Shown in pieces: positions 1 through 64,000 of a DNA stretch of 64,000 nucleotides; within the stretch, counting starts at the first letter, position 1; every line of letters begins with the position of its first letter. Both the position numbers and the translations under genes were made by a program. Under the pieces are notes generated by a model that saw nothing but the letters and a program-made list of their open reading frames with translations, was not told the origin of the DNA and did not search any database. This stretch comes from Thalassovita mediterranea (lineage in GTDB: Bacteria; Pseudomonadota; Alphaproteobacteria; Caulobacterales; Hyphomonadaceae), in assembly GCA_019448215.1 (NCBI GenBank), contig CP080408.1, positions 434,001-498,000 of the forward strand, read 5' to 3'.

Positions 1-296
1 TGCGCACCGGTGACGCCGAGCGTGACCGAATCAATCCGCTCGCCCGCCTGACGTTCTGCGTCCTCAACAGCGAGGCGCACAGACCGCTCCAGCGCCTCCA
101 TGTCTGTGATCGATCCATCCTTGAAACCGCGCGCCTGCTGGCGCCCGCCGCCGAGAAACGCAAACCCGGCTTTCGCTTCTGGATCAAAACGCCCGATCAG
201 GCAGGTGATCTTGGAGCTGCCAATATCCAGCGAAGCGATAGGCTGGCCGACTTTTGCGGCGCGGGATGGTTTCAAGCGGAGGTCTGCCTTGGCCAT
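1..296 (-). CDS. ftsA: FtsA, cell division actin-like protein (N-terminal part only)
   Basis: About the first 98 residues are present; the gene runs off the left edge of the window. FtsA is an actin-fold ATPase that anchors FtsZ filaments to the inner membrane and recruits later divisome proteins. The reading frame from the ATG at 296 contains SLDIGSSKITCLIG, the phosphate-1 loop typical of FtsA, and a following 1C-domain start (GGGRQQARGFKDGSI, then a helix with RLAVEDAER). Only 2 bases separate it from the ftsQ stop, so it is co-transcribed with ddl and ftsQ. ftsZ is expected next, outside the window. Confidence 0.93.
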   Translation of the reverse strand, partial: MAKADLRLKPSRAAKVGQPIASLDIGSSKITCLIGRFDPEAKAGFAFLGGGRQQARGFKDGSITDMEALERSVRLAVEDAERQAGERIDSVTLGVTGA

Positions 297-298
297 GG

Positions 299-1171
299 TC
301 AGCTTTCTGCAGCGGTGCCGGACGCACCCTGTTCGTCGAGAGGTTCAAGAAATGTGCGCCCGGCGACCCGAAGGTCGATGCGCGCAAGCGAGCGTTGGGA
401 AAGGTCGGTAGAGGTTTCGAGCGCGATGAGTTCATCGGTCGCACGCATGACGCTGGCGTCTGCCGGGAGCCGGATCAGCAGACCGTCGCGGAGCTTGACG
501 TCCCAGCGGCGGCGCGACACGCGCTCTGCATAGGACACACGCTCGCTCACGCTTCCAGCGCGGGCCAGAAACTGCAGGAGCGCTGGCACGCCTTCGGGCG
601 CATCGACGCCGGTGAGCAGGACGAGCTCACTATAATCCTTGGCCGACAGGCCTTCCATGATCTGTCCGGTGCTGTCGACGACCTGCTGGCCTTCGCCATC
701 GAACCAGATGGCGCTGGCCTTTGCAGGCGAGGCATTGATCAGAATCTGGTTTGGCCAGAGCCGGTAGACATGCGCACTCGTCACCTGCCCGGTCGCGAGA
801 ACCTGACGGCGGATTTCGTGCGGGTCGGCGCGGAACATGTTGTCGCCGGGGGCGACGCCCGACATCTGCTGAACGAGGCTGGCGCGGCGAACATCATCGC
901 CAAGGCCTGTAATCTGCACGTCCTGGACAGAAAAGCCGAGGCCGGTCGCTGCGCTATCGAAAGCATTGCCGACACCATCGCCAACCTTTGACATCGATCC
1001 GCCCAGCAGGGCCGCGCCCGCGACGATGAGGGCGACCACCATGACGAAACCCGTCAGGACGGAGGTAAGGTCTGCACGCGCAGGTTCGACAGGCACCGGC
1101 GCAGGCGCACGTTTGCGCGTCTGCGGCCGGGCGCGCTGGCCCTGCTTTGGCTGACCTTTCACCTTCGGCAT
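299..1171 (-). CDS. ftsQ: FtsQ, divisome POTRA-domain membrane protein
   Basis: 290 residues, bitopic inner-membrane protein that links early and late divisome components (FtsB/FtsL). A basic, proline-rich cytoplasmic tail (about residues 1-33) is followed by one membrane segment (about 36-58, rich in V, A, L and G) and a periplasmic POTRA domain beginning [10 protein letters not shown] near residue 80. The beta domain follows. The start overlaps the ddl stop by 13 bases. Position between ddl and ftsA is the conserved alphaproteobacterial order. Confidence 0.94.
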
Positions 1172-2067
1172 GAAGCATCCTCGATCATCCAGGCGACGAG
1201 CGCCTCGAAGGTCATGCCCGTATAGGCGGCCTGCTCGGGAACGAGCGAGGTCGGTGTCATGCCTGGCTGGGTATTGGTTTCCAGGATCACGAGCCGGTCC
1301 TTCTTCTCGTCAAATCGAAAGTCTGATCGCGACACCCCCCGGCAACCGAGAGCCTGATGCGCTTTCAGCGCTGCTTCCAGAGCCCTTTTCGTTACCGGTT
1401 CCGGAATGTCTGCAGGCACCACATGACGCGATCCACCAGCTGCGTATTTTGCATCAAAATCGTAAAACTCTCTTAATGTCGTGATCTCTGTGACGGCGAG
1501 CGCCCGGTCGCCGATAACGGCCACGGTCAGCTCGCGGCCGGGGATGTATTCCTCGGCCATGAGATTGTCGCCATAGGCCCATTCTTCGGACAGCAGCAGC
1601 TGCGAAGGCCCGTTATTTTCCTCCCGGACAAAGACGACGCCGAAGCTCGAGCCTTCATTCACAGGTTTGATGACGTAAGGCGGCTTAATCGGGTGGGCGC
1701 GGGCCGCTTCTGCGCGCGTGACAGCCACATCTTCTGCCACGTCGAGGCCTGCCTGCTTGTAGACAGCCTTGGATTTACGCTTGTCCATCGCGATGGCCGA
1801 CGCCGTCACGCCGGAATGGGTGTAGGGAATGGCGAGAATCTCAAAGAGGCCCTGCACACAGCCATCCTCACCCCAGGGGCCGTGCAGACCATTCAGGATC
1901 ACGTCCGGCTTTTCAGCAGCGATCTGGCTTGCAAGGTCGCGGCTGGCGTCGATGCCGACAGCGTCGTAGCCGGCCGCCTGCGCGGCGCGCAGCATCTGCT
2001 CGCCCGATGACAGGGACACTTCCCGCTCAGAGGACCAGCCCCCATAGACGACTGCAACGCGCTTCAT
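1159..2067 (-). CDS. ddl: D-alanine--D-alanine ligase
   Basis: ATP-grasp enzyme joining two D-alanines for the MurF step of peptidoglycan synthesis. About 302 residues from the ATG at 2067, which has GGAGG seven bases upstream and gives the usual N-terminus [18 protein letters not shown]. The open frame extends 21 codons further up but without a comparable ribosome site. Visible motifs are the N-terminal loop [11 protein letters not shown], the clamp NEGSSFGV, and the metal site [10 protein letters not shown] near the C-terminus. It heads a ddl-ftsQ-ftsA transcript that is cut off from murB by two opposite-strand genes, so it needs its own promoter in 2068-2225. Confidence 0.96.
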
Positions 2068-2225
2068 GATTTGACCTCCAGAGAGAAAATTGGCCCGCAT
2101 GCTCGCTGGCCTGACCTGCGACTCAAACACGTAGCAGCCGAGAAATTAAGGCAGTCCTTCCATTCAGCTGAACTTGCTGCATCCAGAGCACCTGAACATT
2201 GCACCCTCCTGCGCGTTTCGACCTC

Positions 2226-3083
2226 ATGTCCGGACAGAACACGCCCGCGCAAGAGCACGCGGAAGAAGACCACATCACAGAAGAAGAGCGCGAGCAGGCA
2301 GCCACCCTGACCCGGCTGAAGTCGCGCATCGTCTATGAGATAATCAGGCAGGAAGGGCGCGCGGAGCTGTCGCGTCCTCAAAGCTCGATATGGTGGTCAG
2401 GGATTGCGGCGGGCCTCGCCATTTCCATGTCGCTGATCATGGAGGCCTTCCTGCGCCAGCATTTGCCGGACACCGATTGGCGCCCGCTGGTGGAGAATTT
2501 CGGCTATGCAGCCGGCTTCCTGCTGGTCATGCTGAGCAGGCTGCAGCTATTTACCGAAAATACGGTCACCGCCGTGCTCCCCACACTCGCCGATCCCTGC
2601 AGGCGTACCATTCTCGGGACGACGCGGCTGTGGAGTACGGTCTTCCTTGCCAACATGATTGGCACACTCGTCGCCGCGGTTTTCTGGACATATTCAGGCG
2701 CCATCTCGCAGGAGACATATGGAATAAGCCTTGAGCTCAGCCTGCATGTTGCCGGATGGGGCGCAGGAGAGACTTTCGTGCGCGCCCTTCCTGCAGGCTT
2801 CCTGATTGCTGCGCTTGTCTGGATGATGCCGAGCTCTGAAGGCAGCGAGTTCTGGGTGATCGTATTTTTCACCTATCTCATTGCGCTTGGGGAATTCGCT
2901 CACGTGGTTGTGGGGTCGGCTGAACTCTTCGTCGTCGCGCTGTCTGGCGAACAAGGTGTCCTGAAGCTCATCGGCGTGAACCTGCTGCCTGCCCTTGCTG
3001 GCAACATCATCGGCGGTGCCGGCCTGTTTGCAATCCTCGCCTGGGGCCAGGTTCACGAAGAAATGGAAGACGAAACCGGGTAG
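2226..3083 (+). CDS. Formate/nitrite transporter (FNT) family protein, YfdC-like
   Basis: About 285 residues, with roughly six hydrophobic segments between residues 55 and 275. The N-terminus is hydrophilic and acidic (EHAEEDHITEEEREQ), which resembles the YfdC-type branch rather than FocA or NirC. FNT proteins are pentameric channels for small monovalent anions; the substrate cannot be read from the sequence. The ATG at 2226 is preferred over a TTG nine codons earlier, although neither has a strong ribosome site. It diverges from ddl and sits, with the following TonB receptor, inside the dcw cluster on the opposite strand. Confidence 0.8.
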   Translation: MSGQNTPAQEHAEEDHITEEEREQAATLTRLKSRIVYEIIRQEGRAELSRPQSSIWWSGIAAGLAISMSLIMEAFLRQHLPDTDWRPLVENFGYAAGFLLVMLSRLQLFTENTVTAVLPTLADPCRRTILGTTRLWSTVFLANMIGTLVAAVFWTYSGAISQETYGISLELSLHVAGWGAGETFVRALPAGFLIAALVWMMPSSEGSEFWVIVFFTYLIALGEFAHVVVGSAELFVVALSGEQGVLKLIGVNLLPALAGNIIGGAGLFAILAWGQVHEEMEDETG

Positions 3084-3142
3084 AGCCGAGGGCCGGCCGC
3101 ATATTACAAATGCGTAAGTTGCGCTGAGGCGTGCCATATATG

Positions 3143-3156
3143 ACTACAAATGTAGT
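3143..3156. promoter_or_regulatory. Perfect inverted repeat upstream of the TonB receptor, possible operator
   Basis: ACTACAAATGTAGT is a perfect 6-bp inverted repeat with a 2-bp centre, about 70 bp upstream of the receptor start. Its core TACAAATGTA fits the TACA-N2-TGTA pattern of BlaI/MecI/CopY-type repressors. No such regulator is encoded in the window, so the assignment is a suggestion only. The surrounding 140 bp is AT-rich compared with the rest of the window and presumably holds the receptor promoter. Confidence 0.4.
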
Positions 3157-3226
3157 TGTATCGAAAAACAATATCTGATACGCGACATTCGATAATAATA
3201 AGCGTAGAGATAACGGAAACGCCCCC

Positions 3227-5281
3227 ATGAAACTTAAACTCCACCTGCTTGCGGGAACGATGATGCTTGCCTGCTTTTCAGGCCACGCCCAGACACAGGA
3301 AAGCGACCCGCAAGCGCAGGCAGCGCGAACCTACACACTGCCCGATTTCGAGCAGTACTCGCCAAACACCGCGCTCGACATGGTGACGCGGATCCCCGGC
3401 TTCTCCATCCGAAATGGCGACTTGTCAGAGCGCGGCCTCGGTCAGGCCGATGGCAATGTGCTGATCAATGGTCGGCGCATTTCGAGCAAGTCACTGACGC
3501 CTCGCGATGCCCTCGCCCGCATCCCCGCCACGAACGTGGAAAAGATCGAGATCGTCGATGGCGCGACCCTCAACGTGCCGGGCCTGTCCGGGCAGGTCGC
3601 CAACATTACGGCCAAGGTGAACGGTGTCTCGGGCACATGGGACTGGCGGGCGCGGTTTCGCGACAATCTCCCGCCCTATTATCATGGCGGCAGCGTATCA
3701 GTGACCGGGCAGCAGAACACGCTGGGCTGGACGCTTGGCCTGACAAGTGAGCCGATACGGGGCGGCGCTTCGGGGCCGGAATTTGTCCGCGACGCCAATC
3801 GCAACCTGATCGAGACGCGCGATGAACGCGTCACCAATATCGGAAATAGCGCAGGCGTTTCTGGCGCGCTGGAATGGACACCGCTGAACGGGTCGGTCGG
3901 TAATCTCAATGCTGAGTACAATATCTTCCAGATCGATGCTGAGGAGACGTCCAACCGGTTTCCGGTCACTGGCCAGCCGAGCATCCGCCAGTTCGCAAAC
4001 TCCGAAGATGAGTGGAATAGCGAAATCAGCGGCGACTATGAGTTCGATCTCGGCCCCGGCCGCCTGAAGACGATCGGGCTCTGGCGATTTGAGCACAGCC
4101 CCTTCATCTCAAGTGTCCGCACGACTGAGACAGATGGTACGCTGAGCGAACGCTCCATCTTCGAGCAGACCGTCGATGAAGGCGAGAGCATCCTGCGCAG
4201 TGAGTATAACTGGGCGCCAAGCGAGACCGTGGACTGGCAGATCGCCGGCGAAGCGGCTTTCAATTTCCTTGAAGCCGAGGCCGACCTGCAGGCGCTTGAT
4301 GCCACGGGCACGCTTGTCCGTGTGCCGCTGACCAATGCCAATTCGCGGGTCGAGGAGAAGCGGCTCGATGCGTCCATCACCCATGGCCGCAAGCTCTCAG
4401 AGGATCTGTCGGTGCAGGCTTCATTCGGCATGGAGTATTCCGAGCTCAGCCAGTCAGGTGGGTCGGCGCAGACACGCAGCTTCACGCGGCCCAAGGGCTT
4501 TGTCTCGGCAGCATGGACGGTGAATGAGCGCCTGACAATCAATGCGCGAGCCGCCCGCGAAGTGGGTCAGCTCAACTTCTTCGACTTCATCTCATCGGTG
4601 AACGTGAATGTCGGCAATGGCAATCAGGGCAACCCGGACATCGTCCCGCAGCAGAGCTGGAAAGGCGAGGTCTCATTCGATCGGGACTTCGGCGCTGCCG
4701 GCGCGCACACGATGAAGTTCTATTACGAGGCCATCGAGGACATTGTGGACCGCGTCCCCTTTGGCCCAAATGCAGAAGGCCCCGGCAATCTGGACCAGGC
4801 CACGCGCTACGGCATTGCGACCAATGGCACGTTCAAGTTCGCGCCTGTCGGCGTTGAAGGCCTCCAGCTCGAGTATGAGCTTGAAGTGCGCCAGTCCGAA
4901 CTGGACGATCCGCTAACGGGCGAGACGCGCCGCATCAATGACGACCTGATGCTGGGCGGGTTCTTTGAGCTTCGCTACGACATTCCCAAGACCGACTGGG
5001 CGCTGGGCTTTGGCGGGGAGCGCTATGACAATGCGCCCTTCGTGCGGCTCGATGAGCGCCAGCTGTTCGAGCTACGGCCGATCTACACCTTCCTCTATGT
5101 CGAGCACAAAGACATCTTCGGCATGACCGGGAAGGTCGAGTGGTTCAACGTGACCGATGGCGATGAGCAGTTCACCCGGCAGGTCTATACGCCACGGCGC
5201 GATGGCAGCCTTCTCTTCAGTGAAGACAGGAGCTGGAGCGCCGGGCCAATCCTGACCGTATCGCTGCGGGGGACGTTCTAG
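3227..5281 (+). CDS. TonB-dependent outer-membrane receptor
   Basis: 684 residues. A signal peptide (about residues 1-22, ending SGHAQ) is followed by a plug domain: [26 protein letters not shown] and [15 protein letters not shown] match the plug core. The rest is a long beta-barrel with alternating aromatic strands, ending in the outer-membrane C-terminal signature LRGTF with terminal Phe. Such receptors import siderophores, vitamins or oligomers using TonB energy; the substrate is not evident. Its stop codon overlaps the murB stop by 4 bases, tail to tail. It is an accessory gene within the dcw cluster. Confidence 0.88.
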
Positions 5282-6234
5282 GCCTTCGCCTGGATGCGGC
5301 CGATGCGGCGGATTTCCCAGCGAAGGTCCACCCCGGTCACATCCAGCACGCGGGCGCGCACCAGTTCCCCAAGCGCCTCGATGTCTGCCGCGGTGGCGTC
5401 ATCGGTATTGATGAGGAAGTTGCAGTGCTTTTCTGACACCTGCGCGCCGCCGACCTTCAGGCCCCTGCAACCAGCCGCATCGATCAGCTTCCAGCTGGAG
5501 CGCTGGTCTGGCGTGCCGGGCGGGTCCGGATTGGCGAAGGTGGAACCGCCCGTCTTGTCCTTGATCGGCTGGGTCTCGGCGCGCCGGGCCTGATGCTCTT
5601 CGATCTCGGCCTGAAGCGCTTCCGGGTCGCCGTCGCCCGAACCTGTCAGCAGGATGCCGGTCACGATAACGTCGTCAGGAAAGTTGGTGTGGCGGTAGGA
5701 AAACTCGATCTTCGGATCACCATACTGGGCGATCTCGGCTTCGAAGCGGACTTTCTCACCAGAACGCGTGATGCCTTCGATCTGGTTGGCGACGTCTTTC
5801 AGCTCCCGGCCATAACAGCCAGCATTGGTGCGAACCGCGCCGCCAATGGAGCCGGGGATACCAGAGAAGAAAGTCAGCCCTGCAATGCCGTTCTTTGCAG
5901 ATGCCTTGGCGACAGCGAGATCAAGCGCGCCAGCACGTGCGAAAAGGGAATGTGAGCCAGCCGGTTCGACATTGCCCCAATAGCCGCCCATCAGCCGGAT
6001 CGTGACGCCTTCAATGCCGCCATCGCGAATGATGGAATTCGACGCGACACCCATGAAGTGAACGGGCACATCGGTCGGCAGCACTCTCAGGAAGTCTGCA
6101 AGGTCATCCTCATCCTTTGGCAGGAAGAGCGCATCGGCAGGCCCGCCAACGCGGAACCAGGTGTAGGGCGCCAGCGGCTGATCCAGCAGCAGCTTGCCGC
6201 GAACTTCGGGCAGGTCGTCGCGCCAGTCTGTCAT
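5278..6234 (-). CDS. murB: UDP-N-acetylenolpyruvoylglucosamine reductase
   Basis: 318-residue FAD enzyme that reduces the enolpyruvyl group to give UDP-N-acetylmuramic acid in the cytoplasm. Visible are the FAD-binding start NTWFRVGG-like segment ([13 protein letters not shown]), [10 protein letters not shown], and the catalytic region [26 protein letters not shown] with the catalytic serine is near residue 230. Its ATG directly abuts the murC stop. It is the last gene of the long mraZ-to-murB run before the rightward insertion. Confidence 0.96.
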
Positions 6235-7668
6235 CTATTCTGCAAGCTTCCCGGCGAGCGCATTGGCATGCGTGGTAATATCGCCAGCGCCAAGGCAGAC
6301 GACCAGGTCACCGGGACGGGCAGTCTCGCGGATGGTCGCCGGAAGATCATCGAGAGATGTGAGGGCGCGCGTGTCGGCATGGCCTTTCGCGTTGATCGCA
6401 TCGACGAGTGCGGTGTGGCTCGCCCCGTCGATCGGGTCTTCACCGGCCGCATAAACGGGCGCAATGAAAGCGATGTCGGCGTCGTGGAAACAGCCGGAGA
6501 AATCCTCGAAGAGATCGTGCAGGCGCGAATAGCGGTGCGGCTGGGCGACCGCGATGACGCGGTTGTCGCCCTGCATGGCGCGGGCCGCCTTCAGGACGGC
6601 TGCGATCTCCACCGGGTGATGGCCATAATCGTCGATGATGCGGACACCGTTCCATTCACCTGCAGGGGTGAAACGACGCTTCACGCCGCCGAAATTCTTG
6701 AAGCTGGTGCGGATCTGGTCGGGCGTTGCGCCAAGCTCCAGCGCGACGGTGATGGCGGCGAGGGCGTTGGAAACGTTGTGGTCGCCCGCCATGGGCAGAC
6801 GAACGCCTTCAATGGAAGACACGCCGATGCCGAGACGCTCACGTAGGACGACATCGAAAGTCACGCCGCCCGGATCGGATTCAAGATTGGTCGCACGGAC
6901 ATCTGCCTGACGGTTGAACCCATAGGTCAGGATGCGTCGGTCAGACACACGCGCCACCATGGCGGAGACTTCCGGATGGTCAGTGCAGAGAACGCCGAAC
7001 CCGTAAAACGGGATGTTCTTCACATAGGTATCGAAAGCGGACCGCAGCGCCTCCATGGAGCCGTAATGCTCCATATGTTCGGGATCCATATTGGTCACGA
7101 TCGCGATGGTTGGGCGCAGCTTTGTGAAGGTGCCGTCGCTCTCATCAGCCTCCAGCACGATCCAGTCGCCATTGCCGGCTTTGGCGTTAGAGCCATAGGC
7201 GTTGATGATGCCGCCATTGATGACGGTCGGGTCGATACCTGCACCATCGAGAAGTGCGGCGACCATCGTGGTCGTCGTGGTCTTGCCGTGCGTGCCTGCG
7301 ACAGCAACCGTCCATTTCAGGCGGATGATCTCTGCCAGCATGTCCGCGCGGCGCACCACGGGAATGGCTGACTCACGCGCGGCGACGACTTCAGGATTGT
7401 CTGCCTTGATGGCCGAAGAAATGATGACGGCCCCTGCCCCGATCACGTTCTGCGGCTTGTGGCCGATATGGACGGTCGCGCCCTTGGCGCGCAGACGCTC
7501 CACATTGGCGCTGTCCTTCACGTCGGAGCCTTGGACCTTGTAGCCGAGATTGATCATGATCTCGGCAATGCCCGACATGCCGATGCCGCCTATGCCAACA
7601 AGGTGGGCCGGACCGAGATCAAAGGGCGAAGGTTTGTTTGGCATGAATGTTCTGACTTCGTAGGGCAT
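6235..7668 (-). CDS. murC: UDP-N-acetylmuramate--L-alanine ligase
   Basis: Mur ligase adding L-alanine to UDP-MurNAc. About 477 residues from the ATG at 7668, which has GGAGG 11 bases upstream; the open frame reaches 25 codons further without support, and an ATG eight codons later is also possible. Motifs in order are [14 protein letters not shown], the ATP loop [17 protein letters not shown], the ligase acid EADESDGTF, and [11 protein letters not shown]. It directly precedes murB and lies 106 bp after murG, the longest gap in this run; I see no terminator in the gap. Confidence 0.95.
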
Positions 7669-7774
7669 GGAAACGGGGTCCTCCGCAGTAACGTGTGGAG
7701 GCCAGACTAGGCAAGCGCGAGCATGCGGAGATGGCTGCGACACGGCAATTTAGGGGCAATCTGTTTTAGGAAGA

Positions 7775-8866
7775 TCAGCGGTTAGCTGCCTCTATAGCGA
7801 GGTCTGCGAGATCCTGCGCCGCAGTGATCGTGCCAGCTTCCTTCGCCCGTGATGCGCGCGCCTTTAGCTCTTCGCCGTTCTCCAGCCGCACCTTGATGAG
7901 TTCACCGAGGAGGTTCGGATAGAGGTTGTCCTCAAGCAGCACATCGGCAGCGTCGACATCGACGAGGGCCTCAGCGTTTGCGGCCTGATGGTCATCCATC
8001 GCGATCTTCAGCGGGATCAGGATGGACGGGCGGCCGACGGCCGAAATCTCGCTGACCGTGCCCGCGCCGGAGCGCGCAATGATCAGATGCGCGGCTGCAA
8101 GGCGGTCCGGCATGTCGGCGAAGAAGGGGCGCAGCTCATGGCGCAGGCCGACCTCCTCATAGATGGCGCGAACCTCATCGAGCTGTTCTTCGCGCACCTG
8201 CTGGACGATGTTGAGGCGCGCGCGAAGCGGCGCCGGCGTGTGAAACGCTATCGCGAGCGGGATGATCTGGCCGAGGATACGGGCGCCCTGGCTGCCACCG
8301 GTGATGAAGACATTGAGGTCGCCGCTGGTTGGCGGGAATGGCGCGTCGCGCATGGCCGCAATTGGCGCGCGGACAGGGTTCCCGACCGGCTCATGGCGGA
8401 CGCCTGCGGGCAGCTTGTCCAGACGTGGGAAGCCTGAAGCGACAAACTCAGCCTTCGATGCAAATTGCCGGTTCACCCGGCCAAGGACCGCATTCTGCTC
8501 ATGGACGATGATGGGCACCTTGCACCGGCGCGCGGCGCTGAGGGCCGGAAAGGCAGGATAGCCCCCGAAACCTGCGACAAGCGCAGGCTTTCTGGACTTC
8601 ATCAGACGATTGGCCCGGCCGATGCCGCGCCAGATTTTCAGGACAGCCGAAGGCAGCGTCCAGGGCTTGCGGATATTCGGGCTGGCGGCGGCGACTTCTT
8701 CCTTCCAGTCGGCTGGAAAGCTGCCAGCATAAGAGAGCCCGCGCGCGTCGCTGATGAGGCCGACCTGCCAGCCGCGCGCCCGCATCTCTTCCGCAAAGGC
8801 CGCAGCCGGGAACATGTGTCCACCTGTGCCACCGGCCGCGATAATGACGAGAGGTTTGTCAGCCAT
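7775..8866 (-). CDS. murG: Lipid II synthase, UDP-GlcNAc transferase
   Basis: Peripheral inner-membrane glycosyltransferase (GT28) that adds GlcNAc to lipid I. About 363 residues from ATG 8866, which has AGAGG upstream; a start six codons earlier is less likely. The G-loop [14 protein letters not shown] is at the N-terminus, [14 protein letters not shown] around residue 93, and the donor-site segments [12 protein letters not shown] and [22 protein letters not shown] follow. The start overlaps the ftsW stop by 8 bases. Confidence 0.96.
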
Positions 8867-10013
8867 GTCGACCTCTCGTCCCAAGGCTCTGGCGGCGGAT
8901 CAAGGCAAGCGCGAGGCCAAGCGTCAGCGCAATGCCCAGCATGGAGGAGCCGCCATAGGAGATGAAAGGCAGCGTCATTCCCTTTGGCGGGATGAGGCTG
9001 ACATTCACCGCGATGTTGATGGCCGCCTGCAAGGCGAACAGGGTGAAGAGGCCGGACGCAGCCGCACGCGGATACGGGTCGTGCAGGCGCGAGGCTGCGC
9101 GAAGGCCACGCCAGCAGATATAACCATAGAGGCCGATCACCAGCAGCGCGGCGACATAGCCGAACTCTTCACCAAGCACCGCATAGATGAAGTCGGTATG
9201 GGCATCCGGCAGGCTGGATTTGACCGTCCCTTCACCCGGTCCGGCGCCGAGAAGCCCGCCGCGGGAGATCGCTTCGGACGCCTTGTCGATCTGGTAGGTG
9301 TCATAGTCGGACGGGTTGATGAAGCTGTTCACCCGGTAGCGCACGTGCGGCAGCAGCGCATAGAGCGCGCCGCTGAGCGTCACGCCGCCCGCAAAGAAGG
9401 CCGCCGCCCACCGCCAGGGCAGGCCGGACACGAAGAAGGTCGCGATGAAGGCCGCTGTAATCAGCGCCGACTGACCGACATCCGGCTGGAGCAGCAAAAG
9501 GCCAAGAACGACGACATAGAAGACAAGCGCGACAACCGCCCATGGCCCATCAGGATAGAGACGCCTCTGCGCGAGGAGCCAGCCGATCAACACGATCAGG
9601 ACAGGCTTTACGAACTCTGACGGCTGCAGCGTGAAACCTGCGATATTGACCCAGCGCTCTGCCCCCTTCGCCTCATGGCCGATCAACATGATTGCCGCGA
9701 GCAGGATGAGCGAGCCGGCGAAGATCAGCGCTGATATCCGGCGCACCCAGACACGCGTCATCATGCTCGCCGCGATCAGCACCACCGATGCACCAGCCGC
9801 GAAGACGCAGTGGCGTTTCACGAAATGATATGGGTCTGAATAGCCGAGGCGCTCTGCGGCAGGAGGCCCCGCCGCCAGTGACAGCATCAGGCCGAGACCA
9901 AGCAGCGTGAAGGACGCCGCCAAGATGCGCCAGTCAACGCTGAGGCGCCATTCGGTGATGATCGAACGCTCGGAGCGCGGGACGATCACCGTGCTGCCGA
10001 CCGAGACCGTCAT
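8859..10013 (-). CDS. ftsW: FtsW, SEDS-family septal peptidoglycan polymerase
   Basis: 384 residues with about ten membrane segments. FtsW polymerises glycan strands at the septum in complex with FtsI. The conserved loop [15 protein letters not shown] and the late motif [16 protein letters not shown] are both present. The periplasmic loop around [13 protein letters not shown]-like residues ([15 protein letters not shown]) is the usual SEDS position. ATG and the murD stop overlap as ATGA. Pairing with ftsI in the same transcript is normal for this gene. Confidence 0.96.
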
Positions 10014-11437
10014 GCCGATTCTCGCATGACCGGGCGGAGGGCATCCCCGCCGAGTGTTTCAACCGCCTCACGAAAGGCCTGTCCGCGCGCCTCGAAATCC
10101 TTGAACTGGTCGAAGCTGGCGCAGGCCGGTGAGAGCAGCACGATCGGGTTTTCCTCGCCCGACGCCTTTGCGTCCTCGAGCGCGCGGGCGACCGCCTTGT
10201 CCAGCGTGCCGCAGCTTTCATGGGCGGCCTTGCCGTCCAGCGTGCGCGCGAATTCATCAGCGGCTTCACCGACGAGATAGGCTTTGGCGACACGGTTCAT
10301 GAGCGGCATCAGCGGCTCAATACCGCCCGCCTTGGGCTGACCACCAGCAATCCAGTAAACGCGCGGATAAGCGCGGAGCGCCTGCTCTGCAGCCTGCGCA
10401 TTGGTTGCCTTGGAATCGTTGACGAAGCGCACGCCGTCGATCTCTCCGACCTGTTCCATCCGGTGCGCGAGGCCAGGGAAAGTCAGGATGGCGCCGAAGA
10501 TACGGCCGGGGTCGAGGCCAAGCGCGCGGCATGCGGCGTAGGCGGCGGCCGCATTCTGCCAGTTATGGCGACCCGGAAGCGTCGCGGAGTCGCCGAGGTC
10601 ACCAACGCGGACCGCATTGTTGGCGAGGCTGTCGAAGAGCTTGCCATCGACTGCGCTGACGCCGCGCCCCAGCGCGAACTCTGACGAGATGCGCGCGAGA
10701 CGCATTTCGCCGCTGCCAGCAAGGCCCATGGCGATGGCTTGTGTGTAGTGGTCGTCAATCCCTATGACCGCCGTGTCGCCACGCCCCTGATTGCGGAAGA
10801 TACGCTTCTTGGCGGCAACATAGCCATTCATATCGCCATGCCGGTCCAGATGGTCTGGTGACATGTTCAGGAGGACCGACACGTCGCAATGCAGGCTCTT
10901 GGTCAGGTCGAGCTGATAGGATGAGAGCTCAAGCACATAGTAGGCATTCGCCGACAGCGCCGGCAGGTCGAGGACGCCGGTACCGATATTACCGCCAACA
11001 TGAACGTCGAGGCCGCATTCTTTCAGGATGTGGCCGATAAGAGCGGTCGTGGTCGACTTTCCGTTTGTGCCCGTAATGCCGATGATCTTCGGGCGGCCAC
11101 GCTCTGGTAGTGACTGAACTGCCCGCGCGAAAAGCTCCATATCGCCAACCACCGGCACATTGGTCATCTGCGCCAGGCGCACGAGACGGTGTGGCTGCGG
11201 GTGTGTCAGCGGTATTCCGGGCGAGAGCACGAGAGCCGCGAAGTTCTGCCAGTCGCGCTTGTTGAGGTCCGAAACCGGGATGCCCTCAGCTTCAGCCTTG
11301 GCCCGCGATGCCTCATTGTCATCCCAGGCGTGAACCTTTGCCTTACCGGCTTTCAGAGCGCGCGCAGCCGCAAGGCCAGTCCGGCCAAGGCCGTACACCG
11401 CAACATCTCTTCCAGCATATTCGGTAATCGGGATCAT
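10010..11437 (-). CDS. murD: UDP-N-acetylmuramoyl-L-alanine--D-glutamate ligase
   Basis: 475-residue Mur ligase that adds D-glutamate. The N-terminal Rossmann-like start is VAVYGLGRTGLAAARAL, the ATP loop IIGITGTNGKSTTTALIG is near residue 115, LNMSPDHLDRHG follows, and the C-terminal FVNDSKATN is the standard substrate loop. The stop overlaps the ftsW ATG by 4 bases, and the gene starts 11 bases after mraY ends. Confidence 0.96.
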   Translation of the reverse strand: MIPITEYAGRDVAVYGLGRTGLAAARALKAGKAKVHAWDDNEASRAKAEAEGIPVSDLNKRDWQNFAALVLSPGIPLTHPQPHRLVRLAQMTNVPVVGDMELFARAVQSLPERGRPKIIGITGTNGKSTTTALIGHILKECGLDVHVGGNIGTGVLDLPALSANAYYVLELSSYQLDLTKSLHCDVSVLLNMSPDHLDRHGDMNGYVAAKKRIFRNQGRGDTAVIGIDDHYTQAIAMGLAGSGEMRLARISSEFALGRGVSAVDGKLFDSLANNAVRVGDLGDSATLPGRHNWQNAAAAYAACRALGLDPGRIFGAILTFPGLAHRMEQVGEIDGVRFVNDSKATNAQAAEQALRAYPRVYWIAGGQPKAGGIEPLMPLMNRVAKAYLVGEAADEFARTLDGKAAHESCGTLDKAVARALEDAKASGEENPIVLLSPACASFDQFKDFEARGQAFREAVETLGGDALRPVMRESA

Positions 11438-11448
11438 AAGGGTGCGGG

Positions 11449-12642
11449 CTACCTCAGCTTCAGCGTGGCAAGGCCCGCAAGGGCGAACAGGATAGAAAGA
11501 ATCCAGAACCGGACGACGACCTTGGTCTCAGGCCAGTTCTCTTTCTGGAAATGGTGGTGCAGCGGCGCCATCAGGAAGACGCGCTTGCCGGTCCCGGTGA
11601 AGCGCTTGGTGATCTTGAACCAGCCGACCTGGATCATCACTGACAGCGCTTCGATGACGAAAAGACCGCCAATGATGGCCAGCGCAAACTCATGCTTCAC
11701 CGCAACGGCGACGACGCCGATCAGGCCGCCAAGACCAAGCGATCCGGTGTCGCCCATGAAGACGGTCGCCGGGAAGGCATTGAACCAGAGAAAGCCCATG
11801 CCAGCGCCAATCATCGCGCCAAGCAGGACGCTCATCTCACCCGCGCCGGGCGTGAACTGGATGCCGAGATAATCGGCAAAGATGATGTTGCCTGTGAGAT
11901 AGGCGATCAGGGCGTAAGAACCGCCCGCAAAGATCACCGGCACGATGGCGAGGCCATCCAGACCGTCAGTGAAGTTCACCGCATTGGCAGAGCCGACGAT
12001 GACCACCATCGCGAAGATAATGAAGAAGCCGCCGAGCGGGATAAAGTAGTCATTCACGAATGGGACGGCAACGCCGCCGGAGAAGCTCTGATCGTTTGGC
12101 TCCAGCGAGGTCGGCGGGGCGAGGGCCGCGATGAACTCAGCGAGGCCGTTGAGCGGGCCCCATTCGGCATGGCCGAGTGGTGTATTGGCGCCGTGCAGGC
12201 CCATGATGAAGGCACCGGCGAGCGCTGCGACGATGAACTCCACCATCAGGCGGACCTGCGCGGACACGCCCGCATCGGTCTGCTTGGTGACTTTCGCATA
12301 GTCATCGAGGAAGCCAAGAAAGGCGAAGGCGACCGTCACGAAGAGAACGGTCCAGATGTATGGATTGCTGAGATCGGCCCAGAGAAGCGTTGCGACCAGA
12401 AGGCCGATCCAGATCAGGAAGCCGCCCATGGTTGGCGTGCCGCGCTTTTCGAGCTGTGCCTGAAGCGAAAGATCGCGGATCGGCTGGCCCTTGCCCTGAC
12501 GCTGGCGCAGCTGGCTGATCACCCAGTCCCCGGTAAGCACCGAAAACAGGAAAGCGGTAACGATCGCGCCGCCCGTGCGGAACGTCGTGTAGTTGAAAAG
12601 ACGAAAGAACCCGTCGTCTGCGGCCAGCAGCTCATACAGCAT
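11449..12642 (-). CDS. mraY: Phospho-N-acetylmuramoyl-pentapeptide transferase
   Basis: Integral membrane enzyme making lipid I from UDP-MurNAc-pentapeptide and undecaprenyl phosphate. About 397 residues from ATG 12642 (AGGGGGTCGCG upstream), longer than the usual 360-370. The catalytic DDYAKV segment, [10 protein letters not shown] and the C-terminal APLHHHFQ loop are all present. The extra length is a segment of about 30 residues ([18 protein letters not shown] region, near residues 155-190) in a loop before the strand [14 protein letters not shown]. The start overlaps the murF stop by 11 bases. Confidence 0.95.
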
Positions 12643-14125
12643 CGCGACCCCCTGCAGCCCCATCAGAGCCGCTATCCATCACCTGCTCGTCCGCGGTCTT
12701 GCTCCACTGGCGCAACCTGTCTGCGAGCCTCCCCATCCCGGAGGCATTCGAGCCTTTAATCAAGAGGATATCACCGTCCCGCAGAGAGTTTTTCACCACC
12801 CCGTCGAGGCCGTCAGCTTTCTCTGCCCAGTGCGATTCTATCTGTGATTCGATGCTCGCCTGCAGGGGCACCATTCCCCGGCCCGCGAGGAAGGCGGCGA
12901 CGGCGCCGCTATCAACCACTGGTTTAGATAGTTCGCTGTGCTCTTTTTGTGACGTTTCGCCAACTTCAAGCATTTCACCCAGCGCAACGAGGTGCCGACT
13001 GCCTTCTCTTGAGGCAAAGCTGGAGAGGGCCGCGCGCATGGATTCCGGGTTGGCATTGTAGGCATCATCCACGAGGACAAATTCGCCGCCGCCCGGGAGT
13101 TTGAGCCGTTCGGCCGTACCCCGGCCAGCAGGAGGCGCATAGCCGGACAGGTCCAGCGCGGCCTTGTAGAGGTCAATTGAGCTGTTCAGGCCGACGGCCA
13201 GCAAGGCGCAAGCGACATTGTCTGCCCAGTGTTCACCAACCGCATGGATTTCGACATCCAGCTTGCAGGTCAGCGTGTCGAGCGCGATGTGGCTCATGCC
13301 GCCCGCGCTGCCATAGGACTCGACCCACGACCATCCGTCACGATTGCTGATCCAGTCGAGGCCCGCGCTCGCGCCGTCCCGACCAAACAGCGCTATCGCG
13401 GCATTCGGTTTCAGCTCACGCACCCGCTCGACGAGGACGGGCAGCAGCTTGTCGCCGGCTGGCAGCACGACGATGCCGTCCGGCTCGAGGAGGCCTGCAG
13501 CAATATCGGACTTTTCGCGCGCAACGCCCTCGATCGAACCAAGGCCCTCAAGGTGTGCTGGCGCGATCTTGGTGATGACGCTGACATGCGGGGCGACCAT
13601 CTTGGAGCGCGGCGCAATCTCGCCCGGTGTAGACATGCCGATTTCGAAGACGGCGTATTCAGTATCGGCTGGCATGCGCGCCAGCGTCAGCGGCACGCCC
13701 CAGTGATTGTTGAAACTCTTGACCGACCAGTGCGCCTTGCCTGCGCCCCGGTGGATGCGTGCGATCATTTCCTTGACGCTGGTCTTGCCGACAGACCCGG
13801 TTACCGCGATCCGCACCGCGTCCTTTGCCCGCTCTCGCGCATAAAGGCCGAGCGCCTCCAGTGCAGCCATGACGTCGTCGACGACGATTAGCGGTCCTGA
13901 CGCGCCTTCGACCTCGCGGCTGACAAGTGCGGCACTTGCCCCTGCCTCAAAAGCGGCAGGAACGAAGTCGTGCCCGTCGCGGACATCCTTGAGCGCGATG
14001 AAGAGGTCGCCCTTCTCGAGCGAGCGCGTATCGATGGACACGCCATTCGCCTCAATGGCGCCAGTTAGGCGTCCGCCAGTTGCCTCGGCAATTTCCTCAG
14101 AAGTCCAGAGCGGGCGTGCCATCAT
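12632..14125 (-). CDS. murF: UDP-MurNAc-tripeptide--D-alanyl-D-alanine ligase
   Basis: 497-residue Mur ligase joining D-Ala-D-Ala, the product of ddl, to the precursor. Visible are [17 protein letters not shown] at the N-terminus, the ATP loop [28 protein letters not shown], and [18 protein letters not shown] near residue 345. The C-terminal [18 protein letters not shown] region is standard. The start overlaps the murE stop by 4 bases (ATGA). Confidence 0.96.
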
Positions 14126-15555
14126 TTGCGCGCCTCCAGCGCCGCGAGCGCGGTGTCCTGATCAGAGAATGGAAGAACCTTGTCGCCAATGATCTGGCCG
14201 GTTTCGTGGCCCTTGCCCGCGATGAGAAGCGTGTCACCTGCCTGAAGCTGCGCGACCGCATGCTGGATCGCTTCACCCCGATCCCCGATTTCCAGCGCGC
14301 CCTTGGCACCGGCTAGCACCGACTTGCGAATTTCTGCGGCATCCTCAGAGCGTGGATTGTCGTCGGTAACGATGACGACATCGGCCTGCTTCACGGCCAC
14401 TTCACCCATGATCGGGCGCTTTTTGCGGTCGCGGTCACCGCCGCAGCCAAAGATCACGAACAGGCGCCCCGCCGTGTGAGGACGCGCGGCGCGGATCAGC
14501 GTATCAAGACCATCGGGCGTGTGCGCATAATCGACGAAGACGCCAGCGCCGTCAGAGGTTTCGCCGACAAATTCGAGACGGCCTTTCACGGGCTTCAGAC
14601 CGGAAAGACCCTTCTTCACATCCGCAAGGCTCGCGCCCAGCGACAGGGCGAGCCCAGCCGCCGTCAGGGCGTTGAGCGCCTGGAACTCACCAATCAGCGG
14701 GAGCTCGACTTCGGTTTCCTCGCCATGCCATTTCAGGAATAGCGTCTGGCCCGTCGCCTTTGGCATCAGCTCGGCAATCTTGAGATCATCACCGCGCCAG
14801 CCAACAGAAAGCGACTTCAGGCCGCGCGCCTTCGCGCCTGCTTCGAAGGCGCCGCGCTCCGGGCTGTCTGCATTAATGACGGCAGGCGCGCCTGCTGGCA
14901 GCAGATCGGAGAAGAGCCGCATCTTTGCGGCGCGGTACTCATCCATGTCCGCATGGTAGTCGAGATGATCCTGGGTCAAATTCGTGAACGCACCTGCCGC
15001 GAGTTTGACGGCATCCAGCCTGTACTGGACGAGACCGTGGGAGGACGCCTCCATCGCGCAATGCGTCACGCCTTCATCGGCGAGCTTTGCCAGTGTCTCA
15101 TGGATCGCCACCGGGTCAGGCGTGGTGTGCCCAAGATCGATATGCCCGTTGGGGCCGATTGCACCGAGCGTCCCCATCGAGGCGGCTGTGATCCCGGCGC
15201 TCTCCCAGATCTGGCGCAGGAAATCGACGGTGGAGCTTTTGCCATTCGTACCGGTGACAGCAACAACGTGCTGGGGCTGACGCGCATAGAAAGCCGCCGA
15301 AGCGGTCGCCAGCGCGAGACGCGGCTCATCAACCTCAATGGCGACGGCGTTTCCGACATCCGGCAGGTCATGGCCGATGATGGCAACGGCGCCCTTCTCG
15401 AGCGCCTGCGGGATAAACTGGCGGCCGTCCGCGGCGACGCCTTTCAGGGCGGCGAAGACAAAGCCCGGCGCAACCTTGCGGCTATCAGCCGTCAGCCCGC
15501 TGACCTCTACGGTCGCGGGCAGGTTCTTTCCGGGAAACAGGGCGGCGAGATTCAC
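14122..15555 (-). CDS. murE: UDP-MurNAc-dipeptide--meso-diaminopimelate ligase
   Basis: 477-residue Mur ligase adding the third stem residue. VVAVTGTNGKSSTVDFLRQ is the ATP loop, AMEASSHGL and TNLTQDHLDYH follow, and VTDDNPRSE contains the DNPR motif that selects meso-diaminopimelate over lysine. The C-terminus has GKGHETGQI. The cell wall is therefore of the ordinary Gram-negative DAP type. Start and the ftsI stop overlap by 4 bases. Confidence 0.96.
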   Translation of the reverse strand: MNLAALFPGKNLPATVEVSGLTADSRKVAPGFVFAALKGVAADGRQFIPQALEKGAVAIIGHDLPDVGNAVAIEVDEPRLALATASAAFYARQPQHVVAVTGTNGKSSTVDFLRQIWESAGITAASMGTLGAIGPNGHIDLGHTTPDPVAIHETLAKLADEGVTHCAMEASSHGLVQYRLDAVKLAAGAFTNLTQDHLDYHADMDEYRAAKMRLFSDLLPAGAPAVINADSPERGAFEAGAKARGLKSLSVGWRGDDLKIAELMPKATGQTLFLKWHGEETEVELPLIGEFQALNALTAAGLALSLGASLADVKKGLSGLKPVKGRLEFVGETSDGAGVFVDYAHTPDGLDTLIRAARPHTAGRLFVIFGCGGDRDRKKRPIMGEVAVKQADVVIVTDDNPRSEDAAEIRKSVLAGAKGALEIGDRGEAIQHAVAQLQAGDTLLIAGKGHETGQIIGDKVLPFSDQDTALAALEARK

Positions 15556-17207
15556 AGCGTACTCCTTCTCTCTGCGACGGAGCGAACGAGCGGGCTTTCA
15601 TACGGACCGTAATCATCGAAGCTGGGCTCTACGCCAAGCGATGGGGCGATCCGGTTGATGACCCGCCCTGCCGTCGGTGCAGCATTCCAGGCTGCCGTAC
15701 GTCCGCGCCCGACATCCGCCTTGGGGGAGTCAAGCACGATCAATACGACATATTCAGGACTGTCAGCGGGAAATACCGCCGCAAAGGAGGCGATGTTCGC
15801 ATTGTTGGCATAGCCGCCAGCGACGGGCTTTTCCGCCGTGCCAGTCTTGCCCGCCACGCGATAACCCGCGACTTCGGCCTGCCCGCCCGTACCGTCCACG
15901 ACCGCTTCGCGGAGCATGTGCGTGATTAGCGATGCTGTCGGCGCAGAGACGACACGGCGCACTTCGCGCTCTGTGTTCCGGTTCGCGAGGATGGTCGGCT
16001 CAATGACTTCCCCGCTATTTGCGAACATCGAGAACGCGCCCGCAAACGCAATCGGAGAGACTGCGATGCCATGGCCATAGCTGACGGTGGCCGCATGGAT
16101 ATCGTCAAAGCGCGATGGCAGGATCGGATCAGCGCTTCCGGCAAGCTCAATCGGTGAGCGCTCGAAAAGGCCGAGGTTTTCCAGGATATCCTGCTGGCGG
16201 CGTGCACCGAGCATCAGGGCGACCTTGACCGTGCCGATATTGGAGCTTTCGGAGACAATCTTTGCTGGAGAAATGGGACCCGGGATACGGTGCGTATCGC
16301 CGATCCGGCGCCCGGCGATTACGATCGGCTCTTCAACATCGAAGGTGTCTGACGGCCGGATGGCGCCCGTGTCGATACCCGCTGCGACGGTGATCGGCTT
16401 GAACACGGAGCCAAGCTCGAACACGGAGTTGACGGCCCGGTTGGCGCGGGCCGGGTCATCGCTGGCCAGCGTGTGCGCGCGGTTCGGGTCGATGGGCGGC
16501 CAGCTTGCGAGGCCTAGCACTTCGCCATTGCGCGCATTTAGCACGACGCCTGCGCCGCCTTCGATTTCATATTCGGTGGCTGCAGTGGAAAGCTCGGACT
16601 CCAGCATGTGCTGAACGCTGGAATCGATGGTCAGGCGAAGCGGCTCACCGCCATCTGCGAGCTCTGCATCCAGCGCATATTCGACACCCGCGAGCCCCTG
16701 CCCGTCCGTACCGGCATAGCCGAGCACATGGCCCGCGAGGGTCCTGCGCGGATAGACGCGGCGGCTTTCCTCGCGAAAGCCCAAGCCTTCCAGGTTGAGG
16801 TCGAACACGGCCTTATGCTGGCGGGGCGTGAGGCCCCGCTTTATCCAGACGAAAGCACGCTCATTATCGGAAAGGCGGCGCGTCAGCGTATCGACGTCCA
16901 GCTCCGGGAAGACGCTGACCAGACCTGCAGCAACGACTTCCGGCTCCCAGATGGCGCGGGGGTCTGCAAACAGGGAATAGACGTTCACAGAGGTCGCCAG
17001 CAGCACGCCATTGCGGTCCACGATGTCGGCGCGGCGTGCAGGTTCTTCGAACGCGGTCGAGACACCCTCCTGCCCGGACGGCCCGGCGAGCGCGACGAAC
17101 CCGGCTTTCATCGTCACGGCCAGAAAGCCGACGCATAGCGCAAGCGACACAAGGCGCGCGCGAAGGGCGGAGCCCTCGACTTCACTGGAAGCGAGGCGAT
17201 CAGTCAT
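15552..17207 (-). CDS. ftsI: FtsI, septal penicillin-binding protein (class B)
   Basis: Septal transpeptidase partner of FtsW. About 551 residues from ATG 17207 (AGGGGG upstream; ten further codons upstream lack support). One membrane segment lies near residues 20-42. The pedestal domain starts ADIVDRNGVLLA; the transpeptidase has the active-site SxxK in ELGSVFKPIT, the SxN triad in SESSNIG, and KTG in VAGKTGTAEKP. The start overlaps the ftsL stop by 8 bases. Confidence 0.96.
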   Translation of the reverse strand: MTDRLASSEVEGSALRARLVSLALCVGFLAVTMKAGFVALAGPSGQEGVSTAFEEPARRADIVDRNGVLLATSVNVYSLFADPRAIWEPEVVAAGLVSVFPELDVDTLTRRLSDNERAFVWIKRGLTPRQHKAVFDLNLEGLGFREESRRVYPRRTLAGHVLGYAGTDGQGLAGVEYALDAELADGGEPLRLTIDSSVQHMLESELSTAATEYEIEGGAGVVLNARNGEVLGLASWPPIDPNRAHTLASDDPARANRAVNSVFELGSVFKPITVAAGIDTGAIRPSDTFDVEEPIVIAGRRIGDTHRIPGPISPAKIVSESSNIGTVKVALMLGARRQQDILENLGLFERSPIELAGSADPILPSRFDDIHAATVSYGHGIAVSPIAFAGAFSMFANSGEVIEPTILANRNTEREVRRVVSAPTASLITHMLREAVVDGTGGQAEVAGYRVAGKTGTAEKPVAGGYANNANIASFAAVFPADSPEYVVLIVLDSPKADVGRGRTAAWNAAPTAGRVINRIAPSLGVEPSFDDYGPYESPLVRSVAERRSTL

Positions 17208-17544
17208 GACGCACCCCCTGCGACCCACCTTCAGCAACGCTTATGTCGCGGGCGTCATCAACGGCGTCAAAGATGTGCGGCAGGTCCTCTGCGCGAACGA
17301 ACTGTTCGGCGCGCGGCGTGACCATGCCAAGCTCGTTGCGGGCATAATCTTCAACCCAGTCTTCACGCGACAGGGTGCTGAGCTCCCCCAGCAGGATCTG
17401 GCGCTCATCAATGGCGCGCTCGATCTCTGCTTCGATGCCAGCGATGCGCTCAGCGCTGTCTGCAGCGCCATATTTCGCCCGGTAAAGGCTGAAGATCAGG
17501 AGCGCGATGACACCAAGACCGACCATGAATGCGCGGCGGCTCAT
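17200..17544 (-). CDS. ftsL: FtsL-like small divisome protein
   Basis: 114 residues: a very short cytoplasmic end, one membrane segment (about residues 7-21, FMVGLGVIALLIFSLY), then a charged helix with heptad-like spacing (AERIAGIEAEIERAIDERQILLGELSTLS). That layout and the position between rsmH and ftsI identify FtsL, which forms a coiled coil with FtsB and regulates FtsWI. Sequence conservation of FtsL is low, so the call rests on architecture and context. The start overlaps the rsmH stop by 4 bases. Confidence 0.85.
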   Translation of the reverse strand: MSRRAFMVGLGVIALLIFSLYRAKYGAADSAERIAGIEAEIERAIDERQILLGELSTLSREDWVEDYARNELGMVTPRAEQFVRAEDLPHIFDAVDDARDISVAEGGSQGVRHD

Positions 17545-18533
17545 GAGGAGACCTCCACGCTATCAAGGCGCGGAAGATTGAGACCGGTATCGACCGGCTC
17601 GCCCCAGGCTGGCGCATCCGTGCGCACCGCAAGACGCAGCTTGGCAGACCGGGCGCGTGGATTGGCTTGCGTTTCTGCCTCGCCCGGCTCGATTGCCTTT
17701 CTCTTTACGAGATCAAAACTTGGCGCGCGGCCAGCCTCTGGCGCGGGCAGGTAGCGAGAGCCACCGCCCGTCTGGCCAGCCCTCTCCTTCAGGAACTGCT
17801 TGACCATCCTGTCCTCCAACGAGTGGAAAGTCACAATGGCTAGCCGGCCTCCTGGCCTCATCAGTGCCTCGCAGGCATCCAGAGCTCTTGCAAGCTCACC
17901 CAGTTCATCATTGACGAACATCCTGATCGCCTGGAATGACCTGGTTGCTGGATGCGTCCGCGCGCCCCGGCGCCCGCCCATTGCATCTTCTATGTGGCCG
18001 GCAAGATCGAGTGTTGTGGTGAACGGAGCCTTAAGACGGCGCGCGGAAATCGACTTTGCGATGCGGCGGGACTGCTTTTCTTCTCCGAGCCGGAAAATGA
18101 TGTCGGCAAGCGCCTTTTCAGGCATCGTATTGACCACGTCCGCAGCTGACGGGCCATCGCCGCCCATACGCATATCGAGCGGCCCATCGCGCATGAAGGA
18201 GAAGCCGCGATCGGCCTCATCCAGCTGAAAGGACGACACGCCAAGGTCGAGCGTAATTCCGTCGACGGCGTCATAGCCTGCAGCAGGCAGTAGCGTCGCC
18301 ATGTCACCGAAGCACCCCAGCAGAGGCGTGAGCCGCCCATCATAGTCGCTCGCCCCATTCGCGCGGTCGATCGCGGTCTCGTCCCGGTCGATCCCGACCA
18401 CCTGGCAGTTAGCCGCCTTGAGGATGGCGCGAGTATAGCCGCCGCCGCCCAGCGTGCCATCGACGATGACGTCGCCGTCTTCAGGTGCGAGACCTTCTAC
18501 GACTTCATCTAGAAGAACCGGCACATGCCCCAT
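17541..18533 (-). CDS. rsmH: 16S rRNA (cytosine-1402-N4)-methyltransferase
   Basis: 330-residue SAM-dependent methyltransferase acting on C1402 of 16S rRNA in the decoding centre. The N-terminus HVPVLLDEVVEGL and the SAM site VDGTLGGGGYTRAIL are diagnostic, with GIDRDETAI following. LDLGVSSFQLDEADRGFSF and the late NDELGEL and TFHSLEDR motifs are also present. ATG shares a base with the mraZ stop (TGATG), so the two are translationally coupled. Confidence 0.97.
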   Translation of the reverse strand: MGHVPVLLDEVVEGLAPEDGDVIVDGTLGGGGYTRAILKAANCQVVGIDRDETAIDRANGASDYDGRLTPLLGCFGDMATLLPAAGYDAVDGITLDLGVSSFQLDEADRGFSFMRDGPLDMRMGGDGPSAADVVNTMPEKALADIIFRLGEEKQSRRIAKSISARRLKAPFTTTLDLAGHIEDAMGGRRGARTHPATRSFQAIRMFVNDELGELARALDACEALMRPGGRLAIVTFHSLEDRMVKQFLKERAGQTGGGSRYLPAPEAGRAPSFDLVKRKAIEPGEAETQANPRARSAKLRLAVRTDAPAWGEPVDTGLNLPRLDSVEVSS

Positions 18534-19033
18534 CAGACGTCCCCCGTCCCGGTGGCACCGATGCCTGGCAGATTGCCCGAAGCCATCGCTTTCTGGAATG
18601 GCTCATCAAGCGCGCTCTGATTGTCGAGCGCGGCCTGCGCCATCTTCGCATCGAAGGCGTGGAAGCGCGATGGTTCCCAGATGTGAAACCGGTCAAAGGC
18701 GCCCGCGAAGACAAGCTTCTTCTCGATGCCAGCCGCCTCGAGCAGGTGCGCGGGCAGCGTGATGCGACCGGTATCGTCCATCTTCAGGTCAGCGGACTTG
18801 GTGAAGATTGCATGCATGAAAGCGCGGCGGTGCGGATCCGTCGGGGCCATGCGCGCGAGCGTCTGGCGATAGACGGCCATCAACTCATCGCCGCCGCCTT
18901 CGAGGCAGCCCGACCCATCCATCGCGGGCCAGACAAAGAGGCGGGAACCGCCACCCAGAGCTGCGCGGAAGGATGCAGGGACGGAGACCCGTCCCTTTGC
19001 ATCAAGCGCAGTTTCATAGGTGGAAATGAACAC
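18533..19033 (-). CDS. mraZ: MraZ, transcriptional regulator of the dcw cluster
   Basis: 166 residues, GTG start, with two AbrB-like swapped-hairpin repeats: TALDAKGRVSVPASFR near the N-terminus and LKMDDTGRITLPAHLLE in the middle, each with the DxxGR signature. MraZ forms rings that bind direct TGGGN repeats in its own promoter and repress the cluster. A matching box array lies 36-101 bp upstream. The C-terminal 20 residues beyond the second domain are longer than in E. coli. Confidence 0.96.
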   Translation of the reverse strand: MFISTYETALDAKGRVSVPASFRAALGGGSRLFVWPAMDGSGCLEGGGDELMAVYRQTLARMAPTDPHRRAFMHAIFTKSADLKMDDTGRITLPAHLLEAAGIEKKLVFAGAFDRFHIWEPSRFHAFDAKMAQAALDNQSALDEPFQKAMASGNLPGIGATGTGDV

Positions 19034-19068
19034 CAGCCACTTTCCCTTCAGCCCAGCCCCACATTCGG

Positions 19069-19134
19069 TGGGATAGTTGTGATCAGATTTGGGATAGCAT
19101 GGGTCAGCTAGGGCACCAATGGGCAGGCATGGTG
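19069..19134. promoter_or_regulatory. MraZ operator: TGGGN box array upstream of mraZ
   Basis: On the + strand, boxes start at 19090 (TGGGA), 19100 (TGGGT), 19110 (AGGGC), 19120 (TGGGC) and 19130 (TGGTG), each 5-bp box separated by 5 bp. A further TGGGA at 19069 shares TGGGATAG with the one at 19090 and sits 21 bp away. This equals the known MraZ pattern of TGGGN repeats with 5-bp spacers, one helical turn apart. The wider 361-bp gap (19034-19394) also contains a GATTC CcrM-type site at 19134-19138 and the promoter regions of mraZ and trkH; nothing else is recognised. Confidence 0.85.
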
Positions 19135-19394
19135 ATTCGCTTATTTCACAAGCGACCAGAACAAGAACATAAGCCGAATATAACGGAACGGCCCGGCGCT
19201 CACGAGCAGTAAGACACCCCTCGGGGGCAATAAGTGACTGATTTACAAAGGGTTAATAATTTGCGCGAAACCCCATGCATTTTTTTAACGCCGCGTGTGT
19301 TTTTCGGTGGAAGGCCGGTGCTGCCCAACTTCGCGATTATGGCCTGAAGAATTTGACGACCTCTGGCCCGGTTCGGTGTTAGAGGCTGTCAGGC

Positions 19395-20849
19395 ATGCAG
19401 ATTCGAGCCGTCATATTTGCCATCGGCATCATGGTTGCCCTGCTGGGCGCTGCGATGATCCCGTCGGCCCTGCTTGATATTGCTGACAATTCCGACCAGT
19501 GGCCGATCTTCCTGGTCTCGTCTGCCGTCAGCATCCTGATCGGCGCGGGCCTCGCTGTCCTGTCGGGCGGTGCGCCCCCATCGACCGGCGCACGCGAAGC
19601 GTTCCTGCTGACCGTCGTGATCTGGATCGCCCTGCCCCTGATCGCGACCATCCCCTTCATCAGCTACGGGATGAGCTTTACCGACTCCATGTTCGAAGCC
19701 GTATCGGGCCTGACGACAACAGGCGCGACCGTCATGACCGGCCTCGACTCCACGCCGCGCGGTATCCTGCTCTGGCGCGCGATCCTGCAATGGATTGGCG
19801 GTATCGGCATCATCGTGACCGCGATCGTGATCCTGCCCATGCTGCGCGTTGGCGGCATGCAGCTCTTCCAGATCGAGAGCTCAGACATGTCTGGCAAATT
19901 CCTGCCGCGCATTACCGAGATCACGGCGCAGACTGGCATCGTCTACCTACTTATTTCTGCCATCTGCGCGATCGTCTATGCGGCCTGCGGCATGAGCGCC
20001 TTCGACGCCATCGCTCACGCGATGACAACGATGTCGGCGGGTGGCTACTCAACCCATGACGCGTCATTCGGCTATTTTAGCGACACACCTGCGGCCTATG
20101 CGGCGACCTTCTTCATGTTCGTCGCAGGCCTGCCCTTCAGCCTGCTCACCCTGCTGATCCTGCATGGACGCTGGCGCCCCTTCGCGTCTGACCCGCAGCC
20201 AAAGCTATATTTCTGGCTCGCGGTCGGGTTTTCGGTAGTTATCGTTGGCTGGCATGAAGCCGTCGTCGACCCGCCCGTCTTCGACCATATCTTTCACGGC
20301 TTCAGGCAGGCCCTGTTCAACATTATCTCGATCATGACCGGCACGGGGTACGCCTCGGCGCCCTATGACACCTGGGGCGGCCCTGTCAGCATCATCTTCC
20401 TGGCGGCGACGTTCCTTGGCGGCTGCGCAGGGTCAGCGGCCTGCGGCATCAAGATGTTCAGGCTGGAGATTAGCTTCAAGGCAGTCGCCGCCTATGCGGC
20501 CCAGATCGTCCGGCCCAACCGCATCGTGCGTGTTCGCTATGCAGGCCGCGTCGTCTCCTCTGACACGCTGCAGTCGGTCATGGTCTTTGTCTTCCTGTAT
20601 CTCGCGACTTTCGTTGTCGCGTCGGTGCTCCTGTCGCTGACAGGGATGGACCCGCTCTCGGCAATTTCCGGTGCGGCGACCAGCGTCTCGAATGTCGGCC
20701 CCGGCCTAGGCCCTGAAATCGGCCCGTCCTCCACCTTCCAGAACATTCCAACCGCCGCCAAGTGGGTCTGTCTGACCACAATGCTGCTTGGCCGGCTTGA
20801 GTTTGTCGCCGTCTTTACACTGATGACGTCGCGTTTCTGGCGCGGCTAA
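19395..20849 (+). CDS. trkH: TrkH-family potassium uptake protein
   Basis: 484 residues, polytopic, four M1-P-M2 repeats. The selectivity filter loops can be picked out in order: SGLTTTGATV, TTMSAGGYST, SIMTGTGYAS and TSVSNVGPGLG. This gives the potassium-selective pore subunit that works with cytoplasmic TrkA; trkA is not in the window. It faces away from mraZ across a 361-bp divergent gap and ends 72 bp before proA without an evident terminator. Confidence 0.94.
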   Translation: MQIRAVIFAIGIMVALLGAAMIPSALLDIADNSDQWPIFLVSSAVSILIGAGLAVLSGGAPPSTGAREAFLLTVVIWIALPLIATIPFISYGMSFTDSMFEAVSGLTTTGATVMTGLDSTPRGILLWRAILQWIGGIGIIVTAIVILPMLRVGGMQLFQIESSDMSGKFLPRITEITAQTGIVYLLISAICAIVYAACGMSAFDAIAHAMTTMSAGGYSTHDASFGYFSDTPAAYAATFFMFVAGLPFSLLTLLILHGRWRPFASDPQPKLYFWLAVGFSVVIVGWHEAVVDPPVFDHIFHGFRQALFNIISIMTGTGYASAPYDTWGGPVSIIFLAATFLGGCAGSAACGIKMFRLEISFKAVAAYAAQIVRPNRIVRVRYAGRVVSSDTLQSVMVFVFLYLATFVVASVLLSLTGMDPLSAISGAATSVSNVGPGLGPEIGPSSTFQNIPTAAKWVCLTTMLLGRLEFVAVFTLMTSRFWRG

Positions 20850-20921
20850 AGGCTTACCGCTCCGCAAGGTGCCGCTCACCGGCTTGCACGCCTATCGGGT
20901 TTCCGGCACACACTGCTCACG

Positions 20922-22208
20922 ATGAGCCGAATTATGCAGACATCCGAAACGAGCCTTGCCGACATGATGATTGGCATGGGCAAGCGTGCGCGCGCCGCGT
21001 CGATGCGCCTGTCGCACCTCACAGCAAAAGACCGCAGCCGCGGACTGCTTGCCATGGCGGATGCCCTCGAAACCTCGCAGGATGACATCCTGAAGTCCAA
21101 CGCGCTTGATATGCAGCAAGCCAAACAGAAGCAGCTGTCAGACGCCATGCTGGACAGGCTACTGCTGACGCCAGAACGGATGCGATCCATGTCAGGCGCC
21201 GTTCGCATGATTGCCGGTCTTCCGGATCCTGTCGGCGAGACAATCGCGAACTGGACCGTCCCTTCAGGGCTCGACATTTCACGCGTACGCACACCTCTGG
21301 GCGTGATCGGCATCATCTATGAATCGCGCCCGAATGTGACGGCCGACGCCTCGGCGCTGTGCCTTCGCTCGGGCAATGCCGCGATCCTGCGGGCCGGCAG
21401 CGAAAGCCTCAACTCTGCGCTCGCCATCGCAACGGCGCTCAGGTCTGGCCTTGAAGGCGCGGGGCTTCCCGCTGACGCGCTTCAGCTTGTTGGCACGCGT
21501 GAACGCGAAGCGGTTGGACACATGCTGAGCGGGCTGGAAGGTAACCTCGATGTTGTCGTCCCACGTGGCGGCAAAGGCCTTGTCGAACGGGTCCAGAAGG
21601 ATGCACGCATCCCGGTCATCGGTCACCTTGAGGGTCTCTGCCACATCTATATCGATGCGGACGCAGACCCTCAGAAAGCCATCGACATCGCCTTCAATGC
21701 GAAGATGCGGCGCACCGGCGTCTGCGGCGCAATGGAAACGCTGTTGATCAATGAAACCGTGGCTGCCCGCCTTCTGCCAGCTATCGCCGCGCCCTTGCGG
21801 GATGCGGGATGTGAGCTGCGCGGAGACGCGCAGGCCAAGGCGCTACTGCCTGACATGAAGACGGCCACGGAAGAAGACTGGCGCACCGAATATCTCGCGC
21901 CGATCCTGTCGATCAAAGTGGTGAAGAATCTCGATGGCGCGCTGGCCCACATTGCGCGCTATGGCACCGGCCACACCGAGGCGATCATCACGGAGAACAA
22001 CTCCACCGCAGAGCGTTTCCTGCGCGAGGTAGACGCCTCCATCGTGCTTCACAACGCATCGACCCAGTTTGCCGATGGCGGGGAGTTCGGCATGGGCGCG
22101 GAGATCGGCATTGCGACTGGCCGCATTCATGCGCGCGGCCCGGTAGGCGCCGAGCAGTTGACGACATTCAAATATGTCGTGCGCGGCAAGGGCCAGACCC
22201 GGCCCTGA
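20922..22208 (+). CDS. proA: Gamma-glutamyl phosphate reductase
   Basis: 428-residue NADPH enzyme of proline biosynthesis, reducing gamma-glutamyl phosphate to the semialdehyde. The aldehyde-dehydrogenase-like active site is RRTGVCGAMETLL with the catalytic cysteine near residue 269; VIYESRPNVTADA and CLRSGNAAILR are typical of the family. An ATG four codons in is an alternative start. Gene order proA-nadD-rsfS-rlmH is conserved in many alphaproteobacteria. proB is not in the window. Confidence 0.96.
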   Translation: MSRIMQTSETSLADMMIGMGKRARAASMRLSHLTAKDRSRGLLAMADALETSQDDILKSNALDMQQAKQKQLSDAMLDRLLLTPERMRSMSGAVRMIAGLPDPVGETIANWTVPSGLDISRVRTPLGVIGIIYESRPNVTADASALCLRSGNAAILRAGSESLNSALAIATALRSGLEGAGLPADALQLVGTREREAVGHMLSGLEGNLDVVVPRGGKGLVERVQKDARIPVIGHLEGLCHIYIDADADPQKAIDIAFNAKMRRTGVCGAMETLLINETVAARLLPAIAAPLRDAGCELRGDAQAKALLPDMKTATEEDWRTEYLAPILSIKVVKNLDGALAHIARYGTGHTEAIITENNSTAERFLREVDASIVLHNASTQFADGGEFGMGAEIGIATGRIHARGPVGAEQLTTFKYVVRGKGQTRP

Positions 22209-22232
22209 AGAGACAGAAGAAGCCCGCTGATT

Positions 22233-22853
22233 TTGCCATCCTCTTTCCTGTCACCTGTGCGCACGCTGCCGCCCGCAAAGACCACCCAGCGCATCGGTCT
22301 ATTCGGTGGATCCTTCGACCCGCCGCATTCGGGCCACCTCCACGTCGCAAAGACAGCGATGAAACGGCTGGGTCTCGACTGGATCTACTGGCTGCCGGCG
22401 AGTGGTAACCCGCTGAAATCGAAACCTGCTGATTTCTATGACAGGCTGCACGCCGTGCGGGAGCTTGCAGGCGGCCATCCGAAAATGTTCGTCAGTGATT
22501 TCGAACATTGGGCGGGCCTTCGATACACCGCAGACGTCGTCCGGGCGTTCACGGCCCATAGCCGGAATGCGAGATTTGTCTGGCTCATGGGCGCCGACAG
22601 CCTGCGCAACTTTCACGACTGGAAGAACTGGGAATCGGTGGCCGCGACCCTGCCGCTCTGCATCGTGTCTCGCCCAGATGCAGGCCCGCGCGCGCTCAGT
22701 TCTCCGTTCGCGCGCCGCTTCGCAAAGTTCCGCCTGCCAGAGCGTGACGCCGCTTGCCTGCCATTCATGGAGCCACCAGCCTGGGTTTATCTGAAAGCCC
22801 CCTTCGATGCGACCTCCTCAACCCAACTGCGAGCGCACGCGCAAAAAGGCTAG
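22233..22853 (+). CDS. nadD: Nicotinate-nucleotide adenylyltransferase
   Basis: 206 residues, making nicotinic acid adenine dinucleotide in NAD synthesis. The nucleotidyltransferase motif IGLFGGSFDPPHSGHLHVA carries the two HxxH-type histidines, and the C-terminal SSTQLR corresponds to the ISSTxxR motif. The start given is TTG; a GTG eight codons later (22257) is equally possible because neither has a good ribosome site. It lies 25 bp after proA. Confidence 0.94.
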   Translation: MPSSFLSPVRTLPPAKTTQRIGLFGGSFDPPHSGHLHVAKTAMKRLGLDWIYWLPASGNPLKSKPADFYDRLHAVRELAGGHPKMFVSDFEHWAGLRYTADVVRAFTAHSRNARFVWLMGADSLRNFHDWKNWESVAATLPLCIVSRPDAGPRALSSPFARRFAKFRLPERDAACLPFMEPPAWVYLKAPFDATSSTQLRAHAQKG

Positions 22854-22910
22854 AGCCGCTAGGCCTCGCATGTTATGAAGCGGGTTGTATTGAGAAAAAA
22901 GGATTAAGCC

Positions 22911-23300
22911 CTGCCCTCTTCCAGCCCGCAGCCATTGAAGGCCGCCAAAGCCAGTGCTGATGACATTCGCGCGCTCGCCGACTCCGTCATCAACAATCTT
23001 GAAGATGATAAGGCCGAAGATATCATTTCGATCAATCTTCAGGGGAAATCATCCCTGGCTGACGTGATGATCATTGCGTCTGGCCGCTCAGCACGCCACG
23101 TCGCCTCAATCGCAGACCATCTTTCCCAGACGATGAAAGAAGTCACAGGCCGCCCTGTAAAGGTCGAGGGCCTGCCCAATGCTGATTGGGTGCTTCTCGA
23201 TATCGGTGACATCATCGTTCACCTCTTCCGCCCGGAAGTGCGCAGCTTCTATAACCTTGAGAAGATCTGGGCAGACGACAGCTCGCATGGACACGCCTGA
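22911..23300 (+). CDS. rsfS: Ribosomal silencing factor RsfS
   Basis: Binds ribosomal protein uL14 and blocks subunit joining when nutrients are short. The core is unmistakable (IISINLQGKSSLADVMIIASGRS, HVASIADHL, WVLLDIGDIIVHLF). No ATG or GTG is available: the frame opens after a stop at 22905. The options are CTG at 22911, with AAAAAAGGA ending 7 bases before it, or TTG at 22935 with no ribosome site. CTG is preferred here (129 residues); the TTG start gives 121. It is followed directly by rlmH. Confidence 0.85.
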   Translation: MPSSSPQPLKAAKASADDIRALADSVINNLEDDKAEDIISINLQGKSSLADVMIIASGRSARHVASIADHLSQTMKEVTGRPVKVEGLPNADWVLLDIGDIIVHLFRPEVRSFYNLEKIWADDSSHGHA

Positions 23301-23316
23301 TCGGCGGTCCTGAGTT

Positions 23317-23781
23317 GTGCGCATCTCGATAATCGCTGTGGGCCGTATAAAAAAAGGCCCCGAACGCGACCTCTTCGACGACTATATAGACCGTTTCAGG
23401 AAAGCCGGGCGCCAGCTCGGCTTTCGTAGTGCTGACCTGGTCGAGGTCGACTCCTCTGGCGGCCTCGACGCAGAGGCTGACCGCATCCTCGCCAAGATCC
23501 CTGCAGGTGCACGCACAATCCGCCTTGATGAATTTGGCGAACAATACACCTCGACCGCATTTTCGAGCCTCCTCGCCAATGAACGCGACAAGGGCCTGCC
23601 CGATCTCTGCTTCCTGATTGGCGGGGCCGAGGGCTATGGCGCAGCGGTGCGTGAAGCTGTTCCGCACACAATGGCATTCGGTGTCCAGACCTGGCCGCAT
23701 CGCTTCGTCCGGGTCATGCTTGCCGAGCAACTCTACCGGGCTGCAAGCCTGGAAGCAGGCCTTCCCTATCATAAAGCCTGA
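23317..23781 (+). CDS. rlmH: 23S rRNA (pseudouridine-1915-N3)-methyltransferase
   Basis: 154 residues, GTG start, a minimal SPOUT methyltransferase that dimerises and modifies pseudouridine 1915 in helix 69 of 23S rRNA. The N-terminus MRISIIAVGRIKKGPE and the knot region CFLIGGAEGYG are diagnostic, followed by the C-terminal ending LYRAASLEAGLPYHKA, the usual RlmH tail. It sits 16 bp after rsfS, its regular neighbour. Confidence 0.96.
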   Translation: MRISIIAVGRIKKGPERDLFDDYIDRFRKAGRQLGFRSADLVEVDSSGGLDAEADRILAKIPAGARTIRLDEFGEQYTSTAFSSLLANERDKGLPDLCFLIGGAEGYGAAVREAVPHTMAFGVQTWPHRFVRVMLAEQLYRAASLEAGLPYHKA

Positions 23782-23850
23782 GCGGCCCGATTGACGCCGC
23801 AGCCTTCACCGGGCCAAGTGACGCCAAAGAAAACCGGGAAGGAAACAGGC

Positions 23851-24663
23851 ATGGCTGACAAGGATCTGGCAGGACGCAAGGCAATCGTAACGGGCTCAGC
23901 AACCGGGCTTGGCCGTTCCATCGCGCTGCGCCTTGCTGAACGCGGCGCCGACGTCATCATCAATTGCACGCGAAGCATCGTCGATGGTGAGGCGACAGTG
24001 GCAGCCTGTAACGAAGTTGGCGCGCAATCCCAGCTGGTCGCCGCCGATGTGTCGACGGATGAAGGTGCTAGGAAGCTGGCAGATGCCGCTTCTGCCTGGG
24101 GCCGTCTTGATATCCTCGTCAACAATGCAGGCATAACCCGCCACGCCCGAGACCATTCTGACCTCGACGCGCTCAGCCGTGAGGATTTCCTCGACACCTA
24201 TGCCGTGAATGTCGCCGGGCCGTTTCTGGTCATGCAGGCCTGCAAGCCGCTCATGGTGAAGGCCTTCGAACAGACCGGCCGTGCATCGACCGTGCTCAAC
24301 ATTTCCTCGATTGCAGGCGTGACGGGTATCGGCTCATCGGTTGCCTATGCCGCCACCAAGGGCGCACTCAATACGATGACCCTGTCGCTTGCCCGCGCGC
24401 TCGCCCCAGCCATCCGCGTAAACGCTGTCTGCCCCGGCTTTATCGGGACACGCTGGTTCAAGGATGAAATGGGCGCTGAGCAATATGAGCGCCTTGAGGC
24501 AAGCGTTGCCCGATCCACGCCGCTCAACGCAGCCAGCGGGCCAGACGATATCGCAGATTCTGCAGTGTTTTTCCTCACCGACGCTTCACGCCACGTCACC
24601 GGTGAAACACTGCTCGTCGATGCGGGGACTCACCTTGGTTACGCCCCTCTCGCTGCGAGATAA
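23851..24663 (+). CDS. Short-chain dehydrogenase/reductase
   Basis: About 270 residues from ATG 23851 (AAGGA 8 bases upstream). Classical SDR layout: nucleotide motif VTGSATGLGRS at the N-terminus, NNAG near residue 93, catalytic Ser in NISSIAG and Tyr-Lys in VAYAATKGA. The C-terminal GETLLVDAGTHLG is common in 3-ketoacyl-ACP-reductase-like SDRs. The cofactor and substrate cannot be decided; the N-terminal Asn-Cys-Thr-Arg after the second strand suggests NADP(H). It may be read through from rlmH. Confidence 0.85.
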   Translation: MADKDLAGRKAIVTGSATGLGRSIALRLAERGADVIINCTRSIVDGEATVAACNEVGAQSQLVAADVSTDEGARKLADAASAWGRLDILVNNAGITRHARDHSDLDALSREDFLDTYAVNVAGPFLVMQACKPLMVKAFEQTGRASTVLNISSIAGVTGIGSSVAYAATKGALNTMTLSLARALAPAIRVNAVCPGFIGTRWFKDEMGAEQYERLEASVARSTPLNAASGPDDIADSAVFFLTDASRHVTGETLLVDAGTHLGYAPLAAR

Positions 24664-24693
24664 GCGACCTAATCAGCACCTTATGCAGGCGAT

Positions 24694-24751
24694 TTTTGCG
24701 CCATGTGCCTGATTTTCGTGCTGCGGCGCAAAATTTTACGGTTACGATTAC
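24694..24751. promoter_or_regulatory. Inverted repeat and TTAC triplet upstream of the porin gene
   Basis: TTTTGCGCC (24694-24702) and GGCGCAAAA (24725-24733) form a perfect 9-bp inverted repeat around a 22-base loop. TTAC follows at 24736, 24742 and 24748, three copies at 6-bp intervals. The region lies 73-130 bp ahead of the porin start. It may be an SDR terminator, an operator, or both; no regulator is identified. Confidence 0.3.
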
Positions 24752-24823
24752 TTCATCATGGCTGACTTTTGAGCACCCCTCCAGTTTGTGCCTCGTGATG
24801 AGGATGCAAAGGAGGTAGTAACA

Positions 24824-25504
24824 ATGCTCAAATCATTCACACGCCTTGCGGCGCTCGCAGCTGCAACAGTGGTCATGGCAACACCTGCTCTCGCGCAGGA
24901 AGAGGGCGAATGGAGCGGCAACGTTACGCTCACGTCGAACTATGTCTTCCGCGGCATTACGCAGACTGACGAAGCTCCGATGATCCAGGGCGGTTTCGAC
25001 TGGGCAAGTGACAGCTTCTATGTCGGCACTTGGGCTTCCGGCGTCGACTTCGGCGACGGCACGTCCACCGAAATCGATCTCTATGCTGGCTGGACGCCAA
25101 CTGTCGGCGCGTTCGACCTTGATCTCGGCGTCATCTATTACTGGTACCCGGACGCACCGGACAATCCAGAGCAGAACTTCTTCGAAGCCTATGCCGGTGC
25201 AAGCACCACGCTTGGCGATACGCTCGAAGTTGGCGCTTCGGTGGCCTACTCGCCAGAGTTCTATCTTGAGATCGGCGATGCCTTCTACTACGCAGGTAGC
25301 GTAGCGCTTCCGATCAACGAGTTGTTCTCGATTGACGCGACCGTCGGTTACTCCGACTTCGTGGACGCAGGCGGCGACTACACCGACTACTCGCTCGGTC
25401 TGACGACGTCATTCGAAGGCTTTGACCTTGATTTCCGCTTCATCGGTACGGACAGCGACGCCATCGACGAGTACTTCGTCGTGTCGATCGGCCGTTCGCT
25501 CTAA
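24824..25504 (+). CDS. TorF-family putative outer-membrane porin
   Basis: 226 residues from ATG 24824, which has a strong AAGGAGG 8 bases upstream; the frame extends upstream without support. A signal peptide (about residues 1-24, ending TPALAQ) is followed by WSGNVTLTSNYVFRGITQTDE, the hallmark start of the TIGR02001/TorF family, and acidic, aromatic strand repeats. The protein ends in a strand followed by IGRSL. The strong ribosome site and tandem terminator suggest high expression. The transported compound is unknown. Confidence 0.87.
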   Translation: MLKSFTRLAALAAATVVMATPALAQEEGEWSGNVTLTSNYVFRGITQTDEAPMIQGGFDWASDSFYVGTWASGVDFGDGTSTEIDLYAGWTPTVGAFDLDLGVIYYWYPDAPDNPEQNFFEAYAGASTTLGDTLEVGASVAYSPEFYLEIGDAFYYAGSVALPINELFSIDATVGYSDFVDAGGDYTDYSLGLTTSFEGFDLDFRFIGTDSDAIDEYFVVSIGRSL

Positions 25505-25522
25505 GCCGAACCAAGCTCCTCA

Positions 25523-25559
25523 CCAGACCCGGTCCGAAAGAATTCGTCACCGGGTCTGG
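25523..25559 (+). terminator. First hairpin after the porin gene
   Basis: CCAGACCCGGT and ACCGGGTCTGG form a perfect 11-bp stem around a 15-base loop, 19 bp after the porin stop. No T-run follows, so it probably stabilises the mRNA 3' end or backs up the next hairpin. Confidence 0.6.
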
Positions 25560-25563
25560 CAAG

Positions 25564-25599
25564 AGACCGCCGCTTCAATGGGAGCGGCGGTCTTTCTTT
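25564..25599 (+). terminator. Rho-independent terminator after the porin gene
   Basis: AGACCGCCGCT and AGCGGCGGTCT form a perfect 11-bp stem with an 8-base loop, directly followed by TTCTTTAAT. It lies 4 bp after another strong hairpin and just before the Kef-type antiporter gene. Confidence 0.85.
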
Positions 25600-25641
25600 A
25601 ATCAATCAATGGCCCAATATAGGGGCCAGAGGAGGATCGGC

Positions 25642-27390
25642 ATGGCAGACCCGGCTACAGCACCAGTTGACGCGCTGATCCCAGCCATGACCCTGCTCGC
25701 CGCAGGCGGCGCCGCTGCGCTGGCCTCGAAGGCGCTAAAACTTTCCCCGATCGTTGGCTATCTTGCTGTCGGCATTCTCATGGGACCGCACGTCTTCGGA
25801 CTCATGGAGGAAAGCTCGACGACGCACCTGCTGGCAGAGCTGGGCGTGGTTTTCCTGCTCTTCGACATCGGCCTTCACGTCTCCCTGCGTGAGCTGAAGG
25901 AGAGCCAACGCGACCTGATGGGGCTTGCGCCTGCGCACCTGGTCCTCACCAGCGTCCCCTTCACGATTGCGCTGACACTGTTCGGGCTCGACTGGCCCAT
26001 AGCGCTCGCGCTCGGCATATCATTTGGCCTGTCGTCGACCGCCGTTGTCTCGCGCGTCATGGTGGAACGGGGGCTCGGCTCCTGCCCGCTCGGTCGTTCC
26101 ACGACGCATGTGCTTATCTTTCAGGATATCGTCGCGATCTTCCTGCTCATCTTCGCCAACTCACTCGGCGCGGGCGGGGACGGGATGCAGCTCGCGCTTA
26201 ATCTCGCCAAGGCCGCCGGCCTCGCCGTGCTCGCCTTCGTAGTTGCCTTCGCCGCTGGTCGCTACCTGATGGGTCCGATCTTCCGAGGGCTCGCCCAGAC
26301 GCGCAATCAGGAAGCCTTTACCGCCGTCACCTTGCTGCTTGTCCTCGGCGCTGCTTCGGCGACCGCTTTCCTCGGCCTCTCCCTGACTCTTGGCGCCTTC
26401 CTGGCCGGTCTTGCGGTTTCAGGGACGGCTTTCCGGCATCAGGTACAGATGGAAACAGGTCCGTTTCGCGGCCTGCTTCTCTCCTTCTTCTTCATGTCGG
26501 TCGGCCTGTCGGTCGATCTCGGTGTGCTGCTCGCGCGATGGCCTATCGTACTCGGCGTCACCGTTGCGATCTTGCTCGTGAAGACGCTGACCGGCTTTGC
26601 CGCCGCGCGCCTCAACAAGTGGAGCAATCCGGGCAGCGTGCAGCTCTCCTTCCTTCTGGCGCAGGGCTCGGAATTCACGCTGGTCGTCCTGTCCATTCTC
26701 GTGATGACAACAGACGCCGTGCCACCGGCGCTTGATACGATTGCTGTTGCCTCGATCGCGCTCTCGCTTGCGGCGGCGCCATTCTGGGCGGCTGGCGGCA
26801 TGCGCCTGTCGCGCAAGGTCGCCAACATGCTGAAGGGCCAGACCCGCCCGGTGAACGAGATCACGCCGATCGGCCCGGACCGCCCTGTCATCATTTTCGG
26901 CATGACCGAGGCTGGACGCCTTGCAGCCGACGCGCTGGCCGACCATGACATCCCCCATGTCTGTCTCGACGCAGAGCCGGAGCGGTTCGTGTCCGCAATT
27001 GCCGATGGTTACAAGGTCGCCTTCGGCAATGCCGCCAATCTGCGCCTCGTGGAAGCGGTGGCCGGACCGAACCCTCGCGCCGTCGTCATCGGGGCGCCGC
27101 GCTATGACGTCTCGCGAGACCTCACGCCAGCCTCGCAGCGCGAATTCCCGAATACAACGCGTTTCGTCTCAGTCGACAATGAAGCTGACCGGCGAAAATT
27201 CGCCAATCTCGGCATGCGCGCCTGGATCTCCATGGGAGAGCCGAAGGGTATCGAGATGGCAGCCGATATTCTCCGCCAGCTTGGCGTGGAGGAAGAAAAA
27301 GTCGCTGACTGGGTGTCCCGCGAGGCTGACCGTTTCGAGGTCGATGAACCAAGAGAGATTGGCGAACGCGTCGAGACAGAAGCCGCCTGA
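25642..27390 (+). CDS. Kef-type monovalent cation/proton antiporter (CPA2 with TrkA-N domain)
   Basis: About 582 residues from ATG 25642 (GGAGGATCGGC upstream). The N-terminal 385 residues contain about 12 membrane segments with SPIVGYLAVGILMGP, LLFDIGLHVSL and FGLSSTAVVSRV, the CPA2 core. A cytoplasmic TrkA-N nucleotide domain follows near residue 415 (IIFGMTEAGRLAADALADH). Such proteins are KefB/KefC-like potassium/proton systems. No kefF/kefG ancillary gene lies nearby. The GxTxxG rather than GxGxxG nucleotide loop is slightly unusual. Confidence 0.88.
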   Translation: MADPATAPVDALIPAMTLLAAGGAAALASKALKLSPIVGYLAVGILMGPHVFGLMEESSTTHLLAELGVVFLLFDIGLHVSLRELKESQRDLMGLAPAHLVLTSVPFTIALTLFGLDWPIALALGISFGLSSTAVVSRVMVERGLGSCPLGRSTTHVLIFQDIVAIFLLIFANSLGAGGDGMQLALNLAKAAGLAVLAFVVAFAAGRYLMGPIFRGLAQTRNQEAFTAVTLLLVLGAASATAFLGLSLTLGAFLAGLAVSGTAFRHQVQMETGPFRGLLLSFFFMSVGLSVDLGVLLARWPIVLGVTVAILLVKTLTGFAAARLNKWSNPGSVQLSFLLAQGSEFTLVVLSILVMTTDAVPPALDTIAVASIALSLAAAPFWAAGGMRLSRKVANMLKGQTRPVNEITPIGPDRPVIIFGMTEAGRLAADALADHDIPHVCLDAEPERFVSAIADGYKVAFGNAANLRLVEAVAGPNPRAVVIGAPRYDVSRDLTPASQREFPNTTRFVSVDNEADRRKFANLGMRAWISMGEPKGIEMAADILRQLGVEEEKVADWVSREADRFEVDEPREIGERVETEAA

Positions 27391-27433
27391 TCTTCGAAAT
27401 GACCTGAGCCACGTCTCAAACCTCGACACGAAA

Positions 27434-27465
27434 AAGCCGGGCGCGTGCTGCACCCGGCTTCTTTG
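27434..27465. terminator. Bidirectional terminator between the antiporter gene and gcrA
   Basis: AAGCCGGG and CCCGGCTT form an 8-bp stem, preceded by A-rich and followed by T-rich sequence (TTCTTT), so it can serve both converging genes. Confidence 0.75.
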
Positions 27466-27484
27466 ATCTGTCCCAGAAGACCGC

Positions 27485-28012
27485 CTAGCCAGCGATCTTG
27501 CGGGCCACCTTTTCCTCGCCGCCCTTGCGGTCGCGCTTGCGCTGCGGCTGGAACGCCACTTTCGCATGCTCGGTGCAATACGGACCGCAGTCCGACTTGC
27601 GGCCGCAGAAAGCGAATTGCGGATCTGCCGGGTCACCGATCGGCCATTTGCACATGGAGTCGCGCAGGGTGAGGATCGTTGCAGCTTCGCCGTCTGCGAC
27701 GGGCGCTGGCGCCAGTGCGGACAGGATTGCCTGCTGATCGGAGCGGCGAATCCGGCTCTCTTCCGGGGATGCCGTTGGCGCCTGCACCTCGACCGCTCCC
27801 GTGGCCTGGATCTGCGGCTTTGGACGCGCCAGGCGCGGCGGGCGTTTCACCGGGCGCGACGGCGTTGCGCGGCCGGACAGTCCGAGACGGTGCACTTTGC
27901 CGATCACGGCATTGCGGGTCACACCCCCGAGTTGCTTTGCGATCTGGCTGGCTGAGTGACCTTCTGCCCACAGTTTCTTCAGAACATCGACGCGATCTTC
28001 GGTCCATGACAT
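27485..28012 (-). CDS. gcrA: GcrA, cell-cycle transcriptional regulator
   Basis: 175 residues from ATG 28012, with AGGAGG upstream. The N-terminus SWTEDRVDVLKKLWAEGHSASQIA is the GcrA DNA-binding domain, followed by GGVTRNAVIGKVHRLGL. A basic, proline-rich linker leads to a C-terminal cysteine cluster (CKWPIGDP, FCGRKSDCGPYCTEH) that contacts sigma70 domain 2 in Caulobacter. GcrA stimulates promoters carrying CcrM-methylated GANTC sites. This is the best lineage marker in the window and implies a DnaA-GcrA-CtrA-CcrM cell-cycle circuit. Confidence 0.95.
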   Translation of the reverse strand: MSWTEDRVDVLKKLWAEGHSASQIAKQLGGVTRNAVIGKVHRLGLSGRATPSRPVKRPPRLARPKPQIQATGAVEVQAPTASPEESRIRRSDQQAILSALAPAPVADGEAATILTLRDSMCKWPIGDPADPQFAFCGRKSDCGPYCTEHAKVAFQPQRKRDRKGGEEKVARKIAG

Positions 28013-28130
28013 TTGGATGGCCTCCTGGCGTTGTGCGACCCTAGATATAGTGACGGCCCATTTTTGCCGCCGTGCTGAACACCTATATATCGTATCTAAG
28101 GCGAAACGAAACACAACATGATGATCAGAG

Positions 28131-28176
28131 TTCTCCACAACCTTTCTATATGTAGTATGGCCTTGTGGATAGAATC
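28131..28176. promoter_or_regulatory. DnaA-box-like pair and GANTC site upstream of gcrA
   Basis: TTCTCCACA (28131-28139, + strand) and CTATCCACA (28164-28172, - strand) each differ by one base from the DnaA box TTATCCACA. A GAATC CcrM target follows at 28172-28176. They lie 120-165 bp upstream of gcrA, within the divergent gap shared with the ABC permease gene. DnaA activates gcrA in Caulobacter, which fits. Confidence 0.5.
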
Positions 28177-28242
28177 GAAAAATCCTTGCGCCAGAAGTTT
28201 TTAGCTATCGTCATTGGCCAGCCGAGACCCTAAATAGCGCGC

Positions 28243-29082
28243 ATGAGCGATCAGATTTCTGCAGATGCCCGCCCGCTTCCCGCCCCGCCGCGCAACTATG
28301 GCGCGATCAACTGGATCGGGCTCTGGACGCTTTACCAGCGTGAGGTGGGCCGCTTTCTGAAGGTCTGGATGCAGACCCTGTTCGCCCCCGTCATCACGAC
28401 GCTTCTGTTCATGACCGTGTTCAAACTGGCCTTCGGAAACCGAGGTGAGCTGACGGGTGACTTTGCCGGTCTCGACTATAATGCCTTCCTCGCGCCCGGC
28501 CTGATCATCATGTCGATGCTGCAGAACGCTTTCCAGAATACCTCCTCCTCGCTGACCATCGCCAAAGTGCAAGGTAGCCAGGTCGACTTCCTGATGCCGC
28601 CGCTGTCCCCGCTGGAACTGACGCTTGGCTTCATCTTCGGCGCCGTCACGCGCGGCCTGATGGTCGGCGTAATCGGTGGTCTTGCCATTCACTTCTCAGG
28701 TCTTGCCGATCTCAATATCTCGATGATCTGGCCGATCATCTGGTTTAGCCTGATGGCGACGATCTTCCTTGCTGCCCTCGGCGCAATCGCCGGCATCTGG
28801 GCAGAAAAGTTCGATCACCTGGCCGCCATCACCAACTTCGTAATTGTGCCGCTGACCTTCCTGTCTGGCACATTCTACGACATCAAGGTGCTGGTCGAGC
28901 CGTTTCAAACCGCGGCTCATTTCGACCCGATCTTCTACCTGATCGACGGTTTCCGCGCAGGCTTCATCGGGGTCTCCAACTCCTCGCTGATGACTGGCGT
29001 TATCGCCTCGGCGGCCTTTACCTTCCTGGCGTGCCTCTGGGTCTGGTGGCTGTTCCGGACAGGTTACAAGCTGAAGTCCTGA
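28243..29082 (+). CDS. ABC-2 type transporter permease
   Basis: 279 residues with six membrane segments and the ABC-2 C-terminal region FDPIFYLIDGFRAGFIG, like E. coli YadH. The segment VQGSQVDFLMPPLSPLEL is the coupling-helix loop. YadH-type permeases normally sit beside a YadG-type ATPase for drug or polysaccharide export; here the next gene is an ABC-F protein, which is not a transporter ATPase. The partner must be encoded elsewhere. Start has no strong ribosome site. Confidence 0.85.
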   Translation: MSDQISADARPLPAPPRNYGAINWIGLWTLYQREVGRFLKVWMQTLFAPVITTLLFMTVFKLAFGNRGELTGDFAGLDYNAFLAPGLIIMSMLQNAFQNTSSSLTIAKVQGSQVDFLMPPLSPLELTLGFIFGAVTRGLMVGVIGGLAIHFSGLADLNISMIWPIIWFSLMATIFLAALGAIAGIWAEKFDHLAAITNFVIVPLTFLSGTFYDIKVLVEPFQTAAHFDPIFYLIDGFRAGFIGVSNSSLMTGVIASAAFTFLACLWVWWLFRTGYKLKS

Positions 29083-29129
29083 TGAAGCTGGCTTGACGGG
29101 ACCTGCCCGCAGGCCGCACCTCACACCCC

Positions 29130-30959
29130 ATGGCAGACCTTCCCATTCTCCGGCTCGCTGATGTCGAGCTGACTTTTGGTGGCACACCGATCTTTACGGG
29201 CGTGACCTTCACCCTTGCGCGCGGTGAACGTGCTGCGCTGGTCGGACGCAACGGGGCGGGAAAATCCACGCTGATGAAGCTGGTCACTGGCACCCATGCG
29301 CCGGACGCGGGCGATCTCTGGCGCCAGCCCGGCGTTGAAGTCGCAACCGTTGAGCAGGAGCCGGACCTTTCATCTTTCGACACCGTGCTCGATTACGCAG
29401 CTGAGAACCTTGAAGCAATCTGGATGGCTGAGGCCGAACTGGGCCTGTTCGGGATCGACCCTGAAGCCGACCCGAAGACGCTATCCGGCGGCCAGATTAG
29501 GCGCGCCGCCCTTGCCCGCGCCTTTGCGCGTGACCCGGATATCCTGCTCCTCGACGAGCCTACCAACCACCTCGACGTCCCCATGATCGAGACGCTGGAG
29601 ACGCGCCTCAAATCTTTCTCCGGCGCCGTCCTCCTCGTCAGCCACGACCGCCGCTTTCTTGAAAATGTCACGACCACCACGCTCTGGCTTCGTCAAGGCA
29701 AAGTCTGGAAGTCGCCCAAGGGCTATGCCGAATTCGATGAGTGGGCCGCCGGGATAGAGGCTGAAGAGGAAAAGCAGCTTCAGCGAATGAAGACCCACCT
29801 CAAGGAAGAGCAGCACTGGCTGTCACGCGGCGTCACGGCGCGCCGCAAGCGCAATATGGGCCGTCTGTCGCGCCTGCACGAATTGCGCGCCCAGCACGCC
29901 AAGCAGAAATCACTGGTCAATGACGCAAAGTCGACCGCGGGCCTTAGCGCCGAAAGCGGCGACAGCCAGAGCCGTAAGGTGCTCGAGGCGTTCGGTATCT
30001 CGAAGAGCTTCGATGACACGGTGATCGCCAAGGACTTGTCGCTTCGTATCCTCAAAGGTGACCGGATCGGCATCGTTGGCCCCAACGGCGTCGGCAAGAC
30101 GACGCTTCTCAAAATCCTGCTAGGAGAGCTCGCGCCAGACACAGGCTCTGTGAAGATCGGCCAGACGCTGAACGTCACCTATCTCGACCAGACGCGCGAC
30201 ACGCTGAAGCCCGACGAAACGCTGTGGGAAGCGCTAACGCCTGCAGGTGGCGACTCCATCATCGTTCAAGGCCAGCCCAAGCATGTCGCCGGCTATGCCA
30301 AGGACTTCCTGTTCTCACCTGAACAGCTGCGCCAGCCAGTGTCTGCCCTGTCTGGCGGTGAACGCAACCGGCTGACCATGGCGATTGCCCTCGCCCAGCC
30401 TGCCGACGTCCTCGTCCTCGACGAACCGACCAACGATCTCGACATGCAGACGCTCGACCTTCTTGAGGAGATGCTGAGCGACTATGACGGCACGCTGATC
30501 CTCGTCAGCCACGACCGCGCTTTCTTGGATGCCATCGTGACGAGCTGCCTTGTGCCTTTAGGCGGTGGCCGCTGGGTCGAAACCTCTGGTGGCTGGAGCG
30601 ATGCGGCACGCCAAGTGCCCTCACTCAGCACGCGCACAGCTGCCAAACCAGCCGACAAGGCGCAGAAGAAGCAGGCCAGCACCCAAACTTCAGGCGGCTC
30701 GAAACGCGAAGCCAAGCTCTCCTTCAAGGACAAGCACCGCCTGAAGGAAGCCGAGGCCGCAATGCCGCGTCTCAGCGCCGAGATCGAGAAGCTGGAAAGC
30801 GAACTTTCGGACCCCGAACTGTTCAATAAGGATCCGGGCCGATTCCAGAAAGTCAGCGACCGCCTCGCAGCTGCGCGCAGCGAACTCGACGAGGCAGAAA
30901 TGGTCTGGCTGGAAATCGAGGCCATGAAAGAAGAGCTTGAGAAGGCCTCTGGAGCCTAA
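29130..30959 (+). CDS. ABC-F family ATPase, Uup-like
   Basis: 609 residues, soluble, two ABC domains in tandem: Walker A GRNGAGKST, signature LSGGQ and Walker B LLLDEPTNHLD in the first, GPNGVGKTT, LSGGE and VLDEPTNDLD in the second. A charged linker (about residues 205-270) joins them, and the C-terminal 90 residues are a coiled coil (KHRLKEAEAAMPRLSAEIEK), as in Uup. ABC-F proteins act on ribosomes; Uup also affects transposon excision and replication forks. It lies 47 bp after the ABC-2 permease gene. Confidence 0.92.
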   Translation: MADLPILRLADVELTFGGTPIFTGVTFTLARGERAALVGRNGAGKSTLMKLVTGTHAPDAGDLWRQPGVEVATVEQEPDLSSFDTVLDYAAENLEAIWMAEAELGLFGIDPEADPKTLSGGQIRRAALARAFARDPDILLLDEPTNHLDVPMIETLETRLKSFSGAVLLVSHDRRFLENVTTTTLWLRQGKVWKSPKGYAEFDEWAAGIEAEEEKQLQRMKTHLKEEQHWLSRGVTARRKRNMGRLSRLHELRAQHAKQKSLVNDAKSTAGLSAESGDSQSRKVLEAFGISKSFDDTVIAKDLSLRILKGDRIGIVGPNGVGKTTLLKILLGELAPDTGSVKIGQTLNVTYLDQTRDTLKPDETLWEALTPAGGDSIIVQGQPKHVAGYAKDFLFSPEQLRQPVSALSGGERNRLTMAIALAQPADVLVLDEPTNDLDMQTLDLLEEMLSDYDGTLILVSHDRAFLDAIVTSCLVPLGGGRWVETSGGWSDAARQVPSLSTRTAAKPADKAQKKQASTQTSGGSKREAKLSFKDKHRLKEAEAAMPRLSAEIEKLESELSDPELFNKDPGRFQKVSDRLAAARSELDEAEMVWLEIEAMKEELEKASGA

Positions 30960-30995
30960 CCACCTCTTAATCCATGCCGGTTTATTCTGGTCGGT

Positions 30996-32207
30996 ATGAA
31001 GATGTCATTTTCTGCCAAGCCCGCCCTTCTGGGCCGCCTTACAGCACTCGCCATAATGGCAACGGGCCTCACCGCCCCTGCCCTGGCCGACGACGCGGTT
31101 GAGACTGACAGCTACCGTGTCGGGCAGACCTATTCATCAGAACGCGCGCGCGGTCTTCAGGCCTGCGCCCAGTCCTGCGCCGAAGATCAGCGCTGTGTCG
31201 CCTGGTCGCTGACCCCGCCGACTTTCCGCGTCGGCCCCCGCTGCGAATTGAAGAGCAGCGCCGGGCAAAGCCAGTCGCGCCCCGGCTATACGTCCGGCCT
31301 TAGCGGCGTGAGCGCAGCACCGCAGATGAGCCGGACGCCTGTCCAGTCTGCCGCCACCACGCAGGCCCGGCCGCGGTCGCAAGCACTTTCGGGCGGCTAT
31401 GCGCAAACCCGTCAGACGGCTGCAACGACAGCCTCCATGCCACCAGCCCCGGACGGCGCAGCCACCAGCCATATGCTGCCAACGCCGGTCGCGCCGTCTG
31501 TGCAAAGGGCGCCTGTTCGCCAGCAGGCACAGCCGACGACACGCACACAGCTCGCCAGCAACACCACGACGCGCGCTGCAACCACATCGGTCGCTTCTCA
31601 GGCCCGCTCCCAGCAGGTGAACCGTCAGCCAAGCGCATCGACGCCCACCATCTCTAGCCGCGTGACGACCCGCCCAGTCCAGTCGCCTGCCGCCACGGCC
31701 GTGGCTGCCCAGCGTCCGGCAACGTCAACGGCGCCAACCCGCACGGTAACCCGCCGGACCGTCTCCTCCTCGACGCCGGCCCCGACCCAAACGCAACGAC
31801 AATCCGCTGCAACGGCCGCTGCTGCTTCCAATGTCTCGAGAGCGGCATCGACGAGAACGCAGCGCCCCACGGCGCCTGCGGCGAGCGCAGCGGTCGACAC
31901 GCGCCCGCCCCTGCCGCGTCCGAGTCGACTGCCATCCCTGCCAAGCCCTCTACAGCGCAATGGCACGGCCTATTCCGTTCAGCGCATGGGCAATATGCCG
32001 GGTGACGCTGAAGCTGCCGCAGGCTATGTCGACGGCCTGCCAGCCAATAGCCGCGTAGAGCCAATCGCCCGCAACAATCGCGAGCGTGAGCGCTCCTCAG
32101 ATGATGAGAATGGCAGCGACGAGGAGGCCAGCTGGCCGGAAGGCTATCCTGAGTATCCAGACCCACTCGGCGGCCCGATTGGCAGCACTGTCATGGATGA
32201 GGACTAG
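30996..32207 (+). CDS. Secreted PAN/apple-domain protein with long low-complexity tail
   Basis: 403 residues. A signal peptide (about 1-31, ending APALAD) precedes one PAN-type module (about residues 37-100: YSSERARGLQACAQSCAEDQ, RCVAWSL, RCELKS) with four cysteines in the expected pattern. From about residue 105 to 300 the sequence is Ala/Thr/Gln/Ser/Pro/Arg-rich and predicted disordered, ending in an acidic tail with a proline-rich patch (RPPLPRPSRLPSLPSP). PAN domains bind protein or carbohydrate; the ligand is unknown. It converges on the BolA gene with a 6-bp gap. Confidence 0.72.
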   Translation: MKMSFSAKPALLGRLTALAIMATGLTAPALADDAVETDSYRVGQTYSSERARGLQACAQSCAEDQRCVAWSLTPPTFRVGPRCELKSSAGQSQSRPGYTSGLSGVSAAPQMSRTPVQSAATTQARPRSQALSGGYAQTRQTAATTASMPPAPDGAATSHMLPTPVAPSVQRAPVRQQAQPTTRTQLASNTTTRAATTSVASQARSQQVNRQPSASTPTISSRVTTRPVQSPAATAVAAQRPATSTAPTRTVTRRTVSSSTPAPTQTQRQSAATAAAASNVSRAASTRTQRPTAPAASAAVDTRPPLPRPSRLPSLPSPLQRNGTAYSVQRMGNMPGDAEAAAGYVDGLPANSRVEPIARNNRERERSSDDENGSDEEASWPEGYPEYPDPLGGPIGSTVMDED

Positions 32208-32213
32208 ACGCGC

Positions 32214-32447
32214 CTAGTCTGGCGCCCGTGTCTTGAGCGCGAGCGCATGAAGCTCACCGCCCATTTTCCCTTTAAGGGCCGCATAGACCATCTGGTGCTG
32301 GCGCACGCGTGGAACGCCCTTGAATTGCGGTGAGACGATCTCGGCCTGCCAGTGGTCATTGTCACCGGCAAGATCCGTCAATGTGATGTCCGCCTCCGGG
32401 AAGGCGTCCTTCAGATAGGTCTCGAGGGTCTCGCGGTCCATTGCCAT
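32214..32447 (-). CDS. BolA-family protein
   Basis: 77 residues from ATG 32447, with AAGGAG 7 bases upstream. The core HWQAEIVSPQFKGVPRVRQHQMVYAAL with the C-terminal GELHALALKT is the BolA/IbaG signature, including the conserved histidines used with CGFS glutaredoxins in iron-sulfur trafficking. In alphaproteobacteria this gene commonly lies near purL and a monothiol glutaredoxin; purL is 3.5 kb away on the same strand, but no glutaredoxin gene is present here. Confidence 0.9.
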   Translation of the reverse strand: MAMDRETLETYLKDAFPEADITLTDLAGDNDHWQAEIVSPQFKGVPRVRQHQMVYAALKGKMGGELHALALKTRAPD

Positions 32448-32526
32448 GACAGTCTCCTTTGCCGCTCGCACATGGCGGCCAATGGGCCTATGGTCAAGGC
32501 GACATACCATGGAGTTCTCAGCCTAG

Positions 32527-33498
32527 ATGATCCGATCCGTCCTCGCCGCCGGCCTGCTGGTCGCCGCCTGCTCAAGCCCGCCTGCCACCGATCCCGCTGC
32601 TACAGAGACAGCAACCGCGACCGCCGCCTACACCGCGCAGTTCCATGACAGTGCCCGGGCGCTGTCTGCGCTGGAGACGCTCTCCTCTGATGAGTTCGAA
32701 GGCCGCAAGACCGGAGAGCCGGGCAATCTCAAGGCCCGCGCATGGATCATCGACCAGCTTGAAGCGCGCGGCGTGGACCCGCTGCTTGCCGATGGCTTTG
32801 AAGCCTCGTTTGAGACAGCCAGCTTCTCCGAAGACAAGGAAGGCGTCAGCGGCACCAACCTTCTCGCCGTCATCAATTATGCGCCGGACGCACCCGTCAT
32901 CGTCATGTCGGCGCATTATGACCATGTCGGCACGGGTGAGGATGGCATCTATAATGGCGCGGACGACAATGCGTCTGGTGTCGCCGCGCTTCTGGAAGCG
33001 GTCAGCTGGTTCCAGCAGAACGCGCCAGAAACCACGCTCGTCTTCGCTTTCTTTGACGCTGAAGAAATGGGAATTGCGGGCTCCGCCGCCTTTGTTCACG
33101 ACCTGCCCGAGGAGATTGAAGACCGCCTCGCCTTCAACCTCAATCTCGACATGGTCTCACGCGCTGACAAGGGTGAGATCTTTGCTGTCGGCACCTATCA
33201 CTATCCTGAGCTGGTGCCGGTGATCGACGCGGTCGCGGCCGAAGCCCCGTTGACGCTCAGCAAGGGGCATGACAGCCCGGAATGGGGCAATCAGGACTGG
33301 TCGACCATGTCAGACCATGCCCCCTTCCTGCGCGCAGGGGTGCCGATCATCTATCTCGGCGTCGAAGACCATGCCGACTATCACAAGGTCACCGACACGT
33401 TCGACAAGGTCGACCCGAACACGTTTGCGAGGGCGGTCGATACAGTTCTAATGGTCGCGGAAGCCATAGATGAGCACGTCGCCAGCAACGCCGAATAG
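32527..33498 (+). CDS. M28-family zinc aminopeptidase, lipoprotein
   Basis: 323 residues with a lipobox (LLVAAC, Cys at about 15). The zinc-site motifs are in order: MSAHYDHVG (His, Asp nearby), GADDNASG (bridging Asp), DAEEMG (catalytic Glu pair), NLDMVS (Asp), and MSDHAPF (His). M28 enzymes release N-terminal residues or process peptides in the periplasm. An Ala/Thr-rich spacer follows the lipid anchor. It ends at a strong bidirectional terminator shared with the M2 peptidase gene. Confidence 0.9.
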   Translation: MIRSVLAAGLLVAACSSPPATDPAATETATATAAYTAQFHDSARALSALETLSSDEFEGRKTGEPGNLKARAWIIDQLEARGVDPLLADGFEASFETASFSEDKEGVSGTNLLAVINYAPDAPVIVMSAHYDHVGTGEDGIYNGADDNASGVAALLEAVSWFQQNAPETTLVFAFFDAEEMGIAGSAAFVHDLPEEIEDRLAFNLNLDMVSRADKGEIFAVGTYHYPELVPVIDAVAAEAPLTLSKGHDSPEWGNQDWSTMSDHAPFLRAGVPIIYLGVEDHADYHKVTDTFDKVDPNTFARAVDTVLMVAEAIDEHVASNAE

Positions 33499-33519
33499 GC
33501 AAGCCCCTCGTAACCAATA

Positions 33520-33553
33520 AAAAGCCCCGGACGATCGCTCGCCCGGGGCTTTT
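33520..33553. terminator. Bidirectional terminator between the M28 and M2 peptidase genes
   Basis: AAAAGCCCCGG and CCGGGGCTTTT form a perfect 11-bp stem including the A and T tracts, placed between two converging stops. Confidence 0.9.
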
Positions 33554-33575
33554 CAGTTTCTAGAGGGCGACGCCC

Positions 33576-35450
33576 CTATTCCCAGCCGCAGCTGCGGCCT
33601 TCATTCTGCTCTTCGAGATAGCCGATCAGCGGATCGAAATACTCGATGATCGCAGAGCCATCCATTTCACGCGTGCCGGTGAAGGTCTCCAGAACGTCTG
33701 GCCAAGGCTCTGATGCGCCCATTTCCATCATCGCATTGAAGCGTGCGCCGACTTCCTCGTTTCCGTAGATCGAGCAGCGATGCAGCGGGCCATCCCAGCC
33801 AGCCTGCTCACAGGCAGCCTTATGGAACTGGAACTGCATGATGTAGGACAGGAAGTAACGCAGATACGGCGTATTGCCCGGAATGTGGTACTTCGCACCC
33901 GGATCGAACGCGTCTGCCGGACGCGGGCCCGGCGGGACGATGCCCTGATACTGCGTGCGCTTTGCCCACCAGGCATCATTATAGTCTGCAGGCTGCGTCG
34001 TGCCGTCCAGCACGTCCCAGCGCCAGCTATCGACCGTGATGGCGAATGGCAGGAAGGCGATCTTGTCGAGCGCGGTGTTCATCAGAAGCGAGATGTCGGC
34101 CTCTTCGCCCGGCACCTGATCCTCGGTGATAAGCCCGATATCGACCAGATAGGATGGGGTGATCGAGAGCGAGATGAAGTCACCAATCGCCTCGTGGAAG
34201 CCGTCATGGGCGCCGTCCTTGTAGAGGTAATCCACATCCTTGTAGGCGCGCTGGTAGTAGTTGTGCCCCAGCTCGTGGTGGACGGTGTAGAAGTCCTCGG
34301 CATTCACCTCGGTACACATCTTGATGCGCACATCTTCCTCGTCATCGAGGTCCCAGGCAGACGCGTGACACACCACTTCACGGTCTTCCGGGCGCACGAT
34401 CATCGACCGCTCCCAGAAAGTCTGCGGCAGCGGATCAAGGCCGAGCGAGACGAAGAACGCCTCTGCGGTCTCGACCATCTTGATGGCGTCATAGTCAGCC
34501 GCGATCAGCTCATCGGTCAGGTTATAGCCCTGCCCCGGCAGGCCTTCCGGCTCAACCAGCGGATAGATGTTCGACCATTGCTGCGACCACATATTGCCAA
34601 GCAGGTCCGCACGGATCGGGCCCGTGGCAGGCTGGACATCGTCACCATACTCTTCGTTGAGTTCAGCCCGCACATAGCAGTGCAGCTCTTCATAGAGCGG
34701 TGACACCTGGCTCCAGAGACGGTCGACCTCGGTCGCCATTTCTTCCGGCGGCATGTCGTATTTCGACAGCCACATCGTTTTCAGATTGTCGTAGCCAAGC
34801 TCGGTCGCGCCTTCATTGGCGATCTCGACCATTCGGGCATAGTCATCCTTCATCGGCGGCGAGATGGTGCGCCAGCCTTCCCAGACAGCCTGCAGCTCTT
34901 CCGGGTCGCGGCTCGTCTCGATGATGGTCGACAGCTGGTCGAGGTTCAGATCCTCGCCCTTATAATTGAAGGTGCCAGTGCCATAGGTCGCCTCCAGGCC
35001 AGTCGTGATCTGCGACAACTCTTCGGCTGCGCCTTCGGTCGATGGGGCCGGAATGGTGACGCCCGACTGAAGCCGCTGCATCTTGCGCGCGAGGTCTGCT
35101 GGCAGGTCGACATCGTTGAACTGCTTGGACTCATTGGCGAGCGAAACAGCCATTGTGGTTGCGCGGGCACCCGCCTCGGCTGCGGCCGCATTCGTCTCAT
35201 CCGTGATATTCGTCGCCTGCTCCCAGAAGATCGGGCTGATCTCCTTGGACATCTGGCCGAGCTCTGCATCAGCGCGCTCCAGGAAGGCGCGGGCTTCAGC
35301 AACTTCAGTGCTCTCTGCCTCGACCGGGTCACCCGCCATTGGCGGAACCGGCACTTCGGCAGGCGGCACCTCACCGGAATTGTTTGTACAGGACACAAGC
35401 AGCGCCGCGCTGAGCGCGAACACGCTGGTGGAAATCAGACTGGTTTTCAT
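33576..35450 (-). CDS. M2-family peptidyl-dipeptidase (ACE-like), lipoprotein
   Basis: About 624 residues from ATG 35450, with GGAGG upstream. A lipobox (LLVSC, Cys near 21) predicts a lipid anchor. The zinc motif is HHELGHNYYQ, followed 24 residues later by the third ligand in GFHEAIGDF; FWERSMIV and the chloride/substrate region RYFLSYIMQFQFHKA also match bacterial M2 enzymes. It removes C-terminal dipeptides, like angiotensin-converting enzyme. M2 lipoproteins are frequent in marine alpha- and gammaproteobacteria that feed on peptides. Confidence 0.9.
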   Translation of the reverse strand: MKTSLISTSVFALSAALLVSCTNNSGEVPPAEVPVPPMAGDPVEAESTEVAEARAFLERADAELGQMSKEISPIFWEQATNITDETNAAAAEAGARATTMAVSLANESKQFNDVDLPADLARKMQRLQSGVTIPAPSTEGAAEELSQITTGLEATYGTGTFNYKGEDLNLDQLSTIIETSRDPEELQAVWEGWRTISPPMKDDYARMVEIANEGATELGYDNLKTMWLSKYDMPPEEMATEVDRLWSQVSPLYEELHCYVRAELNEEYGDDVQPATGPIRADLLGNMWSQQWSNIYPLVEPEGLPGQGYNLTDELIAADYDAIKMVETAEAFFVSLGLDPLPQTFWERSMIVRPEDREVVCHASAWDLDDEEDVRIKMCTEVNAEDFYTVHHELGHNYYQRAYKDVDYLYKDGAHDGFHEAIGDFISLSITPSYLVDIGLITEDQVPGEEADISLLMNTALDKIAFLPFAITVDSWRWDVLDGTTQPADYNDAWWAKRTQYQGIVPPGPRPADAFDPGAKYHIPGNTPYLRYFLSYIMQFQFHKAACEQAGWDGPLHRCSIYGNEEVGARFNAMMEMGASEPWPDVLETFTGTREMDGSAIIEYFDPLIGYLEEQNEGRSCGWE

Positions 35451-35559
35451 TGGGGAACCTCCATGATGGCAGCACCGAAGCGCCAGCCGCATGAAAGGTC
35501 AATGCCAGAGCGGCGGGAAGTTCAATCCACGTGCTGAGCGGCAGAAATAAGAAGGCTAG

Positions 35560-35601
35560 AAAAAATTTGGCGCGCCAGCATCCTTTAGAACGCTGGCGCG
35601 C
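35560..35601 (-). terminator. Rho-independent terminator downstream of purL
   Basis: On the - strand GCGCGCCAGC and GCTGGCGCGC form a perfect 10-bp stem with a 12-base loop, followed by CAAATTTTTTCT. It lies about 130 bp after the purL stop; the stretch between holds no recognisable gene. Confidence 0.8.
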
Positions 35602-35733
35602 GCGCGAGAAGAAGAGGCACAAGGCCACCATCGACGGTTTTCCTCTCGCACACGCATACGTTGCATAAACTATAGCGGATCAGAAAACAGTGAATTTTTA
35701 TACATCTACGCGCAGCGCGTGCGCTGTGGGGGA

Positions 35734-37989
35734 CTAGTCCTCGCCCTTCATATAGCGCGGCAGCCAGCCTTCATGGGCGTCGCGCAGGGTGGAGAGGGCA
35801 AGTTTGGTCGCCTTGCCGCTGCGGGCATCATGCACCAGACTGATCGTCGGTGTGCCCTTTTCCTGAACGTAGCCAAGATAGAGACATTTCACCTTGTCGC
35901 CCTCGGCTTCGATCAGGTCGAAGATCGGGTCTTCACTTCCCTTCGCGGCCACAACATAGCGCGCGCCGCCTTCACCAAACAGGAAGCGTAGCGGCGAAAG
36001 ATCACCAAACCGCGCACTGATGTCGACCTCAATGCCCATGTCACTCGCTAGAGCGATTTCAGTAAGCGCGCATCCAATGCCGCCATCGCTGACGTCATGT
36101 ACCGCATTGACGAGACCTTTGCTGATCAGCGTCCTCACAAGCGCTGCATTGTCGATTTCAGAAGCGAGATCGACACGCGGGGCAGGACCGAGCTCCTCAC
36201 CTTTTAAGCCGAGCCACTGGCGCGCATAAAGCGAGGCATCCATGGCGCAATTCTCAAAATCACCGATCAGGATCAGAGCATCGCCCGGCTGCGCACCTTT
36301 CAGCGTCGCGACCTTGGACACATCCTCGATCAGGCCAACGCCGCCAACCACGGGCGTCGGCGGGATCGCCTTGCCATCGGTCTCGTTATAGAGGCTGACA
36401 TTGCCGGACACGACGGGGAAGTCGAGATCACGGCAGGCTTCGGCCATGCCTTCGATGGCTTTCACGATATAGCCCATCGTGGCGGGCTTTTCCGGATTGC
36501 CGAAATTGAGGTTGTCGGTGATGGCGATCGGCGTTGCGCCGACGCTGGACAGGTTGCGATAAGCTTCTGCCACCACAGCCTTGCCGCCCTCAAACGGGTC
36601 AGCGGCGACATAGTGCGGGTTGCAGTCTGAACAGATCGCGAGCGCCTTGTTGGTGCCGTGGATGCGCACAATGGCGGCGTCGCCCATGCTCTGTGAGCTG
36701 TCCACCGTATCGCCCATCACATGGCGGTCATACTGCTCCCAGATCCACCGCTTGGAGGCCATGTCCGGCGAGGACATGAGCTTCAGCAGCACTTCGCCGT
36801 AATCCTCAGGCTCCGGATACTTCGAGATATCGAGCGGCGCGCGCGCCTTTGGCTCAACCCAAGGGCGGTCATAGTTCGGCGCATCTTCTGCCAGCGGCGC
36901 GACAGGGATATCGCAGACCACTTCGCCGAACTGCTTCAGCACCATGTGACCGGTATCAGTCGTCATGCCGATGACTTCAGCGTCGAGGTCGTATTTCTCG
37001 AAGACCGCCTTGGCGAGGTCTTCCTTGCCGGGCTTCAGCACCATGAGCATCCGCTCCTGGCTTTCCGACAGCATGATCTCGTAGGCGGTCATGCCGGTTT
37101 CGCGCTGAGGCACCTTGTCGAGGTCCATCTCGATACCGATGCCGCCCTTGTCAGCCATCTCGACAGACGAGGAGGTGAGACCCGCCGCGCCCATATCCTG
37201 AATGGCCTGAATGGCATCGGTCGCCATCAGCTCGAGGCATGCCTCGATGAGCAGCTTCTCCGTGAAGGGGTCACCCACCTGCACGGTCGGACGCTTTTCC
37301 TCGTCGCCTTCAGAGAACTCAGCCGATGCCATGGTCGCGCCATGGATGCCGTCGCGGCCCGTCTTGGAGCCGACATAGAAGATCTGGTTCCCGGGCGTTG
37401 CGCCGCGCGCATAGAAAATCTTGTCCTGGTCCGCGAGACCAACGGCCATCGCATTGACGAGGATGTTGCCATTATAGCCTTCGTCGAACTGCGTCTCGCC
37501 CGCCACGGTCGGCACGCCGACGCAATTGCCATAGCCACCGATGCCCGCGACAACGCCCGCCACAAGTGAGCGCGTCTTCGGGTGGCTCGGGTCGCCAAAG
37601 CGCAGCGCATTGACCAGCGCAATCGGGCGTGCGCCCATGGTGAACACGTCGCGCAGAATGCCGCCAACGCCCGTCGCCGCGCCTTGGTAAGGCTCAATGT
37701 AAGACGGGTGGTTGTGCGACTCCATCTTGAAGATCGCCGCCTGACCGTCGCCAATATCAATGACGCCCGCATTCTCGCCTGGCCCCTGGATGACCCGGTC
37801 ATTCTTGGTCGGGAATTTCGACAGGTGACGGCGCGACGACTTGTAGGAGCAGTGCTCCGACCACATGACCGAATAGATACCAAGCTCGACAAGGTTCGGG
37901 TTGCGACCCAGCCTTGTGACCAGCCGGTCCCATTCCTCCGCATTGATGCCGTGGCCGGCAGCGTCGGTTTCGGACTGCTCGGCCTGCAT
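35734..37989 (-). CDS. purL: Phosphoribosylformylglycinamidine synthase subunit PurL
   Basis: Small-type PurL (about 751 residues from ATG 37989), the ATP-dependent amidotransferase half of the fourth purine step; it needs PurQ and PurS. Visible are [57 protein letters not shown] (written in two parts) and SGGG-type C-terminal elements. The frame is open up to a TTG at 38136, and TTG 38031 is another option; the chosen ATG matches family length but has no clear ribosome site. purQ is 6.5 kb upstream and purS is absent from the window. Confidence 0.93.
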
Positions 37990-38260
37990 GGCAGAAACGA
38001 TCCGGTTGGCGAGGTCAGAAGTGTCGGTCAATTGAGGTGCTCGATTCTGATTGGGTCTGCTGAGATGCTCGATACTTGCCGCGCGGGCCGGGGACAATGC
38101 TCCAATGCGGAATTTGCGCGCTTCTATCCAGTTCAAGCTACCGCGATGAAGCCGTCGGACGGCCGCCGCTCACCGCAAATTCGACCAATCTCGAAACCGG
38201 AACGTGGGGTTTTGCGTTGGTGCACCGGTTCTTGGATACGTGAAAGAAAGGATACCTTCC

Positions 38261-38869
38261 ATGAGACTGATCCTGTTAGCACTCCTGCCCGCCGCCCTTG
38301 CAGCTTGCGGTAATGAAGCCGGCTATAGCGGCGAAGACGGCACGATGCCGGCGCCTGGCCCTTCAATGGAAGAGGCCGCAGCTGAAGCCCAGTCAAATGC
38401 GGGCGTTTCCAGCGATATGCCAACGCCAATGGAAGGCAGCTGGGCCACATCGACTGATCGCGGCGACCCGGCCGTCAGCTTTTCATCCGAAGGTGAAACC
38501 CTGCTGACGCTGATCTGCCGCGCAGAACAGGTTGAAGGCGAAGGCAAGACGCTCGTCGTGCAGCGCGCGACCAGCGAAGGCGGCGACTCCATCGACTTCC
38601 TCACCTCTGCTGGCAATGTCAGCATCGATGCCGTCGCGCTCGAGATGGAAACGCCGATGATTGGCGGTTCGGTTGATCCTGCCACCAACGGTGTCGCAAC
38701 GCTCGTCAACGCGAATGACGCTATACGCGTCCGCTCCGGCCAGGATGAGATCGTTGTCCCCGCGGGCGAAGAGATGAAGACCCTCGTCAACGACTGTCGC
38801 CCGGAACGTCCAGAAGCTGAAGAAGAGGCTGAAGGCGAAATGGATGAAGAGGCCGAAACCGAGGAATAA
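38261..38869 (+). CDS. Lipoprotein of unknown function
   Basis: 202 residues from ATG 38261, with AAGGA upstream. The signal peptide ends in a lipobox LAAC (Cys near 16). The middle region reads like a beta-sandwich (WATSTDRGDPAVSFSSEGETLL, LICRAEQVEGEGKTLVVQR), and the C-terminus is strongly acidic (EEEAEGEMDEEAETEE). Two mature cysteines (LICR and NDCRPE) could pair. I do not recognise a named family. A strong terminator follows. Confidence 0.75.
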   Translation: MRLILLALLPAALAACGNEAGYSGEDGTMPAPGPSMEEAAAEAQSNAGVSSDMPTPMEGSWATSTDRGDPAVSFSSEGETLLTLICRAEQVEGEGKTLVVQRATSEGGDSIDFLTSAGNVSIDAVALEMETPMIGGSVDPATNGVATLVNANDAIRVRSGQDEIVVPAGEEMKTLVNDCRPERPEAEEEAEGEMDEEAETEE

Positions 38870-38891
38870 GGTTTCAGGTCTCTACATCATG

Positions 38892-38926
38892 AAGGCCGGT
38901 GCGAGAACCGCACCGGCCTTTCTTTT
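38892..38926 (+). terminator. Rho-independent terminator after the lipoprotein gene
   Basis: AAGGCCGGTGCG and CGCACCGGCCTT form a perfect 12-bp stem with a 5-base loop, followed by TCTTTT. Confidence 0.92.
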
Positions 38927-38948
38927 AGCTCCGGTGGCGACAAGCGCC

Positions 38949-39293
38949 TCAGGCGTCAGCCTTTTCCATTTGGGACTTCACGCGTTCGCTCCAGTCCTTG
39001 CCGGAGTCCCCGCCCCATAGGAGCCAGGCGATATACCCGGCCGACGGGTCGTCATCATTTCCGAAATTGTCAGCCTTTTTGTCGACCTCGTGGCGGGCAA
39101 AATAGCTGACCATCCGCTCAATCGTGTCGGGCGACAGTGATTGGCGATTCTTCAGGTCCCGGGCCCGCGCAACACCGACATCCGTGCCGCCGCGGTCAAA
39201 CTCCTCGCGAAGTTTCAGCTCCTTTTCAGCTTCATCGGCAACCTTCTTGGGCGGCTCGAAGTCGATGTCCTCATATTTCTTCGGCGTGCTCAT
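38949..39293 (-). CDS. Small soluble protein of unknown function, coupled to the Hva1-TUDOR gene
   Basis: 114 residues, charged and without signal peptide. The N-terminal half is a Lys/Glu-rich helix (EAEKELKLREEF) and the C-terminal half has DLKNRQSLSPDTIERMVSYF, HEVDK, and GYIAWLLWGGDSGKDW. I recall this C-terminal pattern from proteins in phage and plasmid-borne clusters, but I cannot name a family. Its ATG overlaps the stop of the upstream gene as ATGA, so the two are translated together. Confidence 0.7.
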   Translation of the reverse strand: MSTPKKYEDIDFEPPKKVADEAEKELKLREEFDRGGTDVGVARARDLKNRQSLSPDTIERMVSYFARHEVDKKADNFGNDDDPSAGYIAWLLWGGDSGKDWSERVKSQMEKADA

Positions 39294-39514
39294 GATGCCT
39301 TCCGAACCTCGGAATGGCTTTTGAGGACTTCTGAATCGTCGCTCTCGATCAGATAGGCCGGTTCATCTTCGCTGGCGTCGCGAGTGATGTCCTCACCCTT
39401 GATCTTCACCGTGCGCTTCTGCGTGTAGACTGACTTGATCTTGCCGGACCCGGTGCCATTGCCCCAGTCCCATTCGACCTTGTCGCCTTCATTATATCCT
39501 TTTCCCTTCGACAT
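39290..39514 (-). CDS. Hva1/TUDOR-domain small protein (DUF2945 type)
   Basis: 74 residues from ATG 39514, with AAAGGAACAG upstream; the longer frame to 39619 has no support. GDKVEWDWGNGTGSGKIKSV, TVKIKGEDITRDAS and PAYLIESDDSEVLKSH match the Hva1_TUDOR pattern (a compact five-strand barrel). The molecular function is not established. It forms a two-gene unit with the downstream ORF, overlapping by 4 bases. Confidence 0.8.
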   Translation of the reverse strand: MSKGKGYNEGDKVEWDWGNGTGSGKIKSVYTQKRTVKIKGEDITRDASEDEPAYLIESDDSEVLKSHSEVRKAS

Positions 39515-39665
39515 ATGCTGTTCCTTTGGTTGCTGTCTGCCAAGGATGAACCGGAGAACCGGCCCGCAGTTCCAGATGGCGGCGGCGAAAGCCTTGCTCT
39601 CGTCGCAGGCTGCAGGCACTGTCGCGACTGGCGGGCGGGCAGCAGATTGACGTTAGGTGGATTGA

Positions 39666-40796
39666 ATGCGGCGACGCGATTTTGTGAACGGACTGGGTCT
39701 TGCCACGCTTGGCGCCTGTGCCACCCGTCCAGCAACAGAGACATTAGCGCCGCCTGCCCCGGCCAATCCATACGCGAGCTACGTCCCGGTTCAGTCCAGC
39801 CTGTCGCGCATCACCCGCACCGTGGTCGGCCATCGCCCTTACCGGCCCACAGGCTACCGGCTGGAGACTGAAAAGCTCGGCGAGAAGACGGTGATTCATA
39901 ATTACGGCCATGGCGGCTGCGGCGTGACCATGTCATGGGGCACCGCCTCCGTCGCTGCCGATGAAGCGACCGCTACCGGCGCGCTTGATATCGCCGTCCT
40001 TGGCTGCGGCGTTCAGGGCCTCACCGCGGCCCTCATCCTGGCCCGGCGCGGCCATAACGTCACGATCTATGCAGAACAGCTGCCGCCGCACACCACGTCC
40101 AATGTTGCGGGCGTTCTCTGGATGCCGACAGGTTACTTTAATCGCTCGGCCGTCAGCCAGGAATGGCTGGCGATGAACCGAAAACTCATCCGCCTCGCCT
40201 ATTATGGCTTCCTGCCTTACGTGAACCGGCCGGGATATGGCGTCTACTGGGCCGACCACCACCAGCTTGGCCGCCGCATCCCGTCACCGCGCTACGAGCT
40301 GCCGGGCGGCGACGATATCTATCCCGCCCTTCACACGTCGACCGAGAACACGCTGTTCGGTTATGCCTATGAAGAGCGCTTCAAGGCGATGATCATTGAC
40401 CCTGATTATTATCTCGATGCCATCCTGCAGGACGCGCAGCTTGCTGGCGCGCGCACGGTGCGCGTACGCCTCGCCTCCATCAATGATGTGATGGCGCTAC
40501 CGGAGCAGACCATCGTGAACTGTACCGGCCTTGGCGCAGCTGGCCTGTTCGGTGACGACACGCTGGTGCCGGTAAAAGGCCAGCTCAGCCATCTGCTGCC
40601 CCAACCGGATGTGACCTATTCCTACGTCGCCCCCACCTCGAGCGGCGTCCTCTACATGTTCCCGCGCAAGACCGGCATCGTGCTCGGCGGCACGCATGAT
40701 GAGGGCGATGACACGCTGGAGCCGGACCCGGCCCAGATCACACGCATGGTCGAAGGCCATGCAGAGCTGGCAGCCCGGCTCAGCGCAAATGCCTGA
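39666..40796 (+). CDS. D-amino-acid-oxidase-like FAD oxidoreductase, circularly permuted, Tat-type lipoprotein
   Basis: 376 residues. The N-terminus MRRRDFVNGLGLATLGAC combines a twin-arginine signal and a lipobox. Residues about 54-92 (VGHRPYRPTGYRLETEKL, VIHNYGHGGCGVTMSWG) correspond to the C-terminal DAO signature. The FAD Rossmann motif (DIAVLGCGVQGLTAALILA) comes only afterwards, at 108-126, followed by TTSNVAGVLWMPTG, VNCTGLGAAGLFGDDTLVPVKGQ and LGGTHDEGD, which are N-terminal and middle DAO elements. The protein then stops where DAO would run into the first block. So the domain order is permuted. Substrate unknown; a periplasmic amino-acid or imine oxidation is plausible. Confidence 0.8.
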   Translation: MRRRDFVNGLGLATLGACATRPATETLAPPAPANPYASYVPVQSSLSRITRTVVGHRPYRPTGYRLETEKLGEKTVIHNYGHGGCGVTMSWGTASVAADEATATGALDIAVLGCGVQGLTAALILARRGHNVTIYAEQLPPHTTSNVAGVLWMPTGYFNRSAVSQEWLAMNRKLIRLAYYGFLPYVNRPGYGVYWADHHQLGRRIPSPRYELPGGDDIYPALHTSTENTLFGYAYEERFKAMIIDPDYYLDAILQDAQLAGARTVRVRLASINDVMALPEQTIVNCTGLGAAGLFGDDTLVPVKGQLSHLLPQPDVTYSYVAPTSSGVLYMFPRKTGIVLGGTHDEGDDTLEPDPAQITRMVEGHAELAARLSANA

Positions 40797-40815
40797 ACCG
40801 GGCTAACCGCTTTTC

Positions 40816-42048
40816 CTATTCTTCAGCGCTGGCAGAGGTCCACGCGTCAGACTGCGCCTCCACGATGGAGACGAGGTTGCCCATCGCGACATTCATGTCG
40901 ATGAGGTGCAGGCCCCAGTCGCGAAGCACATTGTTGCCAACGACCACGTCACCCAGAATATCATCGGCGCGCGGATCGCTTGGATCACCGTCGACGGTCA
41001 CCTCGAGATAAGTGTGCCCGTCGGTCTCGACGCATTCGGCAGACAACATGCCCGGCATAGCCGCATAAGGCGTCGTGATCGACTGCCCCTCTACGAAGGA
41101 CGCATTCTCGATCCCGAAGAAGCCAGACTGCGATAGACGCGCATCCAGTTCACCATCGTCGCCTGACAGCTCAGCCGGGTTCACGCAGACCGCCCGCTGA
41201 CCGTCCGGCCCCATATTCCCGAAGCGGCTATCTTCCGGCGGCGGGAAATCAGAGCGGAAGCTGACATAGCCAATGACACATCCTGTCTGATCGCCGCTCT
41301 CACACAGAGGAAATGTGCCGACATTGCCGGTATCGGCGTCAGCATACATCGTGTAGCCGATCGGCATCGCCGAGACGATCAGGTCTTCGCTATCCGATCC
41401 GATGACTTCCTCACGCAGAAGGCGCTCGACCATGCGCGCGCCCTGCGAGTGCCCGACAAGGACAACGCCGCGCCCGTCATTTTCGGTTTCGAGATATGTG
41501 TTCCACGCATCGACCACATCACCAAAGCCGAGCTCTGGGTCTGCAGTGAACTCAGCGCCGCCCATCATGCTCTGAAGGTGGGTCAGCGTGACCTGGCGGT
41601 AGACCGGCGCGAACAGGCGGCATGTCTCGCCAAATGCGCCAAACTGCGAGGCGGCAACGCGCTTCTCCTCCGGCCCGGCATAGAGGTCACTGTTCGGCGT
41701 CGAGTCGAAGGAAATCGTCGGATAGACATAGAAACAGTCGATGGGCGGGGCCTCTGCAGGCTCAAACGCCATCTCTTCAAGCGTACCATCGGCGTTGACG
41801 ACCGTGTAGCTAAGGTCTTCGGAACAGGCGTCATCTTCCTTGCCCGGGTGACAGAGCCAGTTTGACATATCGCCATAGTCAGCCTGCTCGACCGTTTGCG
41901 CCGTATCCTCAACCGCATCGGCGTCGCTCTCGCTCGCCTCGGCGACGTCATCTGCGGCCTGTTCTGGCGAAGCGCTTTCCTCTGCACCGCCACATGCGGC
42001 CAGCGTCAGGCCCAACAGTGCGATGACACTCGTCTGGATTTTCATCAA
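40816..42048 (-). CDS. DUF3089-family alpha/beta hydrolase lipoprotein
   Basis: 410 residues with a lipobox (LTLAAC) and an acidic, Ala-rich spacer (about residues 22-58). DCFYVYPTISFD and the nucleophile elbow VVLVGHSQGARMVERLL place it in the DUF3089 alpha/beta-hydrolase group. Several cysteine pairs (CHPGKEDDAC, LCESGDQTGC) suggest disulphides in the periplasm. The substrate is unknown. A second ATG directly after the first is an equally good start. It converges on the permuted oxidoreductase gene. Confidence 0.8.
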   Translation of the reverse strand: MMKIQTSVIALLGLTLAACGGAEESASPEQAADDVAEASESDADAVEDTAQTVEQADYGDMSNWLCHPGKEDDACSEDLSYTVVNADGTLEEMAFEPAEAPPIDCFYVYPTISFDSTPNSDLYAGPEEKRVAASQFGAFGETCRLFAPVYRQVTLTHLQSMMGGAEFTADPELGFGDVVDAWNTYLETENDGRGVVLVGHSQGARMVERLLREEVIGSDSEDLIVSAMPIGYTMYADADTGNVGTFPLCESGDQTGCVIGYVSFRSDFPPPEDSRFGNMGPDGQRAVCVNPAELSGDDGELDARLSQSGFFGIENASFVEGQSITTPYAAMPGMLSAECVETDGHTYLEVTVDGDPSDPRADDILGDVVVGNNVLRDWGLHLIDMNVAMGNLVSIVEAQSDAWTSASAEE

Positions 42049-42194
42049 TCAGCTCTCCCTCTAGCTATCTTTTCCCTTGAGTAACCCCGCCCATCGATTT
42101 CGAATAGTTCAAATCGGGCAAATTCTTTTTCAACCTCTCTGCGCTAGCCCTCGACTGCCTGCTGATCCCGCAGGGCTAGAGCTCAGGACCGCGC

Positions 42195-43313
42195 TTGACC
42201 GAAATCAGGACGATCATTCCCGGCGACCTTCCAGGCGTCATGGACCTTGTTGCGAAGGTCGATTTTCCATGGCGCAGTCATGCCGGCTGGCATTGGGCGC
42301 TGTTCGAAAACCCGCAGCAGGGCGACATTCCGGCCGGCTTCGTCGCCGTGAAGGAAGGCCGCGTTGTCGCTATGGTGGGCCTGCAGGCACGCGATTTCGT
42401 CTTGAACAATGAGCCCGTTAGGACGGCGACGGGCCACACCTTTATTGCTGGGCCAGAAGGGCGTGGCAGCGGCGCACGGCTGGCCAAACGCGCGATCACC
42501 TATCCCGGCCTGGCATCGGTCTATTCACTAAACAACAATGCGACCTCCGCAGGCCTCTACAAGAAGCTAGGCATGAAAGCCTGGCTGGGCGATGGCGCCC
42601 GCAACCGGATTGAATGGCCAGTCAGGCCTGCCGCAATGGGCACGGGTCTCGCCTTCTCTCGCATGGCGCGCTCTAACCGTATATACGATGCACTTTCGGC
42701 GCGCGAATGGTTCGCTGTGAAGCAAAAGCCGCTCGCAGACCATTCGCGTGAGCTTCTGCAGGCAGGCGACTGGCTCGACCCATCTGCCACAGATCACGCG
42801 CGCGAAATCAATTCCTTCGACGCAGACTTGCGCGCCAGTCGCCCAGCCTTGCCAGTCCGTAGCGCGGCCTTCTACGATTATCTGCTATCCGATCCCGACG
42901 CGCCCGGCCGTAGTGTCCTGCTCGCAACCCGGGAGGGTCCGAAAATCGCAGGACTGATGCTCGTCATCCTCAGCAAACCGAACGCTTTTGAACCTGCCGG
43001 CCTGGACATTATTGATCTGGAGCTTGCCCCCGGCGTGCCGCATGCCGCCACGGTTGCGCAACTCATCCGATCAGCGCGCAAGATCGCGCGAGCCGCGGGT
43101 GCCGCACGGCTTCGTCTTCCCTTCTCGGATCGCTTCAGCGCGCCAGACCTCAAAGGCACCGGCCTGCGCCTCCATCGCCGCTTCTCCTACGACCCCGCCC
43201 ACGCCTCATTCGCTGATCAGGAGGGCGCGTTTGCCCGGAACTGGGTGCCAACAGGGTATGAGGGCGACTTCCACTTTGCCCTGCGGGTGGCGCCTCAGCG
43301 CGCGCCCAGATAG
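42195..43313 (+). CDS. GNAT-family N-acetyltransferase
   Basis: 372 residues, TTG start with CAGGA upstream. The N-terminal 130 residues have the GNAT fold order: TIIPGDLPGVMDLV, VAVKEGRVVAMVGLQ, the acetyl-CoA loop FIAGPEGRGSGARLAK, and NNNATSAGLYKKLGMK. The C-terminal 220 residues look like a second, degenerate GNAT-like half. The acceptor is unknown. Its 3' end overlaps the stop region of the DUF418 gene by 19 bases, tail to tail. Confidence 0.75.
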   Translation: MTEIRTIIPGDLPGVMDLVAKVDFPWRSHAGWHWALFENPQQGDIPAGFVAVKEGRVVAMVGLQARDFVLNNEPVRTATGHTFIAGPEGRGSGARLAKRAITYPGLASVYSLNNNATSAGLYKKLGMKAWLGDGARNRIEWPVRPAAMGTGLAFSRMARSNRIYDALSAREWFAVKQKPLADHSRELLQAGDWLDPSATDHAREINSFDADLRASRPALPVRSAAFYDYLLSDPDAPGRSVLLATREGPKIAGLMLVILSKPNAFEPAGLDIIDLELAPGVPHAATVAQLIRSARKIARAAGAARLRLPFSDRFSAPDLKGTGLRLHRRFSYDPAHASFADQEGAFARNWVPTGYEGDFHFALRVAPQRAPR

Positions 43314-44482
43314 GTCCAGCCGCGCAGCAGGACTTCAAGCGGGCCGCGCGAAAACCTGATGCGCCAGAGGCTGGCCACCGCGATCGAACCGAAGCCGACC
43401 ACCAAAGCGATGGCGATAGACACGAAAGCCCCAACCTCGTCGTAGAGTCCCAGCCCGTAATTATTGAAGATGAGCGAGAAGAGCACGCTCTGCAGGATAT
43501 AGGCCGTCAGAGATGCGGTCCCGCCGCGCGCGAGGAAGATCTTGATACGCCCTTCTGGCTTTTCCGCCCACTTCGCGATGAGCCCCAGATAGCCCGCCGT
43601 CGAGAATGGGCTGAACAAAGTGATCACAGTCATGCCTGCCAGCATGTCCACGCTCATCATTCCGCTACCTGATGACGCCATCAGCCATCCGCCCCAGACG
43701 CTACCAGCAACGCCAATGGGCAGGAAAAACCGCCTGAGCGTTTTCCAGATTGGCTTGCGCGGATCGGAAATCGCCTCATAGCGAACAGCCGCGAGGCCGA
43801 AGACAAAGAACGACATCGCGCCGATGCCCTGCATGAACAGGCCGCCCACAAGCACCATCGACCAATCGACGAAGCGCTGGACCGAGGCATCTGCAAAGCT
43901 ACCCTCCCCGAACGCCTGACGCGCAGCATCTGCCGCTGCGGCGCTCGTCTCCATTTCCGCGGCCATCTGCTCGGGCGCAAAGGTCGCCCCCATCCAGAAG
44001 AAGCCTAGCCCCAGAAGAACGATCAGGAATTGCACCGCATATAGACCAATACCCCAGCGGATGAGCGTTTTCGCGCTCGACTTTCTGAACAGGAACAGAA
44101 AGCAGCCAAGGATCGCGTAGATCACCAGAATATCGCCCTGGAATGCCAATGCGACGTGGAGCAGGCCCAGTATCAGCAAGCCAAGTATCCGGCGCCAGTA
44201 TCGGCCCGCAAAGCCGACGCTCCGGCGCTCTGCCGCCATCATCTGATAGGCGAAGCCAACACCGAACATGAAAGAGAAGAGTGTGTAGGATTTGAGCAGG
44301 AAAAGGGAATTCACCCCGAAATAGGCCCACTGGTCGGCCCCTTGCAGGTCCGTATAGCCCGTCATCATTGGATGAGAGAAAATGGCGACATTGACCAGCG
44401 CGATGCCGATCAACGCGAAAGCGCGCGCCAGATCAGGGAAGATTTCCCGTCCGGCCGCCCGAGTTTCTTCCAGATAAGTCAT
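43295..44482 (-). CDS. DUF418 (YeiB-like) membrane protein
   Basis: 395 residues with about nine membrane segments. The N-terminal PDLARAFALIGIALVNVAIF is the family start, and the C-terminal RFSRGPLEVLLRGWTYLG is the DUF418 signature. Related proteins (YeiB, OpgC-like acyltransferase-3 relatives) are thought to transfer acyl groups across the membrane, but the function is not established. About 55 bp separate it from purQ upstream. Confidence 0.85.
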   Translation of the reverse strand: MTYLEETRAAGREIFPDLARAFALIGIALVNVAIFSHPMMTGYTDLQGADQWAYFGVNSLFLLKSYTLFSFMFGVGFAYQMMAAERRSVGFAGRYWRRILGLLILGLLHVALAFQGDILVIYAILGCFLFLFRKSSAKTLIRWGIGLYAVQFLIVLLGLGFFWMGATFAPEQMAAEMETSAAAADAARQAFGEGSFADASVQRFVDWSMVLVGGLFMQGIGAMSFFVFGLAAVRYEAISDPRKPIWKTLRRFFLPIGVAGSVWGGWLMASSGSGMMSVDMLAGMTVITLFSPFSTAGYLGLIAKWAEKPEGRIKIFLARGGTASLTAYILQSVLFSLIFNNYGLGLYDEVGAFVSIAIALVVGFGSIAVASLWRIRFSRGPLEVLLRGWTYLGAR

Positions 44483-44539
44483 GCGTCACCCTCCCCCAAG
44501 GTCGAGGAGAGTATGCCTCAATACTTCGGAATTGCGAAC

Positions 44540-45202
44540 CTAGATCGCCGACAGCAGGCTTTCGAACATGCCGCGGCCATCATCGCCGCCCTCATGCCCG
44601 CCGATTGCGCGCTCCGGGTGTGGCATCAGGCCAAGGACGCGGCCATTTTCCGACAGGACGCCGGCAATATCGCGCGCAGAGCCATTCGGATTGCCATTGT
44701 AGCGGAAGGCAACGCGTCCCTCGCCTTCCAGGCGGTCCAGAGTCTCTTCGTCGGCGACATAGTTACCGTCATGGTGCGCAATCGGGATCGTGATCTCGGC
44801 GCGGTCGCCATAGGCACTTGTGAAGGCCGAATTGCTGGTCTCGATGCGAAGCGGCTGCGGCCGGCACACGAAATCGAGGCCCGCATTACGCAACAGCGCG
44901 CCGGGCAGAAGCTGCGTTTCTGTCAGCACCTGGAACCCGTTGCAGACACCAAGGACATAGCCGCCCCGGTCTGCATGACGGCGCAGGCCTTCGATGACCG
45001 GAGAGTTCGCCGCCATCGCGCCGCAGCGAAGATAGTCGCCATAGGAAAACCCGCCAGGCACGACCACCAGGTCGAGGTCCTCAGGCAGCTCGCCATCCTT
45101 GTGCCACACCATCGCTGGCGGCGTACCCATGACCTCTGTCAGGGCCGTCTGGGCGTCGCGGTCACAATTCGATCCGGGAAAGACAATCACAGCGCTTTTC
45201 AT
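44540..45202 (-). CDS. purQ: Phosphoribosylformylglycinamidine synthase subunit PurQ
   Basis: 220-residue class I glutamine amidotransferase that supplies ammonia to Pur[31 protein letters not shown], the nucleophile loop [11 protein letters not shown], and the catalytic His-Glu in [13 protein letters not shown] are present. The usual purS-purQ coupling is missing: the 124 bp upstream carry no purS, and an opposite-strand lipoprotein gene begins there. Production of PurS must come from elsewhere on the chromosome. Confidence 0.95.
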
Positions 45203-45326
45203 GGCGCTCCCTTTAGCAGGATTGCGACCTCGTTGGGAACCAAAGATGTCGGTGGGATTTAATTAGCAGGTCTGGTCGGGAGGTCCGGCCCGGCTGTTAT
45301 GGATTATCCGAAGAAGGAAATCGAAA

Positions 45327-45473
45327 ATGAAGAAGATCGCACTCTCTCTCGCTGCCCTGATGACGCTGGGCACCCTCGCTGCCTGCAACACCGTTGAAGG
45401 CGTTGGCGAAGACGTCGAAGCAACTGGCGAAGCCGTTAGCGGCGCAGCTCAGGGCGCTGAAAGCGAAACCTGA
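45327..45473 (+). CDS. Entericidin A/B-family small lipoprotein
   Basis: 48 residues, starting MKKIALSLAALMTLG with AAGGA 8 bases upstream. The signal ends in a lipobox (TLAAC, Cys at 20), followed by NTVEGVGEDVEATGEAVSGA, the entericidin repeat-like amphipathic helix. In enterobacteria entericidins form an antidote/toxin lipoprotein pair; single copies are common in alphaproteobacteria with unknown role. A strong hairpin lies just after the stop, and the gene diverges from purQ. Confidence 0.88.
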   Translation: MKKIALSLAALMTLGTLAACNTVEGVGEDVEATGEAVSGAAQGAESET

Positions 45474-45488
45474 TCTTTGATGATCAGA

Positions 45489-45517
45489 GCGCGTCAGCAG
45501 CACGCCTGCTGACGCGC
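45489..45517 (+). terminator. Hairpin after the entericidin gene
   Basis: GCGCGTCAGCAG and CTGCTGACGCGC form a perfect 12-bp stem with a 5-base loop 16 bp after the stop. No T-run follows, so termination efficiency is uncertain. Confidence 0.7.
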
Positions 45518-45560
45518 CTGTCTGGAAGCTCATGGCCGGCTCTGGCATAAGGGGCAGGTC

Positions 45561-46511
45561 ATGAGCTTTCGCGTATCTGCCTTCTATAAATTTGTCCCCT
45601 TCGCTGACCCCGAAGCGATTCGCGCCGATATCGCAGCGCGCTTCGAGACGCTTGGTATTCGCGGCACGGTCCTGGTTGCGGCTGAAGGCCTGAACGGTAC
45701 GATCGCTGCCGAGGGCGACGCGCTCGATGAGGCCATGTCATTTCTTTGCGCGCTTCCCGGTTGCGACACTCTCGAACACAAGGAAAGCCACGCCGAGACG
45801 ATGCCCTTCTGGCGCCTGAAAGTGCGCCTCAAGCAGGAAATCGTCACCATGGGCGTGCCGGGCACGGACCCGAATAACCTCGTCGGCACTTATGTGGACC
45901 CGGAAGACTGGAACGCGCTCATCACCGACCCTGACACGGTGCTGATCGATACGCGCAATGATTATGAGTACGGCATCGGCACGTTCGAAGGCGCGATCGA
46001 CCCGAACACCGCGACCTTCCGCGAATTCCCTGACTGGTTCCGCGACTTCCGCGCAAAGCTGGAAGCCGAAGGCCGCAAGCCGAAAGTCGCCATGTTCTGC
46101 ACCGGCGGCATCCGCTGTGAAAAGGCGACCAGCTTCGTGAAGTCCGAAGGCCTTGATGAGGTATTCCACCTCAAGGGCGGCATCCTGAAATATCTCGAAA
46201 CTGTCCCGCAGGCCGAAAGTAAATGGCAGGGTGAGTGTTTCGTATTCGACCAGCGCGTCTCGGTCGGTCACGGTCTCGAAATCGGCGATTATGAACTCTG
46301 CCACGGTTGCAAGCGCCCGGTCAGTGAGGCTGAGCGCCGCGATCCCCGCTATGAGGAAGGCATCTGCTGCCCGACCTGCCACGACACCGTCACCGATGAG
46401 CAACGCGCCCGTTTCGCCGAGCGCCAAAAGCAGGTCGAACTCGCGAAGAAGCGCGGCGAAACGCATATCGGGCGCAAGAAAGCAAAACCGGCCAACACCG
46501 ACGCGTCATGA
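45561..46511 (+). CDS. trhO: tRNA uridine-34 hydroxylase, rhodanese family
   Basis: 316 residues. TrhO (YceA) makes 5-hydroxyuridine at tRNA position 34 using oxygen. An N-terminal ferredoxin-like domain (FYKFVPFADPE, LVAAEGLNGTIA) is followed by a rhodanese domain with VLIDTRNDYEYGIGTF and the active-site loop MFCTGGIRCEKATS. The C-terminus has two CxxC pairs (CHGCKRPV, CCPTCHD), a zinc-finger-like addition typical of the family. It overlaps the next gene by 4 bases. Confidence 0.93.
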   Translation: MSFRVSAFYKFVPFADPEAIRADIAARFETLGIRGTVLVAAEGLNGTIAAEGDALDEAMSFLCALPGCDTLEHKESHAETMPFWRLKVRLKQEIVTMGVPGTDPNNLVGTYVDPEDWNALITDPDTVLIDTRNDYEYGIGTFEGAIDPNTATFREFPDWFRDFRAKLEAEGRKPKVAMFCTGGIRCEKATSFVKSEGLDEVFHLKGGILKYLETVPQAESKWQGECFVFDQRVSVGHGLEIGDYELCHGCKRPVSEAERRDPRYEEGICCPTCHDTVTDEQRARFAERQKQVELAKKRGETHIGRKKAKPANTDAS

Positions 46512-47167
46512 CGCTTCCGGTCCTCTATTCTTTCCGCCGCTGCCCCTATGCCATGCGCGCCCGGCTCGCCATTCAGTCCGCCAGGCTTGAATGCCGCCTG
46601 CGCGAAGTAGTCCTGCGTGACAAGCCGCAGGAGATGCTGGACGCCTCCCCGAAAGGGACCGTGCCGGTGCTCGTGATGCAGGACGGCACCGTCATCGACG
46701 AAAGCCTCGATGTCATGTTGCATGCGCTTGGGCAGAACGACCCCGAAGGCTGGCTGTCCCCTGATGAAGGTAGCCGGGCCGAGATGATGGACCTGATCGC
46801 CGCTTGCGACGGCCCGTTCAAGCATCACCTCGACCGCTACAAATACGCCAATCGCTATGAAGACGAAGGCGCTGTGTCTGAAGACCACCGCAAGGCTGGT
46901 TCAGCCTTTCTGGAGACGCTGGACGCGCGCCTATCGTCGCGCACGCAGCTTTTCGGTCAGCGCGTCTCGCTCGCTGACATGGCCGTGATGCCGTTCATCC
47001 GGCAGTTCGCAAATACAGACCAGGCCTGGTTCGACGCATCGCCCTACCCGGCCCTGAAAGCCTGGCTCGCCGCGCACCTTGCCAGTTCGCGCTTCAAATC
47101 CATCATGCCAAAATTCGACCAGTGGAAGCCCGGCGACGAAGAACCCGTCTTTCCATCTGCTCCTTAA
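46508..47167 (+). CDS. Glutathione S-transferase family protein
   Basis: 219 residues. A thioredoxin-fold N-terminal domain starts PVLYSFRRCPYAMRARLAI with a CPYA active-site motif like glutaredoxin 2, and has SPKGTVPVLV (cis-Pro) and the ES of VIDESLDVM for the glutathione gamma-glutamyl group. The C-terminal helical domain follows from about residue 85. The 4-base ATGA overlap with trhO suggests coupled translation, and the pairing is seen in other proteobacteria. Confidence 0.87.
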   Translation: MTLPVLYSFRRCPYAMRARLAIQSARLECRLREVVLRDKPQEMLDASPKGTVPVLVMQDGTVIDESLDVMLHALGQNDPEGWLSPDEGSRAEMMDLIAACDGPFKHHLDRYKYANRYEDEGAVSEDHRKAGSAFLETLDARLSSRTQLFGQRVSLADMAVMPFIRQFANTDQAWFDASPYPALKAWLAAHLASSRFKSIMPKFDQWKPGDEEPVFPSAP

Positions 47168-47191
47168 ACCAAACAGCCCGGTTTTCCGCCT

Positions 47192-47266
47192 TCCCAGCGA
47201 AAGCTGGGACCCATGGCGGTTGAGCACGAACGTCCCAGCCGCCATAGACCCCACCTTTCGGTGGGG
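47192..47266. repeat. Cluster of three short palindromes between two convergent genes
   Basis: Three stems lie in 75 bp: TCCCAGC-GAAA-GCTGGGA (47192-47209), ATGGCGG pairing with CCGCCAT (47213-47219 and 47239-47245), and CCCCACC-TTTC-GGTGGGG (47249-47266). GAAA and TTTC are complementary tetraloops, so either strand can fold. Placement between the ends of the transferase gene and alaS suggests an extragenic palindromic element that also terminates transcription. Confidence 0.7.
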
Positions 47267-47292
47267 ACACGGAAAATACTTCCAGATTTCTG

Positions 47293-49944
<2,652 letters not shown>

Positions 49945-49982
49945 CTTCTCGTCTGGCCCGTCCTTGCAGCTTGCCCAAATTC

Positions 49983-50013
49983 AAGCGCCCGGCCGAATGT
50001 CAGCCGGGCGCTT
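49983..50013 (-). terminator. Terminator between recA and alaS
   Basis: AAGCGCCCGGC and GCCGGGCGCTT form a perfect 11-bp stem with a 9-base loop, about 95 bp after the recA stop. On the - strand GAATTTGGG follows; on the + strand CCTGTTTTT follows. Confidence 0.75.
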
Positions 50014-50106
50014 CCTGTTTTTGATATAAAGGCTTGAGCGAGGCCCGCCAAGAAGCAGCCACGCCGCAGGCTCAGTTCACTGCAGCGCGCCGGTCCGGGT
50101 ACCGCC

Positions 50107-51213
50107 TCAGCCAGCCTTCGCCTCATCGTCGTCATCCTTGCTCGCTTCGAGCTCTGCCTCTTCTTCAGCAGACAGCATCACATCAGAGAGAAGGCCCGAC
50201 TGGCGGCGGATTTCATGCTCGATCTCATCGGCAATATCCGGATTGTCCTTGAGAAACTGGCGGGTCTTCTCGCGGCCCTGACCAATGCGTTCTTCCTTGT
50301 AGGAATACCAGGAGCCCGCCTTCTCGACGACTTCGCATTTGACGCCAAGGTCAATGAGTTCACCCGTCTTGGAGATGCCTTCGCCATAGAGAATGTCGAA
50401 CTCCACCTGCCGGAAGGGCGGGGCCACCTTGTTCTTCACCACCTTGACGCGGGTCTGGTTGCCGATGGTTTCCTCACGGTCCTTGATCGCACCGATGCGG
50501 CGGATGTCGAGGCGGACAGAAGCGTAGAATTTCAGGGCGTTACCGCCGCTGGTCGTCTCCGGGCTACCGAACATCACACCGATCTTCATGCGGATCTGGT
50601 TGATGAAGATGACCATACATTTCGACTTGGAGATCGAGGCGGTCAGCTTGCGTAGTGCCTGGCTCATCAGGCGTGCCTGAAGGCCCGGCAGCGAATCGCC
50701 CATCTCGCCTTCGATTTCAGCGCGCGGGGTCAGCGCGGCCACAGAGTCGATGACCAGAAGGTCAACCGCGCCAGAGCGCACCAGCGTATCTGCAATCTCG
50801 AGCGCCTGCTCACCGGTATCCGGCTGGGAGACGAGCAGGTCATCAAGATCAACGCCGAGCTTGGCGGCATAGGTCGGGTCCAGCGCGTGCTCTGCGTCCA
50901 CGAAGGCGCAGACGCCGCCATCCTTCTGGGCTTCTGCGATCGCATGCAGCGAGAGCGTCGTCTTACCAGAGCTTTCAGGGCCATAGATTTCAATGATGCG
51001 GCCCTTTGGCAGGCCGCCAATACCGAGAGCGATATCGAGGCCGAGCGAACCGGTCGACACCGCTTCGATGTCGAGCGACTTCTGATCGCCGAGCCGCATG
51101 ACCGAGCCCTTGCCGAAAGAGCGCTCAATATTGGAGAGAGCTGTCTCGAGTGCCTTTTGCTTGTCCACGCCGGATTCCTTGTCCACGAGTTGCAGATTGC
51201 CGCGTTTGGCCAT
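50107..51213 (-). CDS. recA: RecA recombinase
   Basis: About 368 residues from ATG 51213 (GAGGAG 7 bases upstream). Walker A is GPESSGKTT, Walker [11 protein letters not shown], and the L1/L2 DNA loops surround [10 protein letters not shown] and [16 protein letters not shown]. The C-terminus is acidic ([13 protein letters not shown]), which normally tunes filament nucleation. RecA performs strand exchange and triggers LexA self-cleavage. A GTTC-type SOS box lies 63-77 bp upstream of the start. Confidence 0.98.
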
Positions 51214-51275
51214 GTTCAGTCTCCTCATATATGGCCCGGCTTTGCAAGGCCGGCGTTCCTGTCAGAGCGCAGTCT

Positions 51276-51290
51276 GTACCACACTTGTTC
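51276..51290 (-). promoter_or_regulatory. Candidate LexA (SOS) box upstream of recA
   Basis: GTACCACACTTGTTC fits the alphaproteobacterial GTTC-N7-GTTC operator with one mismatch. Immediately downstream on the + strand ACGA then GAAC-N7-AAAC continues, making the whole 51276-51309 segment an imperfect palindrome of two half-operators. Confidence 0.55.
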
Positions 51291-51395
51291 ACGAGAACAA
51301 AACAAAAACTTCGAAGCTCATCCAGACGCTTGCCGAAGGCGGTGCATCCCGCCTAGTGTCTGGACCTGATCAAGCAGAGCGGCATTGCCACGCAT

Positions 51396-52202
51396 ATGAT
51401 ATCGATTCGACATCCTCGTCGCGGGCTTCTCCTCAGCCTCGCAGCGCTCCCCGCGCTTGGACTGCCCATGACAGCGAGTGCGCAGCAGGATGAGGGCGCG
51501 CCGCCGACGACACTGCCCTTCGAGCCAACCGTGCCATCTGCCCCGCCCGGCTATGAGCCACAGCCAGCAAGACCGGACAGTCGCCCTTCTAATACACGGC
51601 AGACCACGCCGCAGCCAAGCGTTCAGGCAGAGCCTGCCCCGCCGCCCGGCGACCCGCTCTGCTATGAGATCGGCCCCTATATCCGCGAAGGCGCGAGCGC
51701 CTCACGCTTTGCCGCGCTTAGCCCGTCGACCGCTTCAGGCTCTGCCATTGGCAGCTTTCCCGCGGGCGACGCCCTCAGTGAGCTGGGCGCAAGCGACTGC
51801 GCCGTCGTCATACCAGGCGCAGCGCCTTTCAGCGTCGCCTCGCCCTATAATCAGGTGACCTGCACGCTGCAGATCGACCAGTCGGATGAGGCGAGCCTCG
51901 ACTCCATGCGCCAGCGCCGCGACGAGTTGAAGGACCGGATCGCCGCCTGCCCCGCCGTCGCCGAATGGCAGGCAGAGCTGGTCGACACGCCGGGCGAGCG
52001 TAATGGCGCGCTCATCTCTGACCAGGTGTTCAGCCACCCGAATGTGAACGTCGAAATGGTCGTGCGCGCGCAGCAGCGAAACAAGCTCGGCCAGTGGCCT
52101 GACGATTATATCCGCACGCTGTCGCTTATCCTGCGCACCCCCAATCCAGATGCTCCGCCGCCGCCAGAAGAGCCGACGCCGGAAGACGCAGGCGCGCAGT
52201 AA
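51396..52202 (+). CDS. Secreted proline-rich protein of unknown function
   Basis: 268 residues. A basic start followed by a hydrophobic stretch ending TASAQ is a signal peptide. Residues about 35-85 are Pro-rich (PSAPPGYEPQPARP), then a folded-looking region from PLCYEIGPYI to YIRTLSLILR with four cysteines (LCYE, DCAV, TCTL, ACPAV). The C-terminus is again Pro/Glu-rich. No family recognised. It is divergent from recA with the SOS box between, so LexA could touch both. Confidence 0.65.
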   Translation: MISIRHPRRGLLLSLAALPALGLPMTASAQQDEGAPPTTLPFEPTVPSAPPGYEPQPARPDSRPSNTRQTTPQPSVQAEPAPPPGDPLCYEIGPYIREGASASRFAALSPSTASGSAIGSFPAGDALSELGASDCAVVIPGAAPFSVASPYNQVTCTLQIDQSDEASLDSMRQRRDELKDRIAACPAVAEWQAELVDTPGERNGALISDQVFSHPNVNVEMVVRAQQRNKLGQWPDDYIRTLSLILRTPNPDAPPPPEEPTPEDAGAQ

Positions 52203-52271
52203 GCGGGGGACGCGTCAAAAGCTGACAAGGCGCCCTTTCCAAGCCCCCGCCTTCGTCCCATTATATCGCCC

Positions 52272-52490
52272 ATGCTGACACGAAACGGACAATCAGGCGG
52301 CGAAGCCAGGCTTCATTATCTCGATGGTGATATCGAAGTCGTTGAGCCGGGAGATTACGTGACCTGCGCGGTAACTGGCCGGAAAATCCCGATTGCGGCC
52401 CTGCGCTACTGGAGCGTCGATCATCAGGAAGCCTACGTCGATGCGGCAGCTGCGGCCTCGCGGATGGTTGAAGGCAAAGGCACTGCATGA
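52272..52490 (+). CDS. DUF2093 small protein
   Basis: 72 residues. EARLHYLDGDIEVVEPGDYV, CAVTGRKIPIAALRYWSVDHQEAY covers the DUF2093 family, a small alphaproteobacterial protein of unknown role with a CxxTG-type turn. The stop overlaps the ATG of the M23 peptidase gene by 4 bases; this adjacency is frequent in the class and suggests a cell-envelope connection. Confidence 0.85.
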   Translation: MLTRNGQSGGEARLHYLDGDIEVVEPGDYVTCAVTGRKIPIAALRYWSVDHQEAYVDAAAAASRMVEGKGTA

Positions 52491-53374
52491 AGCGGGCGGC
52501 CTGTCTTGGATTGATCGCCTCGGCTGGGCTTTTCGCCCTGCCCGCACTAGCTGAAACGTCACCTCTCTCCTGCTCTGGCGCGGCCAAGCAGGGCGGCCTT
52601 CTTGTCTGTACCGGCCCGTCCGACACGTCTGTCCGCGTCGCTGGCGAGGATGGCAGCGGCGCCCGCGAAGTTCGCACAAATGCAGACGGCGTTGTGACGG
52701 TGGGCCTGACCCGCACCGAAGCGAGCCCGCTGATCCTGACGCCAGCAGGCGGCGCGCCGATCTCGGTCGATATCGCGCCGCGCAGCGATGATTTCCGTCT
52801 TCTTCGCGGGCTGGATTGCGACAAGGTCGATGCCCGCACGCCGGAGCAGCTCGCCGAAGTCGAGGAAAGCTGGCTGAAGAAGAGAGACGCCTTCGAAACC
52901 TTCAATGATGGCCCCGGCGCCAGTCTCGGCTTCAAGCGGCCTGCAGAAGGACGCGCCTCCTCGCCCTTCGGGCCAGAGCGCAAATATACCGGCACCGGCG
53001 CGGACGGTGAAACCTGCGAGAAGGTATCCGTCCATCAGGGCTATGACATTGCAACGCCGATTGGCACGCCCATCATCGCGCCGGCACCGGGCACGGTAAT
53101 CCTCGGCGACCCGGACCTCTACTACGAAGGCGGCGCGGTCTTCCTCGATCATGGACAAGGCCTCGTCTCTGTCTTCATGCACATGTCGAAAGTCGACGTG
53201 AGCGCTGGCGACGAAGTCGAAGCTGGCGAGCAGATCGGGCTTTCCGGCAATACCGGCCGCACCACCGGCCCCCACCTCCACTGGGCAGTAAAATGGAGAA
53301 ATCAGGCAACCCTAAACCGGGATGAGGATTTCTACATTGACCCGGCGCTTCTTCTGGCGCTGGAGCCGCAGTAG
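52487..53374 (+). CDS. M23-family peptidoglycan endopeptidase
   Basis: 295 residues with a signal peptide (about 1-22, ending LPALAE). The N-terminal 150 residues are beta-rich and end with a helix (AEVEESWLKKRDAFETF). The LytM/M23 domain follows with HQGYDIATP (zinc His and Asp), DHGQGLVSVFMHMS and HLHWAVKW (catalytic and third ligand His), so all key residues are intact and it is likely an active DD- or peptidase of the cell wall. It is coupled to the DUF2093 gene. Confidence 0.92.
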   Translation: MKRAACLGLIASAGLFALPALAETSPLSCSGAAKQGGLLVCTGPSDTSVRVAGEDGSGAREVRTNADGVVTVGLTRTEASPLILTPAGGAPISVDIAPRSDDFRLLRGLDCDKVDARTPEQLAEVEESWLKKRDAFETFNDGPGASLGFKRPAEGRASSPFGPERKYTGTGADGETCEKVSVHQGYDIATPIGTPIIAPAPGTVILGDPDLYYEGGAVFLDHGQGLVSVFMHMSKVDVSAGDEVEAGEQIGLSGNTGRTTGPHLHWAVKWRNQATLNRDEDFYIDPALLLALEPQ

Positions 53375-53384
53375 GAGAATCCAC

Positions 53385-54245
53385 ATGGCACAGTCGAAAA
53401 ATGCCGTCGTGACAGGCGGTGCCTCCGGTATGGGACTGGAGATGGCGCGGCATATTGTTGAGCGCGGCGGCAAGGTCCTTATCGCAGACATGGACAGGGA
53501 TGCCCTCGCGCTCGCTGCCAGTGACCTTGGCGAGGCGGCCTTCACATTTGAAACCGATGTCTCGCGCGAATCCAATGTCGAAGCGATGGCCGACGAGGCA
53601 TTCGAGAAACTGGGACGCGTTGATCTCGTCTTTGCGAATGCCGGTCTGCAGTTCGATGCCCCGCTTCTGGAGGCAACGCCGCAGGAGTTCGACTTTCAGT
53701 ACGGCACCAATGTCAAAGGCAGCTGGATGACCGCGAAGGCCTTCGCCAATCGCTGGATCGAGCGCGGCGAACAAGGCCGCATCTGCTTTACCGGATCAGA
53801 GCACAGCCTCGGTTTCCAGCACGATGGCGCGGGGCTCTATACCGGCACCAAGCACGCCATTCTTGGTCTCGCCGACGTCATGCGCCGCGAGATGCCCGAA
53901 GCCGTCGGTATCAGCGTTTTCTGCCCGGGCCTCGTGAATACAGGCTTCTATGCCAGCCGCGAAAAGGCCGGACTGGAGGAAGACAATGAAGCGCTTCGGA
54001 CAGGTGAGAAGCTGATGGCCAGAGGCATGCCTGCCCACAAGGCCGCTGGCGCCGCGGTTGAAGGGGCCATGATGGGCGAGTGGCTGATCATGACCCACGC
54101 GGTCGCCCGCGAAGGCGCGAAGGAGCGCTGGGACGAAATCGAGGATGCCTTCCATCGACAGGCACCGCCCGGCTCTGACGACGCAAACTACAAGGTCACG
54201 GAGCTGAAGGCACAGATCGAGTCCGAAGACCCACCGCCGCAATAA
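53385..54245 (+). CDS. Short-chain dehydrogenase/reductase
   Basis: About 286 residues from ATG 53385 (AGGAG 6 bases upstream). Motifs are VVTGGASGMGLEMA, DMDRDAL (Asp after the second strand favours NAD), ANAG, catalytic Ser in FTGSEHS and Tyr-Lys in LYTGTKHA. The C-terminal tail of about 40 charged residues (RWDEIEDAFHRQAPPGSDD) exceeds the classical length. The substrate is unknown. It starts 10 bp after the M23 gene. Confidence 0.85.
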   Translation: MAQSKNAVVTGGASGMGLEMARHIVERGGKVLIADMDRDALALAASDLGEAAFTFETDVSRESNVEAMADEAFEKLGRVDLVFANAGLQFDAPLLEATPQEFDFQYGTNVKGSWMTAKAFANRWIERGEQGRICFTGSEHSLGFQHDGAGLYTGTKHAILGLADVMRREMPEAVGISVFCPGLVNTGFYASREKAGLEEDNEALRTGEKLMARGMPAHKAAGAAVEGAMMGEWLIMTHAVAREGAKERWDEIEDAFHRQAPPGSDDANYKVTELKAQIESEDPPPQ

Positions 54246-54325
54246 GCGCGAAAATTTTGTCCGCGAGTCGGAACACGAGGCGGCTGGGCTAGTTGCTTGG
54301 GTCACAGATCCAGAAAGGAAAACCC

Positions 54326-54535
54326 ATGTCCACTGACACGTTCGCAATGACCAAAGTCGTCGGCACGTCCAAAACCAGCATTGAGGAAGCGATCAATGGC
54401 GCGCTGAAAAGCGCGAGCAAGACGATCCGCAACATGGACTGGTTCCACGTGACCGAGACCCGCGGCTATATCGAGAACGGCCAGGTCGCTTACTATCAGG
54501 TCTGTATCGAGATCGGCTTCAAATACGAAGACTAG
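54326..54535 (+). CDS. Dodecin, flavin-binding storage protein
   Basis: 69 residues from ATG 54326 (AAAGGAAAA upstream). The sequence KVVGTSKTSIEEAINGA, ASKTIRNMDWFHVTETRG and YYQVCIEIGFKYED matches the dodecin family, whose 12-mers stack flavins (or CoA) between paired tryptophans; the Trp in DWF is that residue. It protects against free flavin and light. A terminator hairpin follows that also overlaps the next gene's ribosome site. Confidence 0.92.
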   Translation: MSTDTFAMTKVVGTSKTSIEEAINGALKSASKTIRNMDWFHVTETRGYIENGQVAYYQVCIEIGFKYED

Positions 54536-54557
54536 GTCTCCCGACCGAATTTGATTG

Positions 54558-54608
54558 CCTCCCTCAGGGCGCAGGTTCATCCTGCGAGCAACCTTGAGGG
54601 AGGTTTTT
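54558..54608 (+). terminator. Terminator hairpin whose 3' arm contains the next gene's ribosome site
   Basis: CCTCCCTCA (54558-54566) pairs with TGAGGGAGG (54595-54603), enclosing a second stem CGCAGG-TTCAT-CCTGCG (54570-54586), and is followed by five Ts. The AGGGAGG in the 3' arm is the only Shine-Dalgarno for the cupin gene whose ATG is at 54610. Confidence 0.75.
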
Positions 54609-54609
54609 C

Positions 54610-55056
54610 ATGAAAAGAATACTGGCGACAGCCATTCTGCTTGCGCTTTCAGGCCATGCACATGCCCATGACGGGCCGCAACATTCCGAACATCACGCGG
54701 CCACCCCGCCGCCCGGCTCCAACGAAAAGCTACGCTCACCCATCGCATCTGCTGACGGGCTGGAAGTGCTGATTTCCGATGTCGTGATCCCGCCTAACGC
54801 CACCGTTCCCCGCCATTATCATCCCGGCGAGGAGTTTCTGTACGTGATTTCCGGTTCAGCCGTGCACGTTCAGGACGGCCAAGACGATATCGAGCTGGTG
54901 GCTGGCGATTCCTACGTCATCCCGCCGCGAGCCGCCCATTCGCCGCGCGGCGGCCCGGACGGCGCGCGCGCCATCGTCTTCCGCGTCCACCGCGACGGGA
55001 TGCCAGAGCGTATCCTTCTGGAAGACGGCGAGACGCCGCCTCCGGAAGAAAACTAA
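54610..55056 (+). CDS. Secreted cupin-domain protein
   Basis: 148 residues with a signal peptide (about 1-19) followed by a His-rich stretch (HAHAHDGPQHSEHHAA) that could bind metal. The cupin core is VPRHYHPGEEFLYVISG and AGDSYVIPPRAAHSPRG, with the two-His plus Glu and later His metal set intact. The role is unknown; periplasmic cupins often sense or oxidise small molecules. Its ribosome site is inside a terminator hairpin. Confidence 0.85.
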   Translation: MKRILATAILLALSGHAHAHDGPQHSEHHAATPPPGSNEKLRSPIASADGLEVLISDVVIPPNATVPRHYHPGEEFLYVISGSAVHVQDGQDDIELVAGDSYVIPPRAAHSPRGGPDGARAIVFRVHRDGMPERILLEDGETPPPEEN

Positions 55057-55062
55057 GGCCTG

Positions 55063-56034
55063 TCAGGGCTTCAGCAACGTCGAGCCGATCGTCTTGCCGC
55101 TCTCGATGGCGCGGTGTGCCTCGGCAGCATCTTCGAGCGCGAAGGTCTGGCCGATCTGCGCCTTGAGCGTGCCAGCGCGCATGGCACCGAACAGGGCGGC
55201 TGCGCCGCGCTTGAGGCCCGCTTCGTCGGCAACGAAGTGGAAGAGGCCGGGCCGGGTCATCACAAGCGACCCGCGGCGGTTCAGCTCGCCCGGGGCCAGC
55301 GGCTCGACCGCGCCTGAGGCATTGCCATAGGTGACGAACCAGCCCCGGCTTTTCAGGCTGTCCAGCGACGCCTTGGCAGAGTCCTTGCCGACGCTGTCAT
55401 AGGCGACATCGACGCCCTTGCCGTCGGTGAGCGCACGCACGCGGCTCGCCACATCGTCGCTCGACATGATGACCTCTGCAGCGCCTGACTTCTTCGCAAG
55501 CTCGGCCTTTTCATCGCTTGACGTTACCGCGATCACGCGCACGCCCATCGAGGTCGCCCAAGGCACCAGCAGCGATCCAACCCCGCCGACAGGGGCCCAG
55601 ACGAGCGCCGTCTCACCGGGCTGTGGGCGGTAGACTTCAAAGAGCAGCATCCAGGCGGTCAGGCCTTTCAGAACTACAGCTGCGCCCTCGTCCTCGCTGA
55701 TGCCGTCCGGCAGTTTCAGCATGCGCGAGGCAGGGCCGGTAAAATGCGTCGCATAGGTGCCCTGGCCGAGGTAGGTGACGCGGTCGCCGACCTTCAGCGT
55801 CTCGACGCCTTCACCGACTGTCTCCACGACGCCAGCACCTTCCTGTCCGGGTGTGAAAGGCAGCTTGGCCGGATAGAGGCCGGTGCGGAAATAGGTGTCG
55901 ATGAAGTTGAGACCCGCCGCCGACTGGCGCACCAGAACCTCGCCGGGCCCTGGCTCTCGCGGCTCCATTTGTGTCTTTTTCAACACGTCCGGACCGCCAA
56001 GTTCGCTCATCTGAATGCAATATGCGCCGCTCAT
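55063..56034 (-). CDS. Quinone oxidoreductase-like zinc-free MDR protein
   Basis: About 323 residues from ATG 56034 (GGAGG 8 bases upstream); the frame stays open for 54 more codons through the opposite rnhB gene and is not used. GPGEVLVRQSAAGLNFIDTYFRTGLYP and PGQEGAGVVETVGEGV are the QOR hallmarks, and VGGVGSLLVPWA is the NADPH motif. No zinc-ligand cysteines are present. It would reduce quinones or enones with NADPH. It diverges from rnhB with a 52-bp gap. Confidence 0.9.
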   Translation of the reverse strand: MSGAYCIQMSELGGPDVLKKTQMEPREPGPGEVLVRQSAAGLNFIDTYFRTGLYPAKLPFTPGQEGAGVVETVGEGVETLKVGDRVTYLGQGTYATHFTGPASRMLKLPDGISEDEGAAVVLKGLTAWMLLFEVYRPQPGETALVWAPVGGVGSLLVPWATSMGVRVIAVTSSDEKAELAKKSGAAEVIMSSDDVASRVRALTDGKGVDVAYDSVGKDSAKASLDSLKSRGWFVTYGNASGAVEPLAPGELNRRGSLVMTRPGLFHFVADEAGLKRGAAALFGAMRAGTLKAQIGQTFALEDAAEAHRAIESGKTIGSTLLKP

Positions 56035-56086
56035 GAAGAAATCCTCCCGGAATCGTGGTCTTGTTCTCTTGATGAGGGACATAGCG

Positions 56087-56653
56087 ATGATCTGCGGCGT
56101 TGACGAGGCCGGACGCGGACCATGGGCCGGGCCGGTGACGGCTGGCGCAGTCATTCTGGACCCGAGACAGCCCATTGAGGGGCTGACAGATTCCAAGAAA
56201 ATGACAGAGGCCGCGCGCGAGGCGCTTTACCCCGAGATCAAGGTCAAGGCAGTCGCGTTCGGCATTGGCTGGGCAAGCCCGGCAGAGGTCGACCAGCTCA
56301 ACATCCGCGAAGCGACCTTCCTCGCCATGACGCGGGCGATCGCCATTATGGGGCTCGTCCCTCGCGAGCTCATCATTGATGGCAATTGTATGCCGAAAGA
56401 GCTGCCCTGCCCGGCCCGCGCCATCGTGAAGGGTGACCTCACCGAACCTGCAATCTCAGCCGCTTCGATCCTTGCCAAGGTCGCCCGCGACCGGGCGATG
56501 GCCGAGCTTTGCCACCGGTATCCGGGCTATGGCTTCAGCAAGCATAAAGGCTATGGCACGGCCGCCCACGCCGAAGCGCTTGAGGCACTCGGCCCCTGCG
56601 GCTGCCATCGCAAGAGCTTCGCGCCCGTCGCTCGCGCGCTGAAAGCGGCCTGA
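56087..56653 (+). CDS. rnhB: Ribonuclease HII
   Basis: About 188 residues from ATG 56087, preceded by GAGGGA; earlier ATGs lack a ribosome site and would overlap the divergent gene. The family start is ICGVDEAGRGPWAGPVTAGAV with catalytic Asp-Glu, then LTDSKKMT, the third acid in IIDGNCMP and the fourth near SAASILAKVARDR. It removes ribonucleotides from DNA-RNA junctions. In many alphaproteobacteria rnhB neighbours ccrM; here it does not. Confidence 0.94.
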   Translation: MICGVDEAGRGPWAGPVTAGAVILDPRQPIEGLTDSKKMTEAAREALYPEIKVKAVAFGIGWASPAEVDQLNIREATFLAMTRAIAIMGLVPRELIIDGNCMPKELPCPARAIVKGDLTEPAISAASILAKVARDRAMAELCHRYPGYGFSKHKGYGTAAHAEALEALGPCGCHRKSFAPVARALKAA

Positions 56654-56750
56654 ACAGCCCTCCCCCGACGCCACGTTACCCCTCGTGAACGGCCTGATTT
56701 GCGCCTAGTATGGGCCCAAACAGAAAAGTTCATCGGAGGAACGTCACACT

Positions 56751-58382
56751 ATGGGCGATAGCATCTATAATCTCGGCGATATGCTCGACGCCGTTGGCGC
56801 AGAGCTTGGTGAGGAACACCCTGCCCTCATTCACGGCGAGCGGGTCATAAGCTGGCCGGAAATGACGAAGCGCTCGAACAATCTTGCGCGGGAGCTGCGC
56901 GCGATGGGCGTCGAAAGCGGCGACAAGGCCGGCTTCTATCTCCGCAATCAGCCTGAATACATGGAAGCGCTGGTCGCCTGCTTCAAAGGCCGCTTCACCC
57001 ATGTGAACGTCAATTATCGCTATCTCGACGATGAGCTGACCTATATTTTCGACAATTCGGACTCCGCCGTCGTCTTTTTCGACCGCGAGTTCCGCGAGCA
57101 TGTCGAGCGCGTGCGTGACCGCCTGCCGAAGGTGAAGGTCTGGGTCGAGATTGGCGGCGATGGCTCCGACACGCCGGACTTCGCGGTCGATTATGAAACG
57201 CTTGCTGCCAAGGGCGATGGCAAGCCGCTCGATATCGAGCGCTCCGACGATGATCTTATCTTCCTCTATACCGGAGGTACGACCGGCATGCCGAAGGGCG
57301 TGATGTGGAGCCACAAGATCTGGCGCGAGAGCTCTCGCGAGTCGATGATCAAGATCTATGGCTCGGCGCCCGAGACGATGGCCGAGCACATTGCCTGGAC
57401 GCATGAGGCCGGCAAACATTCGCGCCAGCTACCTGCCTGCCCTCTCATGCACGGCACCGGCCTGTTCACCGCGATGGGCTCCATCATCGCCGGTGGGTGT
57501 ATCGTGACGCTTGAGAACACCAAGACGTTCGACCCGGAAGAGCTCTGGTCCACGGTCGACCGGCGGGGCGTCACAGCGATGGCGATTGTGGGTGATGCCT
57601 TTGCGAAGCCGATGCTCCGCGTCCTCAACGAGAACCCTGGAAAATATAACCTTTCTTCGGTCGCGACCATCACGAGCTCTGGTGTGATGTGGTCGATGGA
57701 GGTCAAGCGTGGCCTGATCGAGCACATGCCGCAAGTTGCCCTGATGGACAGCTTCGGCGCGTCTGAAGCTGTCGGTTTCGGCATGTCGGTGACCACGATC
57801 GAAGGCACGCAGAAGACTGCCCGCTTCGAGCTTGGCGACAATTGCAAGGTCTTCACCGAAGACCGGCGCGAGGTGAAACCCGGCTCTGGCGAGCCCGGCT
57901 TTATCGCCCGCGGCGGCGCCGTTCCGCTCGGCTATTACAAGGACCCTGAGAAGACCAAGAAGACCTATTGGGAGGTCGATGGCGTTCGCTATGCCGTGCC
58001 AGGTGACTGGTGCACGGTCGAGGAGGACGGCACGATCACGCTTCTTGGACGCGGCTCCAACTGTATCAATTCGGCGGGTGAGAAGATCTACCCCGAAGAG
58101 GTCGAAGAAGCCCTGAAGAATCATGACGCTGTGCGCGATGCGCTGGTCGTCGGCCTTGCCGATGAGAAGTGGGGCCAAGCGGTGACGGCGGTCGTCGAGC
58201 TCAATGACGGCGCCTCTGTCGATGAAGACACGCTGCGCGCCTTCGTCCAGACACAGCTCGCCCGCTACAAGGCGCCAAAGCGTATCCTGTTCAAGGACAG
58301 CCTTGGCCGCGCGCCAAATGGCAAAGCGGACTACAAGTCGATCAAGTCGTTCGCGATGGACAGCCTCGGCGTGTCTGCCTGA
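56751..58382 (+). CDS. Acyl-CoA synthetase (AMP-forming)
   Basis: 543-residue ANL-superfamily ligase. The AMP-binding loop is LYTGGTTGMPKGVMWSH, the A4/A5 region is PLMHGTGL and FGASEAVG, and the A8 hinge GDWCTVEEDGTITLLGRG with the catalytic C-terminal Lys in GRAPNGKADY are intact. The ordering and MHGTG motif resemble the FadD3/FadD17-like group that handles sterol-, terpenoid- or medium-chain acids. A divergent substrate cannot be ruled out. It has its own upstream region of about 97 bp. Confidence 0.9.
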   Translation: MGDSIYNLGDMLDAVGAELGEEHPALIHGERVISWPEMTKRSNNLARELRAMGVESGDKAGFYLRNQPEYMEALVACFKGRFTHVNVNYRYLDDELTYIFDNSDSAVVFFDREFREHVERVRDRLPKVKVWVEIGGDGSDTPDFAVDYETLAAKGDGKPLDIERSDDDLIFLYTGGTTGMPKGVMWSHKIWRESSRESMIKIYGSAPETMAEHIAWTHEAGKHSRQLPACPLMHGTGLFTAMGSIIAGGCIVTLENTKTFDPEELWSTVDRRGVTAMAIVGDAFAKPMLRVLNENPGKYNLSSVATITSSGVMWSMEVKRGLIEHMPQVALMDSFGASEAVGFGMSVTTIEGTQKTARFELGDNCKVFTEDRREVKPGSGEPGFIARGGAVPLGYYKDPEKTKKTYWEVDGVRYAVPGDWCTVEEDGTITLLGRGSNCINSAGEKIYPEEVEEALKNHDAVRDALVVGLADEKWGQAVTAVVELNDGASVDEDTLRAFVQTQLARYKAPKRILFKDSLGRAPNGKADYKSIKSFAMDSLGVSA

Positions 58383-58735
58383 GGTTTCGCACGAATGAAT
58401 TATCCGACCGGGTGAGGCGTTTTCATCCGGTCGGATAGTCGGCTGTTTTCATGGTGCACTGACGGTGTACTGGCGGTGTTTTTGCCGGTGCAGCGATCTA
58501 CCCATCCGAGCCGCGCGGTGAGACCGGTCGCGGACGATTCGCCCGCTTCCCGAGCTTCGGCCCGTCTATGCCTGCAACCGCAGCGCCACCTTCAGACCGC
58601 ATGTCTTCTTGTGGCAGAGTAGCGACCTCGATTGCGGCAGTCAGGCGAGTTGGCAGGGGAGCGCCCAACCCTCGTCTTGAAATCGCCGTTTCTCTGTGGT
58701 GATAGCTTCGATGAGTGGAGTTTGAGGGGACGATC
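58383..58735. other. 353-bp intergenic stretch with one hairpin
   Basis: A perfect 11-bp inverted repeat TATCCGACCGG / CCGGTCGGATA (58401-58411, 58427-58437) follows the acyl-CoA synthetase gene and may terminate it, with TTTT about 8 bases further. The remaining 300 bp contain an open - strand frame (58498-58737) with no ribosome site and no recognisable domain. I see no RNA gene. Confidence 0.5.
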
Positions 58736-60520
58736 ATGAAGCGCGTGCTGATCTGGGGCTTATTTTTCGCTTTGGCAGGTCTGGCAGCCGCTGCCGGCTG
58801 GTTTGTGACGCAGCCAAAGACGACCATGCATCATCCCGATTTCGGCAATGACTGCGTCGACCTCGTCGACGAGGCGACAGAGAACGCCGTCGACTGCGTC
58901 CGCGTCTTTTTCGGCACCAATCGAACGGTCGTGACCGATGGCGCAGCGCCGGGCAAGGATGACGAAGTTGATACGAAGGACGTCGTCGCAGAGGATAGCG
59001 AAACCTTGGCCCTTGGCCGGGCTGATATCTGGCTACCGAAGCTGATCGAGGAAGGCGGTTCACGCGAGCGCGGCGAGACGCCTTTCCTGAAAGGCGAAGC
59101 CCCTGAAGAGCCAAGCGAGCTTGCCAAATTCGCGCTCATTACCCGCATCACGGCGGCCGGGCAGGAACGCTTTCTGACCCAGCTCGATGACGCGCTGATC
59201 GACCGCGATTCCTACTCGCTTCTCCTCTTCGTGCATGGCTTCAACACGCCGTTTGAGGATGCGCTGATCCGGTCGGCCCAGCTCTCGACCGACCTGTCGC
59301 GCCGCGATGTCTTTGATGTCGGTGTGCCGGTGCTGTTCAGCTGGCCATCTGCGGGCAATGTCTCGCTTGACGATTATCAGGGCGACCGTGACCGCTCTCT
59401 GGCGTCGGCGGCCTATCTTGAGCAATTCCTCGAGCTGCTGACCGCCAATGCCGATGTCGACCGGATCAATATTGTCGCCCATTCGATGGGCAACCGGGTG
59501 CTGACGCAGGCGCTGGAGGATTTCGCCGCCGATTATCTCGAAACGCATGGCGAGAGCGGTATCGAATTCCGGATCATCCTGGTCGCCGCCGATGTGGACC
59601 GCGAGATCTTCGACGCGACGGCCGGCATCATCGACAATATGCGCGCCAACATCACGATCTACACCTCTGACGCGGACAAGGCGCTGCAGGTCTCAAACAT
59701 CGTGAACCAGAAGATGCGCCTTGGCGATACCGACACCAACCGGCCCTATATTCGCGAGAATGAGTTCTATCAGACGGTCGATGCGACGGGCGTTGCGACC
59801 GAGCTGTTCGGCCTTGGCCACAACTATTATTCCGACAATCCCTTCATCCTTGGCGACATGCTGTGCGCCATGGCGGAAGCCAACCCCGAAGCGCGCGCGC
59901 TGGAGCGGCTTCGCTATGCAGGCACGCCGGATGGGCTCGAATATTTCCGGGTACGCCCGGATATCGAGCCCGGTTATGAGGAATGCTCGCTCTACCGCGA
60001 TGCCTTCCCGCTGACGGATGTGTCACAGGCGCCGGAGATGGATGAGCCGGCGCCAATGGCGCCGCCGCCGCCGCCATCGCCTGTCTCGCCTCCACCACCG
60101 CCACCTCCGCCGCCGCCACCTCCGCCGGGGTCGATGGATACAGATAGCATGCCTGAGCCAAGCGCCCGCAGCGTTGAACCGGGCGCGCCCGAAGACGAGA
60201 CCATCACCTATCTGGTCGAGGACCGCGCGAGCTTTCGTCCCGCCGATTTCTCAGGTGAGCTGATGCTGGCCTTGGCCCGCGGTGAACCGGTCGAGGTGCG
60301 CGTTGACACCTATACCGACACGCTGCTGGCAGAGGATGACAGCCGCGCGATGACAGAACTCTGGGCCGCTGAGGTGCGTGAGCTTCTTGTCCTGCTCGAT
60401 GTCGACCCGTCGATCATCACCGTGACAGCACATGGCGAAGATGACCTTGCCGTTGAGACTGAAGACGGCGTTGACGAGCTTCAGAACCGGCGTGTCGTGG
60501 TGACCGTGGTGTATGAATAG
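58736..60520 (+). CDS. DUF900 alpha/beta hydrolase fused to an OmpA-like domain
   Basis: 594 residues from ATG 58736 (GAGGGGA upstream). A signal or anchor helix occupies about residues 1-24. The hydrolase (about 55-380) has LLLFVHGFNTPFEDA, VPVLFSWPSAGNVSLDDY and the nucleophile NIVAHSMGNRVL, the DUF900/COG4782 pattern. A proline linker (about 441-465, including a run of 13 Pro) leads to about residues 505-594 with VRVDTYTDTLLAEDDSR, ITVTAHGEDDLAVETEDG and LQNRRVVVTV, an OmpA-like peptidoglycan-binding domain. Together this suggests a periplasmic esterase anchored to the wall. The fusion is unusual. Confidence 0.85.
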   Translation: MKRVLIWGLFFALAGLAAAAGWFVTQPKTTMHHPDFGNDCVDLVDEATENAVDCVRVFFGTNRTVVTDGAAPGKDDEVDTKDVVAEDSETLALGRADIWLPKLIEEGGSRERGETPFLKGEAPEEPSELAKFALITRITAAGQERFLTQLDDALIDRDSYSLLLFVHGFNTPFEDALIRSAQLSTDLSRRDVFDVGVPVLFSWPSAGNVSLDDYQGDRDRSLASAAYLEQFLELLTANADVDRINIVAHSMGNRVLTQALEDFAADYLETHGESGIEFRIILVAADVDREIFDATAGIIDNMRANITIYTSDADKALQVSNIVNQKMRLGDTDTNRPYIRENEFYQTVDATGVATELFGLGHNYYSDNPFILGDMLCAMAEANPEARALERLRYAGTPDGLEYFRVRPDIEPGYEECSLYRDAFPLTDVSQAPEMDEPAPMAPPPPPSPVSPPPPPPPPPPPPPGSMDTDSMPEPSARSVEPGAPEDETITYLVEDRASFRPADFSGELMLALARGEPVEVRVDTYTDTLLAEDDSRAMTELWAAEVRELLVLLDVDPSIITVTAHGEDDLAVETEDGVDELQNRRVVVTVVYE

Positions 60521-60611
60521 GGGCGGGTCTGACAACCGACGGCCCAGCGACATTCAAGGTTGACCACCTCCCGACCAGCGTTACCAACAAGGCTGGTAGA
60601 GGGGACATGAT

Positions 60612-61574
60612 ATGAAGAAGCTGAAGCTGTTTCTGGTCGCTTTGGTGATCTCGGCGCTGCCGACACCGATGCTCGCGCAGGCACCGAGCGCTTCGGTCTG
60701 TCACCCTGCCCTCGACAGGACGCTTGATATCCACACGCTGCGTCTTCACGTGCTTGGATCGATGAGCGCGGAGAAGCTGGCCCCTCAGCTCGATCCGGGT
60801 AATGGCAGCGTCACGGCAGAAACAGTGAGGACCGCCTACGCACTCTATGTCGTCAACAATCTCGGCGTTGAGCGGCTTCTGGAAGTTGCGGGCGCGCCAA
60901 ATGTTCACGGCGTGGTCCGGGTTCTGGCCAATTGCGTCGCGGCTGAAGGCGGCACCCCGGCGATGGATTGTGGCCTGCCCCCGAACTCCAACCTGTTCCG
61001 CAGGTCGCAGACCTTTTCGCAAGAGCGAAACTGGGCACGGGCCGCGATGAAAACATCCTTCGACCCGGCCTACGGCCCTGAGACTGTCGAGTTTCTGGCG
61101 GCAAACCTGGGCAGTTGCGTACTGGAGCCAGGCCGCCTCAAATCCGATGCTGAGGTGGCAGCCGACGCCTATGCGGCGACGCAGGCCCCACGACCAGTTG
61201 AAGAGTGCTGGCAGGTTGCCGGGACGATCCAGTCCTTCATCGACAATCCGGGCTATTCATACTCATCGTCGGGCATGTCCTATGAACGCAGCGCCAGCGC
61301 GAGCGAGCGCGACTGGCTGTCGAAATGGAAAACCAGGGTCGCGAACGGCAATCCGCAATGCGTTGCCGATTACCCGAAGCGCATACTCACCCTCTCCCGG
61401 CAGATTCAACGCCAGCGCCAGTCAGCCGCCGCCGCAGAAGAGAAACGCTATCGCCTCAGCCGGGCCAATCAGGGCCCTTCAGCGGAAGAAATCTTCCAGC
61501 GCTGGGATACAATGAACTCAGCCTACAGACGCTGCATCGAGCTTTATGGCGATTGCCGGTGGGTGGAGGAGTAG
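60612..61574 (+). CDS. Secreted protein of unknown function
   Basis: 320 residues, AGAGGGGA upstream of ATG. A signal peptide (about 1-22, ending PMLAQ) precedes a mature protein with cysteines at HP-type positions (VCHPALDR, NCVAAE, DCGLPP, SCVLEP, ECWQVAG, QCVADY, RCIELYGDCRWVEE), nine in all, probably disulphide-linked. A Gln/Arg-rich helix (SRQIQRQRQSAAAAEEKRY) lies near the C-terminus. No domain recognised. The REP-like module begins 13 bp after its stop. Confidence 0.65.
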   Translation: MKKLKLFLVALVISALPTPMLAQAPSASVCHPALDRTLDIHTLRLHVLGSMSAEKLAPQLDPGNGSVTAETVRTAYALYVVNNLGVERLLEVAGAPNVHGVVRVLANCVAAEGGTPAMDCGLPPNSNLFRRSQTFSQERNWARAAMKTSFDPAYGPETVEFLAANLGSCVLEPGRLKSDAEVAADAYAATQAPRPVEECWQVAGTIQSFIDNPGYSYSSSGMSYERSASASERDWLSKWKTRVANGNPQCVADYPKRILTLSRQIQRQRQSAAAAEEKRYRLSRANQGPSAEEIFQRWDTMNSAYRRCIELYGDCRWVEE

Positions 61575-61588
61575 AGAACGCAGTTTCG

Positions 61589-61640
61589 CCCCCTCCGCCC
61601 TGCCGTCCTTCGACAGGCTCAGGATGAGGGGCGGAGGGGG
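61589..61640. repeat. Left REP-like palindrome of the DUF559 module
   Basis: CCCCCTCCGCCC (61589-61600) pairs perfectly with GGGCGGAGGGGG (61629-61640). Inside is TCCTTCGACAGGCTCAGGA, a core that I recall from extragenic repeats of Caulobacterales and sphingomonads. The right arm GGAGGGGGAG runs into the ribosome site of the DUF559 gene. Confidence 0.8.
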
Positions 61641-61648
61641 AGCTGAAC

Positions 61649-61999
61649 ATGCGTGACGGCGCGAAGACGAAACTAGCCCGTTCGATGCGCAAAGCCCCGA
61701 CCTCAGCGGAAGCGAAACTATGGACCAGGTTGCGCAGGCGCCAGATCGCCGACTGCCGGTTCAGGCGCCAGCATCCGGTTGGGCCGTTTGTCGCTGACTT
61801 CGCCTGTGTTGAACGCAAAGTGATTGTAGAGGTCGATGGCGCGACGCATTCGACGGAGGCCGAATGGGCATATGACCGGAAACGGACAGAACTACTGGAA
61901 GCAGAAGGCTGGAAGATCGTGCGGGCGAGCAATGTCGAGGTCTATGGGAATTTGGATGGTGTGCTGGAGGCGATCAGGCTTGCCTTGATTGAGAGGTAG
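61649..61999 (+). CDS. DUF559 endonuclease-like protein
   Basis: 116 residues with TSAEAKLWTRLRRRQ, CRFRRQHPVGPFVADFACVERKVIVEVDG (Vsr/PD-(D/E)XK-like core: Asp in ADF, Glu in VEVDG, Lys before it) and HSTEAEWAYDRKRTELLEAEGW, the full DUF559 signature. The family is related to very-short-patch-repair nucleases, but its cellular role is not known. The Shine-Dalgarno GGGGGAG, 6 bases before ATG, belongs to the preceding palindrome. No methylase gene accompanies it. Confidence 0.88.
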   Translation: MRDGAKTKLARSMRKAPTSAEAKLWTRLRRRQIADCRFRRQHPVGPFVADFACVERKVIVEVDGATHSTEAEWAYDRKRTELLEAEGWKIVRASNVEVYGNLDGVLEAIRLALIER

Positions 62000-62001
62000 T
62001 C

Positions 62002-62117
62002 GCCCCCTCCGCCTGCCGGCACCTCCCCCGTCCACGGGGGAGGATGACTTATCGCGACGTCTCGTATCTTCTTCCTCCCCCGCCTGCGGGGGAGGTGCCC
62101 GGCAGGGCGGAGGGGGC
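62002..62117. repeat. Right REP-like element of the DUF559 module
   Basis: A long imperfect inverted repeat: arm 62002-62029 pairs with 62088-62117 apart from two one-base bulges. Nested inside are two matching hairpins, CCTCCCCCG-TCCA-CGGGGGAGG (62022-62043) and CCTCCCCCG-CCTG-CGGGGGAGG (62074-62095). It also serves as the likely terminator of the nuclease gene. Confidence 0.85.
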
Positions 62118-62166
62118 CTGACGCCATTGGATGACGTAGTGGTGGGTCTGTGGCATAGACGCCTAC

Positions 62167-63045
62167 ATGGCTGACGATGTGATGACGGGGATGGTCCCGC
62201 CGCTTTTTGCTGATGTGCCGAAAAGCGTGTCCTTCAAGAAATTGCGCAAGCGGATTGTGCGTAGCGCGCTGCAGGCGGTTGACCAGTATGGCATGGTCGA
62301 CCGCGCCCGCACGGGGGAGCCGCCGAAATGGCTGGTCTGCCTGTCAGGCGGCAAGGACAGCTATGGCCTGCTGGCCGCACTGATCGATTTGAAATGGCAA
62401 GGCGCGCTTCCGGTGGAGCTGATTGCCTGTAATCTTGATCAGGGTCAGCCCGGTTTCCCAAAACACGTCCTGCCAGAATGGCTGGACAAGGTCGGCGTCA
62501 AATACCGGATCGAGACCGAAGACACCTATTCCATCGTGACCGAAAAAGTGCCGGAGAACCGGACTTTCTGTTCGATGTGTTCGCGCCTTCGCCGGGGCAT
62601 TCTCTACCGCATTGCGCGCGAGGAAGGCTGCGAGGCGATCGTGCTCGGCCATCACCGCGACGATGCGCTTGAGACCTTCATGATGAACCTCATCCATGGG
62701 GGCCGGATGGCAGCGATGCCGCCAAAGCTGCTCAATGATGCGGGCGATCTTTTCGTGCTGCGCCCGCTGATCACTTGCGCTGAGGACGACCTTGCGAAGT
62801 TTGCCGAGGCGATGGAATTTCCGATCATCCCTTGCAACCTCTGTGGGTCGCAGGACGGACTGCAGCGTCAGGCGATGAAGGCGATGCTGGATGAGTGGGA
62901 GCGCAAGAAGCCGGGCGTGCGGCAGGTCATGGCGCATGCGCTGGCGACCGTGCGGCCGAGCCACCTACACGACCCGCGCGTCTTTGACTTTGCGGGCCTC
63001 GCTTTGGGCGGCACCGGCGAAGACGACCCGAACGTGCCTTTCTAA
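62167..63045 (+). CDS. ttcA: tRNA-cytidine(32) 2-sulfurtransferase
   Basis: 292 residues; TtcA thiolates cytidine 32 of tRNA using an iron-sulfur cluster. The PP-loop is [17 protein letters not shown], the cluster cysteines are in [11 protein letters not shown] and ITCAEDD or IPCNLCGSQ, and [15 protein letters not shown] is conserved. The C-terminal ending [16 protein letters not shown] is repeated at 63927-63996. The first ATG lacks a strong ribosome site. It converges on the next gene with an 18-bp gap. Confidence 0.95.
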
Positions 63046-63063
63046 GTCATCATCATTCCGACC

Positions 63064-63774
63064 TTAATTGGCCGCGGACCATTCAGCGCTCATTTCGTAC
63101 GGAATGAATATCTCTAGTTCCAAAGGCCCCGATGGCTGGGTGATCACACGCGACTCCAGCCCCGATACCGTGACCTTGCCTGCGCCCATCTGACTCTGAA
63201 GCTGTTCGACCGAGGCGATGATGTCGGCGAGCAGCGCGTCTCGCCGCGTTCCCATATTACGAGCCCCAATAAATTGCTCGCTTCCCAGATAAGCTTCGGC
63301 GCGGCCCTCTGGCCTAACACTGTCTAGAAAATCATTGGCGCGCGCCATGACATCGTCAAAAGTCTCGTCCGCCGCGACATCGACACTGAGCGTCAGCGTA
63401 AAGCTGGCCCTATTGCCGTAAAGGGAGAAGACATCGGTGAACTTCACCGACTCGATTGGTGCCGAGGTTTCGCCGATGTCGCCGCCGCTCAATTCGAACC
63501 CGCTCGTGGCGGCAGCCTTGGCAATCAGGCGGTCGTATGAGGTTTTTAGCTCCTGTTCGCGTTCTTCGGCATCACGGGAGCCACTTTGGAAGTTTACTTC
63601 AACAAGCACAAAATCAGCCGGTATCACGCTGTAGATCGCTGGAGCTGACCGCAAGTCATCAACATCAATCTGCGACGCGGTAACTGTAACGGTCTGCTGG
63701 CGGATATCTTGCGCGCGAGCTTCCGGAATAGTGAGGGCCAGGCCAGCCAGCGCCGAGAGGATGACAAGTTTCAT
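63064..63774 (-). CDS. Secreted protein of unknown function
   Basis: About 236 residues from ATG 63774 (AAGGTGC upstream). A signal peptide ending EARAQ precedes a mature domain that begins with QTVTVTASQIDVDDL; the following IPADFVLVEVNFQSGSRDAEEREQELKTSYDRLIAKA and GNRASFTLTLSVDV suggest alternating strands and helices of a SIMPL/DUF541-like fold, though the match is weak. It lies between the two ttcA tails and may have arrived with them. Confidence 0.6.
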   Translation of the reverse strand: MKLVILSALAGLALTIPEARAQDIRQQTVTVTASQIDVDDLRSAPAIYSVIPADFVLVEVNFQSGSRDAEEREQELKTSYDRLIAKAAATSGFELSGGDIGETSAPIESVKFTDVFSLYGNRASFTLTLSVDVAADETFDDVMARANDFLDSVRPEGRAEAYLGSEQFIGARNMGTRRDALLADIIASVEQLQSQMGAGKVTVSGLESRVITQPSGPLELEIFIPYEMSAEWSAAN

Positions 63775-63904
63775 GCTGCACCTTCTATCTGAAGGTGCAG
63801 ACTGGCCCTGTATCAGTCTGCAAGCAAGAGCGATCTGAGGCGTCATCCGACCTCCGGCTGGTCGAGTTCACTATACAGGCGGAGATATCCTCAAATCCGG
63901 CACC

Positions 63905-63936
63905 GAAGACGCGCTAGATGCGGGAAGCGCGTCTTC
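63905..63936. repeat. Inverted repeat at the junction of the ttcA tail copy
   Basis: GAAGACGCGC (63905-63914) and GCGCGTCTTC (63927-63936) are a perfect 10-bp inverted repeat around 12 bases. The right arm begins exactly where similarity to ttcA begins. Confidence 0.7.
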
Positions 63937-63996
63937 GACTTTGCGGGGCTCGCGCTGGGCGGCACCGGCGAAGACGACCCGAACGTGCCGTTCTGA
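63927..63996 (+). pseudogene. Duplicated 3' tail of ttcA
   Basis: 70 bp co-linear with the last 70 bp of ttcA (62976-63045), 64 of 70 identical and no gaps. The frame reads [22 protein letters not shown] and stop. All six differences are synonymous (TTT/TTC, GGC/GGG, GCT/GCG, TTG/CTG, CCT/CCG, TAA/TGA). It has no start codon and no upstream gene, so it is a remnant. Confidence 0.9.
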
Positions 63997-64000
63997 ACTC

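Follow-up and report, generated by a model that had tools for sequence, protein, structure and literature searches.

Why should a small, solitary nuclease gene lie between palindromic repeats, and is the pairing more than an accident of position? The question is raised by a DUF559 gene in the window, the 64-kb stretch of DNA analysed here, which is part of a complete 3.22-Mb genome (hereafter G000). The first-pass annotation had likened the locus to the REP/RAYT relationship.

Anatomy of the DUF559 locus

The features of the locus are as follows.

61588–61605, forward strand: left arm of the exact 18-bp inverted repeat
61588–61640, no strand: left palindrome, 53 nt, with outer arms CCCCCTCCGCCC/GGGCGGAGGGGG and type-A core TTCGACAGGCTCAGGATGA
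61629–61640, forward strand: purine tail facing the gene, candidate Shine-Dalgarno sequence, 8 nt before the ATG
61649–61999, forward strand: DUF559 (YcjD-like, PD-(D/E)XK, Vsr-like) nuclease gene, an ORF of 116 aa
62002–62117, no strand: right REPIN-like inverted pair of triplex motifs
62003–62043, reverse strand: intrastrand triplex motif, hairpin plus mirror third strand, 8/8 (motif scan)
62074–62116, forward strand: intrastrand triplex motif, hairpin plus mirror third strand, 8/8 (motif scan)
62100–62117, reverse strand: right arm of the exact 18-bp inverted repeat

The protein matches PF04480 (DUF559) with an E-value of 4.8e-34 and 117 bits, compared with a Pfam cut-off of 20.6, and D50, E61, D63 and H67 are invariant in the seven sequences formed by this protein and six relatives. 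By its gathering score and its conserved acidic residues (D50, E61 and D63), it belongs to the PD-(D/E)XK/DUF559 proteins. A search of the PDB by sequence gave a single match, 3hrl_A (“endonuclease-like protein”), with an E-value of 1.5e-17. The closest named relative found, a Henriciella marina gene, is 87% identical to the window gene, and the dN/dS of 0.059/0.861 between the two indicates that the window gene is under purifying selection and is kept by selection. G000 has four DUF559 family matches, comprising three short genes and a 21-bit piece of a long frame, and each of the three short genes has matching palindromes on its two sides. The upstream neighbour of the window gene is a 320-aa gene with no Pfam match. 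The downstream neighbour is a PP-loop gene (62167–63045), presumably ttcA-like. Residues 270–292, at the C-terminus of this ttcA-like protein, are repeated at 63925–63993 and bracket an ORF (63064–63846), such that a duplicated gene end surrounds an inserted gene within 63064–63993. LexA control by GTTC-N7-GTTC was ruled out, as neither this site nor GAAC-N7-GAAC occurs at 61301–61700.

The exact 18-bp inverted repeat that the first-pass annotation had reported around the gene was recovered at 61588–61605 and 62100–62117. That annotation had also placed palindromes on both sides; the left flank is indeed a 53-nt palindrome, whereas the right flank is an inverted pair (62002–62117). The left palindrome shares its outer arms with the right-hand repeat type, but not its core, TTCGACAGGCTCAGGATGA; it is a chimera in which triplex-repeat arms enclose a type-A core. 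It had been said to supply the Shine-Dalgarno sequence of the gene: its purine end GGGCGGAGGGGG does lie 8 nt before the ATG, a position from which it could play this role. In the right pair, each motif reads CCTCCCCC-loop-GGGGGAGG-loop-GGAGGGGG, a polypyrimidine hairpin and then the mirror of its purine arm, with 8/8 third-strand matches, a layout that, as read from the sequence, is the geometry of an intrastrand purine triplex. The scan found only these two purine triplex motifs in the window, both in the right flank, and CCCCTCCGCC and the CCTCCCCCG..CGGGGGAGG palindrome likewise occur, within the window, at the DUF559 locus only. Across the genome, there are 10 CCTCCCCCG..CGGGGGAGG palindromes (2 at the window locus) and 25 matches to the type-A core with at most 2 mismatches (1 at the window locus), and the dispersed repeats therefore number in the tens rather than hundreds. 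Inverted pairs similar to 62002–62117 were found elsewhere in G000. The arms of the 18-bp repeat, taken at first pass for terminal inverted repeats, are the outer ends of two different repeat copies, and the “530-bp module” of the first-pass annotation is therefore a convenient span and no proven unit. The CTGACGCC sequence downstream of the right arm is also present in two relatives without the gene (G006 and G015).

Association of DUF559 genes with triplex repeats

We scored the best inverted match between the 400-bp flanks of DUF559 domains and of other ORFs in the same stretches. None of the samples was random. The 60 loci of the host family were taken mostly by rank for the first 40, with contig ends skipped, and the third batch was hand-picked to take in the other two DUF559 genes of G000; one locus was dropped from this test for a short flank (n = 59). 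The class sample (Alphaproteobacteria) held 40 loci from the upper part of the match list, one per genome, and the sample of other Pseudomonadota held 20 loci from 18 genomes outside Alphaproteobacteria. Scores of at least 16 were reached by 43/59 DUF559 domains of the host family, compared with 2/378 neighbouring control genes and 4/1744 random intervals. The corresponding figures were 21/40, 2/228 and 5/1172 in Alphaproteobacteria, and 12/20 against 1/114 control genes in other Pseudomonadota. At a score of at least 18, 1/1744 random intervals and 2/378 control genes of the host family remained. The random-interval and control-gene rates rule out a chance inverted repeat. DUF559 genes are thus flanked by repeats well above the level of other genes, as the first-pass annotation expected; the pattern that it would have put down to chance, with hundreds of copies and no enrichment near DUF559 genes, is not the one observed. 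Direct repeats scoring at least 30 surrounded the gene at 20/59 family loci (0/378 controls) and 9/40 loci in Alphaproteobacteria (2/228 controls).

The repeats are concentrated next to the gene. Hairpin density was 6.3–6.7 per kb within 100 bp of the DUF559 domain and at most 0.29 per kb in every bin past 300 bp, and 54 of 100 DUF559 loci had a hairpin on both sides within 300 bp. A triplex motif lay within 500 bp at 93/120 DUF559 loci (45/60 in the family, 30/40 in Alphaproteobacteria and 18/20 in other Pseudomonadota); the 27 loci without one in this range speak against a nuclease dedicated to these repeats. No such motif was found at 30 GIY-YIG loci or at 30 DUF1801 loci, taken from among the matches listed and centred on the locus middle for this count. 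Near and far from DUF559, the motif densities were 1.41 and 0.026 per kb in the family, 1.32 and 0.035 in the class, and 2.43 and 0.218 in other Pseudomonadota. The nearest upstream run was purine at 100 and pyrimidine at 7 of the 120 loci, and the nearest downstream run was pyrimidine at 98 and purine at 14, indicating that purine tails face the gene. This bias is limited to the run nearest the gene, and tail direction across all motifs showed none (92 versus 101).

For the arm GGGGGAGG, an exact mirror was found in 24 of 62 cases and an exact direct copy in one. Over all asymmetric arms in Alphaproteobacteria (n = 299), mirrors numbered 40 and direct copies 9, whereas outside this class there was no excess (15 versus 15 of 89); the test is of use for a single arm class, and within Alphaproteobacteria only. 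A relaxed TM-ECO consensus (second loop 2–6) occurred near DUF559 at 11/60 family, 12/40 class and 12/20 other Pseudomonadota loci.

The GIY-YIG family was intended as a negative control, but inverted palindromes (score at least 16) flanked 13 of 30 of its genes. As these palindromes turned out to be of another class, a further control was drawn from the same genomes: DUF1801, also a small family, gave 0/30, with three hairpins in total. All 39 GIY-YIG hairpin arms are of mixed sequence and none is pyrimidine/purine, whereas 232 of 268 DUF559 arms (109/132, 72/84 and 51/52) are at least 85% pyrimidine or purine, a cut that, like the arm types, was set after inspecting the repeats; exact gene positions were used in this comparison. 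The mixed GIY-YIG arms and the empty DUF1801 sample indicate that the repeat class is specific to DUF559 and not a general trait of small accessory genes. GIY-YIG genes resemble DUF559 genes as small nuclease genes that can lie between inverted palindromes, but the nuclease is unrelated, the palindromes are of mixed sequence and the triplex motif is absent from the 30 loci. The GIY-YIG loci of the host family (L328–L357) may represent a second nuclease-repeat system with mixed-sequence palindromes, and two of the 25 type-A core matches in G000 lie within 1.1 kb of each of two GIY-YIG genes. Phage or plasmid cargo was rejected as an origin, since DUF559 occurs in 44 of 72,556 plasmid records, some of the 44 being chromosome-sized, and in 5 of 50,697 phage records.

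Co-evolution, copy number and alleles without the gene

The 60 family DUF559 genes carry the arm types GGGGGAGG (21), GAGARGG (19), GGGGAGGG (6), GGGGAAGG (6) or none (8, excluded from the counts). The nuclease tree covers 108 columns and has 57 inner branches, of which 29 are starred; on it, repeat type changes 8 times, compared with a mean of 24.8 and a minimum of 17 in 1000 label shuffles. Shuffles within the 12 genomes that have at least two types gave a mean of 18.7 and a minimum of 11. When a single gene stood for each locus cluster (37 clusters, 34 typed), there were 7.35 versus 17.3 changes (0/2000 shuffles). In the host family, every clade of the nuclease has a repeat sequence of its own; within G000, the window gene belongs to the GGGGGAGG clade and its two paralogues to the GAGARGG clade.

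Dispersed palindromes were counted in 105 family genomes with the pattern CTCCCC-N0-8-GGGGAG, which detects one repeat class only. Copies beside DUF559 genes were subtracted, using the measured number at the 60 loci and their mean (0.85 per locus) for the remaining genes. A hand tally gave 101 DUF559 genes in 51 genomes; another 7 genomes, out of 58 that had some DUF559 match, contained only fragments or long-protein matches and were counted as lacking the gene. The median was 7.15 in the 51 genomes with DUF559 and 2.5 in the 54 without it (Spearman 0.43; within-genus permutation 0/5000). By genus, the values with and without the gene were 14.15 and 0 in the genus of G000 (p = 0.0006) and 8.15 and 3 in g4 (p = 0.003); g10, one of the three genera, was not significant alone (12.45 and 5, p = 0.058). 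A cruder subtraction of 4 palindromes per gene, which we judged too harsh, abolished the signal. Repeats also occur in genomes without DUF559, such as G015 with 12 palindromes, which again speaks against a dedicated nuclease.

Alleles without the DUF559 gene exist among the relatives. In the gap upstream of the ttcA-like gene, G015 has no repeat, G004 has an inverted pair alone, G006 has one REP alone, and G009, a relative placed in the same genus as G000, has REP-DUF559-REPIN. This gap (60523–62117; L070–L082 in relatives) shows gene turnover with or without repeats. The gene-less G015 matches the window to 60523 and again from 62111; the right limit therefore agrees with the repeat end, whereas the left one does not, and the left module limit of 61588 was not borne out. 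At the gyrB site, G000 has its third DUF559 gene, which, like the G006 orthologue, is enclosed by two inverted pairs (~140 bp). In G009 and G015 this site lacks both the gene and any triplex-type repeat, and G009 has a type-A-like palindrome pair instead. Around the DUF559 gene of G009, the inverted pairs form 116-bp direct repeats that are 94% identical, and the three dispersed copies compared are 73–79% identical. These flanking repeats and the differences between alleles fit gain or loss by repeat recombination, with either polarity. No clean empty site, at which the target site duplication of an insertion sequence could be recognised, was found at the window, gyrB or E. coli sites.

Knowledge of the BoxC/PIT/TM repeats of E. 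coli goes back to the 1990s. TM-ECO, which has been equated with BoxC and PIT, has 23 copies in K-12 and is reported to form a triplex in vitro, whereas the window sequence is assigned by its geometry; the same 2015 survey linked the triplex motif, present in more than 260 genomes, to instability, and its authors stated that they had found for it neither a mobility activity nor a function common to the flanking genes (PMC4666352). The E. coli DUF559 gene, ycjD, lies between sapF and fabI (PMC12817139). The survey lists the sequence CCCTCGCCCCTCTGGGGAGAGGGTTAGGGTGAGGGG, present in the 3′ flank of ycjD, as TM-ECO no. 9, between ycjD and fabI, in its Table 1 (PMC4666352). Triplex repeats are present on the 3′ side only, and the 5′ hairpin is of another kind, a further point against a dedicated nuclease. 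This 5′ hairpin (L408, about 2938–2980), CACCTCATTCTGACA...TGTCAGAATGAGGTG, is long, perfect and non-triplex and reaches the annotated ycjD start; one strain that lacks ycjD has a shorter relative of it downstream of sapF. A sapD-ycjD-fabI query was held to at least 80% in 3,362 of 5,426 E. coli genomes, and two genomes outside that set, whose locus was read out, have efflux genes in place of ycjD. A repeat-only search was sampled at 60 evenly spaced rows, of which one, a plasmid, was dropped; the median number of repeat places was 14 in 38 rows with ycjD and 3 in 21 without it, a contrast that rests on few clades and in which “without” means no ycjD feature under the best match (two such loci were read out). 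The ycjD rows H201–H204 (8–10 places) are not above eight ycjD-less rows with 8–13.

Possible roles of the nuclease

In REPIN/RAYT systems, the gene lies between inverted palindromes, dispersed pairs occur, the repeat class is tied to the gene, and copies are more numerous with it (PMC8049555, PMC3733652). DUF559 loci have the same properties: a small gene between inverted palindromes, dispersed inverted pairs, a gene-specific repeat class, and copies that are commoner where the gene is present. The window gene is flanked by inverted dispersed palindromes, as in a REPtron. However, the RAYT enzyme is an HUH Y1 transposase (PF01797) and DUF559 is a PD-(D/E)XK protein (PF04480); the DUF559 repeat adds a mirror third strand, and the GTAG/CGTC tag of REPs is rare (within 8 nt of 10/526 purine/pyrimidine runs in a loose run-based count). 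A RAYT encoded in the same genome was ruled out, as G000 has no PF01797 match at E ≤ 0.001. The window locus thus appears to work like a REPIN/RAYT system but is no member of the REPtrons, because it has the wrong enzyme. The REP/RAYT-like association proposed at first pass is strongly supported by the enrichment over control genes, the lack of Y1, the co-evolution of nuclease and repeat, and the gene-less alleles; the repeats themselves have to be renamed as triplex motifs of the BoxC/PIT kind, without the classic GTAG tag.

Like BoxC/PIT/TM-ECO, the window repeats are intergenic inverted pairs of a polypyrimidine hairpin with a mirror purine third strand, present in both window motifs at 8/8. 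They differ in the arm, CCTCCCCC, and in a second loop that is a small hairpin rather than 3 nt; both letters and second loop depart from the TM-ECO consensus, CCCTCNCCC-N3-6-GGGNGAGGG-N3-GGGNGAGGG. We therefore class them as triplex repeats by predicted geometry and not by the E. coli consensus. In the literature consulted, no gene partner is described for BoxC/PIT/TM-ECO, unlike the DUF559-paired repeats. The window protein is in the same superfamily as Vsr and Caulobacter VsrA (CCNA_02930): VsrA carries DUF559 and has a proposed role in T:G mismatch repair (PMC12907096), and the YcjD profile finds Vsr (PMC1189080). The terms “palindrom” and “inverted repeat” are absent from the main text of the VsrA paper (PMC12907096), and the open-licence literature, as far as it was covered, yielded no paper tying DUF559/ycjD/Vsr nucleases to such palindromic or triplex repeats.

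We think it probable that DUF559 is a dedicated nuclease of intrastrand-triplex repeats (BoxC/PIT/TM type), an unrelated enzyme in a RAYT-like role. The DUF559 gene lies beside or between repeat copies with purine tails towards it, and shorter inverted pairs without a gene would be the dispersed copies. The nuclease would recognise the folded repeat, as a hairpin or triplex in single-stranded DNA such as the lagging strand, and nick or cut it. Repair or recombination from another copy could then copy, move or delete repeats and gene. The outcome would be that of RAYTs for REPINs by different chemistry; mobilisation of the repeats by the nuclease is inferred.

The closest rival to this reading, which we consider rather unlikely, is a selfish gene of the homing type, whose nuclease would cut a gene-less repeat so that repair copies the gene in, with repeat spread as a by-product. 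The gene is often found between direct repeat copies (pairs 94% and 92% identical), G006 has a single REP where G009 has REP-DUF559-REPIN, two Rhizobium phages contain partial matches annotated as homing endonuclease, and one locus cluster holds different nuclease clades and repeats (L160 versus L182/L186/L187), all of which would suit homing. However, homing alone does not explain the larger number of dispersed repeats in genomes with DUF559, and the gene-less gyrB alleles of G009 and G015 have no triplex-type repeat as a landing pad. Next comes a protective role after the model of Caulobacter VsrA, namely that a Vsr-like repair nuclease resolves folded repeats or mismatches and is kept near them to limit their damage. 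VsrA is SOS-induced, and cells without the methyltransferase ScmA require it for their SOS response (PMC12907096); the window gene is under purifying selection; but clade-specific flanking repeats would not be needed, dispersed repeats are more rather than fewer where DUF559 is present, and the LexA-type sites are missing at 61301–61700, which makes such a role improbable.

The position of the gene could also reflect the landing of small accessory genes in unstable, repeat-rich gaps. Rearrangement is raised at TM sites (PMC4666352), and genes turn over at sapF-fabI and upstream of the ttcA-like gene. Such hitchhiking is already unlikely, and we give it the least weight of all: DUF1801, small and in the same genomes, scored 0/30, the GIY-YIG palindromes are of a different class (0/39 arms pyrimidine/purine), and within-genome shuffles never match the observed tree fit.

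The hitherto uncharacterised ycjD/DUF559 is now tied to triplex repeats by position, co-evolution and copy number. The spread of these repeats is so far unexplained, and the recurrent pairing across many proteobacteria suggests a partner enzyme. If a dedicated nuclease is confirmed, a widespread family of “unknown function” would gain one, and DUF559 proteins taken for mismatch-repair enzymes merit a second look. Tentatively, and with more doubt than belief, we suggest a new system of repeat dissemination from Henriciella to E. coli, in which a triplex-reading PD-(D/E)XK nuclease would act through break-repair copying with no transposase; GIY-YIG nucleases and their own palindromes would be a second, independent instance. 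If so, “nuclease plus private palindrome” would be a general design of bacterial genomes. The old BoxC question becomes testable in E. coli K-12 by a single-gene deletion. BoxC pairs are variably present between E. coli strains at fepB-entC (L410), lldD-trmL (L413) and alx-sstT (L411); no clean target duplication was seen at any of these sites, and the stretch missing at fepB-entC is larger than the BoxC repeat itself.
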